A stretch of 64,000 nt of DNA from Gammaproteobacteria bacterium. Lineage in GTDB: Bacteria; Pseudomonadota; Gammaproteobacteria; Steroidobacterales; GCA-2729495. The notes below the pieces were generated by a model. The model saw only the letters and a list, made by a program, of their open reading frames with translations, did no database searches and was not told the DNA's origin. The translations under genes and the position numbers were made by a program. Below are positions 1 through 64,000 of the stretch, piece by piece (within the stretch, counting starts at the first letter, position 1; each line of letters starts with the position of its first letter). The stretch spans positions 1 to 64,000 of the forward strand of contig JAHDYM010000001.1 of the NCBI GenBank assembly GCA_023383705.1, in the 5' to 3' direction.

Positions 1-7
1 TGTCGAC

Positions 8-1222
8 GTGATGCTCGAGCTGCCGGTGGATGCCACGCTGCGCGACTTCCTGACCTCACATGGCCTGCCCGTGCCGGGCGGGTTCGCGTGGGACGACACG
101 CCGGAGACCAGCCAGTTCTTGGTGGAGGCAGTCAAGGTCTGGCCGGACACCGCCGCCCGCGACCAGATGACCGCCAACCTCATGGCCAGCGTCCAGTTGG
201 GCGATCCGGCGGGCAAGCAGGCGATGTTCGAGGCGGTGGTCTCGGATGCTGCCGCGCTGGCGGGCCTGACGCTGTGCCGCAGTGACGTCCACCGCTCGTT
301 CTGGCTCTACGTCACCCACCCGACGCTGTTCGAGCGCGCCTACGACTTCAGCTTTTGGGAGCACCACGGGCCGCAGACCCAGCAATACGATCTGGGCCTG
401 AAGCGCCAGCCGAACGGCTCGGATACGAACTTGGCTGGGCTGCGCAACGCGATCTCGGCCTTCTACAAGCGCGAGATGCAGTGCGGCGACAGCAGCGTGG
501 CGCATCTGGTCGAGCGCAGCCCCGGTGTGTTCCTGCTGACCGTCCACGTCAAGGACATGGCCATGCTGCGGCTGGAGTTCGAGGGACCGACCCTCAAGCG
601 CCGCGTCGGCAATCCCAACATCCACATGGTTCTGGAGTACGCCAAGCCCACCGGCGTGGTGCGCACACTGGTGCGCGGCGGCCAGAAGTACCAGCAGATG
701 CTGGTCGAAGCCTTCGCCGAGCATGTGCTGGGCGTCAAGGCGAGTGCGAGCCGCATCAAGTCGCCGAGGCTGGACTTGTCGATGCTGCGCACCGGCTTCG
801 ACGTGCCGGAGGCGTTCGAGGACGGGTTCTCGATGGTGCAGTTGAAGGCGCTGACCTTCCTCAGCCCGGACGGCGCATTGAAACTCGAATGCACCGCGAT
901 GCAGTCCAGCCAGCAACGCTCCGTGCATGAACTGCTGAAGGAAAAACTGCACGGCCCGCTGGAAGGCAACTGGGCGGTGACGGCGGCGCAGGTCAATCTC
1001 TACTACCCGCCGGAGCCGGGCCGCACGCGCCCGAAGGTGGTCACCATCGAAGTGACCAGCAAGGGGCGGCTCAACCTGCACAAGTTCGACGCCAAGATGC
1101 AGGCGCAACTGGAAGGCTATCTGGTTGCGGTGGGCATCTTGCAGAAGGGCCAGACCCTGAATGCGCACGAGATGCCGCCGGAAGCGGACGCAGTCAGTTC
1201 GACGCCGGTGATCGAGGACTGA
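8..1222 (+). CDS. uncharacterised protein of accessory island (may be 5'-truncated by the window edge)
   Basis: 404-aa ORF; reading frame stays open to the window start; ends 4 bp before the next ORF on the same strand; no family recognised. Confidence 0.6.
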   Translation: MMLELPVDATLRDFLTSHGLPVPGGFAWDDTPETSQFLVEAVKVWPDTAARDQMTANLMASVQLGDPAGKQAMFEAVVSDAAALAGLTLCRSDVHRSFWLYVTHPTLFERAYDFSFWEHHGPQTQQYDLGLKRQPNGSDTNLAGLRNAISAFYKREMQCGDSSVAHLVERSPGVFLLTVHVKDMAMLRLEFEGPTLKRRVGNPNIHMVLEYAKPTGVVRTLVRGGQKYQQMLVEAFAEHVLGVKASASRIKSPRLDLSMLRTGFDVPEAFEDGFSMVQLKALTFLSPDGALKLECTAMQSSQQRSVHELLKEKLHGPLEGNWAVTAAQVNLYYPPEPGRTRPKVVTIEVTSKGRLNLHKFDAKMQAQLEGYLVAVGILQKGQTLNAHEMPPEADAVSSTPVIED

Positions 1223-1226
1223 TCCG

Positions 1227-2213
1227 ATGGCGGCGCATGACGCTTGGGCTTTGGTCTGCCGCCTGTTTGCGGGCGGCACGCCCGTGCTGCGCGCCACGCT
1301 GTCGTCGCGCGAGGCATCGGTGCTGTCCGTTTTCGGCAAGGCGGTCAAGCCGACGGTGGTGGATCAATCCTTCGTGCTCTGCCCGCACTGCCAGCAGCAC
1401 CGGGCACAGGTGTGGGGCGATGGCCGTGGCGGGCGCATGTGCCGTTGCCCGGACTGCGGGCCAGTGACCGTCGAAACGAACGACGGCGCGGCGTTGGCCC
1501 TGGACGAGGATTGGCTGCGCCAGAAGATGCGCCTCGCGCTCGGCATCGAAAGCCGCGACGGCATCGATGATCTGGGCGGCGGCGTGTGGCGGCTGGGCGA
1601 AGCACGACGGTCGCCCGTCCTGTTGGCCCGCGACCTGTCGCGGGTGCTGCACGAACCCGCGTTGCTGGATCGGGTGCGTGTGGCAGGCGGAGACATCCAG
1701 GTGATCACGCCGAGGTCGAGCACGACGCGTGGATCGCCGTTCGGCACGGGCGTCCAGTGGCTGAGGCTGGAAGAACGCTTCACGTTCTACGGCGGCGGAA
1801 TCACGTTCATTGCCACGTCGCCGTCCGCGACACCAGTGGTCGCCGATTCGGCCACGCCGGTGAACGGGCCGTTCTCGGCGGATTTCAGATGGGCGACGTT
1901 GCCGGACGTGCAGGCCACGCCGATCCAGTTCACCGATGGCCAGTCGAAGGTGTTCGGTGCGCTGTGGGCGTTCAAGGGCGAAGCCGTGACGGCGGAACGG
2001 GTCATGCAGCGCGCGGGTTTGGACAGCGCCAAGCCGAGCGACCTGTTCAAGATTAAGACGAAGGACAAGGGCAAGCCGGAGCCTGCTGCACAGCACGCGG
2101 CCTACGGCGCGCTCGTGGTCACGCAGCAACGCGCGGGGCTGTACGTGATGCCCTGCGCGGCGGTGGCATCCCTACGCCAGACATCGGGAAAGGAGGAGAC
2201 CTTCATGACATGA
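1227..2213 (+). CDS. uncharacterised protein with CxxC...CxxC zinc-ribbon-like motif (CPHC...CRCPDCG)
   Basis: 328-aa ORF, tightly linked to the upstream ORF; two Cys pairs at residues ~52-76. Confidence 0.6.
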   Translation: MAAHDAWALVCRLFAGGTPVLRATLSSREASVLSVFGKAVKPTVVDQSFVLCPHCQQHRAQVWGDGRGGRMCRCPDCGPVTVETNDGAALALDEDWLRQKMRLALGIESRDGIDDLGGGVWRLGEARRSPVLLARDLSRVLHEPALLDRVRVAGGDIQVITPRSSTTRGSPFGTGVQWLRLEERFTFYGGGITFIATSPSATPVVADSATPVNGPFSADFRWATLPDVQATPIQFTDGQSKVFGALWAFKGEAVTAERVMQRAGLDSAKPSDLFKIKTKDKGKPEPAAQHAAYGALVVTQQRAGLYVMPCAAVASLRQTSGKEETFMT

Positions 2214-2285
2214 ACTCAATGCTTGAGCGCCTTGGCTCGCGCCGACTTCAAGAGCCTGTCCTTTTCAATTTTTGGAGCATTTGAA

Positions 2286-2516
2286 ATGAGCGGAAAAAAC
2301 CAATGGGTCGTTCCCATCAACGGCGGTGATCAGTGGGGTGTGCGCGGTGAAGGCAACGACCGCCTCACCTCTGTCCACGACACGCAGCAGCAGGCGATTG
2401 ACCGTGCGCGGGACATCGCCATCAACCAGCAGAGCGAGATGTTCATCCAAGGTCGTGACGGCCAGATCCGCGAGCGCAACAGCTACGGTGACGATCCGTT
2501 CCCGCCCAAGGGGTGA
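2286..2516 (+). CDS. DUF2188-like small protein
   Basis: MSGKNQWVVPINGGDQWGVRGEGNDRLTSVHDTQQQAIDRARDIAINQQSEMFIQGRDGQIRERNSYGDDPFPPKG resembles DUF2188. Confidence 0.7.
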   Translation: MSGKNQWVVPINGGDQWGVRGEGNDRLTSVHDTQQQAIDRARDIAINQQSEMFIQGRDGQIRERNSYGDDPFPPKG

Positions 2517-2773
2517 TGCTGGGCTTGGCCTCGCGGGTTTGCTTCTACTTTGCTCGTGCAAACCCGCGAGCCAACTATTCTCATCGGCGCACGCACAAGT
2601 GGTTGACGAACAACACCGTCTGCGTGTGCCACGGCGAAGAAGTTGGCGCAGTTTCGAGAGAAGATAGGGCGGAACAGGGGCGAACTGGACGGGTCACGCC
2701 GCCTCTGCCCGGAACGGCTGGCACACGCAGAACGACGCGGAAGCCCGCGTGGCGTGCGGAAGCCGCAAACGAA

Positions 2774-2799
2774 AACGCCCAACCGAGAACGGTTGGGCG
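2774..2799 (-). terminator. rho-independent terminator downstream of tRNA-Phe
   Basis: Inverted repeat cgcccaacc/ggttgggcg followed on the minus strand by gttttcgttt. Confidence 0.7.
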
Positions 2800-2807
2800 C
2801 TGAATAG

Positions 2808-2883
<76 letters not shown>

Positions 2884-2911
2884 ATTACCGGGAAACCGGA
2901 CGGGGAGTGGA

Positions 2912-2934
2912 ATCGCGCCTGAAGGCGCTCCTAC
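2912..2934 (-). repeat. REP-like hairpin, variant stem
   Basis: ATCGCGCCTGAAGGCGCTCCTAC; same architecture as ATCGCGGCTGAAGCCGCTCCTAC with compensatory stem changes. Confidence 0.7.
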
Positions 2935-3014
2935 GAGCGGCGCCCAAGCCGGGCCATTTTACGCGGTCGGCCGGGCTTGCCGTCAAGGAATCCGCACGCC
3001 GGGGGCAAAAAAGC

Positions 3015-3281
3015 CTATTTGGGCTTGAAGTCCGGGGGTGGCGCGGAGTCGCCGGTGAAGAAGAATTTCTCCATTTCCGTTTCGAGCAGCTTGCGCGCCT
3101 TGGGCTCGATGGGGGTCAGGCGGTATTCATTGATGAGCATGGTCTGCCGGGCCAGCCACTGCTGCCAGGCCTGCTTGGAGACGTTCTCGTAGATGCGCTT
3201 GCCCAGCTCGCCGGGATAGGGAACGTAGTCGAGACCATCTGCCTCGATGCGAAGCAGGACGCAGTTGACCTGGCGAGCCAT
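3015..3281 (-). CDS. yggX: Fe(2+)-trafficking / oxidative damage protection protein YggX
   Basis: 88 aa [55 protein letters not shown]. Confidence 0.95.
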
Positions 3282-3300
3282 GAAAAACCTTTCTGTTGTT

Positions 3301-3323
3301 GTGGGAGCGGCTTCAGCCGCGAT
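3301..3323 (+). repeat. REP element GTGGGAGCGGCTTCAGCCGCGAT
   Basis: Matches the 23-bp REP at 59044 except one base; contains the mutY stop codon. Confidence 0.85.
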
Positions 3324-4377
3324 CCCGGAGGGACTCGAGCAACCGGGTGACCGGTGCGGCCAGGCCAACCCGGGCCGGCGCGGCCCTGTTATACCAGAGC
3401 CACCGGTCGCCCTCCATCGCGCGCAGCGGCACGTGCGCCAGGCGGCATTCGACCGGCGTGATGTCGAGGTCGAAGTGGGTGAAGCCGTGGCGGAACACGG
3501 GACGCACGCTCTGGGCCCCGGGCGCGCTGCCAAACTGCGCGCTGCACCACTCGCCCACCGCTTCCACCGACGCAACTTCCGGCAAACCCCACAGGCCACC
3601 CCAGATGCCGGTATCCGCGCGGCGCTCGAGCAGCACGGCACCATCGGCCCGCGTGCAGAGCAACAGCACGCAGTGGCGCAGCGGGCGCGCCCTGGCCGGC
3701 TTGCGGGCCGGCAGTTGCGCGGTGAGTCCTGCGGCGAGCGCCACGCAGTTGTCGCGCAGCGGGCAGGACGCGCAGGCCGGCTTCCCCCGCGTGCAGACCG
3801 AGGCACCGAGATCCATGATCGCCTGCGTGTAGTGGGCGACCCGCTGCGCGGGCGTACAGCGCTCGGCCAGCGTCCAGAGTTCGCGTTGCACGGCCGACTC
3901 CGTGGGCACCCCGGCGATGCCGAACACGCGGGCGAGCACGCGCTTGACGTTGCCATCGAGTATCGGGTGACGCTGCCCGCTGGCGAGCGCGAGGATCGCA
4001 CCCGCCGTCGAGCGGCCGATGCCGGGCAGGGCTGACAGCGCCTCGAAGTCGGTCGGCAGCACACCGCCATGCTGGTCGCGCACCCGTTGCGCGGCGCGAT
4101 GCAGGTTGCGGGCGCGGGCGTAGTAGCCGAGGCCCGACCAGCGGTGCAGCACTTCGTCGGGCGAGGCCGCGGCCAGCGCCTGCACCTCGGGGAAGGTCTG
4201 CATGAATGTGTCGTAGTAGCGCGCGACCGTCGCCACCTGCGTCTGCTGGAGCATGATCTCGGACACCCAGACGCGGTAGGGCGTCGGGTTTTTCTGCCAG
4301 GGCAGGTCATGGCGGCCGTGCTGGTCCCACCAGGCGAGGAGCAGGGGGGCGAGTTGTGTGCTGAAACCAGCCGGCAT
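3313..4377 (-). CDS. mutY: A/G-specific adenine glycosylase
   Basis: HDLPWQ...[31 protein letters not shown], Fe-S motif [17 protein letters not shown]. Confidence 0.96.
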
Positions 4378-4508
4378 GATGTGGCGGGAGCCTATCAAGT
4401 TGCCGGCTGGAAGTGTGCGGGGCCGCACCGGGCAGTCTTGTTCATGGCCGCGAGGTGGCGCAGACTCTGCGCCGCCGCGCCCCGGGGGGGCCACGATCAC
4501 CTCGCCAC

Positions 4509-6368
4509 ATGCTGCGATCCCGCCTCAAAGCCCCAGCCCTCATCGGCGCCATCGGGGTTGTTTACGGCGACATCGGCACCAGTCCGCTCTATGCCTTCGG
4601 TGCTGCCATCAAGGCCGCCCGGTCGGTTACGCCCGGACTGGCGATATTCGGCTCGCTGTCGCTGATTTTCTGGAGCCTGTTGCTGGTCGTCAGCCTCAAG
4701 TACCTGGTGCTCATGGTGCGGGCCGACAACGAGGGCGAAGGCGGCATCCTCGCGCTGCTCGCCGGACTCGAACAGTACTTCTTCCACTGGGCCGACTGGT
4801 CGCGCAAGCTGCTGCTGGCCGGCGCGCTCGGCGCCGCACTCTTCTATTGCGATGCTGTCATCACGCCGGCCATCTCGGTGCTCAGCGCGGTTGAAGGACT
4901 GGAACTGCTGGACCCGGGCTTTTCCGGCATCATCCTGCCACTGGCCTGCGGCATCCTGCTCGGCCTGTTCCTGCTCCAGCGCAGCGGCACCGAGAAAATC
5001 AGCCGCTACTTCGGCCCGGTCATGCTGCTGTGGTTCGGTACGCTGGCCGGCCTGGGCGTGATCTCGATCGCCCGCACGCCGCAGATCCTGCAGGCACTGA
5101 ACCCGGCCTTTGCCCTGGCCATGCTGTCGAGCGAGCCAGGCATTGGCCTTGCCATCATCGGCGCGGTATTCCTCACCGTTACCGGCGGTGAAGCCCTGTA
5201 TGCCGACATGGGCCATTTCGGCCGCTCGGCGGTCCGGGTTACCTGGTTCGGCTGCGTCTGGCCGGCACTGGTACTGAATTATTTTGGCCAGGGCGCGCTG
5301 GCGCTGCGCAACGGTACCTCACTCGACAATCCGTTCTTTCGCCTGGCGCCGGAACCACTGCTGGCTGCGCTGATCGTTCTGGCCACGGCTGCCACCATCA
5401 TCGCCTCGCAGGCAACGATTACCGGCGCCTTCTCCATCACCCGGCAGGCCGTGCAGCTCGACCTCATGCCGCGCGTGAACATCGTCCAGACCTCGGCCAG
5501 CGAACGCGGACAGATTTATGTACCGGTCACCAACTGGGTGATGCTGTTGCTGGTACTTGGCGTGACGCTGGGCTTTGGCAGCTCCGGTGCCTTGTCCGCA
5601 GCCTATGGCGCGGCCGTTGCCGGCACGATGTGGATCACCACGGTGCTCGCCGCGGTCGTGGCACGGATGCAGTGGCGTTGGTCGTGGCTGGCAGTCGGTG
5701 TGGTGTTCGGCAGTTTTTTTGCCGTCGACACCACCTTCGTGTTCAGCAATCTGACCAAGATCGGCGACGGCGCCTGGGTGCCCATCCTGATGGCGGCGCT
5801 GCTGTTTCTGGTGTTCGTGGTCTGGCACGACGGGCGTGACATGCTGGGCAGGAAGCTCGATGCCATGGCGGTGGGCATGGACGGGCTCGAGCAGCTGCTG
5901 GCTGGCACCAGCCGGGTGAAGGGCACCGCCATATTCCTGGTCAGCCGTCCGGATTCCGTACCCGGCGCATTCCTGCGCAACATCGGGCACAACCATGTCG
6001 TACACGAGAACGTGATCTTCCTGCACATCGAATTCCTGCGCATACCCAAGGCGGATGCCGCAACCCAGTTGACGATCCAGCCGCTGCGCGAGTCCTTCCA
6101 TATGGTGCGGGCGCGTTTCGGCTTCATGGAGACCCCGGACGTCGGCGCCATCATCCAGCAATGCCGCCGGCAGGGTCTGCAGATCACCCCGCGCGATTAC
6201 ACGCTGTTTCTCGGCCAGCACGTCGTGGTGCCAACCGGTCCGCAACGTCCCGGGTACTGGAAGCGCGGCTTCTTTGCCTGGCTGCAACGTCGCTCAACCG
6301 GTGCAGCGGAATTCTTCGGCATGCCGCTTCGTCGTGTGGTCATCGTCAGCACCGTGATCGAGATCTGA
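4509..6368 (+). CDS. kup: KUP/HAK/KT family potassium transporter
   Basis: GVVYGDIGTSPLYAF, RADNEGEGGILAL. Confidence 0.96.
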   Translation: MLRSRLKAPALIGAIGVVYGDIGTSPLYAFGAAIKAARSVTPGLAIFGSLSLIFWSLLLVVSLKYLVLMVRADNEGEGGILALLAGLEQYFFHWADWSRKLLLAGALGAALFYCDAVITPAISVLSAVEGLELLDPGFSGIILPLACGILLGLFLLQRSGTEKISRYFGPVMLLWFGTLAGLGVISIARTPQILQALNPAFALAMLSSEPGIGLAIIGAVFLTVTGGEALYADMGHFGRSAVRVTWFGCVWPALVLNYFGQGALALRNGTSLDNPFFRLAPEPLLAALIVLATAATIIASQATITGAFSITRQAVQLDLMPRVNIVQTSASERGQIYVPVTNWVMLLLVLGVTLGFGSSGALSAAYGAAVAGTMWITTVLAAVVARMQWRWSWLAVGVVFGSFFAVDTTFVFSNLTKIGDGAWVPILMAALLFLVFVVWHDGRDMLGRKLDAMAVGMDGLEQLLAGTSRVKGTAIFLVSRPDSVPGAFLRNIGHNHVVHENVIFLHIEFLRIPKADAATQLTIQPLRESFHMVRARFGFMETPDVGAIIQQCRRQGLQITPRDYTLFLGQHVVVPTGPQRPGYWKRGFFAWLQRRSTGAAEFFGMPLRRVVIVSTVIEI

Positions 6369-6628
6369 GACGGGCCGTTCCCGCCGCCCGGCCGGAACTG
6401 CCCGCCGGCACATCGCGTGGATGTGAGCTGCAACCGCAAAACTTCGAAAACTTCGACCCGGCACCTGACAGAGGCAGAACTGTGCGCCCGTGCAGCCCGC
6501 GCGGCCTGCGGATGTGAAGCACATCTCATCGATTTGTCATAGTCGGGCCTTAGGCTAGTCCCCGTATCTTCGTGGGGACGAACTGGCCGGCCGGGCATGC
6601 CCGGCGCATGCGGGCCGATCGCGTGGCA

Positions 6629-8365
6629 ATGAAGCTTCTGCTGGTTGAAGACAATCAGGCCGACGTCGACTTTCTCGCCGCCTCGCTGCGCCGTCAGCGC
6701 GCCAGCGATGTGGAAATGGTCAACGTGCAGTCACTGGCGAACGCCACCGAGCGCCTCGGCAGCGAGAAGTTCGACATCGTGCTCCTCGACCTGCACCTGC
6801 CGGACGCCTCGGGCCTCGAGTGCATCGACGCGATCCAGGCCATCGACCAGGAAATCCCCATCGTCGTGCTGAGCGGCCAGGACGACGAGGAGTTTGCCGT
6901 CAGCATCCTCAACAAGGGCGCCCAGGACTATCTCGTCAAGTGGGAGGGCCAGGGACGCACCATCCTGCGCTCGGTGCGCTACGCGATCGAGCGCAAGCGC
7001 TCCGAACTGCGGCTCAACTACATGGCGCAGTTCGATGCGCTGACCGGCATCCCGAACCGCCAGTACTTCAACGACCAGCTCACGCGGGCAACTGCAAGGG
7101 CGCGCCGTGACGGCCGCAAGGTGACCCTGCTGTTCCTCGACCTGGACGGCTTCAAGGTGGTCAACGACACGCTCGGCCACGATGCCGGCGACCGCCTGCT
7201 GAAAGAAGTGGCAAGCCGCATCCAGCGCTCCGTACGGACCGGCGACGTCATCGCCCGGCTCGGCGGGGACGAATTCGCCGTGCTGCTGGAAGGCCTGAGC
7301 GGCCCGCTGGAAGTCGAGACCATGGCCAACAGCCTGCTTGCGCTCATCTCGCAGCCGTATCACATCGCCGACCGCCAGCTCGACATCACGACCAGCATCG
7401 GCATCACGATGTATCCGAACGACAGCTCGGACACGCAGATGCTGCTGAAGAACGCGGACATCGCCATGTACCAGGCAAAGGAGAACGGCCGCAACAACGT
7501 GACCTTCTTCACCGAGCGGATGCACGCCGAGCTGATGGAATACCACGACCTCGAGCGGGACATCCGCGAGGCCTTGCGCCTCGACGAGTTCCACGTCGTC
7601 TACCAGCCGAAGGTCAACGCGCACAACCGCCGCCTGCAGGGCCTGGAGGCGCTGCTGCGCTGGACCAGCCCGACGCGCGGCAAGGTGAGCCCCGGCACAT
7701 TCATTCCCGTGGCCGAGGAGAGCGGGCACATCATTCCGCTCGGTTACTGGGTCCTCGACCAGGTCTGCCAGACGCTCAAGGCATGGGAGGAGAAAGGCCT
7801 GCCGTGCGTACCGGTATCGGTGAACGTTTCGGCGCGCCAGTTCCAGCAACCAGACTTCCACAAACGCGTCGCACAGATACTTGCCGCACATGCCGTGGAT
7901 CCCTCGCTGATCGAGATCGAGCTGACCGAAGGCCTGGTGATGGAGGACAGCGAGGCGGCCCAGATGGAGCTGTTGCGCCTCAAGCGGATCGGCCTGCGTA
8001 TCTCCATCGACGACTTCGGCACCGGCTATTCCTGCCTGAGCTACCTGCGACGCTTCCCGATCGACGTGCTGAAGATCGACCGCTCCTTCGTCATGGAAAT
8101 CGGCGTCAGCCAGGATGGCGAGAGCATCATCGACGCAATCATCTCGCTGGCGCGCAGCCTGCGCCTCGAAACAGTCGCCGAAGGCGTGGAAACAAACGGG
8201 CAGCTCGACTTCCTGCTGGAACGCGGCTGCCACATCGTGCAGGGCTACCTGTTCGGCGTCCCGATGGAGCAGCCGCTGGTCGAGCCGCTGCTGGCCGAAC
8301 TCAGCAATGCCGGTGTCGACTCGACCGCAACCCGCCGCGCACTGGCTGCGGCCAACCACCGCTGA
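6629..8365 (+). CDS. response regulator with GGDEF and EAL domains
   Basis: Receiver (LLDLHLPDASG), intact GGDEF (RLGGDEFAV), EAL (GLEALLRW) and DDFGTGYS motifs. Confidence 0.95.
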   Translation: MKLLLVEDNQADVDFLAASLRRQRASDVEMVNVQSLANATERLGSEKFDIVLLDLHLPDASGLECIDAIQAIDQEIPIVVLSGQDDEEFAVSILNKGAQDYLVKWEGQGRTILRSVRYAIERKRSELRLNYMAQFDALTGIPNRQYFNDQLTRATARARRDGRKVTLLFLDLDGFKVVNDTLGHDAGDRLLKEVASRIQRSVRTGDVIARLGGDEFAVLLEGLSGPLEVETMANSLLALISQPYHIADRQLDITTSIGITMYPNDSSDTQMLLKNADIAMYQAKENGRNNVTFFTERMHAELMEYHDLERDIREALRLDEFHVVYQPKVNAHNRRLQGLEALLRWTSPTRGKVSPGTFIPVAEESGHIIPLGYWVLDQVCQTLKAWEEKGLPCVPVSVNVSARQFQQPDFHKRVAQILAAHAVDPSLIEIELTEGLVMEDSEAAQMELLRLKRIGLRISIDDFGTGYSCLSYLRRFPIDVLKIDRSFVMEIGVSQDGESIIDAIISLARSLRLETVAEGVETNGQLDFLLERGCHIVQGYLFGVPMEQPLVEPLLAELSNAGVDSTATRRALAAANHR

Positions 8366-8379
8366 GACCCGCACCCGCC

Positions 8380-9939
8380 ATGAGCAACAGACTCTCCCTG
8401 ACCACCACCGCTGAGAAAATCAGCCCGGCCCTGCAGGCGACGCTGTCTGCAAGCGGCATCGGCCTCTACTCTTTCGACCCGGACACGGGGGTCTTTGAAG
8501 TCGACGACACCTGCCGGAAGCTGTTTGACCTGGAGCCGGATACCAGCCTGTCACCGCAGGAGATGCTGTCGCGGATTCATCCGGACGACCTGCCGCGCTA
8601 CTGGTCGGCGGCAGCCGACAGCACGCGGACCGGCACTTTCAACTGCGACTATCGCGTGATCTATCGCGATGGCTCGGTGCACTTCATCAGCGGCCGCGGC
8701 AATGTGCATGACGCAGACGGACAGCAGAGCCGGCGAATCCTCGGTGCCTGCATCGACGTGACCACGCGACACGCGCTGGAGGCTGAACTCCAGGCCACGC
8801 AGGCACGCATGCAGCACCTGGCCGACGGGGTACCGGGGCTGTTTGCCTATCTGGATGGAAACTACGTCGTCCGCTTCATGAGCAGCGAGTATGACCGCTG
8901 GTATGGCTACTCGCGCAGCCGCCACCTCAACGCACCCATCACCGAAGTGATTGACCCCGAGAGCTGGAAAAAGCGCCAGCCGTTGTACGACCGCTGCCTG
9001 GCCGGGGAGGTAATCCGCTACGAAGAGGCCCGCACCATGGCCAGCGGCGAGCAACGCTTCTATGCCGTTACCTACCGGCCCGACCGGGACGCGACGGGCA
9101 AGGTGGTGGGCATCCTGTCGCTGGCGATGGATATCACGGAGCGTCGTGCCTTCCAGCGCGCGCTCGAAGGCAAGTCCGAGGAACTCGAGCGATCCAACCG
9201 CGATCTCGAGCAGTTTGCCTATGTCGCCTCACACGACCTCAAGGCACCGCTGCGCGCCATCGATATCCTGGTGGACTGGCTGCGGGAAGACCTGCACGAC
9301 TTCGAAGGCGGCGAAGTCCGGCAGAACCTCGATCTGCTCAGGCAGCGCACGACACGCCTGCACCGGCTGCTCGACGACCTGATGGCGTACTCGCGTGCAG
9401 GAAAAAAGCCCGGCGATGCCGTGGAGGTGGACACCCGGCTGCTGGCCGCCGACCTGTTCACGCTGCTCGCGCCACCGGCTTCCATGCGGATGGAGGCGAG
9501 CACCTCGCTGCCGGTACTCCGTGCCCACCAGGCCCCGCTGGAGCAGGTGCTGCGGAACCTCATCAACAACGCGATCAAGCACCATCCGACCAAAGACGGC
9601 CGGGTCCGGGTCTACGCGCAGGACATGGGCGAGGAACTGCTGTTTGCCGTCGAGGACGATGGCGCGGGCATTCCGCAGGAATATGCCGAAAAAGTGTTCC
9701 AGATGTTTCAGACATTGCAGCCGCGTGACGATATGGAAGGCAGCGGCATGGGACTCGCGATCGTGAAGCGCATCGTCGAGGGGCAGGGCGGGCGCATCTG
9801 GTTCCACGGTGGACCGGGTGGCTGCGGCACCGTGTTCAAGTTCACATGGAAAAAGCTACCCGGCGCACTGGCCGGCACATGCAGCGAGGAGCAGACGGAT
9901 GATCACCCCGGAAAAGACCGTACATATCTTGCTGGCTGA
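8380..9939 (+). CDS. PAS/PAC sensor histidine kinase
   Basis: Two PAS-like regions, H-box FAYVASHDLKAPLRAI, N-box NNAIKHH, G-boxes DDGAGIP / GSGMGLAIVKRIVE. Confidence 0.94.
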   Translation: MSNRLSLTTTAEKISPALQATLSASGIGLYSFDPDTGVFEVDDTCRKLFDLEPDTSLSPQEMLSRIHPDDLPRYWSAAADSTRTGTFNCDYRVIYRDGSVHFISGRGNVHDADGQQSRRILGACIDVTTRHALEAELQATQARMQHLADGVPGLFAYLDGNYVVRFMSSEYDRWYGYSRSRHLNAPITEVIDPESWKKRQPLYDRCLAGEVIRYEEARTMASGEQRFYAVTYRPDRDATGKVVGILSLAMDITERRAFQRALEGKSEELERSNRDLEQFAYVASHDLKAPLRAIDILVDWLREDLHDFEGGEVRQNLDLLRQRTTRLHRLLDDLMAYSRAGKKPGDAVEVDTRLLAADLFTLLAPPASMRMEASTSLPVLRAHQAPLEQVLRNLINNAIKHHPTKDGRVRVYAQDMGEELLFAVEDDGAGIPQEYAEKVFQMFQTLQPRDDMEGSGMGLAIVKRIVEGQGGRIWFHGGPGGCGTVFKFTWKKLPGALAGTCSEEQTDDHPGKDRTYLAG

Positions 9940-10408
9940 GGACGACCAGATCGACCAGAAGGCCTTCCTGCGCGCCTTCGGCAAGCTGCGCATCGGCAAC
10001 CCGATCACCATCGCCAGGGATGGCCTGGAGGCCTGGGAGATCCTCAAGGGCAGCAATGGCAGACCGCGGCTGCCGCGGCCCAACCTGCTGATCCTCGACA
10101 TCAACATGCCGCGCATGAACGGCCTCGAACTGCTGGTACGCATCCGCGAGGATGCGGAACTGCACGACTCGATCGTGTTCATGCTCACCACCTCGAACGA
10201 CGAGGAGGACAAGATCGAGGCCTTCAACCTGAATGTCGCCGGCTACATGCTGAAATCGGACATCGGCCAGAGCTTCATCAAGGCCGTTGAACTGATCGAC
10301 AACTACTGGCGGGTGATGGAACTGCCGCACGACACGCACAGCCACATGGCGACGGGCGCATCCGCCCGCAGGGCCGTGGTCAACGCCGACAGCCGCGGGA
10401 TGCTCTGA
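9899..10408 (+). CDS. stand-alone response regulator (Rcp1-like)
   Basis: ILLAEDDQIDQKAF, LLILDINMPRMNGLELL; overlaps kinase 3' end. Confidence 0.92.
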   Translation: MITPEKTVHILLAEDDQIDQKAFLRAFGKLRIGNPITIARDGLEAWEILKGSNGRPRLPRPNLLILDINMPRMNGLELLVRIREDAELHDSIVFMLTTSNDEEDKIEAFNLNVAGYMLKSDIGQSFIKAVELIDNYWRVMELPHDTHSHMATGASARRAVVNADSRGML

Positions 10409-10424
10409 CAGGAACCGGCCGGGG

Positions 10425-10814
10425 CTACGGGCAGGCGTCTTCGGCGTCGATGATGAGCGCGCTCATCTCCGAGGAAATCTCGTCACGACGCTTGTCGGAT
10501 GCGTTGCTCTTGTCGAGCTGCTCGTCGGCTTTCTTCACGGTGGCGCTGTCGTCCGAGTTGGAGGCGATCAGCAACAGCCCCAGCCTGAAGTCAGCCGGTT
10601 TCAGCTTGTCCTGCAGGTAATCCCAGACACACTGGCACTGCCGGGCATCGAGGCCGTCAACCTTGCAGATTTCCGCATCGAACACGGCACGCTGGGCGGT
10701 CTCGGCGCTCGTCTCCTGGGCAAGGACCGGCGCGGTGCCGAGCAATGCCAGGGCCAGGGCCCCGGCAAGAATACCGGCCTTGCTGGCGCGTGCCGACTGG
10801 AATTGGTTGTTCAT
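10425..10814 (-). CDS. small secreted hypothetical protein
   Basis: 129 aa with N-terminal signal peptide. Confidence 0.7.
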   Translation of the reverse strand: MNNQFQSARASKAGILAGALALALLGTAPVLAQETSAETAQRAVFDAEICKVDGLDARQCQCVWDYLQDKLKPADFRLGLLLIASNSDDSATVKKADEQLDKSNASDKRRDEISSEMSALIIDAEDACP

Positions 10815-10859
10815 GACTTCTCTCCCTGCCTGTTGCCGGCGATTTTCACCAAGGCCGAC

Positions 10860-11363
10860 TCAGGACGCAACCCGCAGCGGTGCAGCGCTGTCGGGCCCCA
10901 GCATGCCGTAGCGCTCCAGCCACAGGCGCGCATCCTCGGCGTCGCTTTCAAACCAGCGCTGCGCCGAGCCGAGCCGGAAGGTGTAGCCCCAGGCATCCAT
11001 GTCGGCGAACAGCTGCTGGCGGTTGAAACGGCCGGGATCGGCGAGCGCTGCGATGCGGTCGATGAGCAGCACCTGCAGGTAGCAGACGGCATCTTCCTCG
11101 GCATAGTCGCCGCCGGCATCGCGGTCCAGCACTTCGCGGCGGGCCGGATCCATGCACAGGTAGTGCGCTGCCTCGTGCAGGGCGGAATGCAGCGGGGTAT
11201 CCAGCCGCACGAAGAGCCGGTGCCGGATCAGGCCGGCCTCCGACTCGCCCCAGTAGCTGCCGGGGATCGCCTCCCCTGCTCCCACCAGCACAACCGTGAG
11301 TCCGGTGTCTGCGAACAACCCGGCCAGCAGATCGACGCCGATTTCCGCTACTGTCATCATCAC
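10860..11363 (-). CDS. uncharacterised protein with HEAAH putative zincin motif
   Basis: ALHEAAHYLCMD...DYAEEDAVCYL. Confidence 0.75.
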   Translation of the reverse strand: MMMTVAEIGVDLLAGLFADTGLTVVLVGAGEAIPGSYWGESEAGLIRHRLFVRLDTPLHSALHEAAHYLCMDPARREVLDRDAGGDYAEEDAVCYLQVLLIDRIAALADPGRFNRQQLFADMDAWGYTFRLGSAQRWFESDAEDARLWLERYGMLGPDSAAPLRVAS

Positions 11364-11410
11364 TGCCGGAGCATCAGTTGGTGCCTTTCATGGTGAAGAC
11401 AGTCTAGACG

Positions 11411-12784
11411 ATGGCAAAGATCGATACAGCGCCGGGCTGGCCGTCGTTTCCGGCGGGCGACAAGACGAACCTGCGCGCGCTGCTGGCCGGGCTCAAGGTC
11501 TCGCAGTGGTGGCCGGAAGCGGAACTACGCGCGGCACAGCAGGCGCAGCTGACCTGGCTGGCAGAGTGGGCGGCGAACAAGGTTCCGTACTATCAGCGGG
11601 AGAAGTGGCCAGCCCGGGTAGCTGCTCGCCTGGCGCAGAATCCACAGCAGTTCTGGGACATCTGGCGGGAGATACCGACACTCAGCAAGCCGGCGCTGCG
11701 CACGCTCGGCCCCCGGCTCTACGCGCGGTCCATACCTTCCGCGCAAATGCCCATCGTCCCGATACGCACCTCCGGCTCGACCGGGATTGCGGTTGAACTG
11801 CGTACCACGGCGCTCACGCGCCGGCTCTGGGAGGCACTTACCCTCCGCGAACACCTGTGGTCACAGCGCGACTTCAGCAAGCGGCTGGGGGTCCTCCGGT
11901 CGCGCAAGGGATCGCGGGAGACCGACGGCAAGGTACAGCCCAACTGGGGAGCGCCGGTGGCGCCCCTGTTCCCCAGCGGCCCCTCATCAGCCATGCGCAT
12001 CAGCCGGCCCGTGGATGAGGTGGCTGCCTGGCTGAAGGACTTCGATCCGCATTACCTGCTGACCTATCCGACCATCGTCCCCTGGCTCATGGATCACATG
12101 GCCGCTGCCGGTGACCGCCCGCAGTCACTGCGGGAGATCCGCTTCATCTCCGAGCCGCTGGACAAGGACCTGGAAACGCGTCTGGCCCGGGAATGGCAGA
12201 TCCGCAGCACCGATATCTACTCGGCACGGGAAGTGGGGTACATCGCCTTTCGCTGTCTTGAGCACGGCGCACTGCACGTGCAGTCCGAATCGATGCTTGT
12301 CGAGATAATCAATGCGGAAGGACTACCCTGCGCACCGGGAGAATCCGGACGGGTAGTGCTGACGGCCCTGCACAATCTCGCTTCGCCGCTGTTGCGCTAT
12401 GACATAGGCGACTACGCAACCGCAGGTGAGCCCTGCCCTTGTGGCCGGGGACTGCCGGTCATCAGCCAGATCCTTGGACGCACCCGCAACGCCGCGCTGT
12501 CACCGGATGGACGACGGTACTGGCCGAGCAGTCTGAACAAGATCGCCAGTTCGTCACCGATCAAACAGGCGCAGTATGTGCAAACCGCCATCGACACCAT
12601 CGAGATACGCGCAGTCCTGTCGCGGCCCCTCCGGGAACAGGAACAGCTCGATATCGTACAGGCCACCATCAAGACGCTTGGCCATCCATACAAGGTCATG
12701 GTGGTGCCGGTAAGTGAAATCAGCCGTGGCGCGGGCGGAAAATTCGAGGAGTTCCTCTCGCTGCTGCCGGAACTGCAGAACTGA
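11411..12784 (+). CDS. phenylacetate-CoA ligase / CapK-like adenylate-forming enzyme
   Basis: IRTSGSTGIAVEL, HYLLTYPTIV, ISEPLDKDLETRLAREW, LLRYDIGDYA. Confidence 0.85.
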   Translation: MAKIDTAPGWPSFPAGDKTNLRALLAGLKVSQWWPEAELRAAQQAQLTWLAEWAANKVPYYQREKWPARVAARLAQNPQQFWDIWREIPTLSKPALRTLGPRLYARSIPSAQMPIVPIRTSGSTGIAVELRTTALTRRLWEALTLREHLWSQRDFSKRLGVLRSRKGSRETDGKVQPNWGAPVAPLFPSGPSSAMRISRPVDEVAAWLKDFDPHYLLTYPTIVPWLMDHMAAAGDRPQSLREIRFISEPLDKDLETRLAREWQIRSTDIYSAREVGYIAFRCLEHGALHVQSESMLVEIINAEGLPCAPGESGRVVLTALHNLASPLLRYDIGDYATAGEPCPCGRGLPVISQILGRTRNAALSPDGRRYWPSSLNKIASSSPIKQAQYVQTAIDTIEIRAVLSRPLREQEQLDIVQATIKTLGHPYKVMVVPVSEISRGAGGKFEEFLSLLPELQN

Positions 12785-12793
12785 GCGGAAAGA

Positions 12794-12867
12794 TGGAGCG
12801 GGTGATGGGAATCGAACCCACGTTAGCAGCTTGGGAAGCTGCAGTTCTACCATTGAACTACACCCGC
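12794..12867 (-). tRNA. tRNA-Gly (CCC)
   Basis: Minus strand GCGGGTGTAGTTCAATGGTAGAACTGCAGCTTCCCAAGCTGCTAACGTGGGTTCGATTCCCATCACCCGCTCCA; loop TTCCCAA. Confidence 0.96.
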
Positions 12868-13006
12868 CGACCCATAGCGCCAGTTTACCTGCGGCACTCA
12901 CCGAACCCAACAAAGCCGCATGGCCGAGGAATGGATCCCGGCAAAAATTCACATGGCACGCTGCCGGATCGCACTATAGTGTCGCCCCTACTTACTCCGG
13001 ACAGCA

Positions 13007-13930
13007 TTGATTTTTATGAATAATGTCAACAGAACGACAACAGTCCTGATCGTCGGTGCGACCGGCTACATCGGCCAGGCAGTCGTCGCCGAAGCAGTAC
13101 GGCAGGGTTACAACGTCATCGCCGTGGCCAGGTCAAAAAAGGGCGACAGCCAGTTTGCCGGTGCAGAGCTGGTGCTGGCCGATGTCAGCGACCCGGCCTC
13201 CATGGCGAAAGTCTTCGACCGGAAGATCGATGTCGTCATTTCCTGCCTGGCATGCCGTTCGGGGCTGCCGAAGGACTTCGACGATATCGATTACAAGGCC
13301 ACGCTGAATGTCCTCAACGCCGCCCTGGCGGCTGGCACGAAGAAATTCATTCTCCTGTCGGCAATCTGCGTGCGGAAGCCGGAACTGCCGCTGCAGCTTG
13401 CCAAGCTGAAGATGGAGGACGAACTGATGCGCTCGGGCATCGACTACACCATCGTCCGGCCCACCGCCTATTTCTGGGTGTTCGACGCGCAGACCCGGCG
13501 GATCGCCGCGGGCAAGCCGGGCTTCGTGGTCGGCAGCGGGGACCAGGCGCGCCACAACCCCATCGCCAGGGAAGACCTGGCCGAATTCATGGTGAGCGGC
13601 ATCGGCAACAGCGAGCACAGGAACCGCATCTTCATCCTCGGTGGCCCCGAAGTGCCGGAAAACATCCTCAGCCACCGGGAATCGCTGGAGATGATCTTCG
13701 ATGTCGTCGGCAAGGAACCGCGGATCATCAGCATCCCCGACTGGGCGTACACGGCATTGGTCCGCATCACCTGGTTCATCGGACTTTTCACGCGTCGTGT
13801 CGCGGTCTTTTCGGCATGGTTGAACGTGGTCCATTACTACCTGGTGAACGACATGCGCGCCCCGGGCTATGGCACGATCACGCTCAGGCAGTACCTGACG
13901 GAAACCTACGGGAAGAAGCCGGCCGCATAG
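13007..13930 (+). CDS. NAD(P)-binding atypical SDR resembling divinyl (proto)chlorophyllide 8-vinyl reductase (BciA/DVR type)
   Basis: VLIVGATGYIGQAVV; FILLSAICVRKPELPLQLAKLKMEDELMRSGIDYTIVRPTAYFW. Confidence 0.75.
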   Translation: MIFMNNVNRTTTVLIVGATGYIGQAVVAEAVRQGYNVIAVARSKKGDSQFAGAELVLADVSDPASMAKVFDRKIDVVISCLACRSGLPKDFDDIDYKATLNVLNAALAAGTKKFILLSAICVRKPELPLQLAKLKMEDELMRSGIDYTIVRPTAYFWVFDAQTRRIAAGKPGFVVGSGDQARHNPIAREDLAEFMVSGIGNSEHRNRIFILGGPEVPENILSHRESLEMIFDVVGKEPRIISIPDWAYTALVRITWFIGLFTRRVAVFSAWLNVVHYYLVNDMRAPGYGTITLRQYLTETYGKKPAA

Positions 13931-13953
13931 CCGGTTTTTCCGGCCCGGCAAGC

Positions 13954-14664
13954 ATGGACAGCAACGAGTCGCCTGCAGATGCAGGTTCCAGGCAGCGGGA
14001 AATCCGCAGTTACGTGTTGCGCGCCGGACGGCTGACGCGCGCCCAGGAACGCGCGCTCGGCGAACTCTGGCCGCGCTTTGGCATTCCTGCGGCGACGCCC
14101 GGCAAGGCGATGCCGGACCTCGATGCCCTGTTCGGCCGCAAGGCACCACGCATCCTCGAGATCGGCATCGGCAATGGTGCTGCGCTGCTCAGCATGGCGG
14201 CAGCTGACCCGGACCGCGACTGGCTGGGTGCCGAGGTGCATGCCCCGGGCATTGGTCACTGCCTGCTGGAGATCGAGCGGCTCGGCCTCGGCAACGTCCG
14301 CCTGTTCATGGAGGATGCCGTCGGCGTGCTGCGCGAGCGCCTGCAGGACCGCAGCCTCGCCGGGCTGCATCTGTTCTTTCCCGACCCCTGGCACAAGAAG
14401 CGGCACCACAAGCGGCGCCTGGTGCAGCCGCCCTTCGTGGAACTGATGGCCCGCAAGCTGGCTGCAGATGGCTACTTCCACGTGGCAACCGACTGGCCGC
14501 CCTACGCCGAACACATCGCGGCAGTGCTGGAGGCCAGCGGCCATTTTGGTACGGGCATCGACCCGGCCAGCGGCAGCGGACGGCCGCTCACCCGCTTCGA
14601 GGCGCGCGGCCAACGCCTTGGCCACCCGATCTGGGAGCGCATCTACCCGCGCCGGACGGCCTGA
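13954..14664 (+). CDS. trmB: tRNA (guanine-N7-)-methyltransferase
   Basis: RSYVLRAGRLTRAQERAL, LEIGIGNGAALL, FFPDPWHKKRHHKRRLVQPPF. Confidence 0.97.
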   Translation: MDSNESPADAGSRQREIRSYVLRAGRLTRAQERALGELWPRFGIPAATPGKAMPDLDALFGRKAPRILEIGIGNGAALLSMAAADPDRDWLGAEVHAPGIGHCLLEIERLGLGNVRLFMEDAVGVLRERLQDRSLAGLHLFFPDPWHKKRHHKRRLVQPPFVELMARKLAADGYFHVATDWPPYAEHIAAVLEASGHFGTGIDPASGSGRPLTRFEARGQRLGHPIWERIYPRRTA

Positions 14665-14750
14665 ACGCGGGTGTACCCAAGACGGCGCAATTGCGCTATA
14701 TAAACCCGGGGTGGGGTCATTTTGTCAGCCAACCAACGGATACCAGAACG

Positions 14751-15050
14751 ATGATCACCGGTATCGGATTCCCGAATGCAGGCGACTGGTTCAGGCGCAT
14801 CGACGGCAGCACCTTTGAGGTGGTTGCCGTCGATGAGGGTGATGGCACCATCGAGCTCCAGCATTTCGACGGCACGCTGGAGGAAATGGATCTCGATGCC
14901 TGGCTGGAGCTCGCCGCCGAAGCAATAGATCCACCTGAAGACTGGTCAGGCTCGATGGATATCGATGAGGCCGACCTGCCGCCCGGCGAAGAGCCGCGTC
15001 GCGAGTTCAGCGATCCGCTGGATTTCGTCGACGACTACGACGGCAATTAG
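14751..15050 (+). CDS. small acidic hypothetical protein (DUF6763-like)
   Basis: GDWFRRIDGSTFEVVAVDEGDGTIELQHFDGTLEEMDLDAW. Confidence 0.75.
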   Translation: MITGIGFPNAGDWFRRIDGSTFEVVAVDEGDGTIELQHFDGTLEEMDLDAWLELAAEAIDPPEDWSGSMDIDEADLPPGEEPRREFSDPLDFVDDYDGN

Positions 15051-15781
15051 CGCGGCCCTGCAGGCGGCGTATACACGCCACCGATCTTCAGGCCAGCCGC
15101 CGCACGTCCGGCCAGCAAGTCGCGCAGGTAGCCGGGCGCGATCAGGTGACAGTAGTGCACGCCGCGCACGCGCGCATCCATGCCCGCGAAGCGCGGATCC
15201 AGCCAGTCCACGCGAAAGCCCTTGCTGTGAATCGTCAGCGTTCCGGCATCGTCTTCGGTCGTCAGCAAGAACGGAGCCAGCCAGTCCCGCCCGGTTGCGG
15301 CCGGCAGCTTTTCATTGAATACATTCTCGCCGGGGTCGAGCACCACTTGCCGGGCAGCAGCAGCCGGCAAGGCAGCGCGCACCTGGCGCAGCGTTTCCCG
15401 GTTCATGTCCTGGCAAAGACCATCGGGTCCGGCGGTACCGGGACCGAAGGCTGCATTCAGGTGGTCGGCACTCTTCAGCTTGCAGGAGATCGCCAGCGGC
15501 CGGCCCGGATCATCCGGCGCTGGCCATGCATAGACATGCAGGGTCAGCGGATCGATGCTGGTCTTGGATTGCACGAAGCCGTCGAAATCCGGATGCACCA
15601 CGAACTCGCCGGACTTGTCGGTGCGGCTGATCAGGTGTTGCGCCTCGGCGCAGAACTCCGCCGGACCCGCCGCGAGGAGATTCGTGCCGGCATCCTTCGC
15701 GGGCGTATCGCCCAGCGTGCAGCCGGCGAGATGCACCACCGCTGCGGTGGCGAGCATGGAAGTCAGCAATCGGTTCATCAC
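15047..15781 (-). CDS. hypothetical lipoprotein
   Basis: N-terminal signal with lipobox-like VVHLAGC. Confidence 0.8.
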   Translation of the reverse strand: MMNRLLTSMLATAAVVHLAGCTLGDTPAKDAGTNLLAAGPAEFCAEAQHLISRTDKSGEFVVHPDFDGFVQSKTSIDPLTLHVYAWPAPDDPGRPLAISCKLKSADHLNAAFGPGTAGPDGLCQDMNRETLRQVRAALPAAAARQVVLDPGENVFNEKLPAATGRDWLAPFLLTTEDDAGTLTIHSKGFRVDWLDPRFAGMDARVRGVHYCHLIAPGYLRDLLAGRAAAGLKIGGVYTPPAGPR

Positions 15782-15796
15782 GGCTTCTCCATACGA

Positions 15797-16153
15797 TCAG
15801 GCTGAAACGGGCGCGCGCACCAGCACATCGCCATCGTCCACCCAGCACTCGAGGCTGCCGAGGGAATGTCCGGCACAGGGGCCATGTATGCACAGGCCGG
15901 TCTCCGGCTCGAACAGGGCGCCGTGCGAGGAACAGCGCAGCAGCCGCAGCCTGGGCACCAGGAAATCGTCGTCATCGATGTTCAGCGGATGACGCTTGTG
16001 CGGGCAGACATTGGTATAGGCGCGCAGCTGGCCACGCACCTGCACGACGAAGCCGCTATACGGCCAGTCGCCCTTGCCGGAAAGGAATTCACGGGCACCC
16101 GGATCGCCCAGCTCGGCGAGACTGCAGACCCGTACCACCTGATACCCGCTCAT
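15797..16153 (-). CDS. Rieske [2Fe-2S] protein
   Basis: CPH...CSSH Rieske ligand pattern. Confidence 0.9.
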   Translation of the reverse strand: MSGYQVVRVCSLAELGDPGAREFLSGKGDWPYSGFVVQVRGQLRAYTNVCPHKRHPLNIDDDDFLVPRLRLLRCSSHGALFEPETGLCIHGPCAGHSLGSLECWVDDGDVLVRAPVSA

Positions 16154-16160
16154 GACACCC

Positions 16161-17423
16161 TCACTCCGATCCCTGCCGGCGGCGCACGACCACCATGGCC
16201 AGCAGTATCGCCGGGATACCCGCTGCAGTCGTGTAAATGAAGAAGTTCACCCAGCCCGACACTTCCACGACCTGCCCGGAGAAGCCGCTGAGCAGTCGCC
16301 CCGGCAGCGACATCAGCGAGGTGAACAGCGCGTACTGGGTGGCGGTATAGGCCACATTGGTCAGGCTCGACAGGTAGGCGATGAAGATGGTGCCGACGAA
16401 ACCGGCAGCCAGGTTGTCGGCCGAGATCGCCGCGATCAGCCAGCCGAGGCTTGGGCCGGCCTGCGCGAGACCGATGAATACCAGGTTCGAGGCAGCCAGC
16501 AGCACCGCCCCGGCCACCAGCGGGCGCGCCGCGCCGTAGCGCGCCACCGCCACGCCGCCGAGCGCGGCACCGGCCAGCGTGATGGCAAAGCCGAACACCT
16601 TGGTGACCGTGGCGATCTCGGACAGGCTGAAGCCGGTATCGATGTAGAAGGGATTGGCCATCACGCCGAGTACCATGTCGCTGATCCGGTAGCTGCCGAT
16701 GAAGAGCAGCAGCACGAATCCGAAACCGCCGACACGCTGGAAGAACTCCGTGAAAGGCCCCGCCACCGCCGCCCTGAACCAGTCGGCGAGCGAGCCGGCT
16801 GTGATTGACGCGGCAGCGACGACCGGCTCGGCAACCAGCATGGCGGTCAGCACGCCCGGCAGCATCAGCACGGCCATCGCCTGATAGGCGAGGCTCCATG
16901 AGCCGAGGTCGGCGATATACAGCGCACCGGCGCCGGCCACCAGCACGGCGGTGCGATAACCGACCTGGTAGGCAGCCGCCATCGCACCCTGCAGGCGGGC
17001 CGTCACCGCCTCGATGCGCCAGGCATCGACGACGATGTCCTGGGTCGCCGAGCAGACGGCCAGCACGACCGTGAGCATCGCGACCTGCGCCAGCCGGGCG
17101 GCCGGATCGGTCACCGACATCAGCAGCAATACGGCGATGACGCCGCACTGGCTCAGCAGCATCCAGCTGCGCCGCCGCCCCAGCCAGGCCGTGAGGCCGG
17201 GGATACCCAGCCGGTCGACCAGCGGGGCCCAGGCAAACTTCACCGAATAGGCGATGCCGGCCCAGGCAAACATGCCGATCTCGCTCTTGCTCACGCCGGC
17301 GGTGGTGAGCCAGGCCGTGAGCGTGGCAAACACCAGCGGAAAGGGCAGCCCCGAGGAAAAACCCAGCACGAGCATGGCGAGCACGCGCGGCTGCGCGTAG
17401 ATGCCCAGCGTCGAACGGGGCAT
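16161..17423 (-). CDS. AmpG-like MFS transporter
   Basis: GFSSGLPFPLVFATLTAWL, FAWAPLVDRL, SATQDIVVDAWR. Confidence 0.9.
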   Translation of the reverse strand: MPRSTLGIYAQPRVLAMLVLGFSSGLPFPLVFATLTAWLTTAGVSKSEIGMFAWAGIAYSVKFAWAPLVDRLGIPGLTAWLGRRRSWMLLSQCGVIAVLLLMSVTDPAARLAQVAMLTVVLAVCSATQDIVVDAWRIEAVTARLQGAMAAAYQVGYRTAVLVAGAGALYIADLGSWSLAYQAMAVLMLPGVLTAMLVAEPVVAAASITAGSLADWFRAAVAGPFTEFFQRVGGFGFVLLLFIGSYRISDMVLGVMANPFYIDTGFSLSEIATVTKVFGFAITLAGAALGGVAVARYGAARPLVAGAVLLAASNLVFIGLAQAGPSLGWLIAAISADNLAAGFVGTIFIAYLSSLTNVAYTATQYALFTSLMSLPGRLLSGFSGQVVEVSGWVNFFIYTTAAGIPAILLAMVVVRRRQGSE

Positions 17424-17427
17424 GTCC

Positions 17428-18198
17428 TCAGTCGAGCTCATAGTCCATCGACAGCGGCGCGTGGTCGGAGAAGCGCTCGTCCTTGTAGATCCCGGCGCTG
17501 CGCGCCGCACCATCCAGTCCGGCGCTGCCGATCTGGTAGTCGATGCGCCAACCGACGTTCTTCGCCCAGGCCTGGCCACGGTTGGACCACCAGGTGTACT
17601 GGTCCGGTTCGGCATTGACCTGCCGGAAGCAATCGACGAAGCCGCGCGGACCAAACAGCTCGTCGAGCCAGGCGCGTTCTTCGGGCAGGAAGCCCGAGTT
17701 CTTCTGGTTGGCGCGCCAGTTGCGCAGGTCTATCTCCCGGTGCGCGATGTTCCAGTCACCGCACAGCAGGTAGTTGCGGCCGTCCTGCCGGATGCGGTCG
17801 AGGTGCACGCTGAACTCATCCAGGAAGCGGAACTTCGCCTGCTGTCGTTCCGGACTTGCCGAGCCCGAAGGCAGGTAGACCGAGATGACGCTGAGCTTGC
17901 CAAAGCGGGCCTCCAGGTAACGTCCCTCGGCATCGAACTCGGCTGAGCCGAAGCCACGCTGCAGGTCGTCCGGCTCACGCCTGGTGTAGAGCGCCACGCC
18001 ACTGTAACCCTTGCGTTGCGCGCACTCGTAGTAGCTGTGATAGCCGGCAGGATGGTAGAGCTTCTCGACGATCTGTTCGGGCTGCGCGCGGACTTCCTGC
18101 AGGCAGACCACGTCGGCAGCCTGCTGCGGAAGCCAGTCGAACAGGCCCTTGCGTGCAGCCGACCGTATGCCGTTGACGTTGAGGGTAAGGATGCGCAT
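17428..18198 (-). CDS. xthA: exodeoxyribonuclease III
   Basis: MRILTLNVNGIRSAARKGLFDWL, CLQEVRAQ, GDWNIAH, WRIDYQ, SDHAPL. Confidence 0.95.
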   Translation of the reverse strand: MRILTLNVNGIRSAARKGLFDWLPQQAADVVCLQEVRAQPEQIVEKLYHPAGYHSYYECAQRKGYSGVALYTRREPDDLQRGFGSAEFDAEGRYLEARFGKLSVISVYLPSGSASPERQQAKFRFLDEFSVHLDRIRQDGRNYLLCGDWNIAHREIDLRNWRANQKNSGFLPEERAWLDELFGPRGFVDCFRQVNAEPDQYTWWSNRGQAWAKNVGWRIDYQIGSAGLDGAARSAGIYKDERFSDHAPLSMDYELD

Positions 18199-18244
18199 TC
18201 GCGGTGTACGATACCGCAAACGGGAAATGCCCAACGGTAGAAAT

Positions 18245-18889
18245 ATGCGCGCTTATCAGCAGGAGTTCATCGAACTCGCGGTAGAGGTCGGGGTACTGAA
18301 GTTCGGCCAGTTCAAGCTCAAGTCCGGGCGCATCAGCCCGTACTTCTTCAACTCGGGACTGTTCAACACCGGCTACTCGGCGGCCAAGCTCGGCCGCAGC
18401 TATGCAGCGGCAGTCGATGCAGCCGGCATCGGTTACGACATGCTGTTCGGCCCGGCCTACAAGGGCATCCCGCTGGTCTCGCTGGCCGCTGCCGCCCTGG
18501 CGGAACACTACGGCGTGGACTCGCCCTTCTGCTTCAACCGCAAGGAGATCAAGGATCACGGCGAGGGCGGCGCGATCGTCGGCGCCCCGGTGCATGGCCG
18601 GGTCCTGATCCTCGACGACGTGATCACCGCGGGGACCGCCATCCGCGAAACCATCACGCTGCTGCAGCAGGCCGGCGGCATACCTGCCGGCGTGGTGCTG
18701 GCGCTGGACCGGCAGGAACGCGGTACCGGCGAACTCTCGGCAACCCAGGAAGTCGAAAAAAACTACGGCATCCCGGTGACCAGCATCATCCGCCTCGATG
18801 ACCTGGTTGAACACCTGGAGGGCAGCAGCGAGCACAGCCAGTTCCTGCCGCTGATCCGGGATTACCGCCAGCGCTACGGCGTAAGCTGA
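18245..18889 (+). CDS. pyrE: orotate phosphoribosyltransferase
   Basis: LKFGQFKLKSGRISPYFFN; VLILDDVITAGTAIRE. Confidence 0.97.
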   Translation: MRAYQQEFIELAVEVGVLKFGQFKLKSGRISPYFFNSGLFNTGYSAAKLGRSYAAAVDAAGIGYDMLFGPAYKGIPLVSLAAAALAEHYGVDSPFCFNRKEIKDHGEGGAIVGAPVHGRVLILDDVITAGTAIRETITLLQQAGGIPAGVVLALDRQERGTGELSATQEVEKNYGIPVTSIIRLDDLVEHLEGSSEHSQFLPLIRDYRQRYGVS

Positions 18890-18997
18890 GACCTGGGTTC
18901 CGCATCGGCATGCAAGCTGAGCAGCCGGTCACTGTTTTTGGTCACGTTCCAAACGGATAATCGCCCCTGGAAGTGACTCCATCATGGAGTCCGGGCA

Positions 18998-19732
18998 GTG
19001 GGGTCAGGCATGCAGTCACCGGGCTACGGTTTCGCCGGCCAGGCAGTTGCGCACTCGCGCAGCGCCCGCCCCGTGCCGGCTGCACCGTTGCTGCTCGCCG
19101 GCCTGCTCGTGCTGCTCTCGGCCGTGGCCATGCCAGCCGAGGCCGCAAAGAAGAAGGCCTCGACGAACAACACCAGTTCCGCCAAGGTCTACCGCTGGGT
19201 CGACGCCAAGGGCGTGGTTCACTACAGCGACCAGATTCCGGTGGACCAGGCACCAGCCGACCGGCAGGTCCTCAACCAGTATGGCGTCCCGATCCGCTCC
19301 GAGCAGGGCGCCATGTCACAGGCGGAACTCGATGCGGAAAAACGCGCGGCTGCCGAACGCGAAGCGGCCCGCACAGCGGCCGAGCGCGATGCCGTATTGC
19401 TGAGCACCTACCTCTCGGTCGACGAAATCGAGGCGCTACGGAACCGGCGCATGGAGCTCATGCAGGGACAGATCTCGCTGACCGAGAACTACCTGCTGAG
19501 CCTCAACGAGAAGCGGGAAAAACTGCAGAAGGAAGCGAGCGCCTTCAAGCCCTACAACCAGGACCCCGAGGCCGAGCCGATCGATGCGGCGCTTGCCCAG
19601 GAACTCTCCGACACGCTCGACTCGATTTCGCTCTATGAAAAGACCCTGCTGGATACACGCATCCGGCAGCAGCGCCTGGCCGGCGAGTTCGAGGCCGCCA
19701 TCGCCCGCTTCAAGGAACTGAAGGGCCCCTGA
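18998..19732 (+). CDS. DUF4124 domain-containing protein
   Basis: KVYRWVDAKGVVHYSDQIP; coiled-coil C-terminus. Confidence 0.85.
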   Translation: MGSGMQSPGYGFAGQAVAHSRSARPVPAAPLLLAGLLVLLSAVAMPAEAAKKKASTNNTSSAKVYRWVDAKGVVHYSDQIPVDQAPADRQVLNQYGVPIRSEQGAMSQAELDAEKRAAAEREAARTAAERDAVLLSTYLSVDEIEALRNRRMELMQGQISLTENYLLSLNEKREKLQKEASAFKPYNQDPEAEPIDAALAQELSDTLDSISLYEKTLLDTRIRQQRLAGEFEAAIARFKELKGP

Positions 19733-19765
19733 AGCCGCGCAGGTGGGCGCCGGTTTCCGGACCGC

Positions 19766-20218
19766 CTAGTTCCGGCCCGTGTGGCCGAAGCCACCGGCAC
19801 CGCGCGACGATTCGCTGAACTCCTCCACCACCGCGAACTCCGCCTGCACGACGGGCACGAAAACCATCTGCGCCAGCCGGGTACCCGGTTCGATTTCGAA
19901 GGCCTCGCTGCTGCGGTTCCAGCACGAAACCATGATCTGCCCCTGGTAGTCGGAGTCGATCAGGCCGACCAGGTTGCCGAGCACGATGCCGTGCTTGTGG
20001 CCGAGTCCGGAGCGCGGCAGGATCACCGCGGCCAGCTTCGGATCGGCGATGTGTATCGCCATGCCGGTGGGCACCAGCACCGTCTGGCCGGGCTGCACAT
20101 GCAGCGGTGCATCCACGCAGGCGCGCAGGTCCACCCCGGCCGAACCCTCCGTTGCGTACTCCGGCAGGGGGAATTCGCGGCCCAGCCGCGGGTCGAGTAT
20201 GCGCAGTCGGATTTGCAT
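19766..20218 (-). CDS. dut: dUTP diphosphatase
   Basis: [49 protein letters not shown]. Confidence 0.98.
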
Positions 20219-20226
20219 GGAAATTC

Positions 20227-21579
20227 TCAGTTGCCGGCGGGGCAGCGCAAGGGTGTCACGTTACCGGCCCGCGATGCCGTGTAGCGGGCCGCGACGATGC
20301 GGATGATCTGCCGCGCCAACTCGGTCTTGGACATGCGCGACAGTTCTTCGCCGCCGTCTTGCCACAGGACCATGGCACTGTTGTCGTCCTCGTCGAAGCC
20401 AAGCCGTGCACCGACCTGGTTGGCGACGATCATGTCGAGGCGCTTGCCCTCGAGTTTCTGCCGGGCGTATTCCTCGAGGCGCTCGGTCTCGGCGGCGAAG
20501 CCGACGGTGAACGGCGCTTCGGGCAGGGCTGCAATCGTCGCGAGCAGGTCCTGCGACTTGCTCATTTCCAGCACCAGACGCTCACTGCGTTTCTTGATCT
20601 TCTGCGGGGCGGCTTCGGGCCGGTAGTCGGAAATCGCTGCCGCACCGATGTAGATGTCTGCATCGGCCACACAACCGAGCGCGGCAGCACACATCTGCCC
20701 GGCCGTCTCCACATCCGTGCGCCGCGCGCCACGCGGCGTCGGCAGGTTGACCGGACCGGCGACCAGCGTGACTTCGGCGCCCGCCTCCACGGCGGCCTGC
20801 GCAACCGCAAAGCCCATCTTTCCGGAGCTGCGATTGCTGATGAAGCGCACCGGGTCGATCGGCTCGCGTGTCGGACCCGCCGTGACCAGCACCTTCACGC
20901 CGGCCAGCAGTCCACTGACGGCAGCGCGCCCCTCGTGCTGCGCGGCGGCCGCCAGCCATGCCTCGACCAGTTCGGCCGGCTCCACCATCCGGCCGGGCCC
21001 GATATCACCACAGGCCTGGCTGCCGACGGCAGGACCGATGCAGCGCACGCCACGCGACTCGAGCGTCGCCCGGTTCGCCTGGGTGGCCGGATGCCGCCAC
21101 ATGACCTGGTTCATGGCCGGCGCAAGCAGGACCGGCGCCTCGGTGGCAAGGCACAGGGTGCTGAGCAGGTTGCCGGCCGCACCGGCCGCGAGTTGCGACA
21201 TGAAGTGTGCGGTCGCGGGCGCAACCAGCACGTAATCGGCCCAGCGTGCGAGTTCTATATGTCCCATCGCCGCCTCGGCCTCGGCATCCCAGAGATCGAC
21301 CCGGACCGGATGGCCGGAGACCGCCTGGAACACGGTCGGCGTGATCAGGCGCGCCGCGCTGGCGGTCATCACCACCTGCACGTCGGCGCCGGCATCCTGC
21401 AGGCGCCGGACCACGTCGGGGCTCTTGTAGGCAGCGATGCCGCCGGTGACGCCCAGCAAAACCCGTCTTTTTTTCAACTGACCCAAGGAGGCCGCCTTGC
21501 GCGCGGGGACAGGCGCAAAGATTAGCGCAAAGCGAAAGCGCTCGCGGCGCTTTGTCCACAAGGCCAGCAGTTTCGGCAC
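20227..21579 (-). CDS. coaBC: bifunctional phosphopantothenoylcysteine decarboxylase / phosphopantothenate-cysteine ligase (start uncertain; possible TTG at 21477)
   Basis: [54 protein letters not shown]. Confidence 0.96.
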
Positions 21580-21617
21580 TGGTCCCCGCGCACCACGCGA
21601 TCGAAAATGCGACGCTC

Positions 21618-22298
21618 ATGCATCACTCGATCAAAGACTGGCCGGTGCTGGAACGCCCCCGCGAACGCCTGGCCCACGCGGGCCCGGCGCACCTTTCCGA
21701 TGCCGAGTTGCTGGCCATCATGCTGGGCCGGGGGACGGCCGGCGTGTCGGCCCTGGACCTTGCCCGCCAGCTGCTCTCGCAGTTTGGCGGCATGCGCGGG
21801 GTACTGAATGCGCGGCCCAGCGAGCTCGAAACCCTGCGCGGTGTCGGGCCCGGCAAGGCGGCGCTGCTCACCGCCGCACGCGAGTGCTGCTGCCGCTACA
21901 TGGGCGAGAAGCTGGTGCCGGGCCGGGCCATCGCGGCGCCCACCGACAGCCAGGACTTCCTGCTGGCCCGCCTGCGCGACCGCAGCTACGAGGTGTTCTG
22001 CTGCATCTTCCTGGATAACCGCCACCGGGTGCTGGCCTTCGAGGAGCTGTTCCGCGGCACGATCGACAACACCACGGTCTACCCGCGCGAGGTGGTCCGG
22101 CAGGCCCTGCACCGCAACGCAGCCGCCGTGATCCTCGCCCACAACCATCCCTCCGGCATCCCCGAGCCCAGCGATGCCGACCGGCTGATCACCCGCCGGG
22201 TACGCGATGCGCTGGAACTGATCGATGTGCGCCTCCTCGATCACCTCGTCATCGGCGACGGCAGCTGCGTGTCCCTGGCCAGCCGGGGCATGCTCTAG
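21618..22298 (+). CDS. radC: RadC family JAB-domain protein
   Basis: PRERLAHAGPAHLSDAELLAIMLGRGT; VILAHNHPSGIPEPSDADR. Confidence 0.96.
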   Translation: MHHSIKDWPVLERPRERLAHAGPAHLSDAELLAIMLGRGTAGVSALDLARQLLSQFGGMRGVLNARPSELETLRGVGPGKAALLTAARECCCRYMGEKLVPGRAIAAPTDSQDFLLARLRDRSYEVFCCIFLDNRHRVLAFEELFRGTIDNTTVYPREVVRQALHRNAAAVILAHNHPSGIPEPSDADRLITRRVRDALELIDVRLLDHLVIGDGSCVSLASRGML

Positions 22299-22399
22299 AT
22301 GCGCCCTGCCCTTGCCACGGGACCGTCCGCGCTGGTATAAAGCCACCCCTTCCGCCATACGGCGGCTCTACCAAGCCATTGACTTAACAGAGGTTTGCC

Positions 22400-22636
22400 A
22401 TGTCCCGCGTCTGTCAGGTAACCGGAAAACGCCCGGTTTACGGGAATACCGTGTCCCACGCCAACAACAAGAAGCGACGCCGGTTCCTGCCCAACCTGCA
22501 CACTCATCGTTTCTGGCTCGAGAGTGAAAAGCGTTTCGTCAGCCTGCGGGTTTCGAATAACGCCCTGCGCACGATCGACAAGCTCGGTATCGAAACAGTT
22601 CTGGAGCAGATGCGCGCCAAGGGCGAGCAGGTCTGA
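22400..22636 (+). CDS. rpmB: 50S ribosomal protein L28
   Basis: [34 protein letters not shown]. Confidence 0.99.
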
Positions 22637-22648
22637 GGATAAGCAGCC

Positions 22649-22816
22649 ATGGCCAAGTCAATTCGCGACAAGATCAAGCTGGTGTCGAGCGCCGATACCG
22701 GCCACTACTACACCACCACCAAGAACAAGCGCACGCATCCGGAAAAGATGCAGGTCAACAAGTACGACCCGGTTGTTCGCAAGCACGTGGCCTACAAAGA
22801 AGCCAAGATCAAGTAA
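22649..22816 (+). CDS. rpmG: 50S ribosomal protein L33
   Basis: 55 aa [55 protein letters not shown]; absent from the supplied ORF track. Confidence 0.98.
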
Positions 22817-22847
22817 GGCCTGAAGTCGCTACCTCGCGGGCAGGCCC

Positions 22848-23663
22848 ATGCCCGAATTGCCTGAGGTAGAAACCACCCGACGCGGCATCGCGCCCTGGCT
22901 TGAAGGCCAGCGCGTCGCGCGCCTCATCACCCGGGTCCCCGCATTGCGCTGGCCGATTCCGGCCGGGCTGCCCGGACGCCTTGCCGGCGCCGAAGTGCTG
23001 GCCGTGGCGCGCCGCGCCAAGTACCTGCTCCTGCGCACCGACCGCGGCACCGCACTCGTGCATCTCGGCATGTCCGGCAGCCTGCGCGTGCTGCATCAAC
23101 CGCGGCCACCCGGCAAGCATGATCACTTCGACCTCGTGACCGCAGCCGGCGTCGTGATCCGCTTCAATGATCCGCGCCGCTTCGGCGCGCTGCTCTGGAC
23201 CGAGGCCGATCCGGCAACGCACCCGCTGCTCGCCTCGCTCGGTCCGGAACCGCTCGACAGCGGCTTCGATACCGCCTGGCTGTGGGCGCACTGCCGGGGG
23301 CGCAAGGTCGCCATCAAGCCGCACATCATGAATGCGCATATCGTGGTGGGCGTGGGCAACATCTACGCCAGCGAGGCCCTGTTCCGCGCCGGGATCCGTC
23401 CGGCCCGCGCGGCCGGCCGCCTCGGTGAACAGCGCCTCGCGGGACTCGTCAACTCGATCCGCGAGGTGTTGTCGGACGCGATCCGCGCCGGCGGCACGAC
23501 CTTGCGCGATTACTCCCAGGGCGACGGCCAGCCGGGCTATTTCATGCAGGACCTGCGCGTTTACGAACGCGCCGGCAAGCCCTGCGTGGTTTGCGCCACG
23601 CCCGTGAAGCAGCAGGTGCTGGGGCAGCGCTCGAGTTACTACTGCCCGCGCTGCCAGCGCTGA
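22848..23663 (+). CDS. mutM: bifunctional DNA-formamidopyrimidine glycosylase/AP lyase
   Basis: MPELPEVETTRRGI; C-terminal zinc finger CVVCATPVKQQVLGQRSSYYCPRCQR. Confidence 0.98.
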   Translation: MPELPEVETTRRGIAPWLEGQRVARLITRVPALRWPIPAGLPGRLAGAEVLAVARRAKYLLLRTDRGTALVHLGMSGSLRVLHQPRPPGKHDHFDLVTAAGVVIRFNDPRRFGALLWTEADPATHPLLASLGPEPLDSGFDTAWLWAHCRGRKVAIKPHIMNAHIVVGVGNIYASEALFRAGIRPARAAGRLGEQRLAGLVNSIREVLSDAIRAGGTTLRDYSQGDGQPGYFMQDLRVYERAGKPCVVCATPVKQQVLGQRSSYYCPRCQR

Positions 23664-23671
23664 GGCGCAAC

Positions 23672-25375
23672 TCAGTAGACGGTGACTTCCCCACCGCCGC
23701 GCGGGTCGGAAGCCGCATCGACCTTGCCGGTCGCGCGATCCCAGGTGATCACCTGCATGTTGCCGAAGCTGCGCGGACTCGGTTCCAGCTTGTGGCCCCG
23801 CGCCTCGAGGCCGGCCTTTTCCCCGGCCGTCAGCGCGCCCTCCTCATAGACCACCACGTCCGGGTAGTACTGGTGGTGAAAGCGCTTCAGGCTGACCATC
23901 TCCTGCGCATCGCCGCCGTCCATCCAGGCCAGCGCCGAGAGCAGCACCATGCTGATGATGCGGCTGCCACCCGGCGTGCCGAGGATCGCCACGCCGCGCG
24001 GCGACTCGATGAATGTCGGCGACATGCTCGACAGCATGCGCTTGCCCGGGGCGATGGCATTGGCTTCGGCGCCGAGCAGTTCGAAGCTGTTCGGCGTTCC
24101 GGACTTGATCGAGAAATCATCCATCTCGTTGTTCAGGATCACGCCGGTACCGGGCGGGATGAACACCGCACCGAACCAGGTATTGATGCTGAGCGTGCCG
24201 GCCACGCGATTGCCCGCCTTGTCGAGCACCGAGAAATGCGTGGTGTTGGTGCCGCCGCTGACGGCCGGTTCGATGCCCGGCAGGGCGTCGCTCGGCGTCG
24301 CGCGGTCGAGCCGGATCGAGGTGCGCTGACCGTCGGCATACCAGGGATTCAGCAGGCGCTCGATCGGCATCGGGACGAAGGCCGGGTCGCCGAGATACAT
24401 GGCGCGATCACGGTAGGCGCGGCGCAGGGCCTCGACCGTCAGGTGCTTGCGCTCGACGGACTGCAGCCGGCCCAGATCCCAGGCACGCAGGATGTTCAGG
24501 GCATCGCCGATCACCACGCCACCCGAGGATGGCGGCGGCGCCATGACCAGCGTCGCATCGCGATACTGCACGCGGATCGGCTCGCGCTCGACCACCTTGT
24601 AGGCGGCGAGATCATCGCGGGTCCAGATCCCGCCAGCCGCCTGCACGCCGGCCACCAGTTGTCGCGCCACGCTGCCGCGATAGAAGCCGTCGTGGCCCTC
24701 CGCGGCAAGCTTGCGCAGCGTACGCGCGAGATCGCGGAATCGCAGCGTCGTGCCGGCCTGCACCGGCTTGCCACCCGGCAGGTAGATCGCGGAAAACGCC
24801 GGTGAATTCCGCGCGGCCTCGGCGCGGAACGTGAGACCCATGCCGATACCGCGCGAAGCCTCGATGCCCTGCTCGGCATAGCGGATGGCCGGGGCGAGGC
24901 TGGTGGCCAGCGGCAGGCGCCCGTAGTGCTTCGCGATGTGCGCTAGCGCCGCCGGTTCACCCGGAATAGCCGCCGCCAGCGGGCCGCTGGTGCTGAGAGT
25001 TGCCTGGGGCTGGCCCTGCGCATCGAGGTACATGTCGCGGGTGGCGGCCGCCGGCGCCACCTCGCGGCCATCGATGAGCACCTGGCGCCCGCTCCCTGCC
25101 TCGTGCAGCAGCCAGAACCCGCCACCACCGAGGCCCGAGGCATAGGGCTCGACCACGGCGAGTGCCGCGCTGATCGCCACCGCGGCATCGAAGGCGTTGC
25201 CGCCCGCCGCAAGGATCTCTTCACCGGCGCGGGTCGCCAGCGGATGGGCGGTCGCGATGCCGGATTGCGCCGGCTGCGCGCCGGCCGGCAGCACCCAGAG
25301 CCAGATGCAGACCAGCAGCGCGATGCTGTTGCAGCGTGTGGACCGCCGTGCAGTCCCGTCCCGGGAGCTGTTCAC
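23672..25375 (-). CDS. ggt: gamma-glutamyltransferase
   Basis: ILAAGGNAFDAAVA; TTHFSVLDKAGNRVAGTLSIN; GTPGGSRI. Confidence 0.96.
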   Translation of the reverse strand: MNSSRDGTARRSTRCNSIALLVCIWLWVLPAGAQPAQSGIATAHPLATRAGEEILAAGGNAFDAAVAISAALAVVEPYASGLGGGGFWLLHEAGSGRQVLIDGREVAPAAATRDMYLDAQGQPQATLSTSGPLAAAIPGEPAALAHIAKHYGRLPLATSLAPAIRYAEQGIEASRGIGMGLTFRAEAARNSPAFSAIYLPGGKPVQAGTTLRFRDLARTLRKLAAEGHDGFYRGSVARQLVAGVQAAGGIWTRDDLAAYKVVEREPIRVQYRDATLVMAPPPSSGGVVIGDALNILRAWDLGRLQSVERKHLTVEALRRAYRDRAMYLGDPAFVPMPIERLLNPWYADGQRTSIRLDRATPSDALPGIEPAVSGGTNTTHFSVLDKAGNRVAGTLSINTWFGAVFIPPGTGVILNNEMDDFSIKSGTPNSFELLGAEANAIAPGKRMLSSMSPTFIESPRGVAILGTPGGSRIISMVLLSALAWMDGGDAQEMVSLKRFHHQYYPDVVVYEEGALTAGEKAGLEARGHKLEPSPRSFGNMQVITWDRATGKVDAASDPRGGGEVTVY

Positions 25376-25866
25376 TGTTTTGCCAGTTCGGCCCGCTTGC
25401 GCGCCAGCGCCGCAGCCACGACCTCGGGCACGAAGGGCGCGATATCGCCGCCGAGCACACCGATCTCGCGCACGAAGGTGGATGAGACGAAGGTGTACTG
25501 CTCGGCCGGAGTCAGGAACACGCTCTCGATCTCGGGCTGCAGGTGCCGGTTCATGGTCGCCAGCTGGAACTCGAATTCGAAATCCGACACGGCACGCAGG
25601 CCACGGATGATCACCCGCAGGCCGTGCTGCCGCACGTAGTCGACCGTCAGGCCGGTGTAGCCGTCGACCGTGATGTTGGGCGCATCGGCAAGCGCCACCC
25701 GTACCATGTGGATGCGCTCCTCGAGCGTGAACATCGGCGTCTTGTTCGGGCTCGCCGCAACGGCAACGACCACGCGATCGAAGAGCCTTGCCGCCCGTCG
25801 CACCAGGTTGAGATGACCGTTGGTAACCGGATCAAAGGTTCCGGGATACATTGCGCCGACTGACAT
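25372..25866 (-). CDS. coaD: phosphopantetheine adenylyltransferase
   Basis: AMYPGTFDPVTNGHLNLVRRA; IIRGLRAVSDFEFEFQLATMNR. Confidence 0.98.
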   Translation of the reverse strand: MSVGAMYPGTFDPVTNGHLNLVRRAARLFDRVVVAVAASPNKTPMFTLEERIHMVRVALADAPNITVDGYTGLTVDYVRQHGLRVIIRGLRAVSDFEFEFQLATMNRHLQPEIESVFLTPAEQYTFVSSTFVREIGVLGGDIAPFVPEVVAAALARKRAELAKQ

Positions 25867-25902
25867 CGTCCTGTACTCCTCTGGTCCGCGAAACGGGTCG
25901 GG

Positions 25903-26601
25903 CTACCCGGCTGTCCGGGCCAGCGCAAAACGCACGTCACCGGCCTCGCGTTCCCGGTGCAACTGCCAGCCTTCCGGCAATGCCGGCAGCGCCATGCTGC
26001 GGCTCGTCTCAAGATAAACCCACGCCTGCGGGGCGAGCCAGCCACGCGCGAGGAGTGTACACAAGTTGCCCAGTTCGTCCGCCTGATAGGGCGGATCGAG
26101 AAACACCAGGTCGAAACTGCGGGGCGGTGGGCCGGCGAGCCAGCTGCGGGCATCGGCACGCAGCACGCGCCCCCTGGCGCGGCCCGGCTCCGAGCCGGCA
26201 CCCGTGAGGCGATCCAGCACGGCCTCCAGTGCCCTGGCAGCCTCTGTATCCTGCTCGACAAACCAGCTCCCGGCGGCCCCGCGCGACAGCGCCTCCAGGC
26301 CCAGCACGCCGGTACCGGCATAGAGATCCAGGCAATGCATGCCGGGCAGGACCGGCGCCAGCCAGTTGAAGAGTGTTTCGCGCACACGATCCGGCGTCGG
26401 CCGGATCGCGGTACCGGGCGCCACCTCGATCCGCCGGCCGCGCCATTCGCCGGCGATGATCCGCACGCTGCCGGGTGGCTTGCCGACCTGCCGTGTTCGC
26501 CGCTTCTGCATATGCGCCTGTTCCTTCGTTGAGGGACTGCCAACTGTGCCGGATTTGCCTGCCGCGCCGTCCGAGGCCGCTGCTCCGGTTTTACTGCTCA
26601 C
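25903..26601 (-). CDS. rsmD: 16S rRNA (guanine(966)-N(2))-methyltransferase (start may be 26511)
   Basis: VRIIAGEWRGRRIEVA...RPTPDRVRETLFNWL; LDLYAGTGVLGLEALSRGA; FLDPPY. Confidence 0.95.
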   Translation of the reverse strand: MSSKTGAAASDGAAGKSGTVGSPSTKEQAHMQKRRTRQVGKPPGSVRIIAGEWRGRRIEVAPGTAIRPTPDRVRETLFNWLAPVLPGMHCLDLYAGTGVLGLEALSRGAAGSWFVEQDTEAARALEAVLDRLTGAGSEPGRARGRVLRADARSWLAGPPPRSFDLVFLDPPYQADELGNLCTLLARGWLAPQAWVYLETSRSMALPALPEGWQLHREREAGDVRFALARTAG

Positions 26602-26623
26602 CGGGAATCATTAACATGCCGGG

Positions 26624-27616
26624 ATGCCATCTGACAGCACTTCCGGGACCACGTCCCGTCCGGGCTTCTTTGCCCGCCTCAAGGATCGCCTCGGCGTCGG
26701 CAAGGATTCTGCCAAAAGTGCTGCCAGCAAGCTTGGCGGCGCACTGGACTGGCTGGTCGGACGCAAGCTCGACGATGCCATGCTCGAAGAACTCGAGACC
26801 AGCCTGCTCGCCGCCGATGTCGGGCTGGATGCCGCCGAGGACATCATCCGGCGTATCCGCAAGAAAGCTGCCAACCGCAGCGTCGCCTCGGTGGAGGATG
26901 CACGTGCGATCCTGCGCGAATCGATCTGCGAGATCCTTGAACCCCGTGCCCGGCCGCTGGTGATTCCGGATACCCCGCGCCCCTTCCTGATCCTGATGGT
27001 CGGCGTGAACGGTTCCGGCAAGACCACCACCATCGGCAAGCTCGCGCGGCGGCTGCGCGACCAGGGACTGAAAGTGATGCTGGCAGCCGGCGACACCTAT
27101 CGCGCGGCAGCCATCGAGCAACTGCAGGTCTGGGGCGAGCGCAACGACGTGCCGGTCATCGCGCAGCAGGCCGGCGCCGACCCGGCGGCAGTGATCTACG
27201 ATGCCTTCGAGGCCGCACGTGCGCGCGGCATCGATGTCCTGCTGGCGGATACTGCCGGCCGGCTGCAGAACAAGGCCCACCTCATGCAGGAGTTGCAGAA
27301 AGTGGTGCGCATCGCCAGGCGGCTCGATCCGACCGCACCACACGAAGTGATGATCGTGCTCGATGCCAGCCTGGGCCAGAACGCCGTCGCCCAGGCCCTG
27401 CAGTTTCATGCCGCGATTGGCCTGACCGGCATCACCATGACCAAGCTGGATGCGGGCGGCAAGGGCGGCGTACTCGTGGCGCTGGCCGAACAGCTGGATG
27501 TGCCGGTCCGCTTCATCGGCATCGGGGAACAGGCCGCCGACATGGATGTTTTCGACGCGGGCGAGTTTGCCGCCGCGCTGCTCGGATCGGCGGGCCAGCC
27601 GCCGGAACGCCGATGA
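26624..27616 (+). CDS. ftsY: signal recognition particle receptor
   Basis: GVNGSGKTTTIGKLA; AAGDTYRAAAIEQL; DTAGRLQNKAHLMQEL. Confidence 0.98.
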   Translation: MPSDSTSGTTSRPGFFARLKDRLGVGKDSAKSAASKLGGALDWLVGRKLDDAMLEELETSLLAADVGLDAAEDIIRRIRKKAANRSVASVEDARAILRESICEILEPRARPLVIPDTPRPFLILMVGVNGSGKTTTIGKLARRLRDQGLKVMLAAGDTYRAAAIEQLQVWGERNDVPVIAQQAGADPAAVIYDAFEAARARGIDVLLADTAGRLQNKAHLMQELQKVVRIARRLDPTAPHEVMIVLDASLGQNAVAQALQFHAAIGLTGITMTKLDAGGKGGVLVALAEQLDVPVRFIGIGEQAADMDVFDAGEFAAALLGSAGQPPERR

Positions 27617-28302
27617 TCCGTTTCGAGAACGTCAGCAAGCGCTACGACGGCGCGCGCGAGGCGCTGTCGAATGTCTCCATCGAGGTGGCAGCCGGCGAAC
27701 TGGCCTTCCTGACCGGCCGTTCGGGTGCCGGCAAGAGCACCGTGCTGAAGCTGGTGGCGCTGATCGAGCGCCCGACGCGCGGGCAGGTCATCGTCGGCGG
27801 CCGCCCGCTCGCCAGGCTCGGCTATCGCGACGTGCCGGCATATCGCCAGCAGATCGGCATGGTGTTCCAGGACAACCGGCTGCTGAATGACCGCAGCGCC
27901 TACGAGAACGTGGCGCTGCCGCTGATCATCAGCGGCACCGGCGAACGCGAAATCGGCCGGCGCACCCGTGCCGCGCTCGACCAGGTCGGATTGCTGGACC
28001 GGGAAAAATATCCGCCACGGGCACTGTCGGCCGGCGAACAGCAGCGGCTCAGCATCGCGCGGGCAATCGTGAGCCACCCCAAGGTGCTGATCGCCGATGA
28101 GCCGACCGGCAACCTCGACCCCGACCTGTCGCTGGAGATCATGAACCTGTTCCGGCGGCTGAACGAGGTCGGTGTGACGATGCTCATCGCCAGCCACGAC
28201 CTGCCGCTGGTGGAGAGGTTCGGCAGCCGGCGCATCGTGCTGAGCGGCGGGCAGGTCAGCGGCAGCGAAAGCACCGCTCAAACCACAGGCGCCGGCAAAT
28301 GA
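27613..28302 (+). CDS. ftsE: cell division ATP-binding protein FtsE
   Basis: MIRFENVSKRYDGAREALSNVS; GRSGAGKSTVLKL; LSAGEQQRLSIARA. Confidence 0.97.
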   Translation: MIRFENVSKRYDGAREALSNVSIEVAAGELAFLTGRSGAGKSTVLKLVALIERPTRGQVIVGGRPLARLGYRDVPAYRQQIGMVFQDNRLLNDRSAYENVALPLIISGTGEREIGRRTRAALDQVGLLDREKYPPRALSAGEQQRLSIARAIVSHPKVLIADEPTGNLDPDLSLEIMNLFRRLNEVGVTMLIASHDLPLVERFGSRRIVLSGGQVSGSESTAQTTGAGK

Positions 28303-29219
28303 GTGCCGGGATATTGCTGGCCCGGCATGCACAGAACCTGCTCGGCGCGCTGGGCGCACTGACCCGCAATCCGGTCGGCACCTTCCTGACCGTATCGGTG
28401 ATCGGCATCGCCCTGGCGCTGCCGGCCGCCCTGCACGTGCTGGTGCAGACCGGCAAGTCTGCAGCCGGCAACTGGGACGATATGCGGGACTTCTCCGTGT
28501 ACATGGCGCCGGCAACACCGCTGCCACGGGCGGAAACGCTGGCGCGCGAACTTCGCAAGCGGGACGGCATCGACTCGGTACAGCTGATCACTGCCGAGGC
28601 TGCAGTCGCGGAGATGGGCAAGGATCCGGTCTTTGCCAATGCGCTGGCAGCCCTGGAAGGCAATCCCCTGCCGCACACGCTGGTGGTGCGGCCGGCAGCG
28701 GGCATGGACGGCGAACAACTCGGTAAGCTCAGTGCGGAGCTGCAGGCGACGCCCGACGTCGACCTGGTAAAACTCGACCTGCAGTGGGTGCAGCGCCTCA
28801 ATGCCATCCTGGATTTCCTGGCCCGCCTCGGCTGGATTGCAGCCGTGCTGCTGGGCGGTGCCGTACTCATCATCGTCGGCAACACGATCCGCCTCGACAT
28901 CCAGACCCGGACCGAGGAAATCGAGGTCGCCAAGCTGCTCGGCGCGACGGACAGCTTCGTGCGCCGACCCTTCCTGTACCTGGGACTCTGGTACGGTCTG
29001 TTCGGAAGCCTGCTGGCGACGCTGATCCTGGCCATCAGCCTGTGGCTGCTCGGCGCTCCGGTTGCCCGGCTGGCAACGCTGTACGGGAGCGACCTCGAGA
29101 TGGCCGGCGTCGGGCTGGAAACCCTGGCGGCGGTCCTCGGCGGAGGGCTGCTGGCCGGCTGGAGCGGCGCCTGGCTGGCGGTAAGCCGACACCTGTCCGG
29201 GCTGCGCCCGAGGGACTGA
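28299..29219 (+). CDS. ftsX: cell division protein FtsX
   Basis: Overlaps ftsE; MacB/FtsX-type permease with TRTEEIEVAKLLGATDSFVRRPFLYLG. Confidence 0.95.
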   Translation: MSAGILLARHAQNLLGALGALTRNPVGTFLTVSVIGIALALPAALHVLVQTGKSAAGNWDDMRDFSVYMAPATPLPRAETLARELRKRDGIDSVQLITAEAAVAEMGKDPVFANALAALEGNPLPHTLVVRPAAGMDGEQLGKLSAELQATPDVDLVKLDLQWVQRLNAILDFLARLGWIAAVLLGGAVLIIVGNTIRLDIQTRTEEIEVAKLLGATDSFVRRPFLYLGLWYGLFGSLLATLILAISLWLLGAPVARLATLYGSDLEMAGVGLETLAAVLGGGLLAGWSGAWLAVSRHLSGLRPRD

Positions 29220-29285
29220 AGATCTATTGCAAGTCCTTGTTTCAGAAACTGACTTGTGCGCTGCATCAAGGAACTGAAGGGCGTT

Positions 29286-29312
29286 TTAGCACTCCAAGCT
29301 GGCGAGTGCTAA
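29286..29312. promoter_or_regulatory. CIRCE element (HrcA operator)
   Basis: TTAGCACTC-N9-GAGTGCTAA, perfect match to CIRCE consensus, 24 bp upstream of the rpoH start codon. Confidence 0.93.
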
Positions 29313-29336
29313 GATCGTCTTCAGGGAGGTGCGCGC

Positions 29337-30200
29337 ATGACTGCTTCGACGATGCTGGTCAGTGGACCCAAGGATCTGGTTTTTGCCGGCCCGCTCGGCA
29401 GCCTGGATGCCTACATCAGCAAGGTTGTACAGGTCCCGGTCCTGAGCCAGGCCGAGGAGCTGGAACTCGCCTGCAGGTTCCGCGACGACAACGACCTGGA
29501 TGCCGCCCGCCAGCTGGTGCTGTCACAGCTCCGCTTTGTCGTGCACATCGCCCGCGGCTACACCGGGTACGGCCTGCCGCTCGGTGACCTGATCCAGGAA
29601 GGCAACGTCGGCCTCATGAAGGCCGTCAAGCGCTTCGACCCGGACATGGGCGTGCGGCTGGTGTCTTTCGCCGTGCACTGGATCCGCGCCGAAATCCACG
29701 AATACGTGCTGCGCAACTGGCGCCTGGTGAAGATCGCAACCACCAAGGCCCAGCGCAAGCTGTTCTTCAACCTGCGCCGGGCGAAGAACCACCTGGGCTG
29801 GCTGTCGGCTTCCGAGCGCGAAGTGATCGCCAGGGACCTGGGCGTCACGACCCGCGAAGTGGGCGAAATGGAAGAGCGTCTGGCCGGCCAGGATGTGAGC
29901 TTCGACCCGGCACCCGAGGCCGACGACGAGACTCCGTATGCGCCGGCACTCTATCTTGCGAGCGAATCGGGTGATCCGGCCCAGTCGCTGGAAAGCGACG
30001 ACTTCCGTGAACAGGGCGCCGACCGCCTGCGCGACGCGCTCGACGACCTGGACGCCCGCAGCCGGGAAATCCTCGAGGCACGCTGGCTCAGCGAGAAAAA
30101 GACCACGCTGCAGGCGCTGGCCGCCCGTTACGGGATCTCTGCCGAACGTGTCCGGCAGATCGAGCAGACGGCGATCCGCACCCTGCGTGCCGCCGTCTGA
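29337..30200 (+). CDS. rpoH: RNA polymerase sigma-32 factor
   Basis: [66 protein letters not shown]. Confidence 0.98.
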
Positions 30201-30214
30201 CCGATACCGGCAAG

Positions 30215-30892
30215 CTACTGGGTTACCGGCAGCAGCGTGATCTCCACGCGGCGGTTCTGCGAACGGCCTTCCGGCGTGTCATTGCTGGCAATCGGCCGGG
30301 TTTCACCGTAGCCCGTTGCGATCAGCCGCTGCGGGTTGATGCCCTGGGCACCGAGATAGCTGCTGACACTGCTGGCACGCCGCTGTGACAACTCGAGGTT
30401 CTTGTCATCCGGGCCGGTGCTGTCGGCATGACCCGCAATATCCACCACGGTCTTGTCGAACTCCTTGAGTACCAGGGCCACCGAGTTCAGTACCTGGTAG
30501 AAGCCGGCATTGATATCGGCACTGTTGGTCATGAAGGTCACGTTGCCGGGCATGTTCAGGATGATGTTGTCCCCGTTACGTGTAACGCTCACGCCGGTGC
30601 CCTGCAACTGGGTGCGCAGCTTCGCTTCCTGGCGATCCATGTAATTGCCGACCGCACCGCCGGCGAGGCCGCCGGCTCCGGCGAGGATCAGCGCCCGCTT
30701 CTTGCGTTCAGAGGAGCTGTCGCCGGTAATCAGGCCGACGGCTGCACCAACGCCGGCACCGATGGCGGCACCCTTGGCGGTATTGCTGGTTTTCTGCTCG
30801 CCGGTATAGGGATCGATGGTCTGGCACCCCGTGATTGCGAGACTGGCGCCCAGCAACAGCGCCGTCAGTTTGATTGTTCCCTGCGTATGCAT
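30215..30892 (-). CDS. OmpA family lipoprotein (YiaD-like)
   Basis: Lipobox SLAITGC, glycine-zipper region, OmpA C-terminal domain IAGHADSTGPDDKNLELSQRRA. Confidence 0.93.
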   Translation of the reverse strand: MHTQGTIKLTALLLGASLAITGCQTIDPYTGEQKTSNTAKGAAIGAGVGAAVGLITGDSSSERKKRALILAGAGGLAGGAVGNYMDRQEAKLRTQLQGTGVSVTRNGDNIILNMPGNVTFMTNSADINAGFYQVLNSVALVLKEFDKTVVDIAGHADSTGPDDKNLELSQRRASSVSSYLGAQGINPQRLIATGYGETRPIASNDTPEGRSQNRRVEITLLPVTQ

Positions 30893-30985
30893 AAGCTCTG
30901 AAACTCCTGAAAATCCGGTACCGGTGGCGGGCCGGCGATGACAGCCGATGGCGTGCAAGACTCGCTGCCGCGACATTAACCCCGT

Positions 30986-31552
30986 ATGAACAGTAGAATC
31001 AACAGCCCCCGGACCACTGGCAGGGCAATGATGGCAAGTAAATCGATGCGTAAAACCGGCAAGCCCCGGCGGCCACTTGTAGGCGTCGTGATGGGCTCGG
31101 ACTCCGACTGGCCGACACTCAGGGTAGCAGTGGAGATCCTGCAGAAGTTCGGCGTGCCCTGCGAGAAACGCGTGGTGTCGGCGCATCGCACCCCGGATCT
31201 CATGTTCGAGTACGCCGCGGCGGCGCGCGGCCGTGGCCTGAAGCTGATCATCGCCGGCGCGGGCGGTGCCGCCCACCTGCCCGGCATGCTGGCCGCCAAG
31301 ACCACCCTGCCGGTCCTCGGCGTCCCGGTGATGTCGAAGGCGCTCTCCGGCCAGGATTCCCTGCTCTCCATCGTGCAGATGCCCAAGGGCATACCCGTCG
31401 CGACCTTTGCCATCGGTGAGCCAGGCGCGGCCAATGCCGCGCTGTTCGCTGTCGCCGTGCTGGCGGGCGACAACCCGGTGCTCGCCAAGAAGCTCGCCGC
31501 CTTCCGCCAGCGACAGGTCAAGACCGTGATGGCCATGAAGCTGCAAGACTGA
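30986..31552 (+). CDS. purE: 5-(carboxyamino)imidazole ribonucleotide mutase
   Basis: [38 protein letters not shown]. Confidence 0.98.
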
Positions 31553-32719
31553 ATGACGGCCATATCTCCGCCTGCCAGGCTCGGGATTCTGGGCGGCGGC
31601 CAGCTCGGCCGCTACTTCGTGCAGGCCGCGCAAAAGCTCGGCTACCAGGTCTGGGTGCTCGACCCCGATCCGGACAGTCCGGCCGGCCGCATCGCCGACC
31701 GGCACCTCGCGATGGCCTACGATGACCGCGCAGCGCTCGACACCCTGGCTGCGCACTGCGCAGCGATAACCACCGAGTTCGAGAACGTCCCGGCACCCAG
31801 CCTCGAATACCTGGCGCGTACTGTCCGCGTTGCACCCGCAGCCGCAGCGGTTGCGATCTGCCAGGACCGGATTGCCGAGAAGGCTTTCCTGCGCCAGCAC
31901 GGACTGCCCCACGGGCCGTATGCCGTGATCCGCTCGGCCGACGACGTGGCGGCGGCCGACAGCGCCCTGTTTCCCGGCATTCTCAAGGTCGCGCGCTTCG
32001 GCTATGACGGCAAGGGCCAGTCGCGGGTGAGCAACCGCAACGAGGCCCTCGCGGCCTTTCACGCCAGCGGCGACAAGGCCTGCGTGCTGGAAGCATTGCT
32101 GCCACTCGACACCGAAGTGTCGGTGGTCCTCGCGCGCGGCGAATCCGGCGAGACTGCATGCTTCCCGGTGGCCGAAAACAGCCACCGCCACGGCATCCTC
32201 GACGTCTCGATCGTGCCTGCGCGCATTCCGGAAGCCCTGGCCGGCAGTGCCCGGCAGTGTGCGCTGCAGATCGCCGAAGCCATGGGCTACGTGGGCACCC
32301 TCGCCGTGGAGTTCTTCGTCAGCCGCGGCAGGCTTTTCGTCAACGAGATGGCGCCCCGCCCGCACAACAGCGGCCACTACACGCTCGATGCCTGCGAGAC
32401 CAGCCAGTACGCCCAGCAGTTGCGCGCACTGTGCGGGCTGCCGCTGGCTGATCCTGCGGCAGGCAGCGCGGCAGTGATGGTCAACCTGCTCGGCGAATTG
32501 TGGTTCGATGCCGGCAGGCTGCGCGAACCCGACTGGCCGGGATTGCAGGCGATACCCGGGCTGCGGCTGCACCTGTACGGCAAGAGCGAGGCCAGGCCGG
32601 GGCGCAAGATGGGCCACTTCACGGTGGTGGGCAAGGACCTGCCGGAAACGCTCGCGACAGCGATGCGGGCACGCCGGTTCATCGGCAACTGGGACGACAG
32701 CGACACCGGACTGGCCTAA
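31553..32719 (+). CDS. purK: 5-(carboxyamino)imidazole ribonucleotide synthase
   Basis: LGILGGGQLGRYFVQAAQKLG; NEMAPRPHNSGHYT. Confidence 0.98.
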   Translation: MTAISPPARLGILGGGQLGRYFVQAAQKLGYQVWVLDPDPDSPAGRIADRHLAMAYDDRAALDTLAAHCAAITTEFENVPAPSLEYLARTVRVAPAAAAVAICQDRIAEKAFLRQHGLPHGPYAVIRSADDVAAADSALFPGILKVARFGYDGKGQSRVSNRNEALAAFHASGDKACVLEALLPLDTEVSVVLARGESGETACFPVAENSHRHGILDVSIVPARIPEALAGSARQCALQIAEAMGYVGTLAVEFFVSRGRLFVNEMAPRPHNSGHYTLDACETSQYAQQLRALCGLPLADPAAGSAAVMVNLLGELWFDAGRLREPDWPGLQAIPGLRLHLYGKSEARPGRKMGHFTVVGKDLPETLATAMRARRFIGNWDDSDTGLA

Positions 32720-32757
32720 TATCCCCGCATGTCTCAGCAACACGGACTGGTGCATCG

Positions 32758-33183
32758 ATGAAATCAATACTGCTTGCCGGACTGCTCTTCAGCGCGACGG
32801 TATCGGCTGCGGATAACGCCAACCTGCGCGTGATCGCCACCAACGTCCAGAGCGACAAGGGCCAGATCGTCGTCTGGGTATACGACAAGAAGGACGACTG
32901 GCTGAGTGACCGCTACCGCACCGTCAAGAGCGTGAAGGTGGCTGGCAACCGGGCAGGGGACAGCGTGGTTGTCGAACTGCTGCTGCCACCGGGCGAGTAC
33001 GCGCTGTCGGTTTTCCAGGACCTCGACGACGACACGAAGCTGAAGAGCAACTTCATGGGCATACCCAAGGAGCCGGCCGCCCTGTCCAACAATGCGCGGC
33101 CCAAATTCGGGCCGCCGAAGTACAAGGACGCAGCCTTCACGATCGGCAAGGATCCCGTCGAACAGAAACTCGCCCTGCAGTAG
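32758..33183 (+). CDS. DUF2141 domain-containing secreted protein
   Basis: Signal peptide; LPPGEYALSVFQDLDDDTKLKSNFMGIPKEP. Confidence 0.9.
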   Translation: MKSILLAGLLFSATVSAADNANLRVIATNVQSDKGQIVVWVYDKKDDWLSDRYRTVKSVKVAGNRAGDSVVVELLLPPGEYALSVFQDLDDDTKLKSNFMGIPKEPAALSNNARPKFGPPKYKDAAFTIGKDPVEQKLALQ

Positions 33184-33213
33184 CCGCACATCAGCCGGTC
33201 TATACTGCGGACG

Positions 33214-33825
33214 ATGAGCGACCCCGAAATCCGCCGCGTACTCGAGTTCTGGTTCAGCGATGGCGCGATGGACCAGCCGACCATCGACAGTCGCATGGAC
33301 CGCTGGTTCACGGCGAATCCCGCTTTTGATGTGCTGATCCGGCAGGAATTCGGGCCACTGGTGGCCGAGGCCTCCAGAGGCGCGCTGAACAGCTGGGCCG
33401 AACAGCCCGAGGGGCGGCTCGCGCTGATCCTGCTGCTCGACCAGTTTCGCCGCAACATCCACCGCGGCACGCCGAAGGCCTTTTCGCGCGACGCCCAGGC
33501 CGTGAAACTCTGCGTCGAGGGTGCCGCAACCGGCGCCTACAAGGGCCTGACGCCCCTGCAGCAGGCTTTCTACTTCATGCCGCTGCAGCACGCCGAGTCG
33601 CTCCGGATCCAGCAGCGCTCCCTGAAGATCTACGAAGGCCTGCTCGCCAGCGTGTCGGAAACCCTCAAGGCCACCTTTGCCACCTTCGCGCAGTTCGCCG
33701 AACTGCACCACGACATCATCGCGGCACACGGCCGGTTCCCGCATCGCAACCGGATCCTCGGCCGGCCGGACACGCCGGACGAAGCCGCATATCTTGAATC
33801 TGCCGGGACGAGCTTCGGCCAGTAA
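33214..33825 (+). CDS. DUF924 family protein
   Basis: VLEFWFSDG...ALILLLDQFRRNIHRGTP; FYFMPLQHAESL; RFPHRNRILGR. Confidence 0.95.
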   Translation: MSDPEIRRVLEFWFSDGAMDQPTIDSRMDRWFTANPAFDVLIRQEFGPLVAEASRGALNSWAEQPEGRLALILLLDQFRRNIHRGTPKAFSRDAQAVKLCVEGAATGAYKGLTPLQQAFYFMPLQHAESLRIQQRSLKIYEGLLASVSETLKATFATFAQFAELHHDIIAAHGRFPHRNRILGRPDTPDEAAYLESAGTSFGQ

Positions 33826-33840
33826 CAGGAGACCTGAAAC

Positions 33841-35121
33841 ATGTTTTATCAGGCACCGCGACGAGTCGCCATCATCAACAGCCGGCGGATTCCGTTCTGC
33901 CGGGCAAACACGGCATACACGCATCAGTCCAACCAGGACATGATGACCGCGGCCCTGCAGAGCCTGGTCGATGCCTGCGGACTCGGTGGCCAGCGCCTCG
34001 GCGACGTCGCGCTCGGTGCCGTCATGAAACATTCGCGGGACTGGAACCTCGCACGCGAATGCGTGCTCGGCACCACGCTCGCGCCCGAGACGCCAGCCTA
34101 TGACCTGACGCGCGCCTGTGGCACCAGCCTCGAGGCGGCGATCCAGCTCGGCAACAAGATCGCACTCGGCCAGATCGACAGCGGCATCGCGGCGGGCACC
34201 GACTCCATCAGCGATATCCCGGTCGTCTACCCGGACGAGTACCGGGGGATCCTGCTCGCCAGCGCGCGCGGCCGGTCGACGGGCGAACGCCTGCGGCCAT
34301 GGCTGGGACTCAGGCCCCGCATGTTCAAGCCGGAGACGCCCGGCGTGGTCGAGCCACGCACCCGGCTCAGCATGGGCCAGAGCACCGAACTCACGGCGAA
34401 GCAGTGGAATATCTCGCGCGGCGACCAGGACCAGCTGGCACTCGAAAGCCACCAGAAGGCCGCGCGCGCCTGGGATGAGGGCTTTTACAAGTCCCTGGTC
34501 ACCGGCTGGCAGGGTGTGAGCGAAGACAACAACGTCCGCCGCGATTCCTCGCTGGAGCGACTCGGCAAACTCAAGCCGGCATTTGATCGGGGCCCGGGCG
34601 GCACGATGACCGCCGGCAACAGCACGCCGCTTACCGATGGCGCAGCCGCCGTGTTGCTGGCCTCGGAGGAGTGGGCCAACGCACATGACCTTCCCGTCCA
34701 GGCCTGGCTCCGCTACGGTAAGGTGGCTGCCGTCGACTTCGTCAAGAAGGAAGGACTGCTGCTGGCACCGGCCTACGCGGTGTCGGCGATGCTGGCCGAC
34801 GCGGACCTCGGTCTCGGTGACTTCGACCTCTACGAGATCCACGAAGCCTTTGCCGCACAGACGCTGGCCACGCTCAAGGCCTGGGAATCACCGGAGTTCT
34901 GCCGCGACCGGCTGGGCCGCAGCCAGCCACTGGGCGCCATCGATCGTACCCGGCTGAACACCCGGGGTGGCAGCATCGCCATCGGTCATCCCTTCGCCGC
35001 AACCGGCGCGCGCATCCTCGGCACGCTGGCGCGCGAACTCGAACTGCGCGGCCGTGGCCGCGGCCTGATCTCCATCTGCACGGCCGGTGGCATGGGCGTC
35101 ACCGCGATCGTGGAGCGCTGA
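33841..35121 (+). CDS. acetyl-CoA C-acyltransferase (thiolase family)
   Basis: ACGTSLEAAIQLG; YEIHEAFAAQTL; NTRGGSIAIGHPFAATGARI. Confidence 0.93.
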   Translation: MFYQAPRRVAIINSRRIPFCRANTAYTHQSNQDMMTAALQSLVDACGLGGQRLGDVALGAVMKHSRDWNLARECVLGTTLAPETPAYDLTRACGTSLEAAIQLGNKIALGQIDSGIAAGTDSISDIPVVYPDEYRGILLASARGRSTGERLRPWLGLRPRMFKPETPGVVEPRTRLSMGQSTELTAKQWNISRGDQDQLALESHQKAARAWDEGFYKSLVTGWQGVSEDNNVRRDSSLERLGKLKPAFDRGPGGTMTAGNSTPLTDGAAAVLLASEEWANAHDLPVQAWLRYGKVAAVDFVKKEGLLLAPAYAVSAMLADADLGLGDFDLYEIHEAFAAQTLATLKAWESPEFCRDRLGRSQPLGAIDRTRLNTRGGSIAIGHPFAATGARILGTLARELELRGRGRGLISICTAGGMGVTAIVER

Positions 35122-35122
35122 T

Positions 35123-36841
35123 TTGAACAGCTTTCTCGGGGCTGCCAACGCGATCCTCTGGCACAACGCCGTGCTGCTTCTCGTGCTCGGCACGGGGATC
35201 GTCTTCACGCTGTGGACGCGCTTCAGCCAGTTCCGCTCGCTGACGCACGGCCTGCACGTACTGCGCGGCCGCTACGACAACCCCGCAGACCCGGGCGCCA
35301 TCAATCATTTCCAGGCGCTGTCGGCCGCACTGTCGGCGACGGTCGGCCTCGGCAACATCGGCGGCGTGGCACTCGCGATCACCCTCGGCGGACCCGGCGC
35401 GGTGTTCTGGATGTGGGTGGTCGGCTTCTTCGGCATGGCGCTGAAGACCACCGAAGTCACCCTGGCGATGCTCTACCGGAATACCAGCGACCCCGACAAT
35501 CCGCACGGCGGCACGATGTGGGTCATCAGCAAGGCGCTCGCGGACGGCCCGGCCTGGCGGCAGAAACTCGGCAAGCTGATCGGCGGCCTGTTCTGCATCA
35601 CGCTGATGATCATGGCGGTTACCGGCGGCAACATGTTCCAGGCCTGGAACGTGGGCAATATCACCAACCTGTACTTTGGCGTGCCCGATATCGTGACCGG
35701 CATCGTGCTGGCGGTCATCGTCGGCCTGGTGATCCTTGGCGGCATACACCGGATCGGCCGGGTGGCCGGGGCGCTGGTGCCGTTCATGGTCACCACGTAT
35801 TTCGTGGCAGCGATCTATGTCCTGGCGCTGCATGCCAGCGAGATCCCCGCCATGTTCGGACTGATCCTGCGCTCGGCCTTCTCGGCGACCGAAGCCAGCG
35901 GCGCCTTCATCGGCGGCACCATGGGCTATGCCTTCCTGTACGGGATGAAGCGTGCGATTTTCTCCAACGAAGCTGGCCAGGGTACTTCGCCGATCGCCCA
36001 TTCAGCCGCAAAGACCAGCGAACCGGTGCGCGAGTCGGTGGTTGCCGGCCTCGAACCCTTCATCGACACGATCGTGGTCTGCACGCTGACGGCGCTGGTC
36101 ATCATCGTGACCGGGACCTGGAACCGTCCTGCCGAGGCGGTCCTGCCCGACGAAGTTCGCATCGTGGCCACCGCAGCGGGTGAATGGAGCCTGCCGGAGA
36201 CACAGGCGCCGGCCCGCACCGGCAGCACCTGGTCCGGTGGCGAACACGTCTACGTGATCGTGCGGGGCACGGCAAACAGGCAGAGCGGTAACAACCTGCA
36301 CCGGCTGGCCGGCACCGTGACGCTTGCGGAGCCAGGCAGCGCGGTCATCCGCTGGAGCACCCTGCAGGGCACCGAAGCGCCGGAACTCCATGACCGCGGC
36401 ATCTACGTCAGCTACGTCGGCGCCGCGCTGACTGCCGTCGCATTTGATTCGGTGTTGCCCGGCCTGGGGCGCTGGGTCGTGACCCTGACTGTCTGGCTGT
36501 TCGCGATTTCGACGATGATTTCCTACAGCTACTACGCCGAGCAGGGCATCGTGTACCTGGCCGGTGAGCGCTGGGTTGCGCCTTTCAAGTACGTCTACTG
36601 CAGCCTTGCGATCATCGCGACGCTCGGCTTCCTGAAGTCCGACGCCGAACTCGACAACCTGAGCGGGTTTGGCACCGGGCTGATGCTGTTCGTGAACATC
36701 CCGGTCATGTGGTTCATGGCTCATCGTGCGATGCGCGCCTATCACGACTACATGGCCCGGCTGGATTCCGGGCAGATCGGTCCCGGGCATGCGCCGCCGG
36801 CACTGCGCGACGTCATCAGCGGCCACGATGTAGACAGGTAG
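35123..36841 (+). CDS. alanine/glycine:cation symporter (AGCS) family protein with internal soluble insertion
   Basis: FQALSAALSATVGLGNIGGVALAI; FSNEAGQGTSPIAHSAAKT; TTG start likely. Confidence 0.92.
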   Translation: MNSFLGAANAILWHNAVLLLVLGTGIVFTLWTRFSQFRSLTHGLHVLRGRYDNPADPGAINHFQALSAALSATVGLGNIGGVALAITLGGPGAVFWMWVVGFFGMALKTTEVTLAMLYRNTSDPDNPHGGTMWVISKALADGPAWRQKLGKLIGGLFCITLMIMAVTGGNMFQAWNVGNITNLYFGVPDIVTGIVLAVIVGLVILGGIHRIGRVAGALVPFMVTTYFVAAIYVLALHASEIPAMFGLILRSAFSATEASGAFIGGTMGYAFLYGMKRAIFSNEAGQGTSPIAHSAAKTSEPVRESVVAGLEPFIDTIVVCTLTALVIIVTGTWNRPAEAVLPDEVRIVATAAGEWSLPETQAPARTGSTWSGGEHVYVIVRGTANRQSGNNLHRLAGTVTLAEPGSAVIRWSTLQGTEAPELHDRGIYVSYVGAALTAVAFDSVLPGLGRWVVTLTVWLFAISTMISYSYYAEQGIVYLAGERWVAPFKYVYCSLAIIATLGFLKSDAELDNLSGFGTGLMLFVNIPVMWFMAHRAMRAYHDYMARLDSGQIGPGHAPPALRDVISGHDVDR

Positions 36842-36860
36842 GCCCGGCTTCAGCCGCGAT
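36838..36860 (+). repeat. REP element GTAGGCCCGGCTTCAGCCGCGAT at convergent gene junction
   Basis: Differs from the 59044 REP by two bases; contains stop codons of both flanking genes. Confidence 0.8.
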
Positions 36861-37956
36861 CGAGCAGTCCGGCAACATGATCCGCCATCGCCAGCGAAGC
36901 GGTGAGCCCCGGCGAATCGATGCCATAGAGATTGACCAGCCCGGGCACACCGTGGGCTCCCTCGCCCTGGACCATGAAGTCGGCCGCAGGCTCCCCGGGT
37001 CCGGACAGTTTCGGACGGATGCCGGTATGGCCGGGCTGCAGCCGGGCTGCATCGAGACCGGGATAGTAGCGGCGGATCGCCGTGACAAAGTCCTCGCGCC
37101 TGTGCGGGTCGAAGCTGTAGTCGACCGACGCGATCCACTGCAGGTCGGGGCCAAAGCGCACCGCACCACCGAGGTCCAGCGTGACGTGGATGCCCAGGTC
37201 CGCCGGGCCGGCAAGCGGGTACACGAGGTGACGGAAAGGTGCTTTGCCAGCCAGCCGGTAATAGTGGCCGCGTGCCAGATGCAGGGACGGGATCGTTGCC
37301 GGCGGAAGTGCCTCGATGGTTCCGGCGAGTTCCTGTGCATGCAGGCCGGCGGCATTGACCAGCATTGCGCAGCGAATCACCGTCGCGCCACCGGCCTGGA
37401 TCTCGAAGCGCTGCTTTCGGCGCACCACGCGATCCACCCGCGTGTTGAGCGCGACGATACCCCGATGTGCCTCCAGGTCGCCCTGCAGGGCCAGCATATA
37501 GGCCCGGCTGTCGATGATCCCGGTCGATGGTGAATGCAGCGCCTGCACGCAATGCACGGCAGGTTCGAGATCAGCGACATCGGCAGGACCCAGCCTTGCC
37601 AGGTCGCTGACACCGTTGGCGCGGGCCTGCTCGAGGTAGCTGTCGAGCACGGGGATTTCCGCATCCCGGGTCGCGACGATCAGCTTGCCGGTGCGGGCAT
37701 GGGGAATGCCCTTCCCTGCACAGTAGCGGTAGAGCTGCTGGCGGCCAGCCACGCACAGCTGCGCCTTGAGCGTACCGGGCGGATAGTAGATCCCGGCGTG
37801 CACGACTTCCGAGTTGCGGCTGCTGGTCCCGGTACCGGTGGCGCTGGCTGCCTCCACGACGATCACTTCCAGACCGCGCAAGGCCAGCGCACGGCCGACT
37901 GCAAGGCCGATGACACCCGCGCCGACGACGACGCAGTCAACCGTATCGCTGTGCAT
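36850..37956 (-). CDS. FAD-dependent oxidoreductase, L-2-hydroxyglutarate oxidase-like
   Basis: DCVVVGAGVIGLAVGRALALRGLEVIVVE; GTGTSSRNSEVVHAGIYYPPGTLKA. Confidence 0.92.
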   Translation of the reverse strand: MHSDTVDCVVVGAGVIGLAVGRALALRGLEVIVVEAASATGTGTSSRNSEVVHAGIYYPPGTLKAQLCVAGRQQLYRYCAGKGIPHARTGKLIVATRDAEIPVLDSYLEQARANGVSDLARLGPADVADLEPAVHCVQALHSPSTGIIDSRAYMLALQGDLEAHRGIVALNTRVDRVVRRKQRFEIQAGGATVIRCAMLVNAAGLHAQELAGTIEALPPATIPSLHLARGHYYRLAGKAPFRHLVYPLAGPADLGIHVTLDLGGAVRFGPDLQWIASVDYSFDPHRREDFVTAIRRYYPGLDAARLQPGHTGIRPKLSGPGEPAADFMVQGEGAHGVPGLVNLYGIDSPGLTASLAMADHVAGLLDRG

Positions 37957-37979
37957 GCCGGCAGGAACTCCCGGATTCT

Positions 37980-38900
37980 CTACTGGCAGTTGTGTTGCCT
38001 GATGAAAAGGTCGACATCGTCGGCGACGGGCGCGAGCCAGCTCAGCGGGCGGGCCAGTGCCAGCACGATATCCGCATGCTCCCGATCCGGCACGATCACC
38101 AGCTGCGCCTGGCCGCTGGCCGCCGTGACCAGCTCGGCAAGCCTGGCGGAGTTGCGCGGCTTCACGGTGTTGTCGAGATAGCCGTGAATGAGCAGCGCCG
38201 GTCCTTCATGACCATTCACGAAATTGACCGGCTGGCTGGCCGCACGCGTGGCCGCCGGAAAGATCTCTTCCAGCGGTCCGCCAACCAGTGGCAGGAAGTC
38301 ATAGGGGCCGGAAAGACCGATGAAGCCGCAGGTCTTCTGCGGTGCGCCCGCCGCCTGCAGGTAGCTGTCGTCGTAATGCACAAGCGCGGCAATCTGTGCG
38401 CCGGCCGAATGGCCCATGACGAACACATTGCCGGCATCGCCACCGTATTGCGAAATATTGTCAAAGGTCCAGCGCAGCGCATCGGCGGCATCGTTGACGA
38501 ACTCCGGAAACGTTACCGCCGGGTACAGCCGGTAGTCGGGGATCACGACCACATAACCCCGCCGCACCAGCGTGGAGGCGACGAACCTGTACTGTTCCCT
38601 GGCGCCGCTCTGCCAGCTGCCGCCGTAAAGAAACACGATCACCGGATTGCGGGACCCGTTGCCGGCATCGGCATCGGGTGCATACACATCGAGCGACAGC
38701 TCGTGTGTGCCAAAGGGAATGTTCCGGTAGTCGTGGCCCGGGCCGATTCCGCTGACGGAATTGATGACGCCCAGTGGACTGCAACCGCTGATCAGTGCGG
38801 CCAGCAACAGCACCGCCAGGCCGGGCGTTGTCCGCAAGCCGGATCCCCGCGTCATGGCCGGCACGCCGGCAGCTGCACTCAGCGCCAGCCCATCAGCCAT
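37980..38900 (-). CDS. alpha/beta hydrolase (carboxylesterase-like lipoprotein)
   Basis: IVFLYGGSWQSG; VFVMGHSAGAQIAAL; lipobox ALISGC. Confidence 0.9.
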   Translation of the reverse strand: MADGLALSAAAGVPAMTRGSGLRTTPGLAVLLLAALISGCSPLGVINSVSGIGPGHDYRNIPFGTHELSLDVYAPDADAGNGSRNPVIVFLYGGSWQSGAREQYRFVASTLVRRGYVVVIPDYRLYPAVTFPEFVNDAADALRWTFDNISQYGGDAGNVFVMGHSAGAQIAALVHYDDSYLQAAGAPQKTCGFIGLSGPYDFLPLVGGPLEEIFPAATRAASQPVNFVNGHEGPALLIHGYLDNTVKPRNSARLAELVTAASGQAQLVIVPDREHADIVLALARPLSWLAPVADDVDLFIRQHNCQ

Positions 38901-39094
38901 CGTTCATCGTTCTTCAGTTCGCGCCAGTCCATCTCGGTTTCGCGCCGGCTGTGGACCGCCTCAAGGATGCAGCTTTGCACATGCCCCTCCATATCACTAT
39001 TCAGCGCGGTTACCAGAAAGTGCTTCTCCCGGTTGCGGGGGTGCACCGCAGTCCACTTGCTGTGCTGAAGCTTGTGCGGATTGATACGGTTCAT
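38879..39094 (-). CDS. TIGR02450-type tryptophan-rich protein
   Basis: MNRINPHKLQHSKWTAVHPRNREKHFLVTAL...LEAVHSRRETEMDWRELKNDERWLMGW. Confidence 0.88.
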   Translation of the reverse strand: MNRINPHKLQHSKWTAVHPRNREKHFLVTALNSDMEGHVQSCILEAVHSRRETEMDWRELKNDERWLMGWR

Positions 39095-39153
39095 GGCTTG
39101 TCGACTATTGTTGCTCACAAATGGGATTCGGCCGGCATCAGCGATAAGATGCA

Positions 39154-39262
39154 TTACGGAATCCAGCTCAATTCCTGACATATGAAGTTGTGAATCAGGC
39201 CGAGCTTGTCCATGTGCTCGTGACTGGTATAGCCACGGGGCAGCAGCGCCAGCGTTGGTCGA
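39154..39262 (-). pseudogene. RHS-repeat protein remnant, 3' fragment
   Basis: Minus strand reads RPTLALLPRGYTSHEHMDKLGLIHNFICQELSWIP*; RHS signature RGYTxHEHxDxxGLIH. Confidence 0.8.
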
Positions 39263-39586
39263 TTACTGGTCGCCGGATGCGCCCGGCAAAGCGGCTCCAT
39301 CAGGCTCATAGAGCCGGCGGCCATGGATCACGTTGACGACCACCAGGACTTCGTCGCGAACCTGGTAGATGACGCGGTAGCTGTAAACAAAGCGCTCGCG
39401 CACATCATCCCGCCCGAACTCCGGCACCACCCGGCCAAGCCGTGGATGACGCGGGAGGCTGCGGGCCAGGGTGACGATCTTGCTGACCACTGCCGCTGCG
39501 TAGTGCGGCGAGTCTCGCTCGATGTATTCAGCGATGCTCTGCAAATCGTCCGCAGCAGCAACCGACCAGATCAGGCGCCGAGCCAC
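39263..39586 (-). CDS. RelE/ParE family toxin
   Basis: MARRLIWSVAAADDLQSIAEYIERDSPHYAAAVVSKI...FVYSYRVIYQVRDEVLVVVNVIHGRRLY. Confidence 0.93.
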   Translation of the reverse strand: MARRLIWSVAAADDLQSIAEYIERDSPHYAAAVVSKIVTLARSLPRHPRLGRVVPEFGRDDVRERFVYSYRVIYQVRDEVLVVVNVIHGRRLYEPDGAALPGASGDQ

Positions 39587-39759
39587 TTGGCGAGCCGCTG
39601 CTCGACCTCAGTCTGGGTCAGGGTACGCCCGGCCTCGACATCGGCAAGACCATGCTTGATCTTGTCCAGCACGTAGAGTCCGTATTGCACGTCCTCCAGT
39701 GTGCTGTCCTTGGGCAGGTGCTTCAGGACCGTGGCCACCTCGTCACTGACTGCACTCAT
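39571..39759 (-). CDS. antitoxin of RelE/ParE-type module
   Basis: 62 aa, overlaps the toxin start; MSAVSDEVATVLKHLPKDSTLEDVQYGLYVLDKIKHGLADVEAGRTLTQTEVEQRLAKWLGA. Confidence 0.88.
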   Translation of the reverse strand: MSAVSDEVATVLKHLPKDSTLEDVQYGLYVLDKIKHGLADVEAGRTLTQTEVEQRLAKWLGA

Positions 39760-39784
39760 GTCGTTCTCCGGTCATCGATCCTGG

Positions 39785-40012
39785 CTATCTTAGTCCGCCC
39801 GGCCACCCCGCGGCCAGCGTCGCCGACAGCAGGTTGCTGCCCGGACTCAGGCTCAGCCAGGCGTTCGTCGTGGCATTGTGGCGCTTGCCCCAAGGGTCAT
39901 AACTCAGCCGCTCTGTGAGTGTCCTGGCACCAGTACCCGTGCTGTACTCGGTGTGGATCGCGATTATCTGGCCACCTGCAGCGGTCCAGGTGATGGTCCT
40001 GCCGCCGCCCAT
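39785..40012 (-). pseudogene. RHS-repeat protein remnant, 5' fragment
   Basis: GARTLTERLSYDPWGKRHNATTNAWLSLSPGSNLL, typical RHS core, truncated at both ends. Confidence 0.82.
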
Positions 40013-40115
40013 GACTATGCCGCCATTATTGTCATAATGGTGGTCAGCTCTGCTCGCTACAGCAGCGCTTGGTGCGTCGCCAGCTTGGGCCAGCGAAAAA
40101 TAAATCCGATACCTT

Positions 40116-41963
40116 TTAGGCCGACCGTACCTTCACGAAAGAACCCGGTGCAGCCTCGATCACGGCCAGCTTGCCATCGCCCGGCTTGCGCGCCGGCACC
40201 ATCTCGCCGGAGTGCGCCGCCAGCCAGTCCTGCCAGTCCGGCCACCACGAACCCGGGTGCTCCGCAGCACCCCTGAGCCAGGCATCGATCTCCCAGGGTT
40301 CGTCATCGTTGCGCCAGTACTGGTACTTCTTCGCATCCGGCGGATTGATGACGCCGGCGATATGCCCCGAACCGGCCAGCAGGAAACGCACCGGCCCGGA
40401 GAAGTTGTGCCGGGCCTTGAACACCGAGCGGAAGGGCGCGATGTGGTCTTCGCGGCAGGCCTCCAGGTAGACGGGCACCGTCACTTTCGTCAGGTCTATG
40501 GGCACGCCGGCCAGCTCGACAACGCCCGGCTTGACCAGATTGTTGTGGAGGTACATCTGCCGCAGGTAGAACAGGTGCATCTTGCGCGGCATGCGCGTGG
40601 CATCGGCATTCCAGTGCAGCAGGTCGAAGGGCTGGGCTTCCTTGCCGAGCAGGTAGTTGTTGACGAAGAAGGACCAGATCAGGTCGTTGGCACGCAACAT
40701 GTTGAAGGTGGTGAACATGGCCTGGCCTTCTAGATAACCCTTGTCGCCCATCATCTGGTCGAGGTTGTCGAGCTGCTTCTCGTCGATGAATACCGAGAGA
40801 TCGCCGGGTTCGGAGAAGTCGACCTGGGCGGTGAGCATGGTCGCCGCCTTGATGCGCTGGTCGCCGATGCCGGCCAGATAGCCGAGCGCAACCGCGAGCA
40901 TGGTGCCGCCGATGCAGTAGCCGACCGCGCTGACCTCATGCTCGCCGGTGGCGGCCTCGACCGCGTCGAGCGCCGCGATGACGCCCTCGACCAGATAGTC
41001 GTCAAAGGTCTTCTGCGCGAGGGTCTCGTCGGGATTGACCCAGGACACGGCGAAAACCGTGTAACCCTGGCCCAGCGCCCAGCGGATGAATGACTTTTTC
41101 TCGTTGAGATCGAGGATGTAGTACTTGTTGATCCAGGCCGGGATCATCAGGATCGGCGTGCGGTGCACCTGCTCCGTGACCGGCTCGAACTGGATCAGCT
41201 GGAGCAGGTCGTTCTGGAAGACCACCTTGCCGGGCGTCGTGGCCAGGTTCACACCGAGCTCGAAGGCGTCCGGATCGCTCATGGTGATGCGCAGCTCGCC
41301 CTTGCCACGTTCCATGTCGCGCTTGAAGTTCTCTATGCCCTGGGCGAGGTTCCTGCCCTGGCTCTCCCAGGTCGCGCGCAGCACCTCGGGATTGGTCCAC
41401 ACGAAGTTGCTCGGCGCAAAGGCATCGGCAAACTGCCGCGTGTAGAAGTTCACCTTCTTCGCGGTCTGCGCATCCAGGCCTTCGAGGCCCGACATCGTGT
41501 CCACAAGCCAGCGCGAGGTGATCAGGTAGGACTGCTTGATGTAGTCGAACAGCGCGTTCTCCTGCCAGTCCGGATGCCGGAAACGGCGATCGCCCGGCTC
41601 CGGTTCCGCAACCGGCGGCAAGGCCGGCGCTGCCGGCTGGCCGCTGCCCTGCGCACGGGCGGCCATCGAGGCGGCCATCTGCTGCCAGAGCTGCATGTGC
41701 TGTTGCCAGAGTTGCAGGTTGGCCTGCAGCAGCCGCGCCGGGCTCATCGACAGCTGGCTGGCTGCCTCGTGCATGGCCGGGGCGACGTTGAGCGGATCGA
41801 GGCCGCGACCGGCACCGGTGGTGGGTGCCTTCATGGCCTCGGCAAACATGGCCTGTGCCGCCTGGGTGTATGCGGCAAGCTGGCGGGAAAATTCGGCGGG
41901 ATCGTAGGCGGGGAATCCGGGTTCTGTGGCCATGCTGAGGGCGGATTGCCGCCCGGCATTCAA
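40116..41963 (-). CDS. phaC: class I poly(3-hydroxyalkanoate) synthase
   Basis: TPILMIPAWINKYYILDL; AVGYCIGGTMLA lipase-like box; HIAPFRSVF; GSGHIAGVINPP. Confidence 0.98.
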   Translation of the reverse strand: MNAGRQSALSMATEPGFPAYDPAEFSRQLAAYTQAAQAMFAEAMKAPTTGAGRGLDPLNVAPAMHEAASQLSMSPARLLQANLQLWQQHMQLWQQMAASMAARAQGSGQPAAPALPPVAEPEPGDRRFRHPDWQENALFDYIKQSYLITSRWLVDTMSGLEGLDAQTAKKVNFYTRQFADAFAPSNFVWTNPEVLRATWESQGRNLAQGIENFKRDMERGKGELRITMSDPDAFELGVNLATTPGKVVFQNDLLQLIQFEPVTEQVHRTPILMIPAWINKYYILDLNEKKSFIRWALGQGYTVFAVSWVNPDETLAQKTFDDYLVEGVIAALDAVEAATGEHEVSAVGYCIGGTMLAVALGYLAGIGDQRIKAATMLTAQVDFSEPGDLSVFIDEKQLDNLDQMMGDKGYLEGQAMFTTFNMLRANDLIWSFFVNNYLLGKEAQPFDLLHWNADATRMPRKMHLFYLRQMYLHNNLVKPGVVELAGVPIDLTKVTVPVYLEACREDHIAPFRSVFKARHNFSGPVRFLLAGSGHIAGVINPPDAKKYQYWRNDDEPWEIDAWLRGAAEHPGSWWPDWQDWLAAHSGEMVPARKPGDGKLAVIEAAPGSFVKVRSA

Positions 41964-41979
41964 CCCGGCGGCAGCGCGT

Positions 41980-42498
41980 CTACTCCTTGTGATCGGTGGG
42001 CTTGTCCTTGCTCCTGTCCGGCGCGGGACGCGGCATCATCATGTCGAGAAAGGTCTTCTGCATCTGTGTCCAGGCCTCGATGTTTTTCGCAGCCATGTCC
42101 TGCATGGATCCCAGCGGCGTCATGGTCGGCGGAACCATGCCGAGCGGCAGGGCGCCCATCGACTTCTGGATCTGCTCATGCAGGCCCTTTTGCTGCTTCA
42201 TGAACACGTCGAGGCTGCGTTCGAGATAACCGCCCATCAGCTCCTGCAGGGGATTCCCATAGAAGCGGATGATGTGCCGGAGCATCTCCGCCGAGAGTAT
42301 CGGCCGGCCACCCTGCTCCTGCTCGGCGATCACCTGCAGCAGGATGCTGCGTGTGATGTCCTCGCCGGTGGTGTCATCGATCACCACCACATCTTCGCCG
42401 CTGGCAACCAGCTGCCTGATGCCATCCAGCGTGACGTGCCGGCTGGCCTCGGTGTCGTAGAGGCGGCGATTGGCGTACTTCTTTACTGTCCTTGGCAT
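41980..42498 (-). CDS. phaR: polyhydroxyalkanoate synthesis repressor
   Basis: RTVKKYANRRLYDTEASRHVTLDGIRQLVASGEDVVVIDDTTGEDITRSILLQVIAEQE. Confidence 0.97.
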   Translation of the reverse strand: MPRTVKKYANRRLYDTEASRHVTLDGIRQLVASGEDVVVIDDTTGEDITRSILLQVIAEQEQGGRPILSAEMLRHIIRFYGNPLQELMGGYLERSLDVFMKQQKGLHEQIQKSMGALPLGMVPPTMTPLGSMQDMAAKNIEAWTQMQKTFLDMMMPRPAPDRSKDKPTDHKE

Positions 42499-42620
42499 GA
42501 GCCCGGTCACCTGATCAGCAGTTCTGCCTGTCTCTCCTGCCCCCGATTCTAACCCGGGAATCCGGGGCCGGGATGTGCAGTGCGACACGGCAGTGGCGGC
42601 AACGGGATCGGGATCGCCAG

Positions 42621-42660
42621 AAAAGAAAAGGGTGCTTGCCACCTCGGCGGCAAGCACCCC
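42621..42660 (-). terminator. rho-independent terminator of phasin gene
   Basis: Hairpin ggggtgcttgccgccgaggtggcaagcaccc followed by ttttctttt on the minus strand. Confidence 0.88.
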
Positions 42661-42681
42661 TTCAGAAGGGCAGTAGCGGCT

Positions 42682-43017
42682 TCAGGCGGCCTTGTTCTGG
42701 CTGGCAGCAACCGTGGCCTGGGCCTTGGCCTGCACGCTGCCGGCGATTTCCACGTACTCCTGCGTGCGGCGGGCGAGCTGCTCGCCGAATGCACGGGTGG
42801 ACTCGATCTGGCGGGCCAGGAACTCACCGTAGTTGGCAACGTTGGTCGGCAGGCGGGCCTGGTCGACGGCGAAATTGATGTAATCACCGAGGACAGCGTA
42901 GTTCTGCTGGGAAAGGCGCTCGAAGGCTTCAACGGCAACGCCATTGAAGGCGCGCAGGGGCTCCAGAGCCTCTTTCTGGAAAGCAAAGACGTTCGGGAAC
43001 TGGTTCAGGTTGGTCAT
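42682..43017 (-). CDS. phasin family protein
   Basis: NVFAFQKEALEPLRAFNGVAVEAFERLSQQNYAVLGDYINFAVDQA; next to phaR/phaC. Confidence 0.93.
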   Translation of the reverse strand: MTNLNQFPNVFAFQKEALEPLRAFNGVAVEAFERLSQQNYAVLGDYINFAVDQARLPTNVANYGEFLARQIESTRAFGEQLARRTQEYVEIAGSVQAKAQATVAASQNKAA

Positions 43018-43203
43018 GGAAGCACTCCTTGAAAGCGGTTTGTTCGGCAGGGACGGGAGGCATTCTAGACCAAGTTGTTGTGCAGCGCAAGAGAACTGCG
43101 TGATTTATGCAAATTATTGGTTTTTATATGCTATTTAATACCTATCTCCTGCTTTTAGCGCAATTGTATTGCACTGCGCACGAACAAGCTCCGGCAACCC
43201 TGC

Positions 43204-46200
43204 TCAGGGCGTGATTTCGACAACCGTCTGACCGAAGCCGGTCTCGCCATCGCTGTGGCTGACTATGCCGAGATGCAGTCCCGGTGGCAGGTCCTGCCAG
43301 CTGAGGCTGAGGCTGGCCGGGCTGCCGCTAACCAGGCTGCCCGGCGCGCTGAGCGTCGCATTGGCCCGGTCAGCGCCGACCGTCCAGACCAGCAGGTTGA
43401 AGGTGGCGCTGCCGCCGTCGGTGTCAAAGCCATGCACGTCGACGTAATACTCGCCAGGGGCGATGTAGTCCGCACCTTCGGCCGGGATCAGGTTGATGGC
43501 CTCCTCCGAACCGGCGTTCTGGCTCGGCGTGGCCTCATCGGTACAGGTGCCAAAGCCGGGACAGGCATACAGGTAGAGATCCAGGTCGGCAGCGCCATTG
43601 CGCACCTCGTCGAACAGCGCAACGCGCAGGTAACGCGTACCTGCCGGCACGATGATCGGGATGCGGCGCACGCTGGCCGGCAGTGAACCGCTGCCAGGCT
43701 GGATGAAGCTGTAGCTGTCGCTGAAATCCTCCGCGACGGTGGCATCGGTGAGCCCACCGCGCAACTCATCGGGCTGGCCCTGGTTGGCTGCTTCCAGGCC
43801 GCTCAGTGTGGCCGTGTAGATTCCCGTGTAGCCGCTGCGCACCTCGACATCGAGACTGCCCGTGGCACCGCTGCCGGTGACGAAGACGGGCGCCTCGAAA
43901 CGCAGCGCTTTGATCGCCACTGGCGAACGTACGGTGGTCGCCCCGGCAGTCCAGGTCAGCGCACCGAACTGCCAGGCATCGAAGGTCGTGGCCTGGGTGG
44001 ACAGCCGGATCTCGAAGTCCGCACTCTCGCCAGTGCCAAGCGACAAGAGCGAGGGCGCGACCTCCGCCGTGATCGTGCTCGGCATCTCGATACTGGCGAT
44101 GAACTGCGCGGCTTCGCCGACATTGGTGACCCGCCGCCGGATGATCTGCTCGCTCACCAGGTCATCGGTGGCGATGGTCGGCAGGTTGAGGTTGCTGCCA
44201 TCGGTCGCATGGCCATCTGCGGCCAGTGCGGCGCAATCGACCGAACTGTCCCGCGGCTGCCCACGGCCACAGAGGAAGGCATCGTAGTCGTCAGCGCCCG
44301 CGTCATAGACGAGTCCGGGCGCAAAAGCCGCATTCGGCACGACATGGCCAGCGCCAAAATCGAAGGGATCCGCTGCCGTCTCACCGTCCTGGTTCAGCAG
44401 ATCCTGGCGCGCGGTGGTCAGCAGCGCCGAGCGCAGGGCGGCCGGACTCCAGTCCGGATGCGCCTCTTTCAGCAGGGCGGCGATACCGGCCACATGCGGC
44501 ACGGCCATGGAGGTACCGGACAGGTACTGGAAACTGTCACCACGCAGGTTGTTGGCACCATCGGGACTTTGCGCAGCGAGGATCTCCACACCCGGCGCGG
44601 TGATATCCGGCTTGAGGACATCCGCCTGCCACAGGTTCGGTCCCCGCGCCGAGAATGCCTCCATCCGATTGCCGGGATCGGCCACGCGCAGGAACAGGCC
44701 TTTCTGCAGGGTCACCCCGACCGTGTCACCGGCCACCAGTCGCGCGCGCAGCAGTTCACCATCATCGTGGCCGATCATCAGCGCGGGGATCGTGATGCCG
44801 CTGCCCGAACCGGTCATGATCAGCGCTTCGCCCTGGTCGCTGAAGACCAGTGCGGCTTTCGCGCCGGCATTCTGGACATTGCGCACCTTCACATCGAAGG
44901 TGCAGCCACCGCGCTGTACCAGCGCGATCTTGCCGTTGACGGCGCTGGCGTTGCGCAGGGCTTCGCAGGCATCGGCAGTGGTGCCGATCGTGGTATCGAA
45001 GAACCCGAACACCCCGTCGTCGGCCAGCACGAGATCGAGCGTCAGCGGCCCCTCGTCCCTGAGCAGCGGCGTGAAGTTTGCCTCGACTGCCACATAGTCA
45101 TTCTTCACGCTGGCCGGACTGTTGACGCGGATCGCATCATGAAAGCGCTCGCCGCGCCGGCTCGATGCGCCCACCGCCATCACCCATGGCGCGGCCGCCG
45201 GCGAAACAACCGACCCGGGCGAAGGCCCCTCGTTCCCGGCCGCACCGACCACCAGCACGCCGGCATTGCTGGCCGCCAGCAGTGCCAGATCATCCGCATC
45301 GACGATGTCGTCATCGCTGCCCACCGAGTAGTTGATGATGTCCACCCCGTCGGCAACGGCATCTTCGATGGCCTGGGTCAGGTCTGCGGTGCTGCAGGTG
45401 CCGCGCAGTTCACCCGGCTCCAGCCAGCAGGCCTTGTACACGGCGATGTGCGCACGCGGCGCCATGCCGCTGATCCTGTCGACGAACTCTCCGCCAAGCG
45501 TGGCGCGCACCGAATTGCCGGCGGCAACCGAGGCGATATGCGTGCCATGGCCATCGGCATCCTTGGGCGACATGAACTCGTCCGCGTCGAGAACGTACTC
45601 ATCGAGGAAGCCATCGATGTAATAGCGCGCGCCGATCAGCTTGTTGTTGCAGTCGGAGGTCGAGAATCCCTCGCCGGCCTGGCACTGCCCCTGCCAGTCA
45701 GCGGGCCTGGCGAAGACCACCTCGTCCGGGCGGGACTTGAAGCGCCTGCAGAGCCAGCGTCCGAGCAGGGAACTATCCGCCCATGCCGAGCGACACACCC
45801 TGGGGCGCTTCGCCGGAACGGTGTCTTTGAAGCTGATGTGGCCGGGCGCGATGCCACTATCGATCACGCCGATCACGACCCCCTCGCCACGGAGGCCGCG
45901 TTCCTTCCAGAGACCACCGCCGGCGGCAGTCAGCGCCAGGAAGCCGGGGCTGTCGTTGGTCCTGACCTGCTGCTTGCGGTCTTCCCAGACATTGAGCACG
46001 CCCTTCTGCGCCTTCAGCTTGTGCGCCTGGGCCGGCGTCATGCGCGCAGAGAATCCGTTCAGCGCGTAGCGGTAACTGTGGAGCTTGCCGGCCCGCGCAC
46101 CGATCCGGTCGAGCGTCGCATCGTGCTGCTCGACCAGTTGCTCCGTATAGCGCTCGACCGCTGGCGAACGGGCCTCCAGGCGGAGGCGCCCGTTCTTCTG

Positions 46201-46392
46201 GCGCATACGCCGCAAGCCGGGGTCGGCAACGGCCGGGGGCGCGGCCAGTTGCACGATGTACAGGCGTTCCTCGCCATCATCCGGGGCGATCGCCTTGAGG
46301 CGCGTCGGCGCGGCTGGCGCGGCAGCAGCGGCCACGCCATGCACGAACAGCACCGCAACTGCGGCAATGCAATATCTGAAATGCTTTCCCAT
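43204..46392 (-). CDS. secreted S8 (subtilisin) family peptidase with PA-domain insertion
   Basis: Catalytic motifs GVIDSGIAPGH, GHGTHIASVAAG, GTSMAVPHVAGIAALL; signal peptide. Confidence 0.95.
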   Translation of the reverse strand: MGKHFRYCIAAVAVLFVHGVAAAAAPAAPTRLKAIAPDDGEERLYIVQLAAPPAVADPGLRRMRQKNGRLRLEARSPAVERYTEQLVEQHDATLDRIGARAGKLHSYRYALNGFSARMTPAQAHKLKAQKGVLNVWEDRKQQVRTNDSPGFLALTAAGGGLWKERGLRGEGVVIGVIDSGIAPGHISFKDTVPAKRPRVCRSAWADSSLLGRWLCRRFKSRPDEVVFARPADWQGQCQAGEGFSTSDCNNKLIGARYYIDGFLDEYVLDADEFMSPKDADGHGTHIASVAAGNSVRATLGGEFVDRISGMAPRAHIAVYKACWLEPGELRGTCSTADLTQAIEDAVADGVDIINYSVGSDDDIVDADDLALLAASNAGVLVVGAAGNEGPSPGSVVSPAAAPWVMAVGASSRRGERFHDAIRVNSPASVKNDYVAVEANFTPLLRDEGPLTLDLVLADDGVFGFFDTTIGTTADACEALRNASAVNGKIALVQRGGCTFDVKVRNVQNAGAKAALVFSDQGEALIMTGSGSGITIPALMIGHDDGELLRARLVAGDTVGVTLQKGLFLRVADPGNRMEAFSARGPNLWQADVLKPDITAPGVEILAAQSPDGANNLRGDSFQYLSGTSMAVPHVAGIAALLKEAHPDWSPAALRSALLTTARQDLLNQDGETAADPFDFGAGHVVPNAAFAPGLVYDAGADDYDAFLCGRGQPRDSSVDCAALAADGHATDGSNLNLPTIATDDLVSEQIIRRRVTNVGEAAQFIASIEMPSTITAEVAPSLLSLGTGESADFEIRLSTQATTFDAWQFGALTWTAGATTVRSPVAIKALRFEAPVFVTGSGATGSLDVEVRSGYTGIYTATLSGLEAANQGQPDELRGGLTDATVAEDFSDSYSFIQPGSGSLPASVRRIPIIVPAGTRYLRVALFDEVRNGAADLDLYLYACPGFGTCTDEATPSQNAGSEEAINLIPAEGADYIAPGEYYVDVHGFDTDGGSATFNLLVWTVGADRANATLSAPGSLVSGSPASLSLSWQDLPPGLHLGIVSHSDGETGFGQTVVEITP

Positions 46393-46473
46393 GCGTGACC
46401 GGCCGGGATCTTGATTTTCTGGTGCCCCGGCAAAGTGCTGGCACTTATTGTCAAGTGCTCAGCCTAACACAGC

Positions 46474-48987
46474 TCAGCTCGCCGGCTGCTTCGTGCTCGC
46501 CTTCTTCCTGGCTGCGGCTTTCTTCCGGGGGCGGGCCGGTTTTGCAGCAGCCTCCTCGCCGGGGCCCTCCGCGGCAGCCTTCTTCACCGTCTTCCGTGCG
46601 GTCTTCTTCGCCGCCTTCTTGACGATTTTCTTGCCCCAGCGGCGCTTGCGCACCGGCGCTTCGGCGAGCATCCGGCGTGCTTCCTCGAGCGTGATCGAGG
46701 CCGGTTCGCGGTCCTTCGGGATGCGGGCATTGCGCTCGGCATCGGCCAGGTATGGCCCCCAGCGACCATTCAATATGCGTATGCCGTCCACGCCGAAGTC
46801 CTTGACCAGCTTTTTGGCATCCGCTTCCTGCTTGGCCCGGATGATCTCGATGGCTTCCTCGAGCGTGACCTTCAGCGGATCGAGGGTCTGCAGGGAGGCG
46901 TATTTCTTGACGACCTCACCGGTCTCCTTGTCGACCGTTTCATACTGCACGTAGGGACCGAACATGCCGGTGTTCGCACTGACCGGTTCGCCGCTTGGCA
47001 GATTGCCCAGCTGACGGGGCAACTTGAACAGCTCCAGCGCATCGGGCAATTCGATGTTGAACATGCTCTGGCCGGGCTGCAGGCCCTTCCACTTGGGCTT
47101 TTCCTCGTCGTCGCGGGTGCCGATCTGGATGAAGGCGCCATAGCGGCCAAAACGCGCCGATACCGGCCGGCCGGAAACCGGATCCTTGCCGAGCTCGCGG
47201 GCCTGCACCGCCTCGTCGCGGCTGACCGCCTTGTCCTTCTCCTGCAACAGGACGGCGAAGGGCTGCCAGAACTCCTCCAGCACCGGCACCCATTCGCACT
47301 CGCCGCGCGAGATCTGGTCGAGCTCGTCTTCCATGTGCGCGGTGAAGTCGTAGTCCACATAGCGGGTGAAATGGCTGGTGAGGAAACCGCTCACCACCCG
47401 CCCGCCATCGGTGGGCTTGAGTGCGCGGCCCTTCAGTTCAGCGTAGTTGCGGTTCAGCAGGGTCGAGATGATCGAGGCATAGGTGGACGGACGGCCGATG
47501 CCGCGTTCTTCCAGTGCCTTGACGAGGCTCGCTTCCGTGTAGCGCGGCGGCGGTTCGGTGAAGTGCTGCTCCGGACGCACGGCTTCCAGCGGCAGCAGGT
47601 CGCCTTCATTCACGGCCGGCAGCTTCAGATCGGCGTCATCGTCGCTGTCATCGTCCCGGCCCTCGAGGTAAACGGCGATGAAGCCGGGGCTGACCAGCGT
47701 TGAACCCGAGGCACGGAAGCGGCCGGCCTCGGCACGCTGCGCGGGGACGAGATCCACGGCCAGCTGGTCGTAGACAGCCGGCTCCATCTGCGAGGCGATG
47801 GTGCGCTTCCAGATCAGGCTGTAGAGCTTGAACTGCTCATCGCTCAGAAAGCGCTGCAGCGATTCCGAGGTGCGGCGGATGCTGGTCGGGCGTATGCCTT
47901 CGTGCGCTTCCTGTGCGTTTTTCGCCGTGGTCTTGTAGACATTCGGCTGCGCCGGCAGGCTGGCCTTGCCATAGCGTTCGACGATCAGCCCGCGTATGTC
48001 ATCGATCGCTTCCCTGGCGAGGCCGACCGAGTCGGTACGCATGTAGGTGATCAGGCCGACGGTGCCTTCGTCGATGGCCACACCCTCGTAGAGCTTCTGC
48101 GCAACCTGCATGGTGTTGCGGGCACGGAAGCCCAGTTTTCGCGAGGCCTCCTGCTGGAGGGTCGAGGTGGTGAATGGCGGTGCCGGGCGGCGGCGGCGCT
48201 GGCTGCGCTCGACACCCTTCACGCGCAGCTTGCCGCCGGCGGCCACCTCGAGCGTGCTGCGGGCCTCGTCTGCCTGCGCGGCGTTCTGGAAACTGAAGAT
48301 CTCCGGCTTCTCGCGGTTGAAGCTGTCGACCACCTTGCGCCCGGCATACTCGACCAGGCGTGCCGCGAACAACTGCGGCGCGGTTCCGGTCAGCGCATCG
48401 ATCGACCAGTATTCCTGGCTGCGGAAGGCCTCGATGGCTTCCTCGCGCTCGACCAGCATGCGCAGCGCCGGACTCTGCACGCGGCCGGCGGAGAGTTTCG
48501 GGCTGATCTTCCGCCACAGCAGCGGCGAGAGCTTGAAGCCGAGCAGATGATCGAGCGCGCGCCGGGCGCGGTAGGCATTGACCAGGTCCATCGAGACCTG
48601 GCGCGGCTGCCCGATGGCTTCGCGGACCGCGCGTTCGGTGATCTCGTAGAACACCACCCGGTATACCGCCCGGTCCTTGAGCAAGCCGCGCTCGCCCAGC
48701 ACTTCCTGCAGGTGCCAGGATATGGCCTCTCCCTCGCGGTCGGGGTCGGTGGCCAGATACAGGGTGTCGGCCTTCTTCAGCGCGTTGGCGATCGCGGTGA
48801 TGTGGCGCTCCTTGTCCTCGGCCACCGCGTACTTCATTTCGTAGCCGTGCCCGGGATCGACCGCACCGTCCTTCTCCAGCAGGTCGCGCACGTGCCCATA
48901 GGAGGCAAACACCTTGAAGTCCTTGCCGAGGTACTTCTCGATGGTCTTTGCCTTGGCCGGCGACTCCACGACGACAATGCTGCTCAT
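46474..48987 (-). CDS. topA: DNA topoisomerase I
   Basis: MSSIVVVESPAKAKTIEKYLG; TDPDREGEAISWHL; ITYMRTDSVGLA. Confidence 0.98.
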   Translation of the reverse strand: MSSIVVVESPAKAKTIEKYLGKDFKVFASYGHVRDLLEKDGAVDPGHGYEMKYAVAEDKERHITAIANALKKADTLYLATDPDREGEAISWHLQEVLGERGLLKDRAVYRVVFYEITERAVREAIGQPRQVSMDLVNAYRARRALDHLLGFKLSPLLWRKISPKLSAGRVQSPALRMLVEREEAIEAFRSQEYWSIDALTGTAPQLFAARLVEYAGRKVVDSFNREKPEIFSFQNAAQADEARSTLEVAAGGKLRVKGVERSQRRRRPAPPFTTSTLQQEASRKLGFRARNTMQVAQKLYEGVAIDEGTVGLITYMRTDSVGLAREAIDDIRGLIVERYGKASLPAQPNVYKTTAKNAQEAHEGIRPTSIRRTSESLQRFLSDEQFKLYSLIWKRTIASQMEPAVYDQLAVDLVPAQRAEAGRFRASGSTLVSPGFIAVYLEGRDDDSDDDADLKLPAVNEGDLLPLEAVRPEQHFTEPPPRYTEASLVKALEERGIGRPSTYASIISTLLNRNYAELKGRALKPTDGGRVVSGFLTSHFTRYVDYDFTAHMEDELDQISRGECEWVPVLEEFWQPFAVLLQEKDKAVSRDEAVQARELGKDPVSGRPVSARFGRYGAFIQIGTRDDEEKPKWKGLQPGQSMFNIELPDALELFKLPRQLGNLPSGEPVSANTGMFGPYVQYETVDKETGEVVKKYASLQTLDPLKVTLEEAIEIIRAKQEADAKKLVKDFGVDGIRILNGRWGPYLADAERNARIPKDREPASITLEEARRMLAEAPVRKRRWGKKIVKKAAKKTARKTVKKAAAEGPGEEAAAKPARPRKKAAARKKASTKQPAS

Positions 48988-49089
48988 GCGCTCCCAAACC
49001 CGGGCTGACAAACTGCGGAAAACGCGGACTCTACAGACGACGAAGCCGCGACACTAGCGCGGCTTTGATACGCAAACACGGCAAACGGC

Positions 49090-49560
49090 TCAATGCATGG
49101 CGCCCGCGCTTTCCTCAAAGACCAGGTCTTCCATGCGTGAAAAGGCCGTCTCCTGCCCCGGCTGGGCAAACAGGACCATCAACACCACCCACTTCAGCTG
49201 TTCCCTGTCGACCGTATCCGAATCCAGTGCCATCAGCCGGTCGATGACCACTTCACGCTGCGCGGCCGAGAGTATGCCCACCTGCTCGAGGTAGAGCAGG
49301 TAGCCGCGGCAGTCGAGGTCCAGCCGGCGGATCTCCACTTCGTTGTAGACCCGCACCGAGCGCTCGCCCGGAACACCTGCATACGGCGCGCTGGTTTCGT
49401 TCAGGCCATCGAGCCAGTCCAGCGCACTGTCCACTTCCGGCTCACCGAAACCGGCGCGCAGCAACTCCTCGCGCAGCACATCCTGGTCTGCGGCTTCGGG
49501 TTCCTGCTCCGTGTAGGTCTCGAAGAGATACAGGAGAACGTCGAGAACGGTATCGCTCAT
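49090..49560 (-). CDS. smg: DUF494 family protein Smg
   Basis: MSDTVLDVLLYLFETY...; position between topA and dprA. Confidence 0.94.
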   Translation of the reverse strand: MSDTVLDVLLYLFETYTEQEPEAADQDVLREELLRAGFGEPEVDSALDWLDGLNETSAPYAGVPGERSVRVYNEVEIRRLDLDCRGYLLYLEQVGILSAAQREVVIDRLMALDSDTVDREQLKWVVLMVLFAQPGQETAFSRMEDLVFEESAGAMH

Positions 49561-50522
49561 TATTCGACGCTCCGGTTGACCCTCTGATAGCGGCCGCCAG
49601 CCAGCGACCGCACCAATCCCTGCAATTCAAGTATCAGAAGCATGGAGGAAAGCTCCCCGATCGTCAATCCGCGACGCGCAGCGAGCACATCGACGGAAAT
49701 CGGATCGCAGCCCATCGCCGCCAGCAATTCCTCGTGTTCGACATCTGCTCGCGCTGCTGCGGCAGCGCGGTTTCCTGGCAGCGGCAGCGGCGCATCATCC
49801 CGCCGCAGGCCCGCCAGCAAGCCAGCGAGTTCATCGACGATATCCGCTGCCGTCTCCACCAGGCGCGCACCTTCGCGTATCAACTGATGGCAGCCGCGCG
49901 CCACGGGATTATGTATGGACCCCGGGATGGCGAAGACCTCGCGACCCTGCTCCATCGCATGCCGCGCGGTGATCAGCGCCCCGCTCCTGACGCTGGCCTC
50001 GACAACCAGCACGCCGACCGACAGGCCGCTGATGATCCGGTTGCGGCGCGGAAAGTTGCTGCGGGAAACCGGCGTGCCGGGTGCGAATTCCGAAATCACG
50101 GCACCGCCACCAGCGACGATCTGCCCGGCCAGTGCGGCATGCCGGCGCGGGTAGACGCTGTCCGGCCCGGTACCACAAACAGCGATGGTCCTGCCGCCCG
50201 GTGCATGCAAGGCGCCCAGATGGGCGGCCGCATCGATGCCCTCGGCGAGGCCACTGGTGATGCAGAAACCCGTGGCGGCGAGGTGCGCCGCAAAGCTGCG
50301 GGCCGTATCGGCGCCTTCGGCAGTGGCGTTGCGGCTGCCGACGATCGCAAGCTGGGGCAGGACGAGCACATCCGGGTCGCCCCACACGTAGAGCACCGGT
50401 GGCGGGCGCGGGATTTCCCTGAGCAGGGCTGGATAGCGCGGATCATCGATCCGCAACAGCTGGTGGTCCGGCGCAGCAAGCCAGGTATCGAGCGCCAGGT
50501 CCAGCCGGGCTTCAGTGGTCAA
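49560..50522 (-). CDS. dprA: DNA-processing protein DprA
   Basis: AIVGSRNAT; TSGLAEGIDAAAHLGAL; SEFAPGTPVSRSNFPRRNRIISGLS. Confidence 0.97.
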   Translation of the reverse strand: MTTEARLDLALDTWLAAPDHQLLRIDDPRYPALLREIPRPPPVLYVWGDPDVLVLPQLAIVGSRNATAEGADTARSFAAHLAATGFCITSGLAEGIDAAAHLGALHAPGGRTIAVCGTGPDSVYPRRHAALAGQIVAGGGAVISEFAPGTPVSRSNFPRRNRIISGLSVGVLVVEASVRSGALITARHAMEQGREVFAIPGSIHNPVARGCHQLIREGARLVETAADIVDELAGLLAGLRRDDAPLPLPGNRAAAAARADVEHEELLAAMGCDPISVDVLAARRGLTIGELSSMLLILELQGLVRSLAGGRYQRVNRSVE

Positions 50523-50572
50523 CGTGCTTCCCGGGATCGGTCAGGGACCGAGCCGCCAGCGAAGCAGCGCGC

Positions 50573-51664
50573 TCAGTCCGGGTTGCGTACCTTGTCGAAT
50601 ATGTGGATGGGACTCTCGGCGTTCATGACCAGGCCATAACTGATCCGGTCATAGGTCTTGAACACCATTAGAACGCCGGCATGCTCATCCGGCAACTGGA
50701 CTTTGCGGTTGAACACGCCGGATTTGACCGTGTCGTTGACCCGTTCACCGGCCCGCCAGATACCCAGCACATGGCCCGACTCGATACCGTCGCGCGCACC
50801 GCGGTTGATGATCACGACCTGATACTGGCCAATCTGGGTGACGCCATCGACAACGTGGATGATCCGCCCCTCGACCTGCCTGTCCGGTGCGCGTGGCGTG
50901 AAGTGCATGGGCGGGGGCAAGTCGCGCGACACCACGCGGTCACCGATCACCACCTCCTGGACGGAGGCATTGAGCCGCATCGTCGCCGGATCGCCACCAC
51001 GGCTTACCTTGCCTTCAGAGACAAAAATTCCTTCGTAGCCCACGGTGTCGCCATCATCGGGGTCGACGATCTTGTCGCCCTGGTGAATCAGGTTGTAGTT
51101 ACCGTCGACCTCGATGCCCTTGCCGCGAACATAGACATCATTGCCGGTTGCGCCGATCAGGTGCTCGTCGCGCAGTTCGACGACATACGGCATTTTTTCG
51201 AACTCGTTCTTCTCCAGCACCATGCTCCTGCTGAGGAAGGCCCCGACCGCGCTGTAGGGAAGGGTCTGGATGGCCGAGTCCAGCGATTCTTCGCGAATCC
51301 GCGGCGACAGCCGGTCAGTGCCGGTTACGGTGCCACGCTCGAGGCGGAGCTGCGGCTTGCCATCGACATACACCAGCGTGAGCACATCGCCGGGATATAT
51401 AAGGTGCGGGTTCTCCACCTGCGGGTTGACGTACCAGATTTCCGGCCAGTACCAGGGGTCACGCAGGAACCTGGCCGAGATATCCCAGAGGGTATCGCCG
51501 GCCTTCACCACATAGGTATCCGGATGCGAAGGGTTGAGTACCGGCCCTCCACCCTGCTGGGCATTCAGGCCACCAGCAAAACCGGCAAGCGCCACCAGCA
51601 AAACGATGGCCATGCGGCCACGAAAGCCACTCTGCTGGACAGATCCGGACTGGGAGATTTTCAT
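50573..51664 (-). CDS. LysM domain-containing protein
   Basis: DTYVVKAGDTLWDISARFLRDPWYWPEIWYVNPQVENPHLIYPGDVLTL. Confidence 0.95.
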   Translation of the reverse strand: MKISQSGSVQQSGFRGRMAIVLLVALAGFAGGLNAQQGGGPVLNPSHPDTYVVKAGDTLWDISARFLRDPWYWPEIWYVNPQVENPHLIYPGDVLTLVYVDGKPQLRLERGTVTGTDRLSPRIREESLDSAIQTLPYSAVGAFLSRSMVLEKNEFEKMPYVVELRDEHLIGATGNDVYVRGKGIEVDGNYNLIHQGDKIVDPDDGDTVGYEGIFVSEGKVSRGGDPATMRLNASVQEVVIGDRVVSRDLPPPMHFTPRAPDRQVEGRIIHVVDGVTQIGQYQVVIINRGARDGIESGHVLGIWRAGERVNDTVKSGVFNRKVQLPDEHAGVLMVFKTYDRISYGLVMNAESPIHIFDKVRNPD

Positions 51665-51846
51665 GGGGACTCCATCCCTGCTGGAAGGCCCGCTGGCGCA
51701 CGGCACCACGGTATACTCGCGGTGCGCGCAGCTGACCCGATGCAACCACAACCCCGGGGAACCCGACCCCGGCTGAACAATGCAAGATGTATCATAGTTT
51801 TGAGCAAGTTACCTAGCACTTGGCGCCAAACTGTGAAGGACGCAAC

Positions 51847-52386
51847 ATGGCGGTGCTGAAAATCCTCGAGTATCCCGACCCGCGCCTGCGGACAAAGGCG
51901 CAGCCGGTGACGACTGTCACGGCCGAGCACCGCCTGCTGGCCGACAATATGTTCGAAACCATGTACGCGGCGCCGGGCATCGGCCTCGCCGCTACGCAGG
52001 TAGACCGGCATATACGATTGCTGGTGCTGGACGTGTCTGAGAGCCGCGACCAGCCGCTGTGCCTGATCAACCCGGAAATACTCAGCCGTGAGGGCAGCGA
52101 AACCGGCGAAGAAGGTTGCCTGTCGGTGCCCGGGGTGAATGAACCCGTGGCGCGTGCTGCGCACATCCGGGTGCGGGCGCTGGACCGCCACGGCAAGTCC
52201 TTCGAACTCGAGGCCGAAGGCCTGCTCGCCGTCTGCATCCAGCACGAAATGGATCACCTGGAAGGCAAGCTGTTCGTCGACTACCTCTCCGAACTCAAGC
52301 GCAGCCGACTGAAGAAACGTGCCACCAAGTCCAGGCGCAAGGACGGCGCGGACAGTCCCGTTCAACTGCCCGAGACCGTGCGCTGA
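51847..52386 (+). CDS. def: peptide deformylase
   Basis: [37 protein letters not shown]. Confidence 0.98.
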
Positions 52387-52419
52387 GCGGCAAACGGCTG
52401 CGCGCCCCGCACCCTGCGC

Positions 52420-53376
52420 ATGATGACAGCAGCACGGATCATCTTTGCCGGCTCGCCCGCGTTTGCCACACCGACCCTGCAGATGCTGTGCGAGCGTGGC
52501 CATCGCCCGGTCGCCGTGCTGACGCAACCCGACCGGCCGGCAGGACGCGGCCGCCAGCTCGGTTCGAGCCCGGTCAAGCAACTCGCGCTTGAACTCGGCA
52601 TCCCCGTACTGCAGCCACTGACGCTGAAGGACGCGGCAACGCAGGCCGGGCTGCGCGCACTCGCGCCGGACCTGCTCGTGGTGGTGGCTTACGGGCTGTT
52701 GCTGCCGCCGGCAGTCCTCGCGATCCCGTCGCGCGGCTGCGTGAACGTGCACGCCTCGATCCTGCCGCGCTGGCGCGGCGCATCGCCGATCCAGGCGGCG
52801 ATTCTCGCCGGGGACAGCGAGACTGGCGTCAGCATCATGGCCATGGAGGCCGGTCTCGACACCGGTGCGGTCTACAGCTGCGCACGGCTGCCGATCGATG
52901 CGCAGGAGACCGCCGGCGAACTCGAACAGCGCCTCGCCATGCTCGGTGCCGCAGCCCTTGCGGAGCAGCTCGATGGACTGCTGGCCGGCAAGCTGCAGGC
53001 CACGCCGCAAGCGGCTGAAGGCGTCACCTATGCCGGCCGCATCAGCAAGGCCGACGCCCGCATCGACTGGCAGCAACCGGCGGCACGGATCGCCCGGCAG
53101 ATACGCGCGTACAACCCGTGGCCGGTCGCGGAAACCACGCTCGGCGGACAGCAGCTGCGCTGTTTTGCCGCCCGTGTCGGCAGCGATGGCACGCCGGCGG
53201 GCGGGACGCAAGCAGTTCCCGGCCAGGTCATCACTGCCGGCAAGCACGGCATCAGCGTGCAGACGGGCGACGGCATCCTTGAACTCCAGCTGCTGCAGTT
53301 GCCAGGCAAGCAGCGACTCGCCGCCGCAGATCTCGCGCGCGGCAGGGCGCTCACCGGTGTGGTGCTCGGCGGATGA
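52420..53376 (+). CDS. fmt: methionyl-tRNA formyltransferase
   Basis: IIFAGSPAFATPTLQ; NVHASILPRWRGASPIQAAILAGD. Confidence 0.98.
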   Translation: MMTAARIIFAGSPAFATPTLQMLCERGHRPVAVLTQPDRPAGRGRQLGSSPVKQLALELGIPVLQPLTLKDAATQAGLRALAPDLLVVVAYGLLLPPAVLAIPSRGCVNVHASILPRWRGASPIQAAILAGDSETGVSIMAMEAGLDTGAVYSCARLPIDAQETAGELEQRLAMLGAAALAEQLDGLLAGKLQATPQAAEGVTYAGRISKADARIDWQQPAARIARQIRAYNPWPVAETTLGGQQLRCFAARVGSDGTPAGGTQAVPGQVITAGKHGISVQTGDGILELQLLQLPGKQRLAAADLARGRALTGVVLGG

Positions 53377-54749
53377 AGGGGCGCAGCACCCGGCGAGGAC
53401 CTGCAGGCCGCGCAGCGCATGATGCAACCGGATCGCTGAACCGCGCGATGGCGGCACGCGCGGTCATGGCCGTCATCGAACAGGGCGCCACCCTGGAAGC
53501 CGCGCTCGCTGCGCAAGACACCACGGGCCTCGAGGACCGCGACCGGGCCCACATCCAGGCGCTGGCCTTCGGCGCGGTGCGCTGGCACCACCGTCACCAG
53601 GCGATAGTTGCGGAACTCCTCGACCGGCCCCTGCGCAGCCGCGACCGTATCCTCGAGGCGCTGCTCTCGGTCGGGCTGTTCCAGCTCGGCGATCCGGCAC
53701 AGCCGGATTACGCCGCCATATCAAGCACGGTCGGCGCCACGCGTCTGCTCGGACAGGAGCGCGCCGCCGGACTCGTCAACGCAGCCCTGCGCCGCTATCA
53801 GCGTGAGGCGCCGGCGATCCTTGCGCGCGTGATGGAAGACGCAGAGGCCCGCCACTCGCATCCCGCCTGGATGATCCGGCAGCTGCAACAGGACTGGCCG
53901 GAGCACTGGGCGGATTTGCTGGAGGCCAACCAGCAACAGCCGCCGCTGTGGCTGCGCGTGAATGCCATGCGGACCACGGTCAGCGAATACGCGGCGCGAC
54001 TGCAGGACGAACTGGGCATCAGTGCACGGATGCTGCCGGGTGCGCCACAGGCGCTTGCACCGGCAGCGCCGGTGGCGGTCACGCGGCTGCCGGGCTTTGC
54101 CGACGGACTGGTCACCGTCCAGGATGCGGCTTCACAGCTGGCAGCCGGGCTGCTCGACCCGCAACCGGGCATGCGCGTGCTGGATGCCTGTGCCGCACCG
54201 GGCGGCAAGTCCACCCATCTGCTCGAACACACCCGCGGCCAGATCGAACTGACCGCTCTCGACGTATCGGCAGAACGCCTGCGCCTGGTGGCAGGCAATC
54301 TCGCGCGACTCGGACTGGAGGCAAGACTGCAGGCCGGCGATGCGACCGCACCGGAAACATGGTGGGATGGCCGGCCCTTCGACCGGATCCTCATCGACGC
54401 GCCCTGTTCGGCGACCGGCGTCATCCGCCGTCATCCCGACATCAAGTTCCTGCGCCGCGCCACCGATATCCCGGCGCTTGCCGCCCGGCAGGCGCAGATG
54501 CTCGGGAAGCTCCGGCCACTGCTGCGCCCGGGCGGGCGTCTCCTTTACAGCACCTGTTCATTGCTCCGCGCCGAAAACAGCGCCGTGGTCAGCAACTTTC
54601 TAGGCGCACATCCGGAAATGCGCGAACTTCCGCTTCCGGATCATCTGCCCGCCGCAGCACCGGGGCCGGGATGCGGCCGCCAGCTGCTGCCGGGTGCAGT
54701 GGATACCGACGGCTTCTACTATGCTTTAATGACTCTTGTGCCTGGCTGA
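53373..54749 (+). CDS. rsmB: 16S rRNA (cytosine(967)-C(5))-methyltransferase
   Basis: DACAAPGGKSTHLLE; DAPCSATGVIRRHPDIK; YSTCSL. Confidence 0.97.
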   Translation: MKGRSTRRGPAGRAAHDATGSLNRAMAARAVMAVIEQGATLEAALAAQDTTGLEDRDRAHIQALAFGAVRWHHRHQAIVAELLDRPLRSRDRILEALLSVGLFQLGDPAQPDYAAISSTVGATRLLGQERAAGLVNAALRRYQREAPAILARVMEDAEARHSHPAWMIRQLQQDWPEHWADLLEANQQQPPLWLRVNAMRTTVSEYAARLQDELGISARMLPGAPQALAPAAPVAVTRLPGFADGLVTVQDAASQLAAGLLDPQPGMRVLDACAAPGGKSTHLLEHTRGQIELTALDVSAERLRLVAGNLARLGLEARLQAGDATAPETWWDGRPFDRILIDAPCSATGVIRRHPDIKFLRRATDIPALAARQAQMLGKLRPLLRPGGRLLYSTCSLLRAENSAVVSNFLGAHPEMRELPLPDHLPAAAPGPGCGRQLLPGAVDTDGFYYALMTLVPG

Positions 54750-54819
54750 CACAGCCTGGCTGGTCGCGGGCCCGGACTGGAATCCGGCTTCATCTGAACA
54801 CCAGACTGTGCAGCAGTAC

Positions 54820-55440
54820 ATGCAAAATTTTCCACGTCCGGCAGTGCCCATGCGCAGCCATCGTGCCAGCAAGTGGCTCTCACCCGCCCTGCTGGCCGCC
54901 GTATTCCTCGTCTCGGGCCTGTGCTTCATGCCAGCCAGCCAGGCCCAGGAGACGGATATCGTCATCCGCGATACGCAGACCGAACTGAGGGACAATGTCT
55001 GGTACCTGTCGGCGCGCGTCGACTACCAGCTCAACCGGCAGATGCTCGATGCCCTGCAGAACGGCATACGCCTGACCTTCAGCCTGCAGGCGGAGATCAA
55101 CGAGAGCCGGAACTGGCTGCCGGACAGCGAGGTCGCAACCCTGCAGCGGGACTACGAACTCTCGTGGCAGCCGCTGTCGCGCGGCTACGTGGTACGCGAT
55201 ACCAGCAGCGACGAGCAAACCACGCATACCACGCTGTTCGCCGCACTCCATGCACTCGGCACCATATCAGGGCTGCCGCTGGTCGAGGCGAGCCTGCTCG
55301 ACCCGGCGGCGCGCCACGAGATCCGCCTGCGCGCATTGCTCAACCAGCAGCGGCTGCCGGGACCCTTGCGCATGCTGGCCTTCTGGAACGATGACTTCAG
55401 TCTTGAGAGTGACTGGCATCAATGGCCACTCGAAGAGTAG
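54820..55440 (+). CDS. DUF4390 domain-containing protein
   Basis: TDIVIRDTQTELRDNVWYLSARVDYQLNRQMLDALQNGIRLTF; conserved position between rsmB and ntrY. Confidence 0.88.
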   Translation: MQNFPRPAVPMRSHRASKWLSPALLAAVFLVSGLCFMPASQAQETDIVIRDTQTELRDNVWYLSARVDYQLNRQMLDALQNGIRLTFSLQAEINESRNWLPDSEVATLQRDYELSWQPLSRGYVVRDTSSDEQTTHTTLFAALHALGTISGLPLVEASLLDPAARHEIRLRALLNQQRLPGPLRMLAFWNDDFSLESDWHQWPLEE

Positions 55441-57668
55441 CTCGCGCGGCTGTCCTGATCATCGTCACAGCCGCAGTACTGCTGGGCATCACGGCCCTGC
55501 TGCTGCTGGCACAGTCCGCACCCAGCCTGCAGGGCTTCGGCCGCCGTCACCTGATCATCATCGGGGTGAACATCAGTGCCGGGCTGCTGCTGCTGGCACT
55601 GATCGTCGGCAACCTGGTGCAACTGGTACGCGATTACCGGCGGCGGGCGCCTGGCTCCAGGCTGCGGCTCCGGCTGGTCACGATGTTCGTGGGCCTGACA
55701 CTGGCACCTTTGTGCATCGTTTACCTGTTTGCACTCAATGCCATCAACGGCGGCATCGACAACTGGTTCGACACCGACCTGGGCACCGAAATTTCCTCGG
55801 CGCTGAAACTCAGCCGCGAGACCCTCGACACCCAGGCCAGTTCGCGACTGCTGCAGACCGGTGCGCTGGCTGCGGCACTCGGCAACCTGGATGGCGAGCC
55901 CCTGCTGCGCGCGCTGGGCGTGCTGCGCACCGATGCCGGTGCCGCCGAACTGGCGGTCTTCAACCGGGAACTGCAACTGACCGGTTCAAGCATGCAGGGT
56001 GAACGTCTGCCGCCGCGCCTGGCAGAAGACGTGATTGCCGAACTGCGCCGGACCCGGACTTTTGTCGCACTCGAGCCCGAGGCCAATGACCGGTACCAGA
56101 TCCGTGCCGCCATCATCATTCCCGGCGACGGCGATGCGCTCGCGCCGCGCTACCTGCAGGCCATATTTCCGGTCGGCGAGCGTCAGGCGCAACTCGCCAA
56201 TGCGGTCGAAGACACCTACCTCCGCTACACCGAGCTGCAATACCTGCGCGACCCGTTGAATCTCAGCCTGGCCCTGACACTGTCGCTGGTCCTGCTGCTG
56301 TCGCTGTTTGCAGCGGCAGCGGGCGCCTTCTACCTGTCGCGGCGCCTCTCGGCGCCGATCGAGGTACTGGCAATCGGTACCGAAGCGGTCGCCAGGGGCA
56401 ATTTCGACACGCACCTGCCGCCCGGGGCGGCAGACGAGATCGGCTTCCTGATCGAATCCTTCAACACCATGATCGAGCGCCTGAAGCAGGCGCGGGAGGA
56501 CGGGCGCAGGAGCCAGCAGCAACTCGAGAGCGAGCGGGCCAACCTGGCCACCATTCTCGGCAGCCTTTCCACCGGCGTGATCGCGCTCGCGCCCGACGGC
56601 ACGCTGCGCATTGCCAACGATGCGGCCGGCCGGGTGCTGGGCATCGACCTCACGGGCCTGACTGGCACGCCATGGCGGGATGCCTGCCACGGCAACACCA
56701 TCTTCGCGCAATTTGTCGAGGCACTGGAGCCGCAGCTGCGGGGCATACCAGCCGAATGGCGCGGCCAGGTGGTCCTGCGCACCGATAACAGCCGGCGCAT
56801 CCTCAACTGTGCCAGCTCGCCCCTGCCGGGCGATGCCGGTGGTACCGGTGGTGGCGTGATAGTGGTCTTCGATGACGTCACCGAACTGCTGCTCGCGCAG
56901 CGGGACGCAGCCTGGGGCGAGGTCGCGCGCCGTCTTGCACACGAGATCAAGAATCCGCTGACGCCGATACGCCTCGCTGCCGAACGCATGAGGCGCTGGT
57001 ATCTCCCCAACCTGACGGAAGAGGACGGCAAGGTCCTCGACCGGTCGACGCATACGATCGTGCAGCAGGTCGAAGCGATGCGCGACATGGTGAATGCCTT
57101 CAGCGAGTATGCGCGCGCTCCGGCCATCAATATCGGCCGGGTCGACCTGAGCAGGCTGATCCGCGAGGTGGCCTGGCTCTACCGCGCGCAGGAAGGCCAG
57201 CCAGGCGTGCAACTGAAGCTCGATGAAGACATGGAGATCGAGGCAGACGCCGTGCGGGTGCGACAGCTGCTGCACAACCTGATCAGGAACGCCCAGGAGG
57301 CGCTGGAGGGACAGGCCGACGCGCACATCGAGATCACGGCGGGCTTCGTCCCCGGTACGGAACGGGCCCTGGCAGAGATCAGCGTCAGCGACAATGGCCC
57401 GGGGATTGCCGCCGAACTGCTGCCACACCTGTTCGAGCCTTACGTGACGAGCAAGAACAAGGGCACGGGGCTTGGACTGGCGATCGTCCGCAAGCTGGTC
57501 GAGGAACACGGCGGTACCGTCTCGGCAGAAAACATCCCGCCGCACGGCGCGCGGCTGGCAGTGCGGCTGCCGGTACGCAGCCGCAGCAGCGACGCACAGG
57601 GCGAGAACCACTCGCTGTGGTCGGATGACAGGCCCGATGCACGCACCCCGGCACGGAGCGAGGCATGA
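55422..57668 (+). CDS. ntrY: NtrY-like sensor histidine kinase
   Basis: N-terminal TM region, HAMP, PAS, H-box VARRLAHEIKNPLTPIRLAAERM, GTGLGLAIVRKLVEEHGG. Confidence 0.93.
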   Translation: MATRRVARAAVLIIVTAAVLLGITALLLLAQSAPSLQGFGRRHLIIIGVNISAGLLLLALIVGNLVQLVRDYRRRAPGSRLRLRLVTMFVGLTLAPLCIVYLFALNAINGGIDNWFDTDLGTEISSALKLSRETLDTQASSRLLQTGALAAALGNLDGEPLLRALGVLRTDAGAAELAVFNRELQLTGSSMQGERLPPRLAEDVIAELRRTRTFVALEPEANDRYQIRAAIIIPGDGDALAPRYLQAIFPVGERQAQLANAVEDTYLRYTELQYLRDPLNLSLALTLSLVLLLSLFAAAAGAFYLSRRLSAPIEVLAIGTEAVARGNFDTHLPPGAADEIGFLIESFNTMIERLKQAREDGRRSQQQLESERANLATILGSLSTGVIALAPDGTLRIANDAAGRVLGIDLTGLTGTPWRDACHGNTIFAQFVEALEPQLRGIPAEWRGQVVLRTDNSRRILNCASSPLPGDAGGTGGGVIVVFDDVTELLLAQRDAAWGEVARRLAHEIKNPLTPIRLAAERMRRWYLPNLTEEDGKVLDRSTHTIVQQVEAMRDMVNAFSEYARAPAINIGRVDLSRLIREVAWLYRAQEGQPGVQLKLDEDMEIEADAVRVRQLLHNLIRNAQEALEGQADAHIEITAGFVPGTERALAEISVSDNGPGIAAELLPHLFEPYVTSKNKGTGLGLAIVRKLVEEHGGTVSAENIPPHGARLAVRLPVRSRSSDAQGENHSLWSDDRPDARTPARSEA

Positions 57669-59023
57669 ACCCGGCGCACATACTGGTGATCGATGACGAG
57701 GCGGACATCCGCAGCACCATCAGCGACATCCTCGGCGACGAGGGCTATGCCGTCAGCGTCGCGGGCGATGCCGCGGCGGCCCGTGCGGAAGTGCAGCGGG
57801 CAGCCCCGGACCTGATATTGCTCGATGTCTGGATGCCGGACGTCGACGGCATCACCCTGCTGCGCGAGTGGACCGAATCCGGTGCACTGCGCTGTCCGGT
57901 GGTGATCCTGTCCGGTCACGGCACCGTTGAAACCGCCGTGGAAGCCACGCGGCTGGGGGCGGCGGATTTCATCGAAAAACCCCTGTCGCTCGCCAGGCTG
58001 CTCCGGACGGTGCGCAAGGCGCTGGACACAGGCAAGCGCACGCCGGACACGGGGCCGCGGCGCATCCTGCAAACCGGCTCGCTGACGCCAACCGGACGCA
58101 GCGAGGCCATGCGCATGCTGCGCGAGCAGGCCGCTTCCGTCGCCGCCCGCCCGGAAGCCGTGCTGCTCGTCGGTGAACCCGGTTCCGGGCGCAGCAACCT
58201 CGCGCAATACATCCACAGGCTTGCCCGCAACAGCGACCGACCCTTCATCACCCTGAACTGCAGCGCCGTCCCCGCGGAAAATGCCGCGCAGCTGCTGTTT
58301 GGCATCAGCCAGGCGGACGTCGAAGAACCCGGCGTGCTCGAAAGGGCTGCCGGCGGCACGCTCTACCTGCGCGACCTCGACGAGCTGCACCCGGCGGCAC
58401 AGCGCCTGCTGGCCGGCGCGCTCGAGCAGCGAGGCTTCGCGCGCGTCGGGCATGCGGGAACCATCCCCCTCGAAGCCAGGGTGATCGCCTCGCTGGCACC
58501 AGCCCGTGCCGACCAGGTGCGCCCGGAGCTGCTGTCGCGGCTGGCCGTGCTGGAATTGCGGGTGCCAGCCTTGCGCGACCGGCGCGAGGATGTCCCGGAG
58601 TTGCTGCGGGAATGCGCCGAACGGCTGGTTGAGCACGAAGGCCTGCCCTTCCGCCGCTTCGGGCTGTCAGCCCAGAACCGGCTGCGCAACTACCCGTGGC
58701 CGGGCAACGTCCGCGAGCTGGCGACACTGGTACGCCGGCTGCTGGTCGCCGGCGGTGCTGAGGAAATCAGCCTGGCCGAACTCGAGCAGCAACTCGCACC
58801 GTTGCAGCCAGGCACTGCGTCCCTCATCGAGCAGGATCTGCTGGGCATGCCCCTGCGCGAAGCGCGCGAACAGTTCGAGCGCAGTTACCTGAGCCAGCAG
58901 CTCGCACTCTGCGGCGGGCGCGTGGGACAGCTCGCCAAGCGCGTTGGCATGGAGCGCACGCACCTGTATCGCAAGCTGCGCTCACTGGGCATCGACTTCA
59001 GGCAGATCGCCGAAGACGACTAG
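57665..59023 (+). CDS. ntrX: NtrX-like response regulator (AAA+ type, Fis HTH)
   Basis: Receiver LLDVWMPDVDGITLL; degenerate AAA+ GEPGSGRSNLA; C-terminal Fis-type HTH. Confidence 0.92.
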   Translation: MNPAHILVIDDEADIRSTISDILGDEGYAVSVAGDAAAARAEVQRAAPDLILLDVWMPDVDGITLLREWTESGALRCPVVILSGHGTVETAVEATRLGAADFIEKPLSLARLLRTVRKALDTGKRTPDTGPRRILQTGSLTPTGRSEAMRMLREQAASVAARPEAVLLVGEPGSGRSNLAQYIHRLARNSDRPFITLNCSAVPAENAAQLLFGISQADVEEPGVLERAAGGTLYLRDLDELHPAAQRLLAGALEQRGFARVGHAGTIPLEARVIASLAPARADQVRPELLSRLAVLELRVPALRDRREDVPELLRECAERLVEHEGLPFRRFGLSAQNRLRNYPWPGNVRELATLVRRLLVAGGAEEISLAELEQQLAPLQPGTASLIEQDLLGMPLREAREQFERSYLSQQLALCGGRVGQLAKRVGMERTHLYRKLRSLGIDFRQIAEDD

Positions 59024-59043
59024 CGGCGGCAGTAGGAGCGGCG

Positions 59044-59106
59044 GTAGGAGCGGCTTCAGCCGCGATCTTTATCGACAACAATAATCGCGGCTGAAGCCGC
59101 TCCTAC
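59044..59106. repeat. REPIN-like inverted REP doublet
   Basis: GTAGGAGCGGCTTCAGCCGCGAT (59044-59066) and its exact reverse complement (59084-59106), 17-nt spacer. Confidence 0.92.
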
Positions 59107-59260
59107 AGGTATCTCTGCAGGCCGGGCGGCAGATGCGAAGTGTCCACTGCGTCCAGGCCCGGCGGTTTGGACTGCGAACTGAGCGTCTGCCAGAACACCG
59201 GCACGGCGCCGTCGAGGCGCCCGCTGCGCGCATCGGCGAACAGGCAGGCCAGGGCCTTGG
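59084..59260. repeat. 177-bp direct repeat, copy 1 (truncated 3' end of the PLP enzyme gene)
   Basis: Aligns without gaps to 62253-62429 with 7 mismatches by eye. Confidence 0.93.
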
Positions 59261-59357
59261 AGCAACGGAAGCACTCAGGAATTCGCTGCCGGCGGGCATC
59301 ACGCCTTCTTGGTGGTCACTCTATTCCGGCACCCGCGAAAGCCTGTTGCAATAATCA

Positions 59358-60695
59358 CTACGATAGTCCCGCAGCCTGCCCAACAATCTCGGCGTTACGG
59401 CGCGCGATTGCCCTGAATGCCGGCGAGATCAATTCGTGGTCCGCAGCGCTTTCCCAGAAGCGCCTGGCGAGAATCGTCATGTCGCGCCAGATATCAAGAG
59501 AATCCGCATTGGGCAAGGGAAGCTCCATTTCTCGATTTGGAATCGCGTTGGCGACAGTGGGAGCGTACATCATGGGCAGCATGTCGTAGATTGGCGCGAG
59601 AACGAATGGCCCTTCAAATGTCAGATAGAAGGATAGGTTGCCGAAGTGCATATCGGTATTACCGATAAGACGCCCATATGTTGCAACCCGCCGGATACGT
59701 TCGACGTCGTCGTTCGAAATTCTATTCAGCGAACGCAGAGATCTTGCTGCGCTAATCCAACTTTCCCGCTTCCCGATCAGGTACGCATCAATCGCGGACA
59801 GACTCACAACGCCGCGGCGACCAATAACCCCCTTTCGGTCAAATCTTTCAGCCTCCAGAAACACTTGCCCATCTCCGGGGAACAAGTCCGTGTTGGTCGA
59901 TGTGATTCCGGCATCTCTTAATGCAGAAATCGCCAGGTGCTCGCTCACGAGCAGATCGAACCAGCGCTGCGAACCTGGATCTGCACCCACAGGCGAGAAT
60001 TTCACGAGTACGTGCCGGGAGATCCCCTCCCTTGTCAGAAGGCACGTGAACTTTGGATGCTCGCCACCTGCAGATGATCCAGCAACGTCACCTTCGATCG
60101 CAGCATTGGCAAGCGACATGTAAGCGATGTGCCGATCCAGGATGTCTATTGCTTGAATCGGCGTACGCGCCTGCTTCAGGAATCGCTGCAAAGACTCATC
60201 GCCGACCAGAATATTGCCGATACCGTCGTCGCCCCGACGAACAAGGTAAGTCAGCACATCCGAGTCTTTCCAATCGGTGATCCGCTCCGGCAGACCAAGC
60301 TCTGGATAGCGTGTTGGAACTGTGCGCCCGATGAAGCCTTGAGGTCTCAGATCCTGCAGAAAAAACGGCAGGCCATCGGTGACTTCGGATCGATCCTTCT
60401 GCTTGGCGTCGAACCAGTACTGGTCTCGATGCAACGAGGTGAGTCGGCCGAGCAATTCGGGCTCGCCGGTTTCGCTGACCGCGAACACTGGCCAGGTCGA
60501 GCCGATACCAGGGATGTCCAGAGGAAGGCCATAGCGCGCCGCTCGCCTTTGCCCGATCCGGACGATTGCATCCCCCATCGCAGCGAGGGCTCGCGATACG
60601 GACGGTTGACTTAGACCCAATGCCCGTTGAATTTCTGCGCTCGTGGCTACGCCACGAGCGAGCACTTCGGCGATCGAATCAGGAAGCCCGGCCAT
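59358..60695 (-). CDS. HipA-family kinase, YjjJ-like, with fused N-terminal winged HTH
   Basis: N-terminal SAEIQRALGLSQPSVSRALAAMG; EAERFDRKG; GRLIGNTDMHFGNLSFYL; APIYDMLPMMYAP. Confidence 0.9.
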   Translation of the reverse strand: MAGLPDSIAEVLARGVATSAEIQRALGLSQPSVSRALAAMGDAIVRIGQRRAARYGLPLDIPGIGSTWPVFAVSETGEPELLGRLTSLHRDQYWFDAKQKDRSEVTDGLPFFLQDLRPQGFIGRTVPTRYPELGLPERITDWKDSDVLTYLVRRGDDGIGNILVGDESLQRFLKQARTPIQAIDILDRHIAYMSLANAAIEGDVAGSSAGGEHPKFTCLLTREGISRHVLVKFSPVGADPGSQRWFDLLVSEHLAISALRDAGITSTNTDLFPGDGQVFLEAERFDRKGVIGRRGVVSLSAIDAYLIGKRESWISAARSLRSLNRISNDDVERIRRVATYGRLIGNTDMHFGNLSFYLTFEGPFVLAPIYDMLPMMYAPTVANAIPNREMELPLPNADSLDIWRDMTILARRFWESAADHELISPAFRAIARRNAEIVGQAAGLS

Positions 60696-60807
60696 TCAAG
60701 AATCTTAATTGAATAATAAAAGAATAGCAAAATAGACATATTTTCACCTTCCGATCAATGAATTAACGCCATCCAGAGATCGTGTGGTGAATAGAAAAAT
60801 CTTGACG

Positions 60808-60862
60808 TTGCACCATCGAACCGGCTAGCCTGCCGCGCAGGCTAGCCGGTTCGATGGTGCAA
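60808..60862. repeat. perfect 26-bp inverted repeat, 3-nt loop
   Basis: TTGCACCATCGAACCGGCTAGCCTGC-CGC-GCAGGCTAGCCGGTTCGATGGTGCAA. Confidence 0.97.
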
Positions 60863-60960
60863 GCCCGGGTGCTCTTGACAGCAAACCCGAGCCAGGCGGC
60901 TCTCAGCCAGAGACCGGTAGGCCTTACCCCGCCTTGATCCGTGGTCCGTACCCCTGATCA

Positions 60961-62007
60961 TCAAGCAGCCACCTGAGTAACGGAACCGCTGCCAGCCTGA
61001 TACTGCACATGCCCGATTGCGCCGTTGATCAAGGTGAATTGAGGCGGCTGGTGCCCGACATCCACATCGTAGAGAACCGGGTAACGAAGATCCCCAAGAG
61101 TGGCGGACAGAGCCTCCGTGTATGAAAGGCTGTCTGGCGACTCAGGTACTGGTCCGGTGCTACGACCGATAAGCAGCCCCGAAAGACTGTCGAACCAGCG
61201 ATGACGTCGCAGTGCTAGGAGGGCCCGCACGAGTCCCGGCGGGGCCATGTTGACGTTCTCAAGATACAGAATTGTGCCGCACTCGCGCGCTTGCCGAACG
61301 AACGCCGGAATGTCGCCGAACCTAGTCCCGGCCAGCCATGCGATGGTGTCCAGGCACCCGCCGATCAGGCGGCCGCGAAAATCGACGGGCTCCATTGAAC
61401 CATCAAGGCGTTTCCACACGGTTGGTTCAGTCAGATTCCATGGGGCATCAACCTGTACGGCGAAATCAATGTATTGCTTCTGGAATGCCCTCGAGGACAC
61501 TTGCCGGACAGGAACTTGCAAGTCGGTCGCAAGAATTGCGAGGGCCGCGGCGGCTAGCTTGTCAGTCTGTGTGGGCGCCAGTTCCATGAGGTTTGGGCCA
61601 TGGGCAGTCGCCCAGCCCGAAACTAGGGTAAGAGGCAGCTGCACGGTGCTCAGATCCGAAAACCCTAGAAGCCACTTTGGCTCGGTGGAGCGCAGTGCCT
61701 GGAAGTCGATGGACTCCAGCAACTCGCTAGCAAGGACACCGCCCCAAGGGGGCAGAATTGCCGCCACCGCTGGATCAGTCAGGAATCGCATCAGCTCAAG
61801 CGCACGTTGCTCCCGGGGTGCGCTAGCATCCTTGTACTGCTGACGAAGGCACGCGCCCTCAACGATTCGATAACCCAGGCTTCGCAGATGCCCAAGAACG
61901 AGATCGAGTCGGGCAAGTAGCGGCCCGGATACACCGGACGATGGCGCAGTGACTGCAATGAGGTCGCCCGGCCGAAGCGGCTTAGGAAAGCGAATCAGGG
62001 ATGGCAT
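60961..62007 (-). CDS. S66 family peptidase (LD-carboxypeptidase / MccF-like)
   Basis: LRPGDLIAVTAPSSGVSG; AILPPWGGVLASELLESIDF; PKWLLGFSDLSTVQL; GGCLDTIAWLAGT. Confidence 0.9.
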   Translation of the reverse strand: MPSLIRFPKPLRPGDLIAVTAPSSGVSGPLLARLDLVLGHLRSLGYRIVEGACLRQQYKDASAPREQRALELMRFLTDPAVAAILPPWGGVLASELLESIDFQALRSTEPKWLLGFSDLSTVQLPLTLVSGWATAHGPNLMELAPTQTDKLAAAALAILATDLQVPVRQVSSRAFQKQYIDFAVQVDAPWNLTEPTVWKRLDGSMEPVDFRGRLIGGCLDTIAWLAGTRFGDIPAFVRQARECGTILYLENVNMAPPGLVRALLALRRHRWFDSLSGLLIGRSTGPVPESPDSLSYTEALSATLGDLRYPVLYDVDVGHQPPQFTLINGAIGHVQYQAGSGSVTQVAA

Positions 62008-62252
62008 GGTAGGAGTTTATCCACGCGATGGGCTGAGTATTAGGAAATTCAAACACTGGCATGACTGAAGTCTGCCAGCCCGGAACCCCGGACGCCACGG
62101 CCATCCGGCCTGCTGGCCGCCGGCACTGCGGGTCCAGCGAGCAACAGATCTCCCCACTTGCCTGGTGGCCTGGGGCCAGCGACAAATCCGGGCGGAACGC
62201 GTGGAAGCTCAGATCGGCCGGTGAATCAGGCCGAAGACAGCCAGTCTGATCG

Positions 62253-62429
62253 ATCGCGGCTGAAGCCGCTCCTACAGGTATCTGTGCAGGCCGGGCGGCA
62301 GGCGCGAAGTGTCCACTGCGTCCAGGCCCGGCGGTTTGGGCTGCGAATTGAGCGTCTGCCAGAACACCGGCACGGCGCCGTCGAGGCACCCGCTGCGCGC
62401 ATCGGCGAACAGGCAGGCCAAGGCCTTGG
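62253..62429. repeat. 177-bp direct repeat, copy 2 (REP arm plus 3' end of the intact PLP enzyme gene)
   Basis: See copy 1 at 59084-59260. Confidence 0.93.
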
Positions 62430-63339
62430 CGGTATAGGTGGTCTCGAGCTTCAGTCCGGCAAGTTCGCCGGCAAGGTGCATCGCCTCGATGCCTTCCGGT
62501 GTGGCCTGGGCGTAGCCGGCACCCAGAAAGCCGCTGCGAAGCTCAAAACGCGACTGCAAACCGGAACAGGCCGGCACGCTCGCATCGCGTTCCTGCAGCG
62601 CCTCGCTGGCAGCAGCACACAGCGCAGCGATGGCAGCCGCCGAGACACGCTCCGGCGGCAGGATCGGCACGGCCACGACCCTCGCATCGCTGCCGGCCAG
62701 ATACAGACCCAGCACCAGGCCGGCGACGCTGCCCATGGTGCCGCAGGCCATGTAGATGCGCACCGGCCCCGGCACACCGCGAGCAGCGAGCTGGGCCGCG
62801 ATTTCAAAGCCAGCCGCAACGAAACCGATGGTGCCGAGCGGTGATGATCCACCCCAGGTGATCTCGTAAACCCGGCCGGGGCCACCGGGATGCCGTGCGC
62901 GGATGTCCGCAGCCGCTGCCAGCATCTGCGGATAGCCGGCCGCCGGCGTCAGGCGTGTGCCGAGCTGCAGATGCCAGCGCAGCGTGTCGGCAACCCATGG
63001 CGTCTGCACCTGTTCGGAAAGGATGGCATGACAATCCAGTCCGAGCTGCCGGGCATGGATCGCGGTTGCCAGTGCATGGTTGGATCCGGCGGCCCCGAAG
63101 GTCAGGACCGTGTCACAGCCACGCTCCAGCGCGTCACCAAGCAGATACTCGAGCTTGCGGACCTTGTTGCCACCGTAGGGCTGCCCGCTCAGATCATCGC
63201 GCTTGACGAGCAGCGCGGGCAGCCCGAGCGCCGCGGCCAGGCGTGGCGCCGGCTCGAGCGCGGTCGGCAGGCTGGCAAGCTCGCGCCGCGGCAGCCGGGC
63301 GGCCAGTTGCGGGAAACGGGCATCGAAGGGACGAATCAT
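62272..63339 (-). CDS. PLP-dependent D-cysteine desulfhydrase / ACC deaminase-like protein
   Basis: LLVKRDDLSGQPYGGNKVRKLEYLLGDAL; LTFGAAGSNHALATA; ACGTMGSVAGLVLG. Confidence 0.93.
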   Translation of the reverse strand: MIRPFDARFPQLAARLPRRELASLPTALEPAPRLAAALGLPALLVKRDDLSGQPYGGNKVRKLEYLLGDALERGCDTVLTFGAAGSNHALATAIHARQLGLDCHAILSEQVQTPWVADTLRWHLQLGTRLTPAAGYPQMLAAAADIRARHPGGPGRVYEITWGGSSPLGTIGFVAAGFEIAAQLAARGVPGPVRIYMACGTMGSVAGLVLGLYLAGSDARVVAVPILPPERVSAAAIAALCAAASEALQERDASVPACSGLQSRFELRSGFLGAGYAQATPEGIEAMHLAGELAGLKLETTYTAKALACLFADARSGCLDGAVPVFWQTLNSQPKPPGLDAVDTSRLPPGLHRYL

Positions 63340-63363
63340 CCCGGCGCTCCGGCAGGCCGCACA

Positions 63364-63909
63364 TCATTCCGCAACGGGAATGACCATGAACTCGATGCGG
63401 TTCTGGCGCAGGCGGTTGCGCAGGCGGTTCAGCTTGTCCAGGTCATCGATCGGTCCGATGCGGACGCGATGGAAGCGCCGGCCGTCCGCATCAGCGCTCT
63501 GGATCTCCGCAACCACACCCAGCAGGGCAAGCCGCGCCTTCACCGCATCGGCATCGGCAAACTCCGGAAAGGCACCTGCCTGGATCACGTAGGTGCCGGG
63601 CACCACCACGGGTGGCAGGCTGATGCCGGCCGGCGGCGCTGCGCCATCCTGCGCGATCGGCACTTCAGCCTGGGGCAGGCTGTCATAAAACTCGAAGCGG
63701 TCCGGTGCTTCGAGCGGTTTTTCGGGCTCGACCGGCGCCGGCTTCTGCACCGGCTTCGGCGTTTCCGCCACCTTGTCCGGCGCCGACTCACGCTGCGTCC
63801 AGTAATACCAGCTGCCTCCGCCCAGCACGACGAGCAGCACCACCAGCCACAGACCCAGCAGGGATCCCGTCGCCGGGCGTCGCCTCCTTGTCTTGCGCTT
63901 CGCTGCCAT
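63364..63909 (-). CDS. SPOR domain-containing protein
   Basis: Single N-terminal TM, Pro-rich linker, C-terminal GTYVIQAGAFPEFADADAVKARLALLG...RVRIGP. Confidence 0.93.
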   Translation of the reverse strand: MAAKRKTRRRRPATGSLLGLWLVVLLVVLGGGSWYYWTQRESAPDKVAETPKPVQKPAPVEPEKPLEAPDRFEFYDSLPQAEVPIAQDGAAPPAGISLPPVVVPGTYVIQAGAFPEFADADAVKARLALLGVVAEIQSADADGRRFHRVRIGPIDDLDKLNRLRNRLRQNRIEFMVIPVAE

Positions 63910-63915
63910 TTGAAC

Positions 63916-64000
63916 CTACATCTGCTCCAGCGGACGGATACCCAGCAGCTGCAGGCCGCTGCGCATCACGCTCTGGGTCGCCTTGACCAGTGTAAGCCGG
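63916..64000 (-). CDS. argS: arginyl-tRNA synthetase, C-terminal end only
   Basis: Minus strand ends ...RLTLVKATQSVMRSGLQLLGIRPLEQM*, typical ArgRS C-terminus; cut by the window edge. Confidence 0.85.
   Translation of the reverse strand, partial: RLTLVKATQSVMRSGLQLLGIRPLEQM

Follow-up and report, generated by a model that had tools for sequence, protein, structure and literature searches.

Genomic context of the operator

The window (the whole 64-kb stretch of DNA that was analysed) belongs to a 2.93-Mb genome assembly of 162 contigs that is 96% complete, and carries the conserved gene order ftsY-ftsE-ftsX-rpoH (ftsY, TIGR00064, 335 bits; ftsE, TIGR02673, 272 bits), with an intergenic distance of 117 bp between ftsX and rpoH (Table 1). 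An earlier, sequence-only reading of this DNA had named the last of these genes as that for sigma-32, and the equivalog match to TIGR02392 (395 bits against a cut-off of 323.1) agrees; both the Sigma70_r2 and Sigma70_r4 Pfam domains were found in its 287-aa product. Upstream of the gene lies TTAGCACTC-CAAGCTGGC-GAGTGCTAA, an exact CIRCE with 0 mismatches in its 18 defined bases, and here too the reading was right, both in placing an exact operator directly upstream of rpoH at 29286-29312 and in counting 24 bp from its end to the ATG (29337). This is the single CIRCE match in the window, and dinucleotide shuffles (n = 100) gave 0. A chance palindrome is ruled out by the shuffles together with the position, at groESL, of the sole near-exact second copy in the genome.

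Table 1. Features of the ftsX-rpoH region, in window coordinates.
Feature	Coordinates	Strand	Evidence or remark
ftsX, upstream neighbour of rpoH	28299..29219	+	TIGR00439, 313.6 bits
sigmaE-type -35, GGAACT (predicted)	29270..29275	+	Block shared by 58 relatives, -16 to -11 from CIRCE
CIRCE operator, TTAGCACTC-N9-GAGTGCTAA	29286..29312	+	Exact match; predicted HrcA site
sigmaE-type -10, TCCAA (predicted)	29293..29297	+	Lies at CIRCE positions 8-12, with 17 nt between it and the -35 hexamer
Likely sigma70 extended -10, TGC-TAAGAT (TGCTAAGAT)	29307..29315	+	CIRCE right arm plus 3 bases
Shine-Dalgarno GGGAGG of rpoH	29324..29329	+	7 nt 5' of the ATG; read from sequence
rpoH, heat-shock sigma factor sigma32, 287 aa	29337..30200	+	TIGR02392, 395 bits; NF005143, 409 bits

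The predicted HrcA regulon

Searching the whole 2.93-Mb genome with the CIRCE pattern at up to three mismatches returned three sites. Besides the one at rpoH, a second copy with one mismatch (TTGGCACTC...GAGTGCTAA) lies upstream of groES on contig C139; the third has three mismatches, falls within a TonB-receptor-like ORF and is probably a chance match. Beyond rpoH, a CIRCE was found at groESL alone among the operons of this genome. A sigma32-type promoter (CTTGAAA...CCCCTAT) stands immediately upstream of the groESL operator, and a block resembling such a promoter is seen at most of the groESL CIRCEs in 28 relatives.

The repressor gene that the sequence-only reading presupposed is present once and intact: hrcA lies on contig C154, encodes 352 aa (PF01628, 217 bits; PF03444, 29 bits) and heads the gene order hrcA-grpE-dnaK. 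No CIRCE-like site within three mismatches occurs in this hrcA-grpE-dnaK region (G000:C154:5440-8461, L005), which rules out autoregulation of HrcA via a recognisable CIRCE here. With CIRCEs at rpoH and groES and none at hrcA, the predicted HrcA regulon therefore consists of groESL and rpoH.

Conservation of the operator within the order and the class

We collected rpoH upstream regions from 60 genomes spanning 27 genera and 16 families of the window's GTDB order, and found a CIRCE with at most one mismatch in the same place in 58 of them. G023 (L014) has two perfect arms around a 10-nt spacer instead of 9, and so was rejected as a true exception. CIRCE spacing is normally fixed, and the 10-nt spacer of G023 is unusual. 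G048, the only order relative without the arms, lacks CIRCE throughout its genome and lacks hrcA too. HrcA was detected in 56/60 of these genomes; G004, G049 and G054, where it was missed, keep the operator, and G004 is only 70% complete.

For the class Gammaproteobacteria, an evenly drawn sample of 102 rpoH upstream regions was taken from 101 genomes, with no family represented by more than one genome; the presence of HrcA was recorded for these genomes as well, and CIRCE was counted at up to two mismatches. The operator precedes 64 of the 75 rpoH genes from HrcA-bearing genomes, against 2 of the 27 from genomes in which no HrcA was detected (Fisher p = 3.7e-13, with families treated as independent). 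Eleven of the 75 genes from HrcA-bearing genomes thus have no clear CIRCE, three of these being weak cases. In further HrcA-less gammaproteobacteria, CIRCE was found before rpoH in 0/9, and among Pseudomonadota outside the Gammaproteobacteria in 0/16 rpoH upstream regions, the latter ruling out an extension to other classes of the phylum. Four genomes across our samples (G049, G054, G073 and G152) have a CIRCE before rpoH and no HrcA detected with PF01628, and represent either incomplete assemblies, a divergent HrcA or recent loss. One genome, G088, has two rpoH genes (L192, L195), one with CIRCE (one mismatch) and one without, and offers a natural test of subfunctionalisation between sigma factors.

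The order and class surveys together rule out a peculiarity of one genome. The arrangement described by the sequence-only reading is thus real and conserved in relatives, as the reading had proposed to check, but it is no local oddity and extends class-wide.

Predicted promoter elements interlocked with CIRCE

Aligning the upstream regions of the 58 order relatives with a site, each anchored on its best CIRCE, revealed three conserved blocks beyond what CIRCE requires. The first is GGAAC(T/C) at -16 to -11 from the operator, with 84-90% conservation per position at -15 to -12. The second lies in the CIRCE spacer, where positions 10-12 are TAA or CAA (72/93/83%), bases that the operator does not need; TAA at these positions combines with T8 and C9 into TCTAA, which reads TCCAA in the window and follows GGAACT at a distance of 17 nt. 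The third is AAT at CIRCE positions 28-30, with T30 in 58/58, which joins the right arm to give TGC-TAAAAT (TGCTAAGAT in the window), a sigma70-type extended -10. The outer blocks distinguish rpoH operators from those at groESL: T30 is found in 60/66 rpoH CIRCEs of the class sample versus 0/28 groESL CIRCEs of the order, and GAAC starting at -14 to -16 in 42/66 versus 0/28, about a third of the class-sample rpoH CIRCEs having no GAAC at the sigmaE position.

The first two blocks point to a sigmaE promoter, whose consensus layout is a GGAACTT-type -35 and a TCNNA-type -10. Taking this layout with a spacing of 16-17 nt and conservation among relatives as the standard, we find GGAACT-N17-TCCAA in the window, and the genome has an orthologue of E. 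coli-type RpoE (TIGR02939, 295 bits; cut-off 236). The block is also conserved in named Xanthomonadaceae and in Ectothiorhodospira; Ectothiorhodospira, Thioalkalivibrio and Silanimonas have an exact CIRCE with GGAAC at the same offset or within one base. CIRCE is thus predicted to be embedded in a sigmaE-type promoter, with the -10 element within its left arm and spacer.

A sigma70 extended -10 promoter that uses the CIRCE right arm is likely, as TGCTAAGAT agrees with the extended -10 pattern TGNTANNNT. It is a weaker claim than the sigmaE-type promoter: the -35 candidate (TTAGCA at 29286, spacer 18 nt) is weak, with 4/6 matches, and a sigma70 consensus scan at a threshold of 9/12 gave no match at the rpoH promoter. 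Extended -10 promoters can work without a -35.

In the 23 loci checked, anywhere from 61 to 174 bp separate CIRCE and the beginning of the rpoH match, whereas GAAC, where present, stays at -15 or -16. With the spacing between promoter and CIRCE fixed and the distance to the gene variable, operator and promoter therefore form one unit. In a further variation on the operator, the region upstream of rpoH at L211 (G067) has a second right-arm-like copy, AGAGTGCTAAAAT, directly 5' of a full CIRCE; the double arm perhaps represents tandem operators.

The sequence-only reading had proposed that two heat-shock controls are combined hierarchically at this site. The computations support that hierarchy; what the reading missed are the overlapping sigmaE-type and sigma70-type elements, which make the site a three-input control point rather than a combination of two controls.

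A proposed regulatory circuit

We consider it likely that HrcA represses rpoH, alongside groESL, at a composite sigmaE/sigma70 promoter through the embedded CIRCE. HrcA binding, the repression of rpoH, the identities of the promoters and their transcription starts are all predicted from comparative sequence evidence, and the circuit is set out here in those terms. The sigmaE-type promoter (-35 at 29270, -10 at 29293) would start transcription near 29304, and the probable sigma70 extended -10 promoter at 29307-29315 near 29322. Relative to the predicted sigmaE start, HrcA on CIRCE would then cover about -18 to +9, and relative to the predicted sigma70 start the stretch from the -35 to the -10; because the operator overlaps both -10 elements, an HrcA dimer should exclude RNA polymerase from both promoters.

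HrcA activity depends on GroEL, as established in other bacteria. By analogy, cytoplasmic misfolding in this organism would draw GroEL off HrcA, leaving the repressor inactive and releasing rpoH and groESL together. Envelope stress would feed into the rpoH promoter region through sigmaE. sigma32 would in turn drive groESL, and restored GroEL would re-activate HrcA, so that feedback from GroEL closes what is predicted to be a coherent feed-forward loop.

Decay of the operator and alternative explanations

The rpoH site has changed in the Xanthomonadaceae. In Stenotrophomonas, Pseudoxanthomonas and Luteimonas it is mostly TTAGCAGTC-N9-GACTGCTAA, with both arms changed symmetrically, and the groESL CIRCE of these genera mostly keeps the canonical inner bases GCACTC/GAGTGC (one Pseudoxanthomonas site is mixed). 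In Xanthomonas the rpoH site is CCGGCAGTC...GACTGCTAA, the outer left arm having decayed and GTCCAA being retained. The promoter parts persist in the family, with GGAAC at the -35, GTC(C/G/A)AA, and TGCTAA-GAT, the last sometimes in a slightly different form. HrcA is present in 5/5 Xanthomonadaceae genomes checked, and the symmetric operator change with HrcA present is seen at L124, L128, L083, L110 and other loci of the family. Either HrcA tolerates the altered rpoH site or rpoH has left the regulon. Perhaps the C-to-G change at position 7, which turns CTCNAA into GTCNAA, makes a better sigmaE -10. The HrcA-less G228 (L303) keeps GGGAACTT...TCAGA and TGCTAGACT (AGTGCTAGACT) and has lost the left CIRCE arm; its upstream region has the appearance of a fossil promoter left over from the composite element. 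Promoter elements thus outlive the operator, and the complete operator tends to be lost together with HrcA.

These variant sites bear on three other accounts of the rpoH CIRCE. HrcA might bind the site with little effect, sigma32 being controlled mainly, as in E. coli, through translation and DnaK/FtsH-dependent turnover. Published data for S. maltophilia, whose rpoH site is a variant, would accord with this: after 10 min at 42 C its rpoH transcript showed no significant change, and rpoE was up 5.9-fold (PMC6479208). This flat rpoH mRNA is a point that the HrcA model leaves unexplained. The S. maltophilia site is, however, an altered form of the operator, and the maintenance of all 18 defined bases over many families suggests a selected function, such that we consider an ineffective operator unlikely.

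We give still less credence to the idea that CIRCE is no longer an operator and is kept only since parts of it double as the sigmaE -10 and the sigma70 -10. Both promoters do overlap the CIRCE arms, and Xanthomonas and the HrcA-less G228 keep the promoter parts while other operator bases have decayed. Yet CIRCE positions 1-6 and 19-21, needed by neither -10, are invariant or nearly so in the 58 order relatives, and genomes without HrcA almost always lack the full palindrome, an indication that it is maintained by HrcA rather than by the promoter. Least probable of all is a hairpin in the 5' leader of the rpoH mRNA that affects stability or translation, for example as a thermosensor: the inverted repeat is close to the start codon and the symmetric TTAGCAGTC..GACTGCTAA change in Stenotrophomonas, Pseudoxanthomonas and Luteimonas would preserve pairing, but the predicted starts lie within or after the operator and would give transcripts without the left arm, the distance to the gene varies widely while that to the promoter elements is fixed, and a site for a dimeric protein accounts equally well for the symmetric change.

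Returning to repression by HrcA, we used a tree of 52 RpoH proteins to follow operator and repressor through the class. The earliest-branching gammaproteobacterial row carries CIRCE, and the CIRCE and HrcA states need at least 5 changes on the tree, which fits an ancestral CIRCE with repeated loss. About 5 losses underlie the association on this tree, and the CIRCE and HrcA states are almost always concordant. Many forks are weak, and a co-loss test had only 2 well-supported independent pairs, too few for significance, so the tree alone is no proof that HrcA and CIRCE were lost together. On balance, we favour the view that repression of rpoH by HrcA, acting at a CIRCE that is interlocked with sigmaE and sigma70 promoters, is ancestral in Gammaproteobacteria and was lost several times with hrcA. 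The E. coli heat-shock paradigm, in which sigma32 stands at the top and no repressor controls it, would then be a derived simplification.

Comparison with known heat-shock systems

The two bacterial heat-shock strategies, an alternative sigma factor and the HrcA repressor, are usually presented either as alternative solutions or as parallel controls of chaperone genes. HrcA and CIRCE control groESL in Bacillus subtilis, Caulobacter and many other bacteria, with the operator over the promoter start region. The rpoH site shares its operator and repressor family with those systems, but its target is a sigma factor gene rather than a chaperone operon, and the predicted promoter elements lie inside the operator, where at groESL of those bacteria they are just upstream. 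Dual control of proteobacterial groESL by sigma32 and HrcA, an arrangement also seen at groESL here and in relatives, already brings both heat-shock systems together in one cell; there the two act in parallel, whereas at rpoH HrcA would act upstream of sigma32, creating a hierarchy.

HrcA control of rpoH is not new in principle, because it was predicted in 2004 for Geobacter sulfurreducens, which likewise has an exact CIRCE before its heat-shock sigma factor gene, at position -51 (Rodionov et al. 2004, PMC545781, Table 8). That species has further CIRCEs at groESL and hrcA-grpE-dnaK-dnaJ (PMC545781), whereas hrcA-grpE-dnaK in the window genome has none. As far as the relevant part of that study goes, Geobacter sulfurreducens, a delta-proteobacterium, is the only species with an rpoH CIRCE among those covered, and no overlapping sigmaE-type promoter is described for it (PMC545781); the arrangement reported here, by contrast, is shared by most of the HrcA-bearing gammaproteobacterial families that were sampled. 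Our full-text literature search found only the Geobacter case, and the class-wide gammaproteobacterial distribution and the interlocked sigmaE/sigma70/CIRCE architecture appear to be new. An earlier gammaproteobacterial report is possible; Permina and Gelfand, for example, reportedly studied these regulons in gamma-proteobacteria in 2003.

The E. coli rpoH promoter P3 is sigmaE-dependent, and the Pseudomonas rpoH promoter is AlgU-dependent. Both have in common with the rpoH promoter predicted here a GGAACTT-type -35, a TCNNA-type -10 and an envelope-stress input to sigma32; unlike in either, the sigmaE -10 here would lie inside an operator, and E. coli and Pseudomonas are not known to carry HrcA or a CIRCE at rpoH. 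The repressor appears to stand above the sigma factor in this genome and its relatives, at a promoter that would also read envelope stress via sigmaE. If this is true, three inputs meet within a single stretch of 46 bp, namely cytoplasmic folding through HrcA/GroEL, envelope stress through sigmaE and housekeeping transcription through sigma70, raising a testable question about the regulation of sigma32 where HrcA is still present, and HrcA-less E. coli has lost a layer of control that most of its HrcA-bearing relatives have kept.

Follow-up and report, generated by a model that had tools for sequence, protein, structure and literature searches.

Direct repeats of a REP-tagged gene end flank a hipA-S66 insertion carrying an IS91/ISCR-type ori end in a gammaproteobacterium

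Introduction

Many resistance genes are said to owe their spread to ISCR elements, whose capture cycle has been deduced largely from the integrons of clinical plasmids. In the proposed model for complex class 1 integrons, one-ended transposition produces a circular donor, which recombines with the resident 3'-CS and leaves partial copies on either side (PMC13023784). Captured genes read outward from ori in 84% of ISCR1 contexts; as of 2018, experimental evidence of transposition was stated to be absent for any ISCR element (PMC6218425). One-ended events of IS801 end at GAAC/CAAG (PMC6354349, PMC3189936). REPs, for their part, are targets of IS3, IS110, IS4, IS256 and IS5 elements (PMC1525189), five groups that do not include IS91. 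The HipA kinases HipH and YjjJ are monocistronic (PMC8262856).

Here we analyse a locus in a 64,000-nt stretch of DNA (the window) from genome G000, in which a hipA gene, an S66 peptidase gene and the ori end of an IS91/ISCR-type element lie between direct repeats of the end of a gene for a PLP-dependent enzyme, in an arrangement topologically like that of a complex class 1 integron.

Results

A direct repeat bounded by a REP arm

The two copies of the repeat (Table 1) align without gaps over 177 nt, with 170 identical positions (96%), just as a sequence-only reading of this DNA had reported with its seven mismatches. They are the longest direct repeat in the region, and a search of the whole genome for full-length matches to the 177-mer returned just these two copies, which is far above chance. 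An intact PALP gene encoding 355 aa, which D-cysteine desulfhydrase-related models match below their own cut-offs, ends within the right copy, and the left copy has no gene attached; this bears out the earlier view of the right copy as the 3' end of the PLP gene plus its REP and of the left copy as a severed duplicate. Inverted-repeat analysis agrees with that reading on the boundary as well: the outer edge of the duplication falls exactly on a REP arm, the left copy completes a REPIN whose arms form a perfect 23-nt inverted repeat, and the right copy has a single arm. An apparent match of the left copy past 59260 was rejected as alignment over-extension with no sequence homology.

On the minus strand, the severed end begins with C followed by CAAG (59259-59256), so that the motif lies one base inside the repeat; the chance of a breakpoint within one base of GAAC/CAAG is ~2% (7 in 1068 nt). 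Two of the seven mismatches are derived in the left copy, both altering conserved residues, and two in the right copy, with the remaining three having no assigned direction. The mismatches may have accumulated by drift after the duplication, or may stem from a donor of a different strain. We note that the PLP gene takes its TAG stop codon from the REP arm (GTAGGAGC, 62268-62274), as it does in G001, G002 and G007 (L029:1302-1312).

Table 1. Features of the insertion and its surroundings, with positions in the window
Feature	Position	Strand	Basis or description
ntrX-type response regulator, left neighbour	57665..59023	+	Response_reg + Sigma54_activat + HTH_8
Complete REPIN	59044..59106	.	arms 59044-59066 and 59084-59106, loop 17 nt
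Left direct repeat	59084..59260	-	REP arm and severed 3' end of PLP gene
hipH/yjjJ-type HipA kinase, predicted toxin, intact	59358..60695	-	HipA_C; NF007297; motifs GNTDMHFGN and YDMLPM retained
Inverted repeat between S66 stop and hipA start	60808..60862	.	perfect 26 nt, 3-nt loop
S66 peptidase, MccF/LD-carboxypeptidase type	60961..62007	-	PF02016/PF17676; best solved relatives MccF
Remnant, 3' (ori) end of IS91/ISCR-family element	62037..62252	-	homology to G003:C14 and G000:C33 ends
Right direct repeat	62253..62429	-	lone REP arm and 3' end of intact PLP gene
Intact PLP-dependent enzyme, D-cysteine desulfhydrase/ACC-deaminase-like	62272..63339	-	PF00291

Relatives retain the empty site

The sequence-only reading had proposed looking for the empty site in related genomes, and ntrX lies next to the PLP gene in five of them: the two genes are convergent across 70-357 bp in the congeners G001 (~85 bp), G005 (~171 bp), G006 (~357 bp) and G007 (~70 bp), and in G017, from the same family (~124 bp). 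The G001 spacer holds a complete REPIN. Neither hipA nor the S66 gene was found in any of the seven congeners. Because the site is empty in five relatives and both genes are absent from 7/7 congeners, the hipA/S66 segment, together with the duplication, is an insertion; the proposal that it entered a REPIN between convergent ntrX and PLP genes is backed by the same empty sites. The G+C content of hipA (57%) and S66 (60%) is below that of the PLP and ntrX genes (69%).

The type of REPIN in the spacer differs between G000 (GCGGCTGAAGCCGC) and G001 (GCGCCTGAAGGCGC, L029:1304-1372), with both arms changed together. In G003, the spacer is 3.3 kb rather than ~0.1 kb long (L031, G003:C71:36000-52000, ~3795-7061) and contains neither hipA nor S66; from this, the ntrX-PLP site may be an insertion hot spot.

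The inserted genes

The HipA protein matches NF007297 over its full length with 477.6 bits (curated cut-off 401), is 42% identical to a plasmid-borne E. coli YjjJ, and combines this full-length match with the N-terminal HTH and the kinase motifs of HipH/YjjJ proteins. Judged by its sequence, it is a YjjJ/HipH kinase and a predicted toxin. In the S66 protein, the Ser/Glu/His triad aligns with that of 3gjz (GFSD, YLEN and VGHQ against GYSD, FIED and CCHT). The inverted repeat between the two genes, which has no Rfam family at gathering score, may be either a terminator or a HipA operator; hairpins in the region gave merely sub-threshold microRNA-like matches, and a known RNA was rejected.

hipA is present in 4/116 relatives, and S66 is absent from all 116 at a threshold of 1e-30; at 1e-60, there is no relative of the S66 protein in 368 other genomes of the class. 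We considered whether hipA and S66 form a fixed pair and rejected this. The pairing looks incidental, because hipA is not beside S66 at the two nearest named S66 loci and because of the lack of S66 relatives in the 368 genomes. A phage origin and a defence system were likewise rejected, with no hipA relative found in viral contigs and no PADLOC match. Between the repeats there are no genes for replication, mobilisation or an integrase.

An IS91/ISCR end beside the right repeat

That hipA and S66 are all that lies between the copies, as had been claimed, holds for genes; the last ~216 bp of the insert are the end of an IS91-type transposon. The outer tip of this segment, at ~62037, faces S66, whose start lies 29 bp outside the IS end and which reads away from it. 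In a DNA search with the insert, 62033-62239 matched further places in the genus, and the aligned copies have the common tip TATAGGAANTTCAAAC and inner sequence GTCTGCCAGCCCGG. In G003:C14, a Y2_Tnp gene is followed after ~200 bp by a motif, GGCTGGCAGACTCAGC..GGTTTGAACTTCCTATAC, that positions 62037-62090 match (E 4e-9 for the two ends). The G003:C14 transposase shares 54-62% identity with IS91-family transposases from plasmids, among them one with the annotation ISVsa3, and the G003:C14 tip matches these ISVsa3-type ends, the 3' tips at two such plasmid loci reading GTTTATTCTTCCTATAC. Compared directly with ISVsa3, the window tip scored 10.5 against a shuffle maximum of 13.5, such that the link to ISVsa3 runs through G003:C14. 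On the strand of the published ISCR1 oriIS, GTGGTTTATACTTCCTATACCC (PMC13023784), the window reads GTGTTTGAATTTCCTAATAC and G003:C14 reads GGTTTGAACTTCCTATAC. The tip pattern occurred in 0/5 shuffles of 1.03 Mb. With a hairpin predicted at 62055-62082 (z -3.35), 62037-62090 has both the conserved tip and the stem-loop of an IS91/ISCR 3' end. These sequence comparisons assign 62037-62252 to an IS91/ISCR ori end, orientation included.

The segment carries no transposase. Matches to Y2_Tnp are present in four congeners; we class the segment as a remnant rather than an element because the window has no Y2 HUH transposase and G000 gave no Y2_Tnp match. On inspection, no second IS end or terIS was noticed in the insert. 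Several copies of 62037-62090 lie upstream of genes for PEP-CTERM proteins, but a role as their shared promoter was rejected, given that the G003:C14 copy trails a transposase gene; no sigma-70 promoter was found inside the IS end.

Elsewhere in the same genome, at G000:C33, a related IS end abuts a degenerate REP-like arm (15/16) behind a GNAT gene; the expected frequency of such an arm is 0.002 per 30-nt window. This IS91 group may favour REPs, or REPs may simply be frequent behind genes here. In G002:C96, two 99% identical 193-bp IS91-type ends lie in direct orientation 5.6 kb apart (L140:1190-1381 and 6789-6980) and could form a composite unit.

The same order recurs in the genus

On the minus strand, the locus reads whole PLP gene, REP arm, IS end, ori, S66, hipA, severed PLP end, REPIN and ntrX. 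We looked for this order at eight IS-end loci flanked by sequence on either side, of which G003:C62 holds two; G007:C85, whose outer flank is just 0.3 kb long, was left out, as were two loci running off their contigs. Counted by site, at three of the eight the C-terminal end of a whole gene lies on the IS side and a severed repeat of it on the outer side, with a REP arm: the window (PLP gene; 177 bp, 96%), G003:C62 (EAL gene; 70 bp, 93%) and G005:C56 (guaA; 110 bp, 87%). Order and orientation are identical in all three, with the severed copy outside ori. Such an order was found at 0 of ~38 other sampled REP loci (Fisher p 0.004, or 0.02 excluding the window, values that are indicative only since the REP sample is non-random). 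REP loci were sampled by regions, for a total of 198 REP arms in ~0.8 Mb, mostly from G000 and G003; among the 8,618 same-genome pairs of these arms, the window and one locus in G003 were the only REP-anchored duplications other than tandem REPs.

GAAC/CAAG is absent from the severed ends of the G003 and G005 loci, and at both, further genes separate the IS end from the REP. In neither G002 nor G007 does secDF come after the EAL gene, so we regard the G003 locus as rearranged rather than as a clean insertion into an empty site. At G005:C56 (L136:4036-4975), a glutathione-transferase-like gene, YghU-type by eye, sits between the ori end and the severed guaA copy, ~40 bp outside the IS91-type ori end.

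Discussion

We propose, as the probable origin of the locus, rolling-circle gene capture by an IS91/ISCR element, followed by recombination of a one-ended transposition circle into the end of a resident gene. An IS91/ISCR-type rolling-circle element would have captured hipA and S66, and a copy of its ori end would have sat beside the REP that follows a PLP gene. Starting at ori and lacking a ter end, one-ended transposition would have crossed the REP, entered the PLP gene and halted at CAAG, ~176 bp away from the outer boundary of the REP arm, and the PLP fragment would have joined S66-hipA. The circle (S66-hipA-CAAG..PLP end-REP-IS end) would then have recombined with the resident PLP-REPIN by the 177-bp homology, to give PLP-REP-(IS end)-S66-hipA-severed PLP end-REPIN-ntrX. 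We infer the circle, the captured-gene step and the homologous crossover; the boundaries of the repeat fit a circle sharing exactly the 177-bp segment. Of the origins that the sequence-only reading had put forward, Campbell-type integration of a small circle therefore gains support from the boundaries and the empty sites. REP-mediated integration is not shown, as the REP contributes just 23 bp to the homology, and the circle, the order and the severed end are better explained by an IS91/ISCR end. Tandem duplication with divergence would leave the foreign genes and the IS end unexplained.

That the duplication begins exactly at the REP arm would also be expected from REP-anchored, homology-facilitated illegitimate recombination, in which linear S66-hipA DNA annealed at the REP and its far end joined a sister PLP copy 177 bp away, the IS91 end being just donor DNA. 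The degenerate arm abutting the related IS end at G000:C33, rare as such arms are expected to be, points the same way, since the donor segment probably had a REP of its own. Nonetheless, this route predicts neither the CAAG at the severed end nor a severed copy that is always outside the IS91-type ori (3/3), and we consider it unlikely. A circle or plasmid remnant that carried a PLP-REP fragment by chance and integrated in Campbell fashion, with the IS uninvolved, seems to us quite improbable: the boundaries are those of a single crossover within 177 bp, and a circle from a related strain is compatible with the seven mismatches, but the source of a 3.2-kb circle with a gene-end fragment is left unexplained, and the insert has none of the replication, mobilisation or integrase genes that were looked for.

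Foreign DNA might instead have been caught between nicks 177 bp apart, made by a staggered break or at the REP by a RAYT, with fill-in producing a very long target duplication. There is a REP at one edge, and the genome has four Y1_Tnp (RAYT-type) matches above cut-off; against this, there is no REP at the severed edge, no sampled REP locus without an IS end shows such a duplication, and the usual target duplications of transposases are far shorter than 177 bp, which makes this origin very hard to credit. We give equally little weight to an assembly chimera of strain variants. The genome is fragmented and probably metagenome-derived (162 contigs, 1.8% estimated contamination), and REPs are repeats, but the contig is 91 kb long, the seven differences are spread along the repeat copy, the severed edge is joined to unique DNA, and two other genomes have the same order.

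If capture and circle integration did shape this locus, REP-tagged gene ends may have served repeatedly across the genus as docking homology for circles made by IS91/ISCR elements, perhaps since this IS91 group inserts beside REPs. This more tentative reading, which we hold to be possible rather than probable, would amount to a chromosomal, integron-free ISCR capture cycle acting at several loci (PLP, guaA and EAL), with a varied cargo of HipA kinase, S66 peptidase, glutathione-transferase-like gene and PEP-CTERM proteins. Chromosomal scars of the same topology in one genus, one of them with a verified empty site, offer an independent test of the ISCR capture model, and suggest that some homology is enough for any gene end to stand in for the integron 3'-CS. 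They also point to a route by which a HipA-family toxin can enter the chromosome, in this case that of an environmental bacterium and at a locus without an apparent integron, the stretch between the repeats being free of integrase ORFs.

How does the locus compare with described systems? Its kinase resembles HipH/YjjJ in having an N-terminal HTH and no adjoining partner antitoxin (PMC8262856), and differs in that its gene adjoins an S66 gene inside an IS91-flanked segment. As with IS that target REPs, there is a REP at the boundary of the insertion (PMC1525189); by contrast, the REP arm here is left whole, the duplication is 177 bp, and IS91 lies outside those families. Events of one-ended transposition by IS801/IS91 in Pseudomonas syringae keep the right (ori) end, lose the left end, and co-mobilise a fragment of the adjacent upstream gene that stops at GAAC/CAAG (PMC3189936, PMC6354349), a pattern that the window may share. 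There the fragment inserts as such, whereas in the window the captured genes stand between it and the IS end, and an extra recombination step is therefore needed. Complex class 1 integrons (3'-CS1 - ISCR1 - captured genes - 3'-CS2) have the same topology as the locus: a resident segment is in part directly duplicated, its copies flanking an IS91-type end and captured genes in fixed orientation, the captured genes lie outside oriIS, and one copy is cut abruptly (PMC13023784). S66 reads outward from ori, like the majority of genes in ISCR1 contexts. The differences are in the parts, since the repeat is a chromosomal PALP gene end with a REP arm and not the qacEdelta1-sul1 3'-CS, the cargo is a HipA kinase and a peptidase, and of the IS just the ori end is left. 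The locus resembles a complex class 1 integron in its workings and is not one; it is a known kind of event in a new setting, with a REP-tagged gene end in place of the integron.
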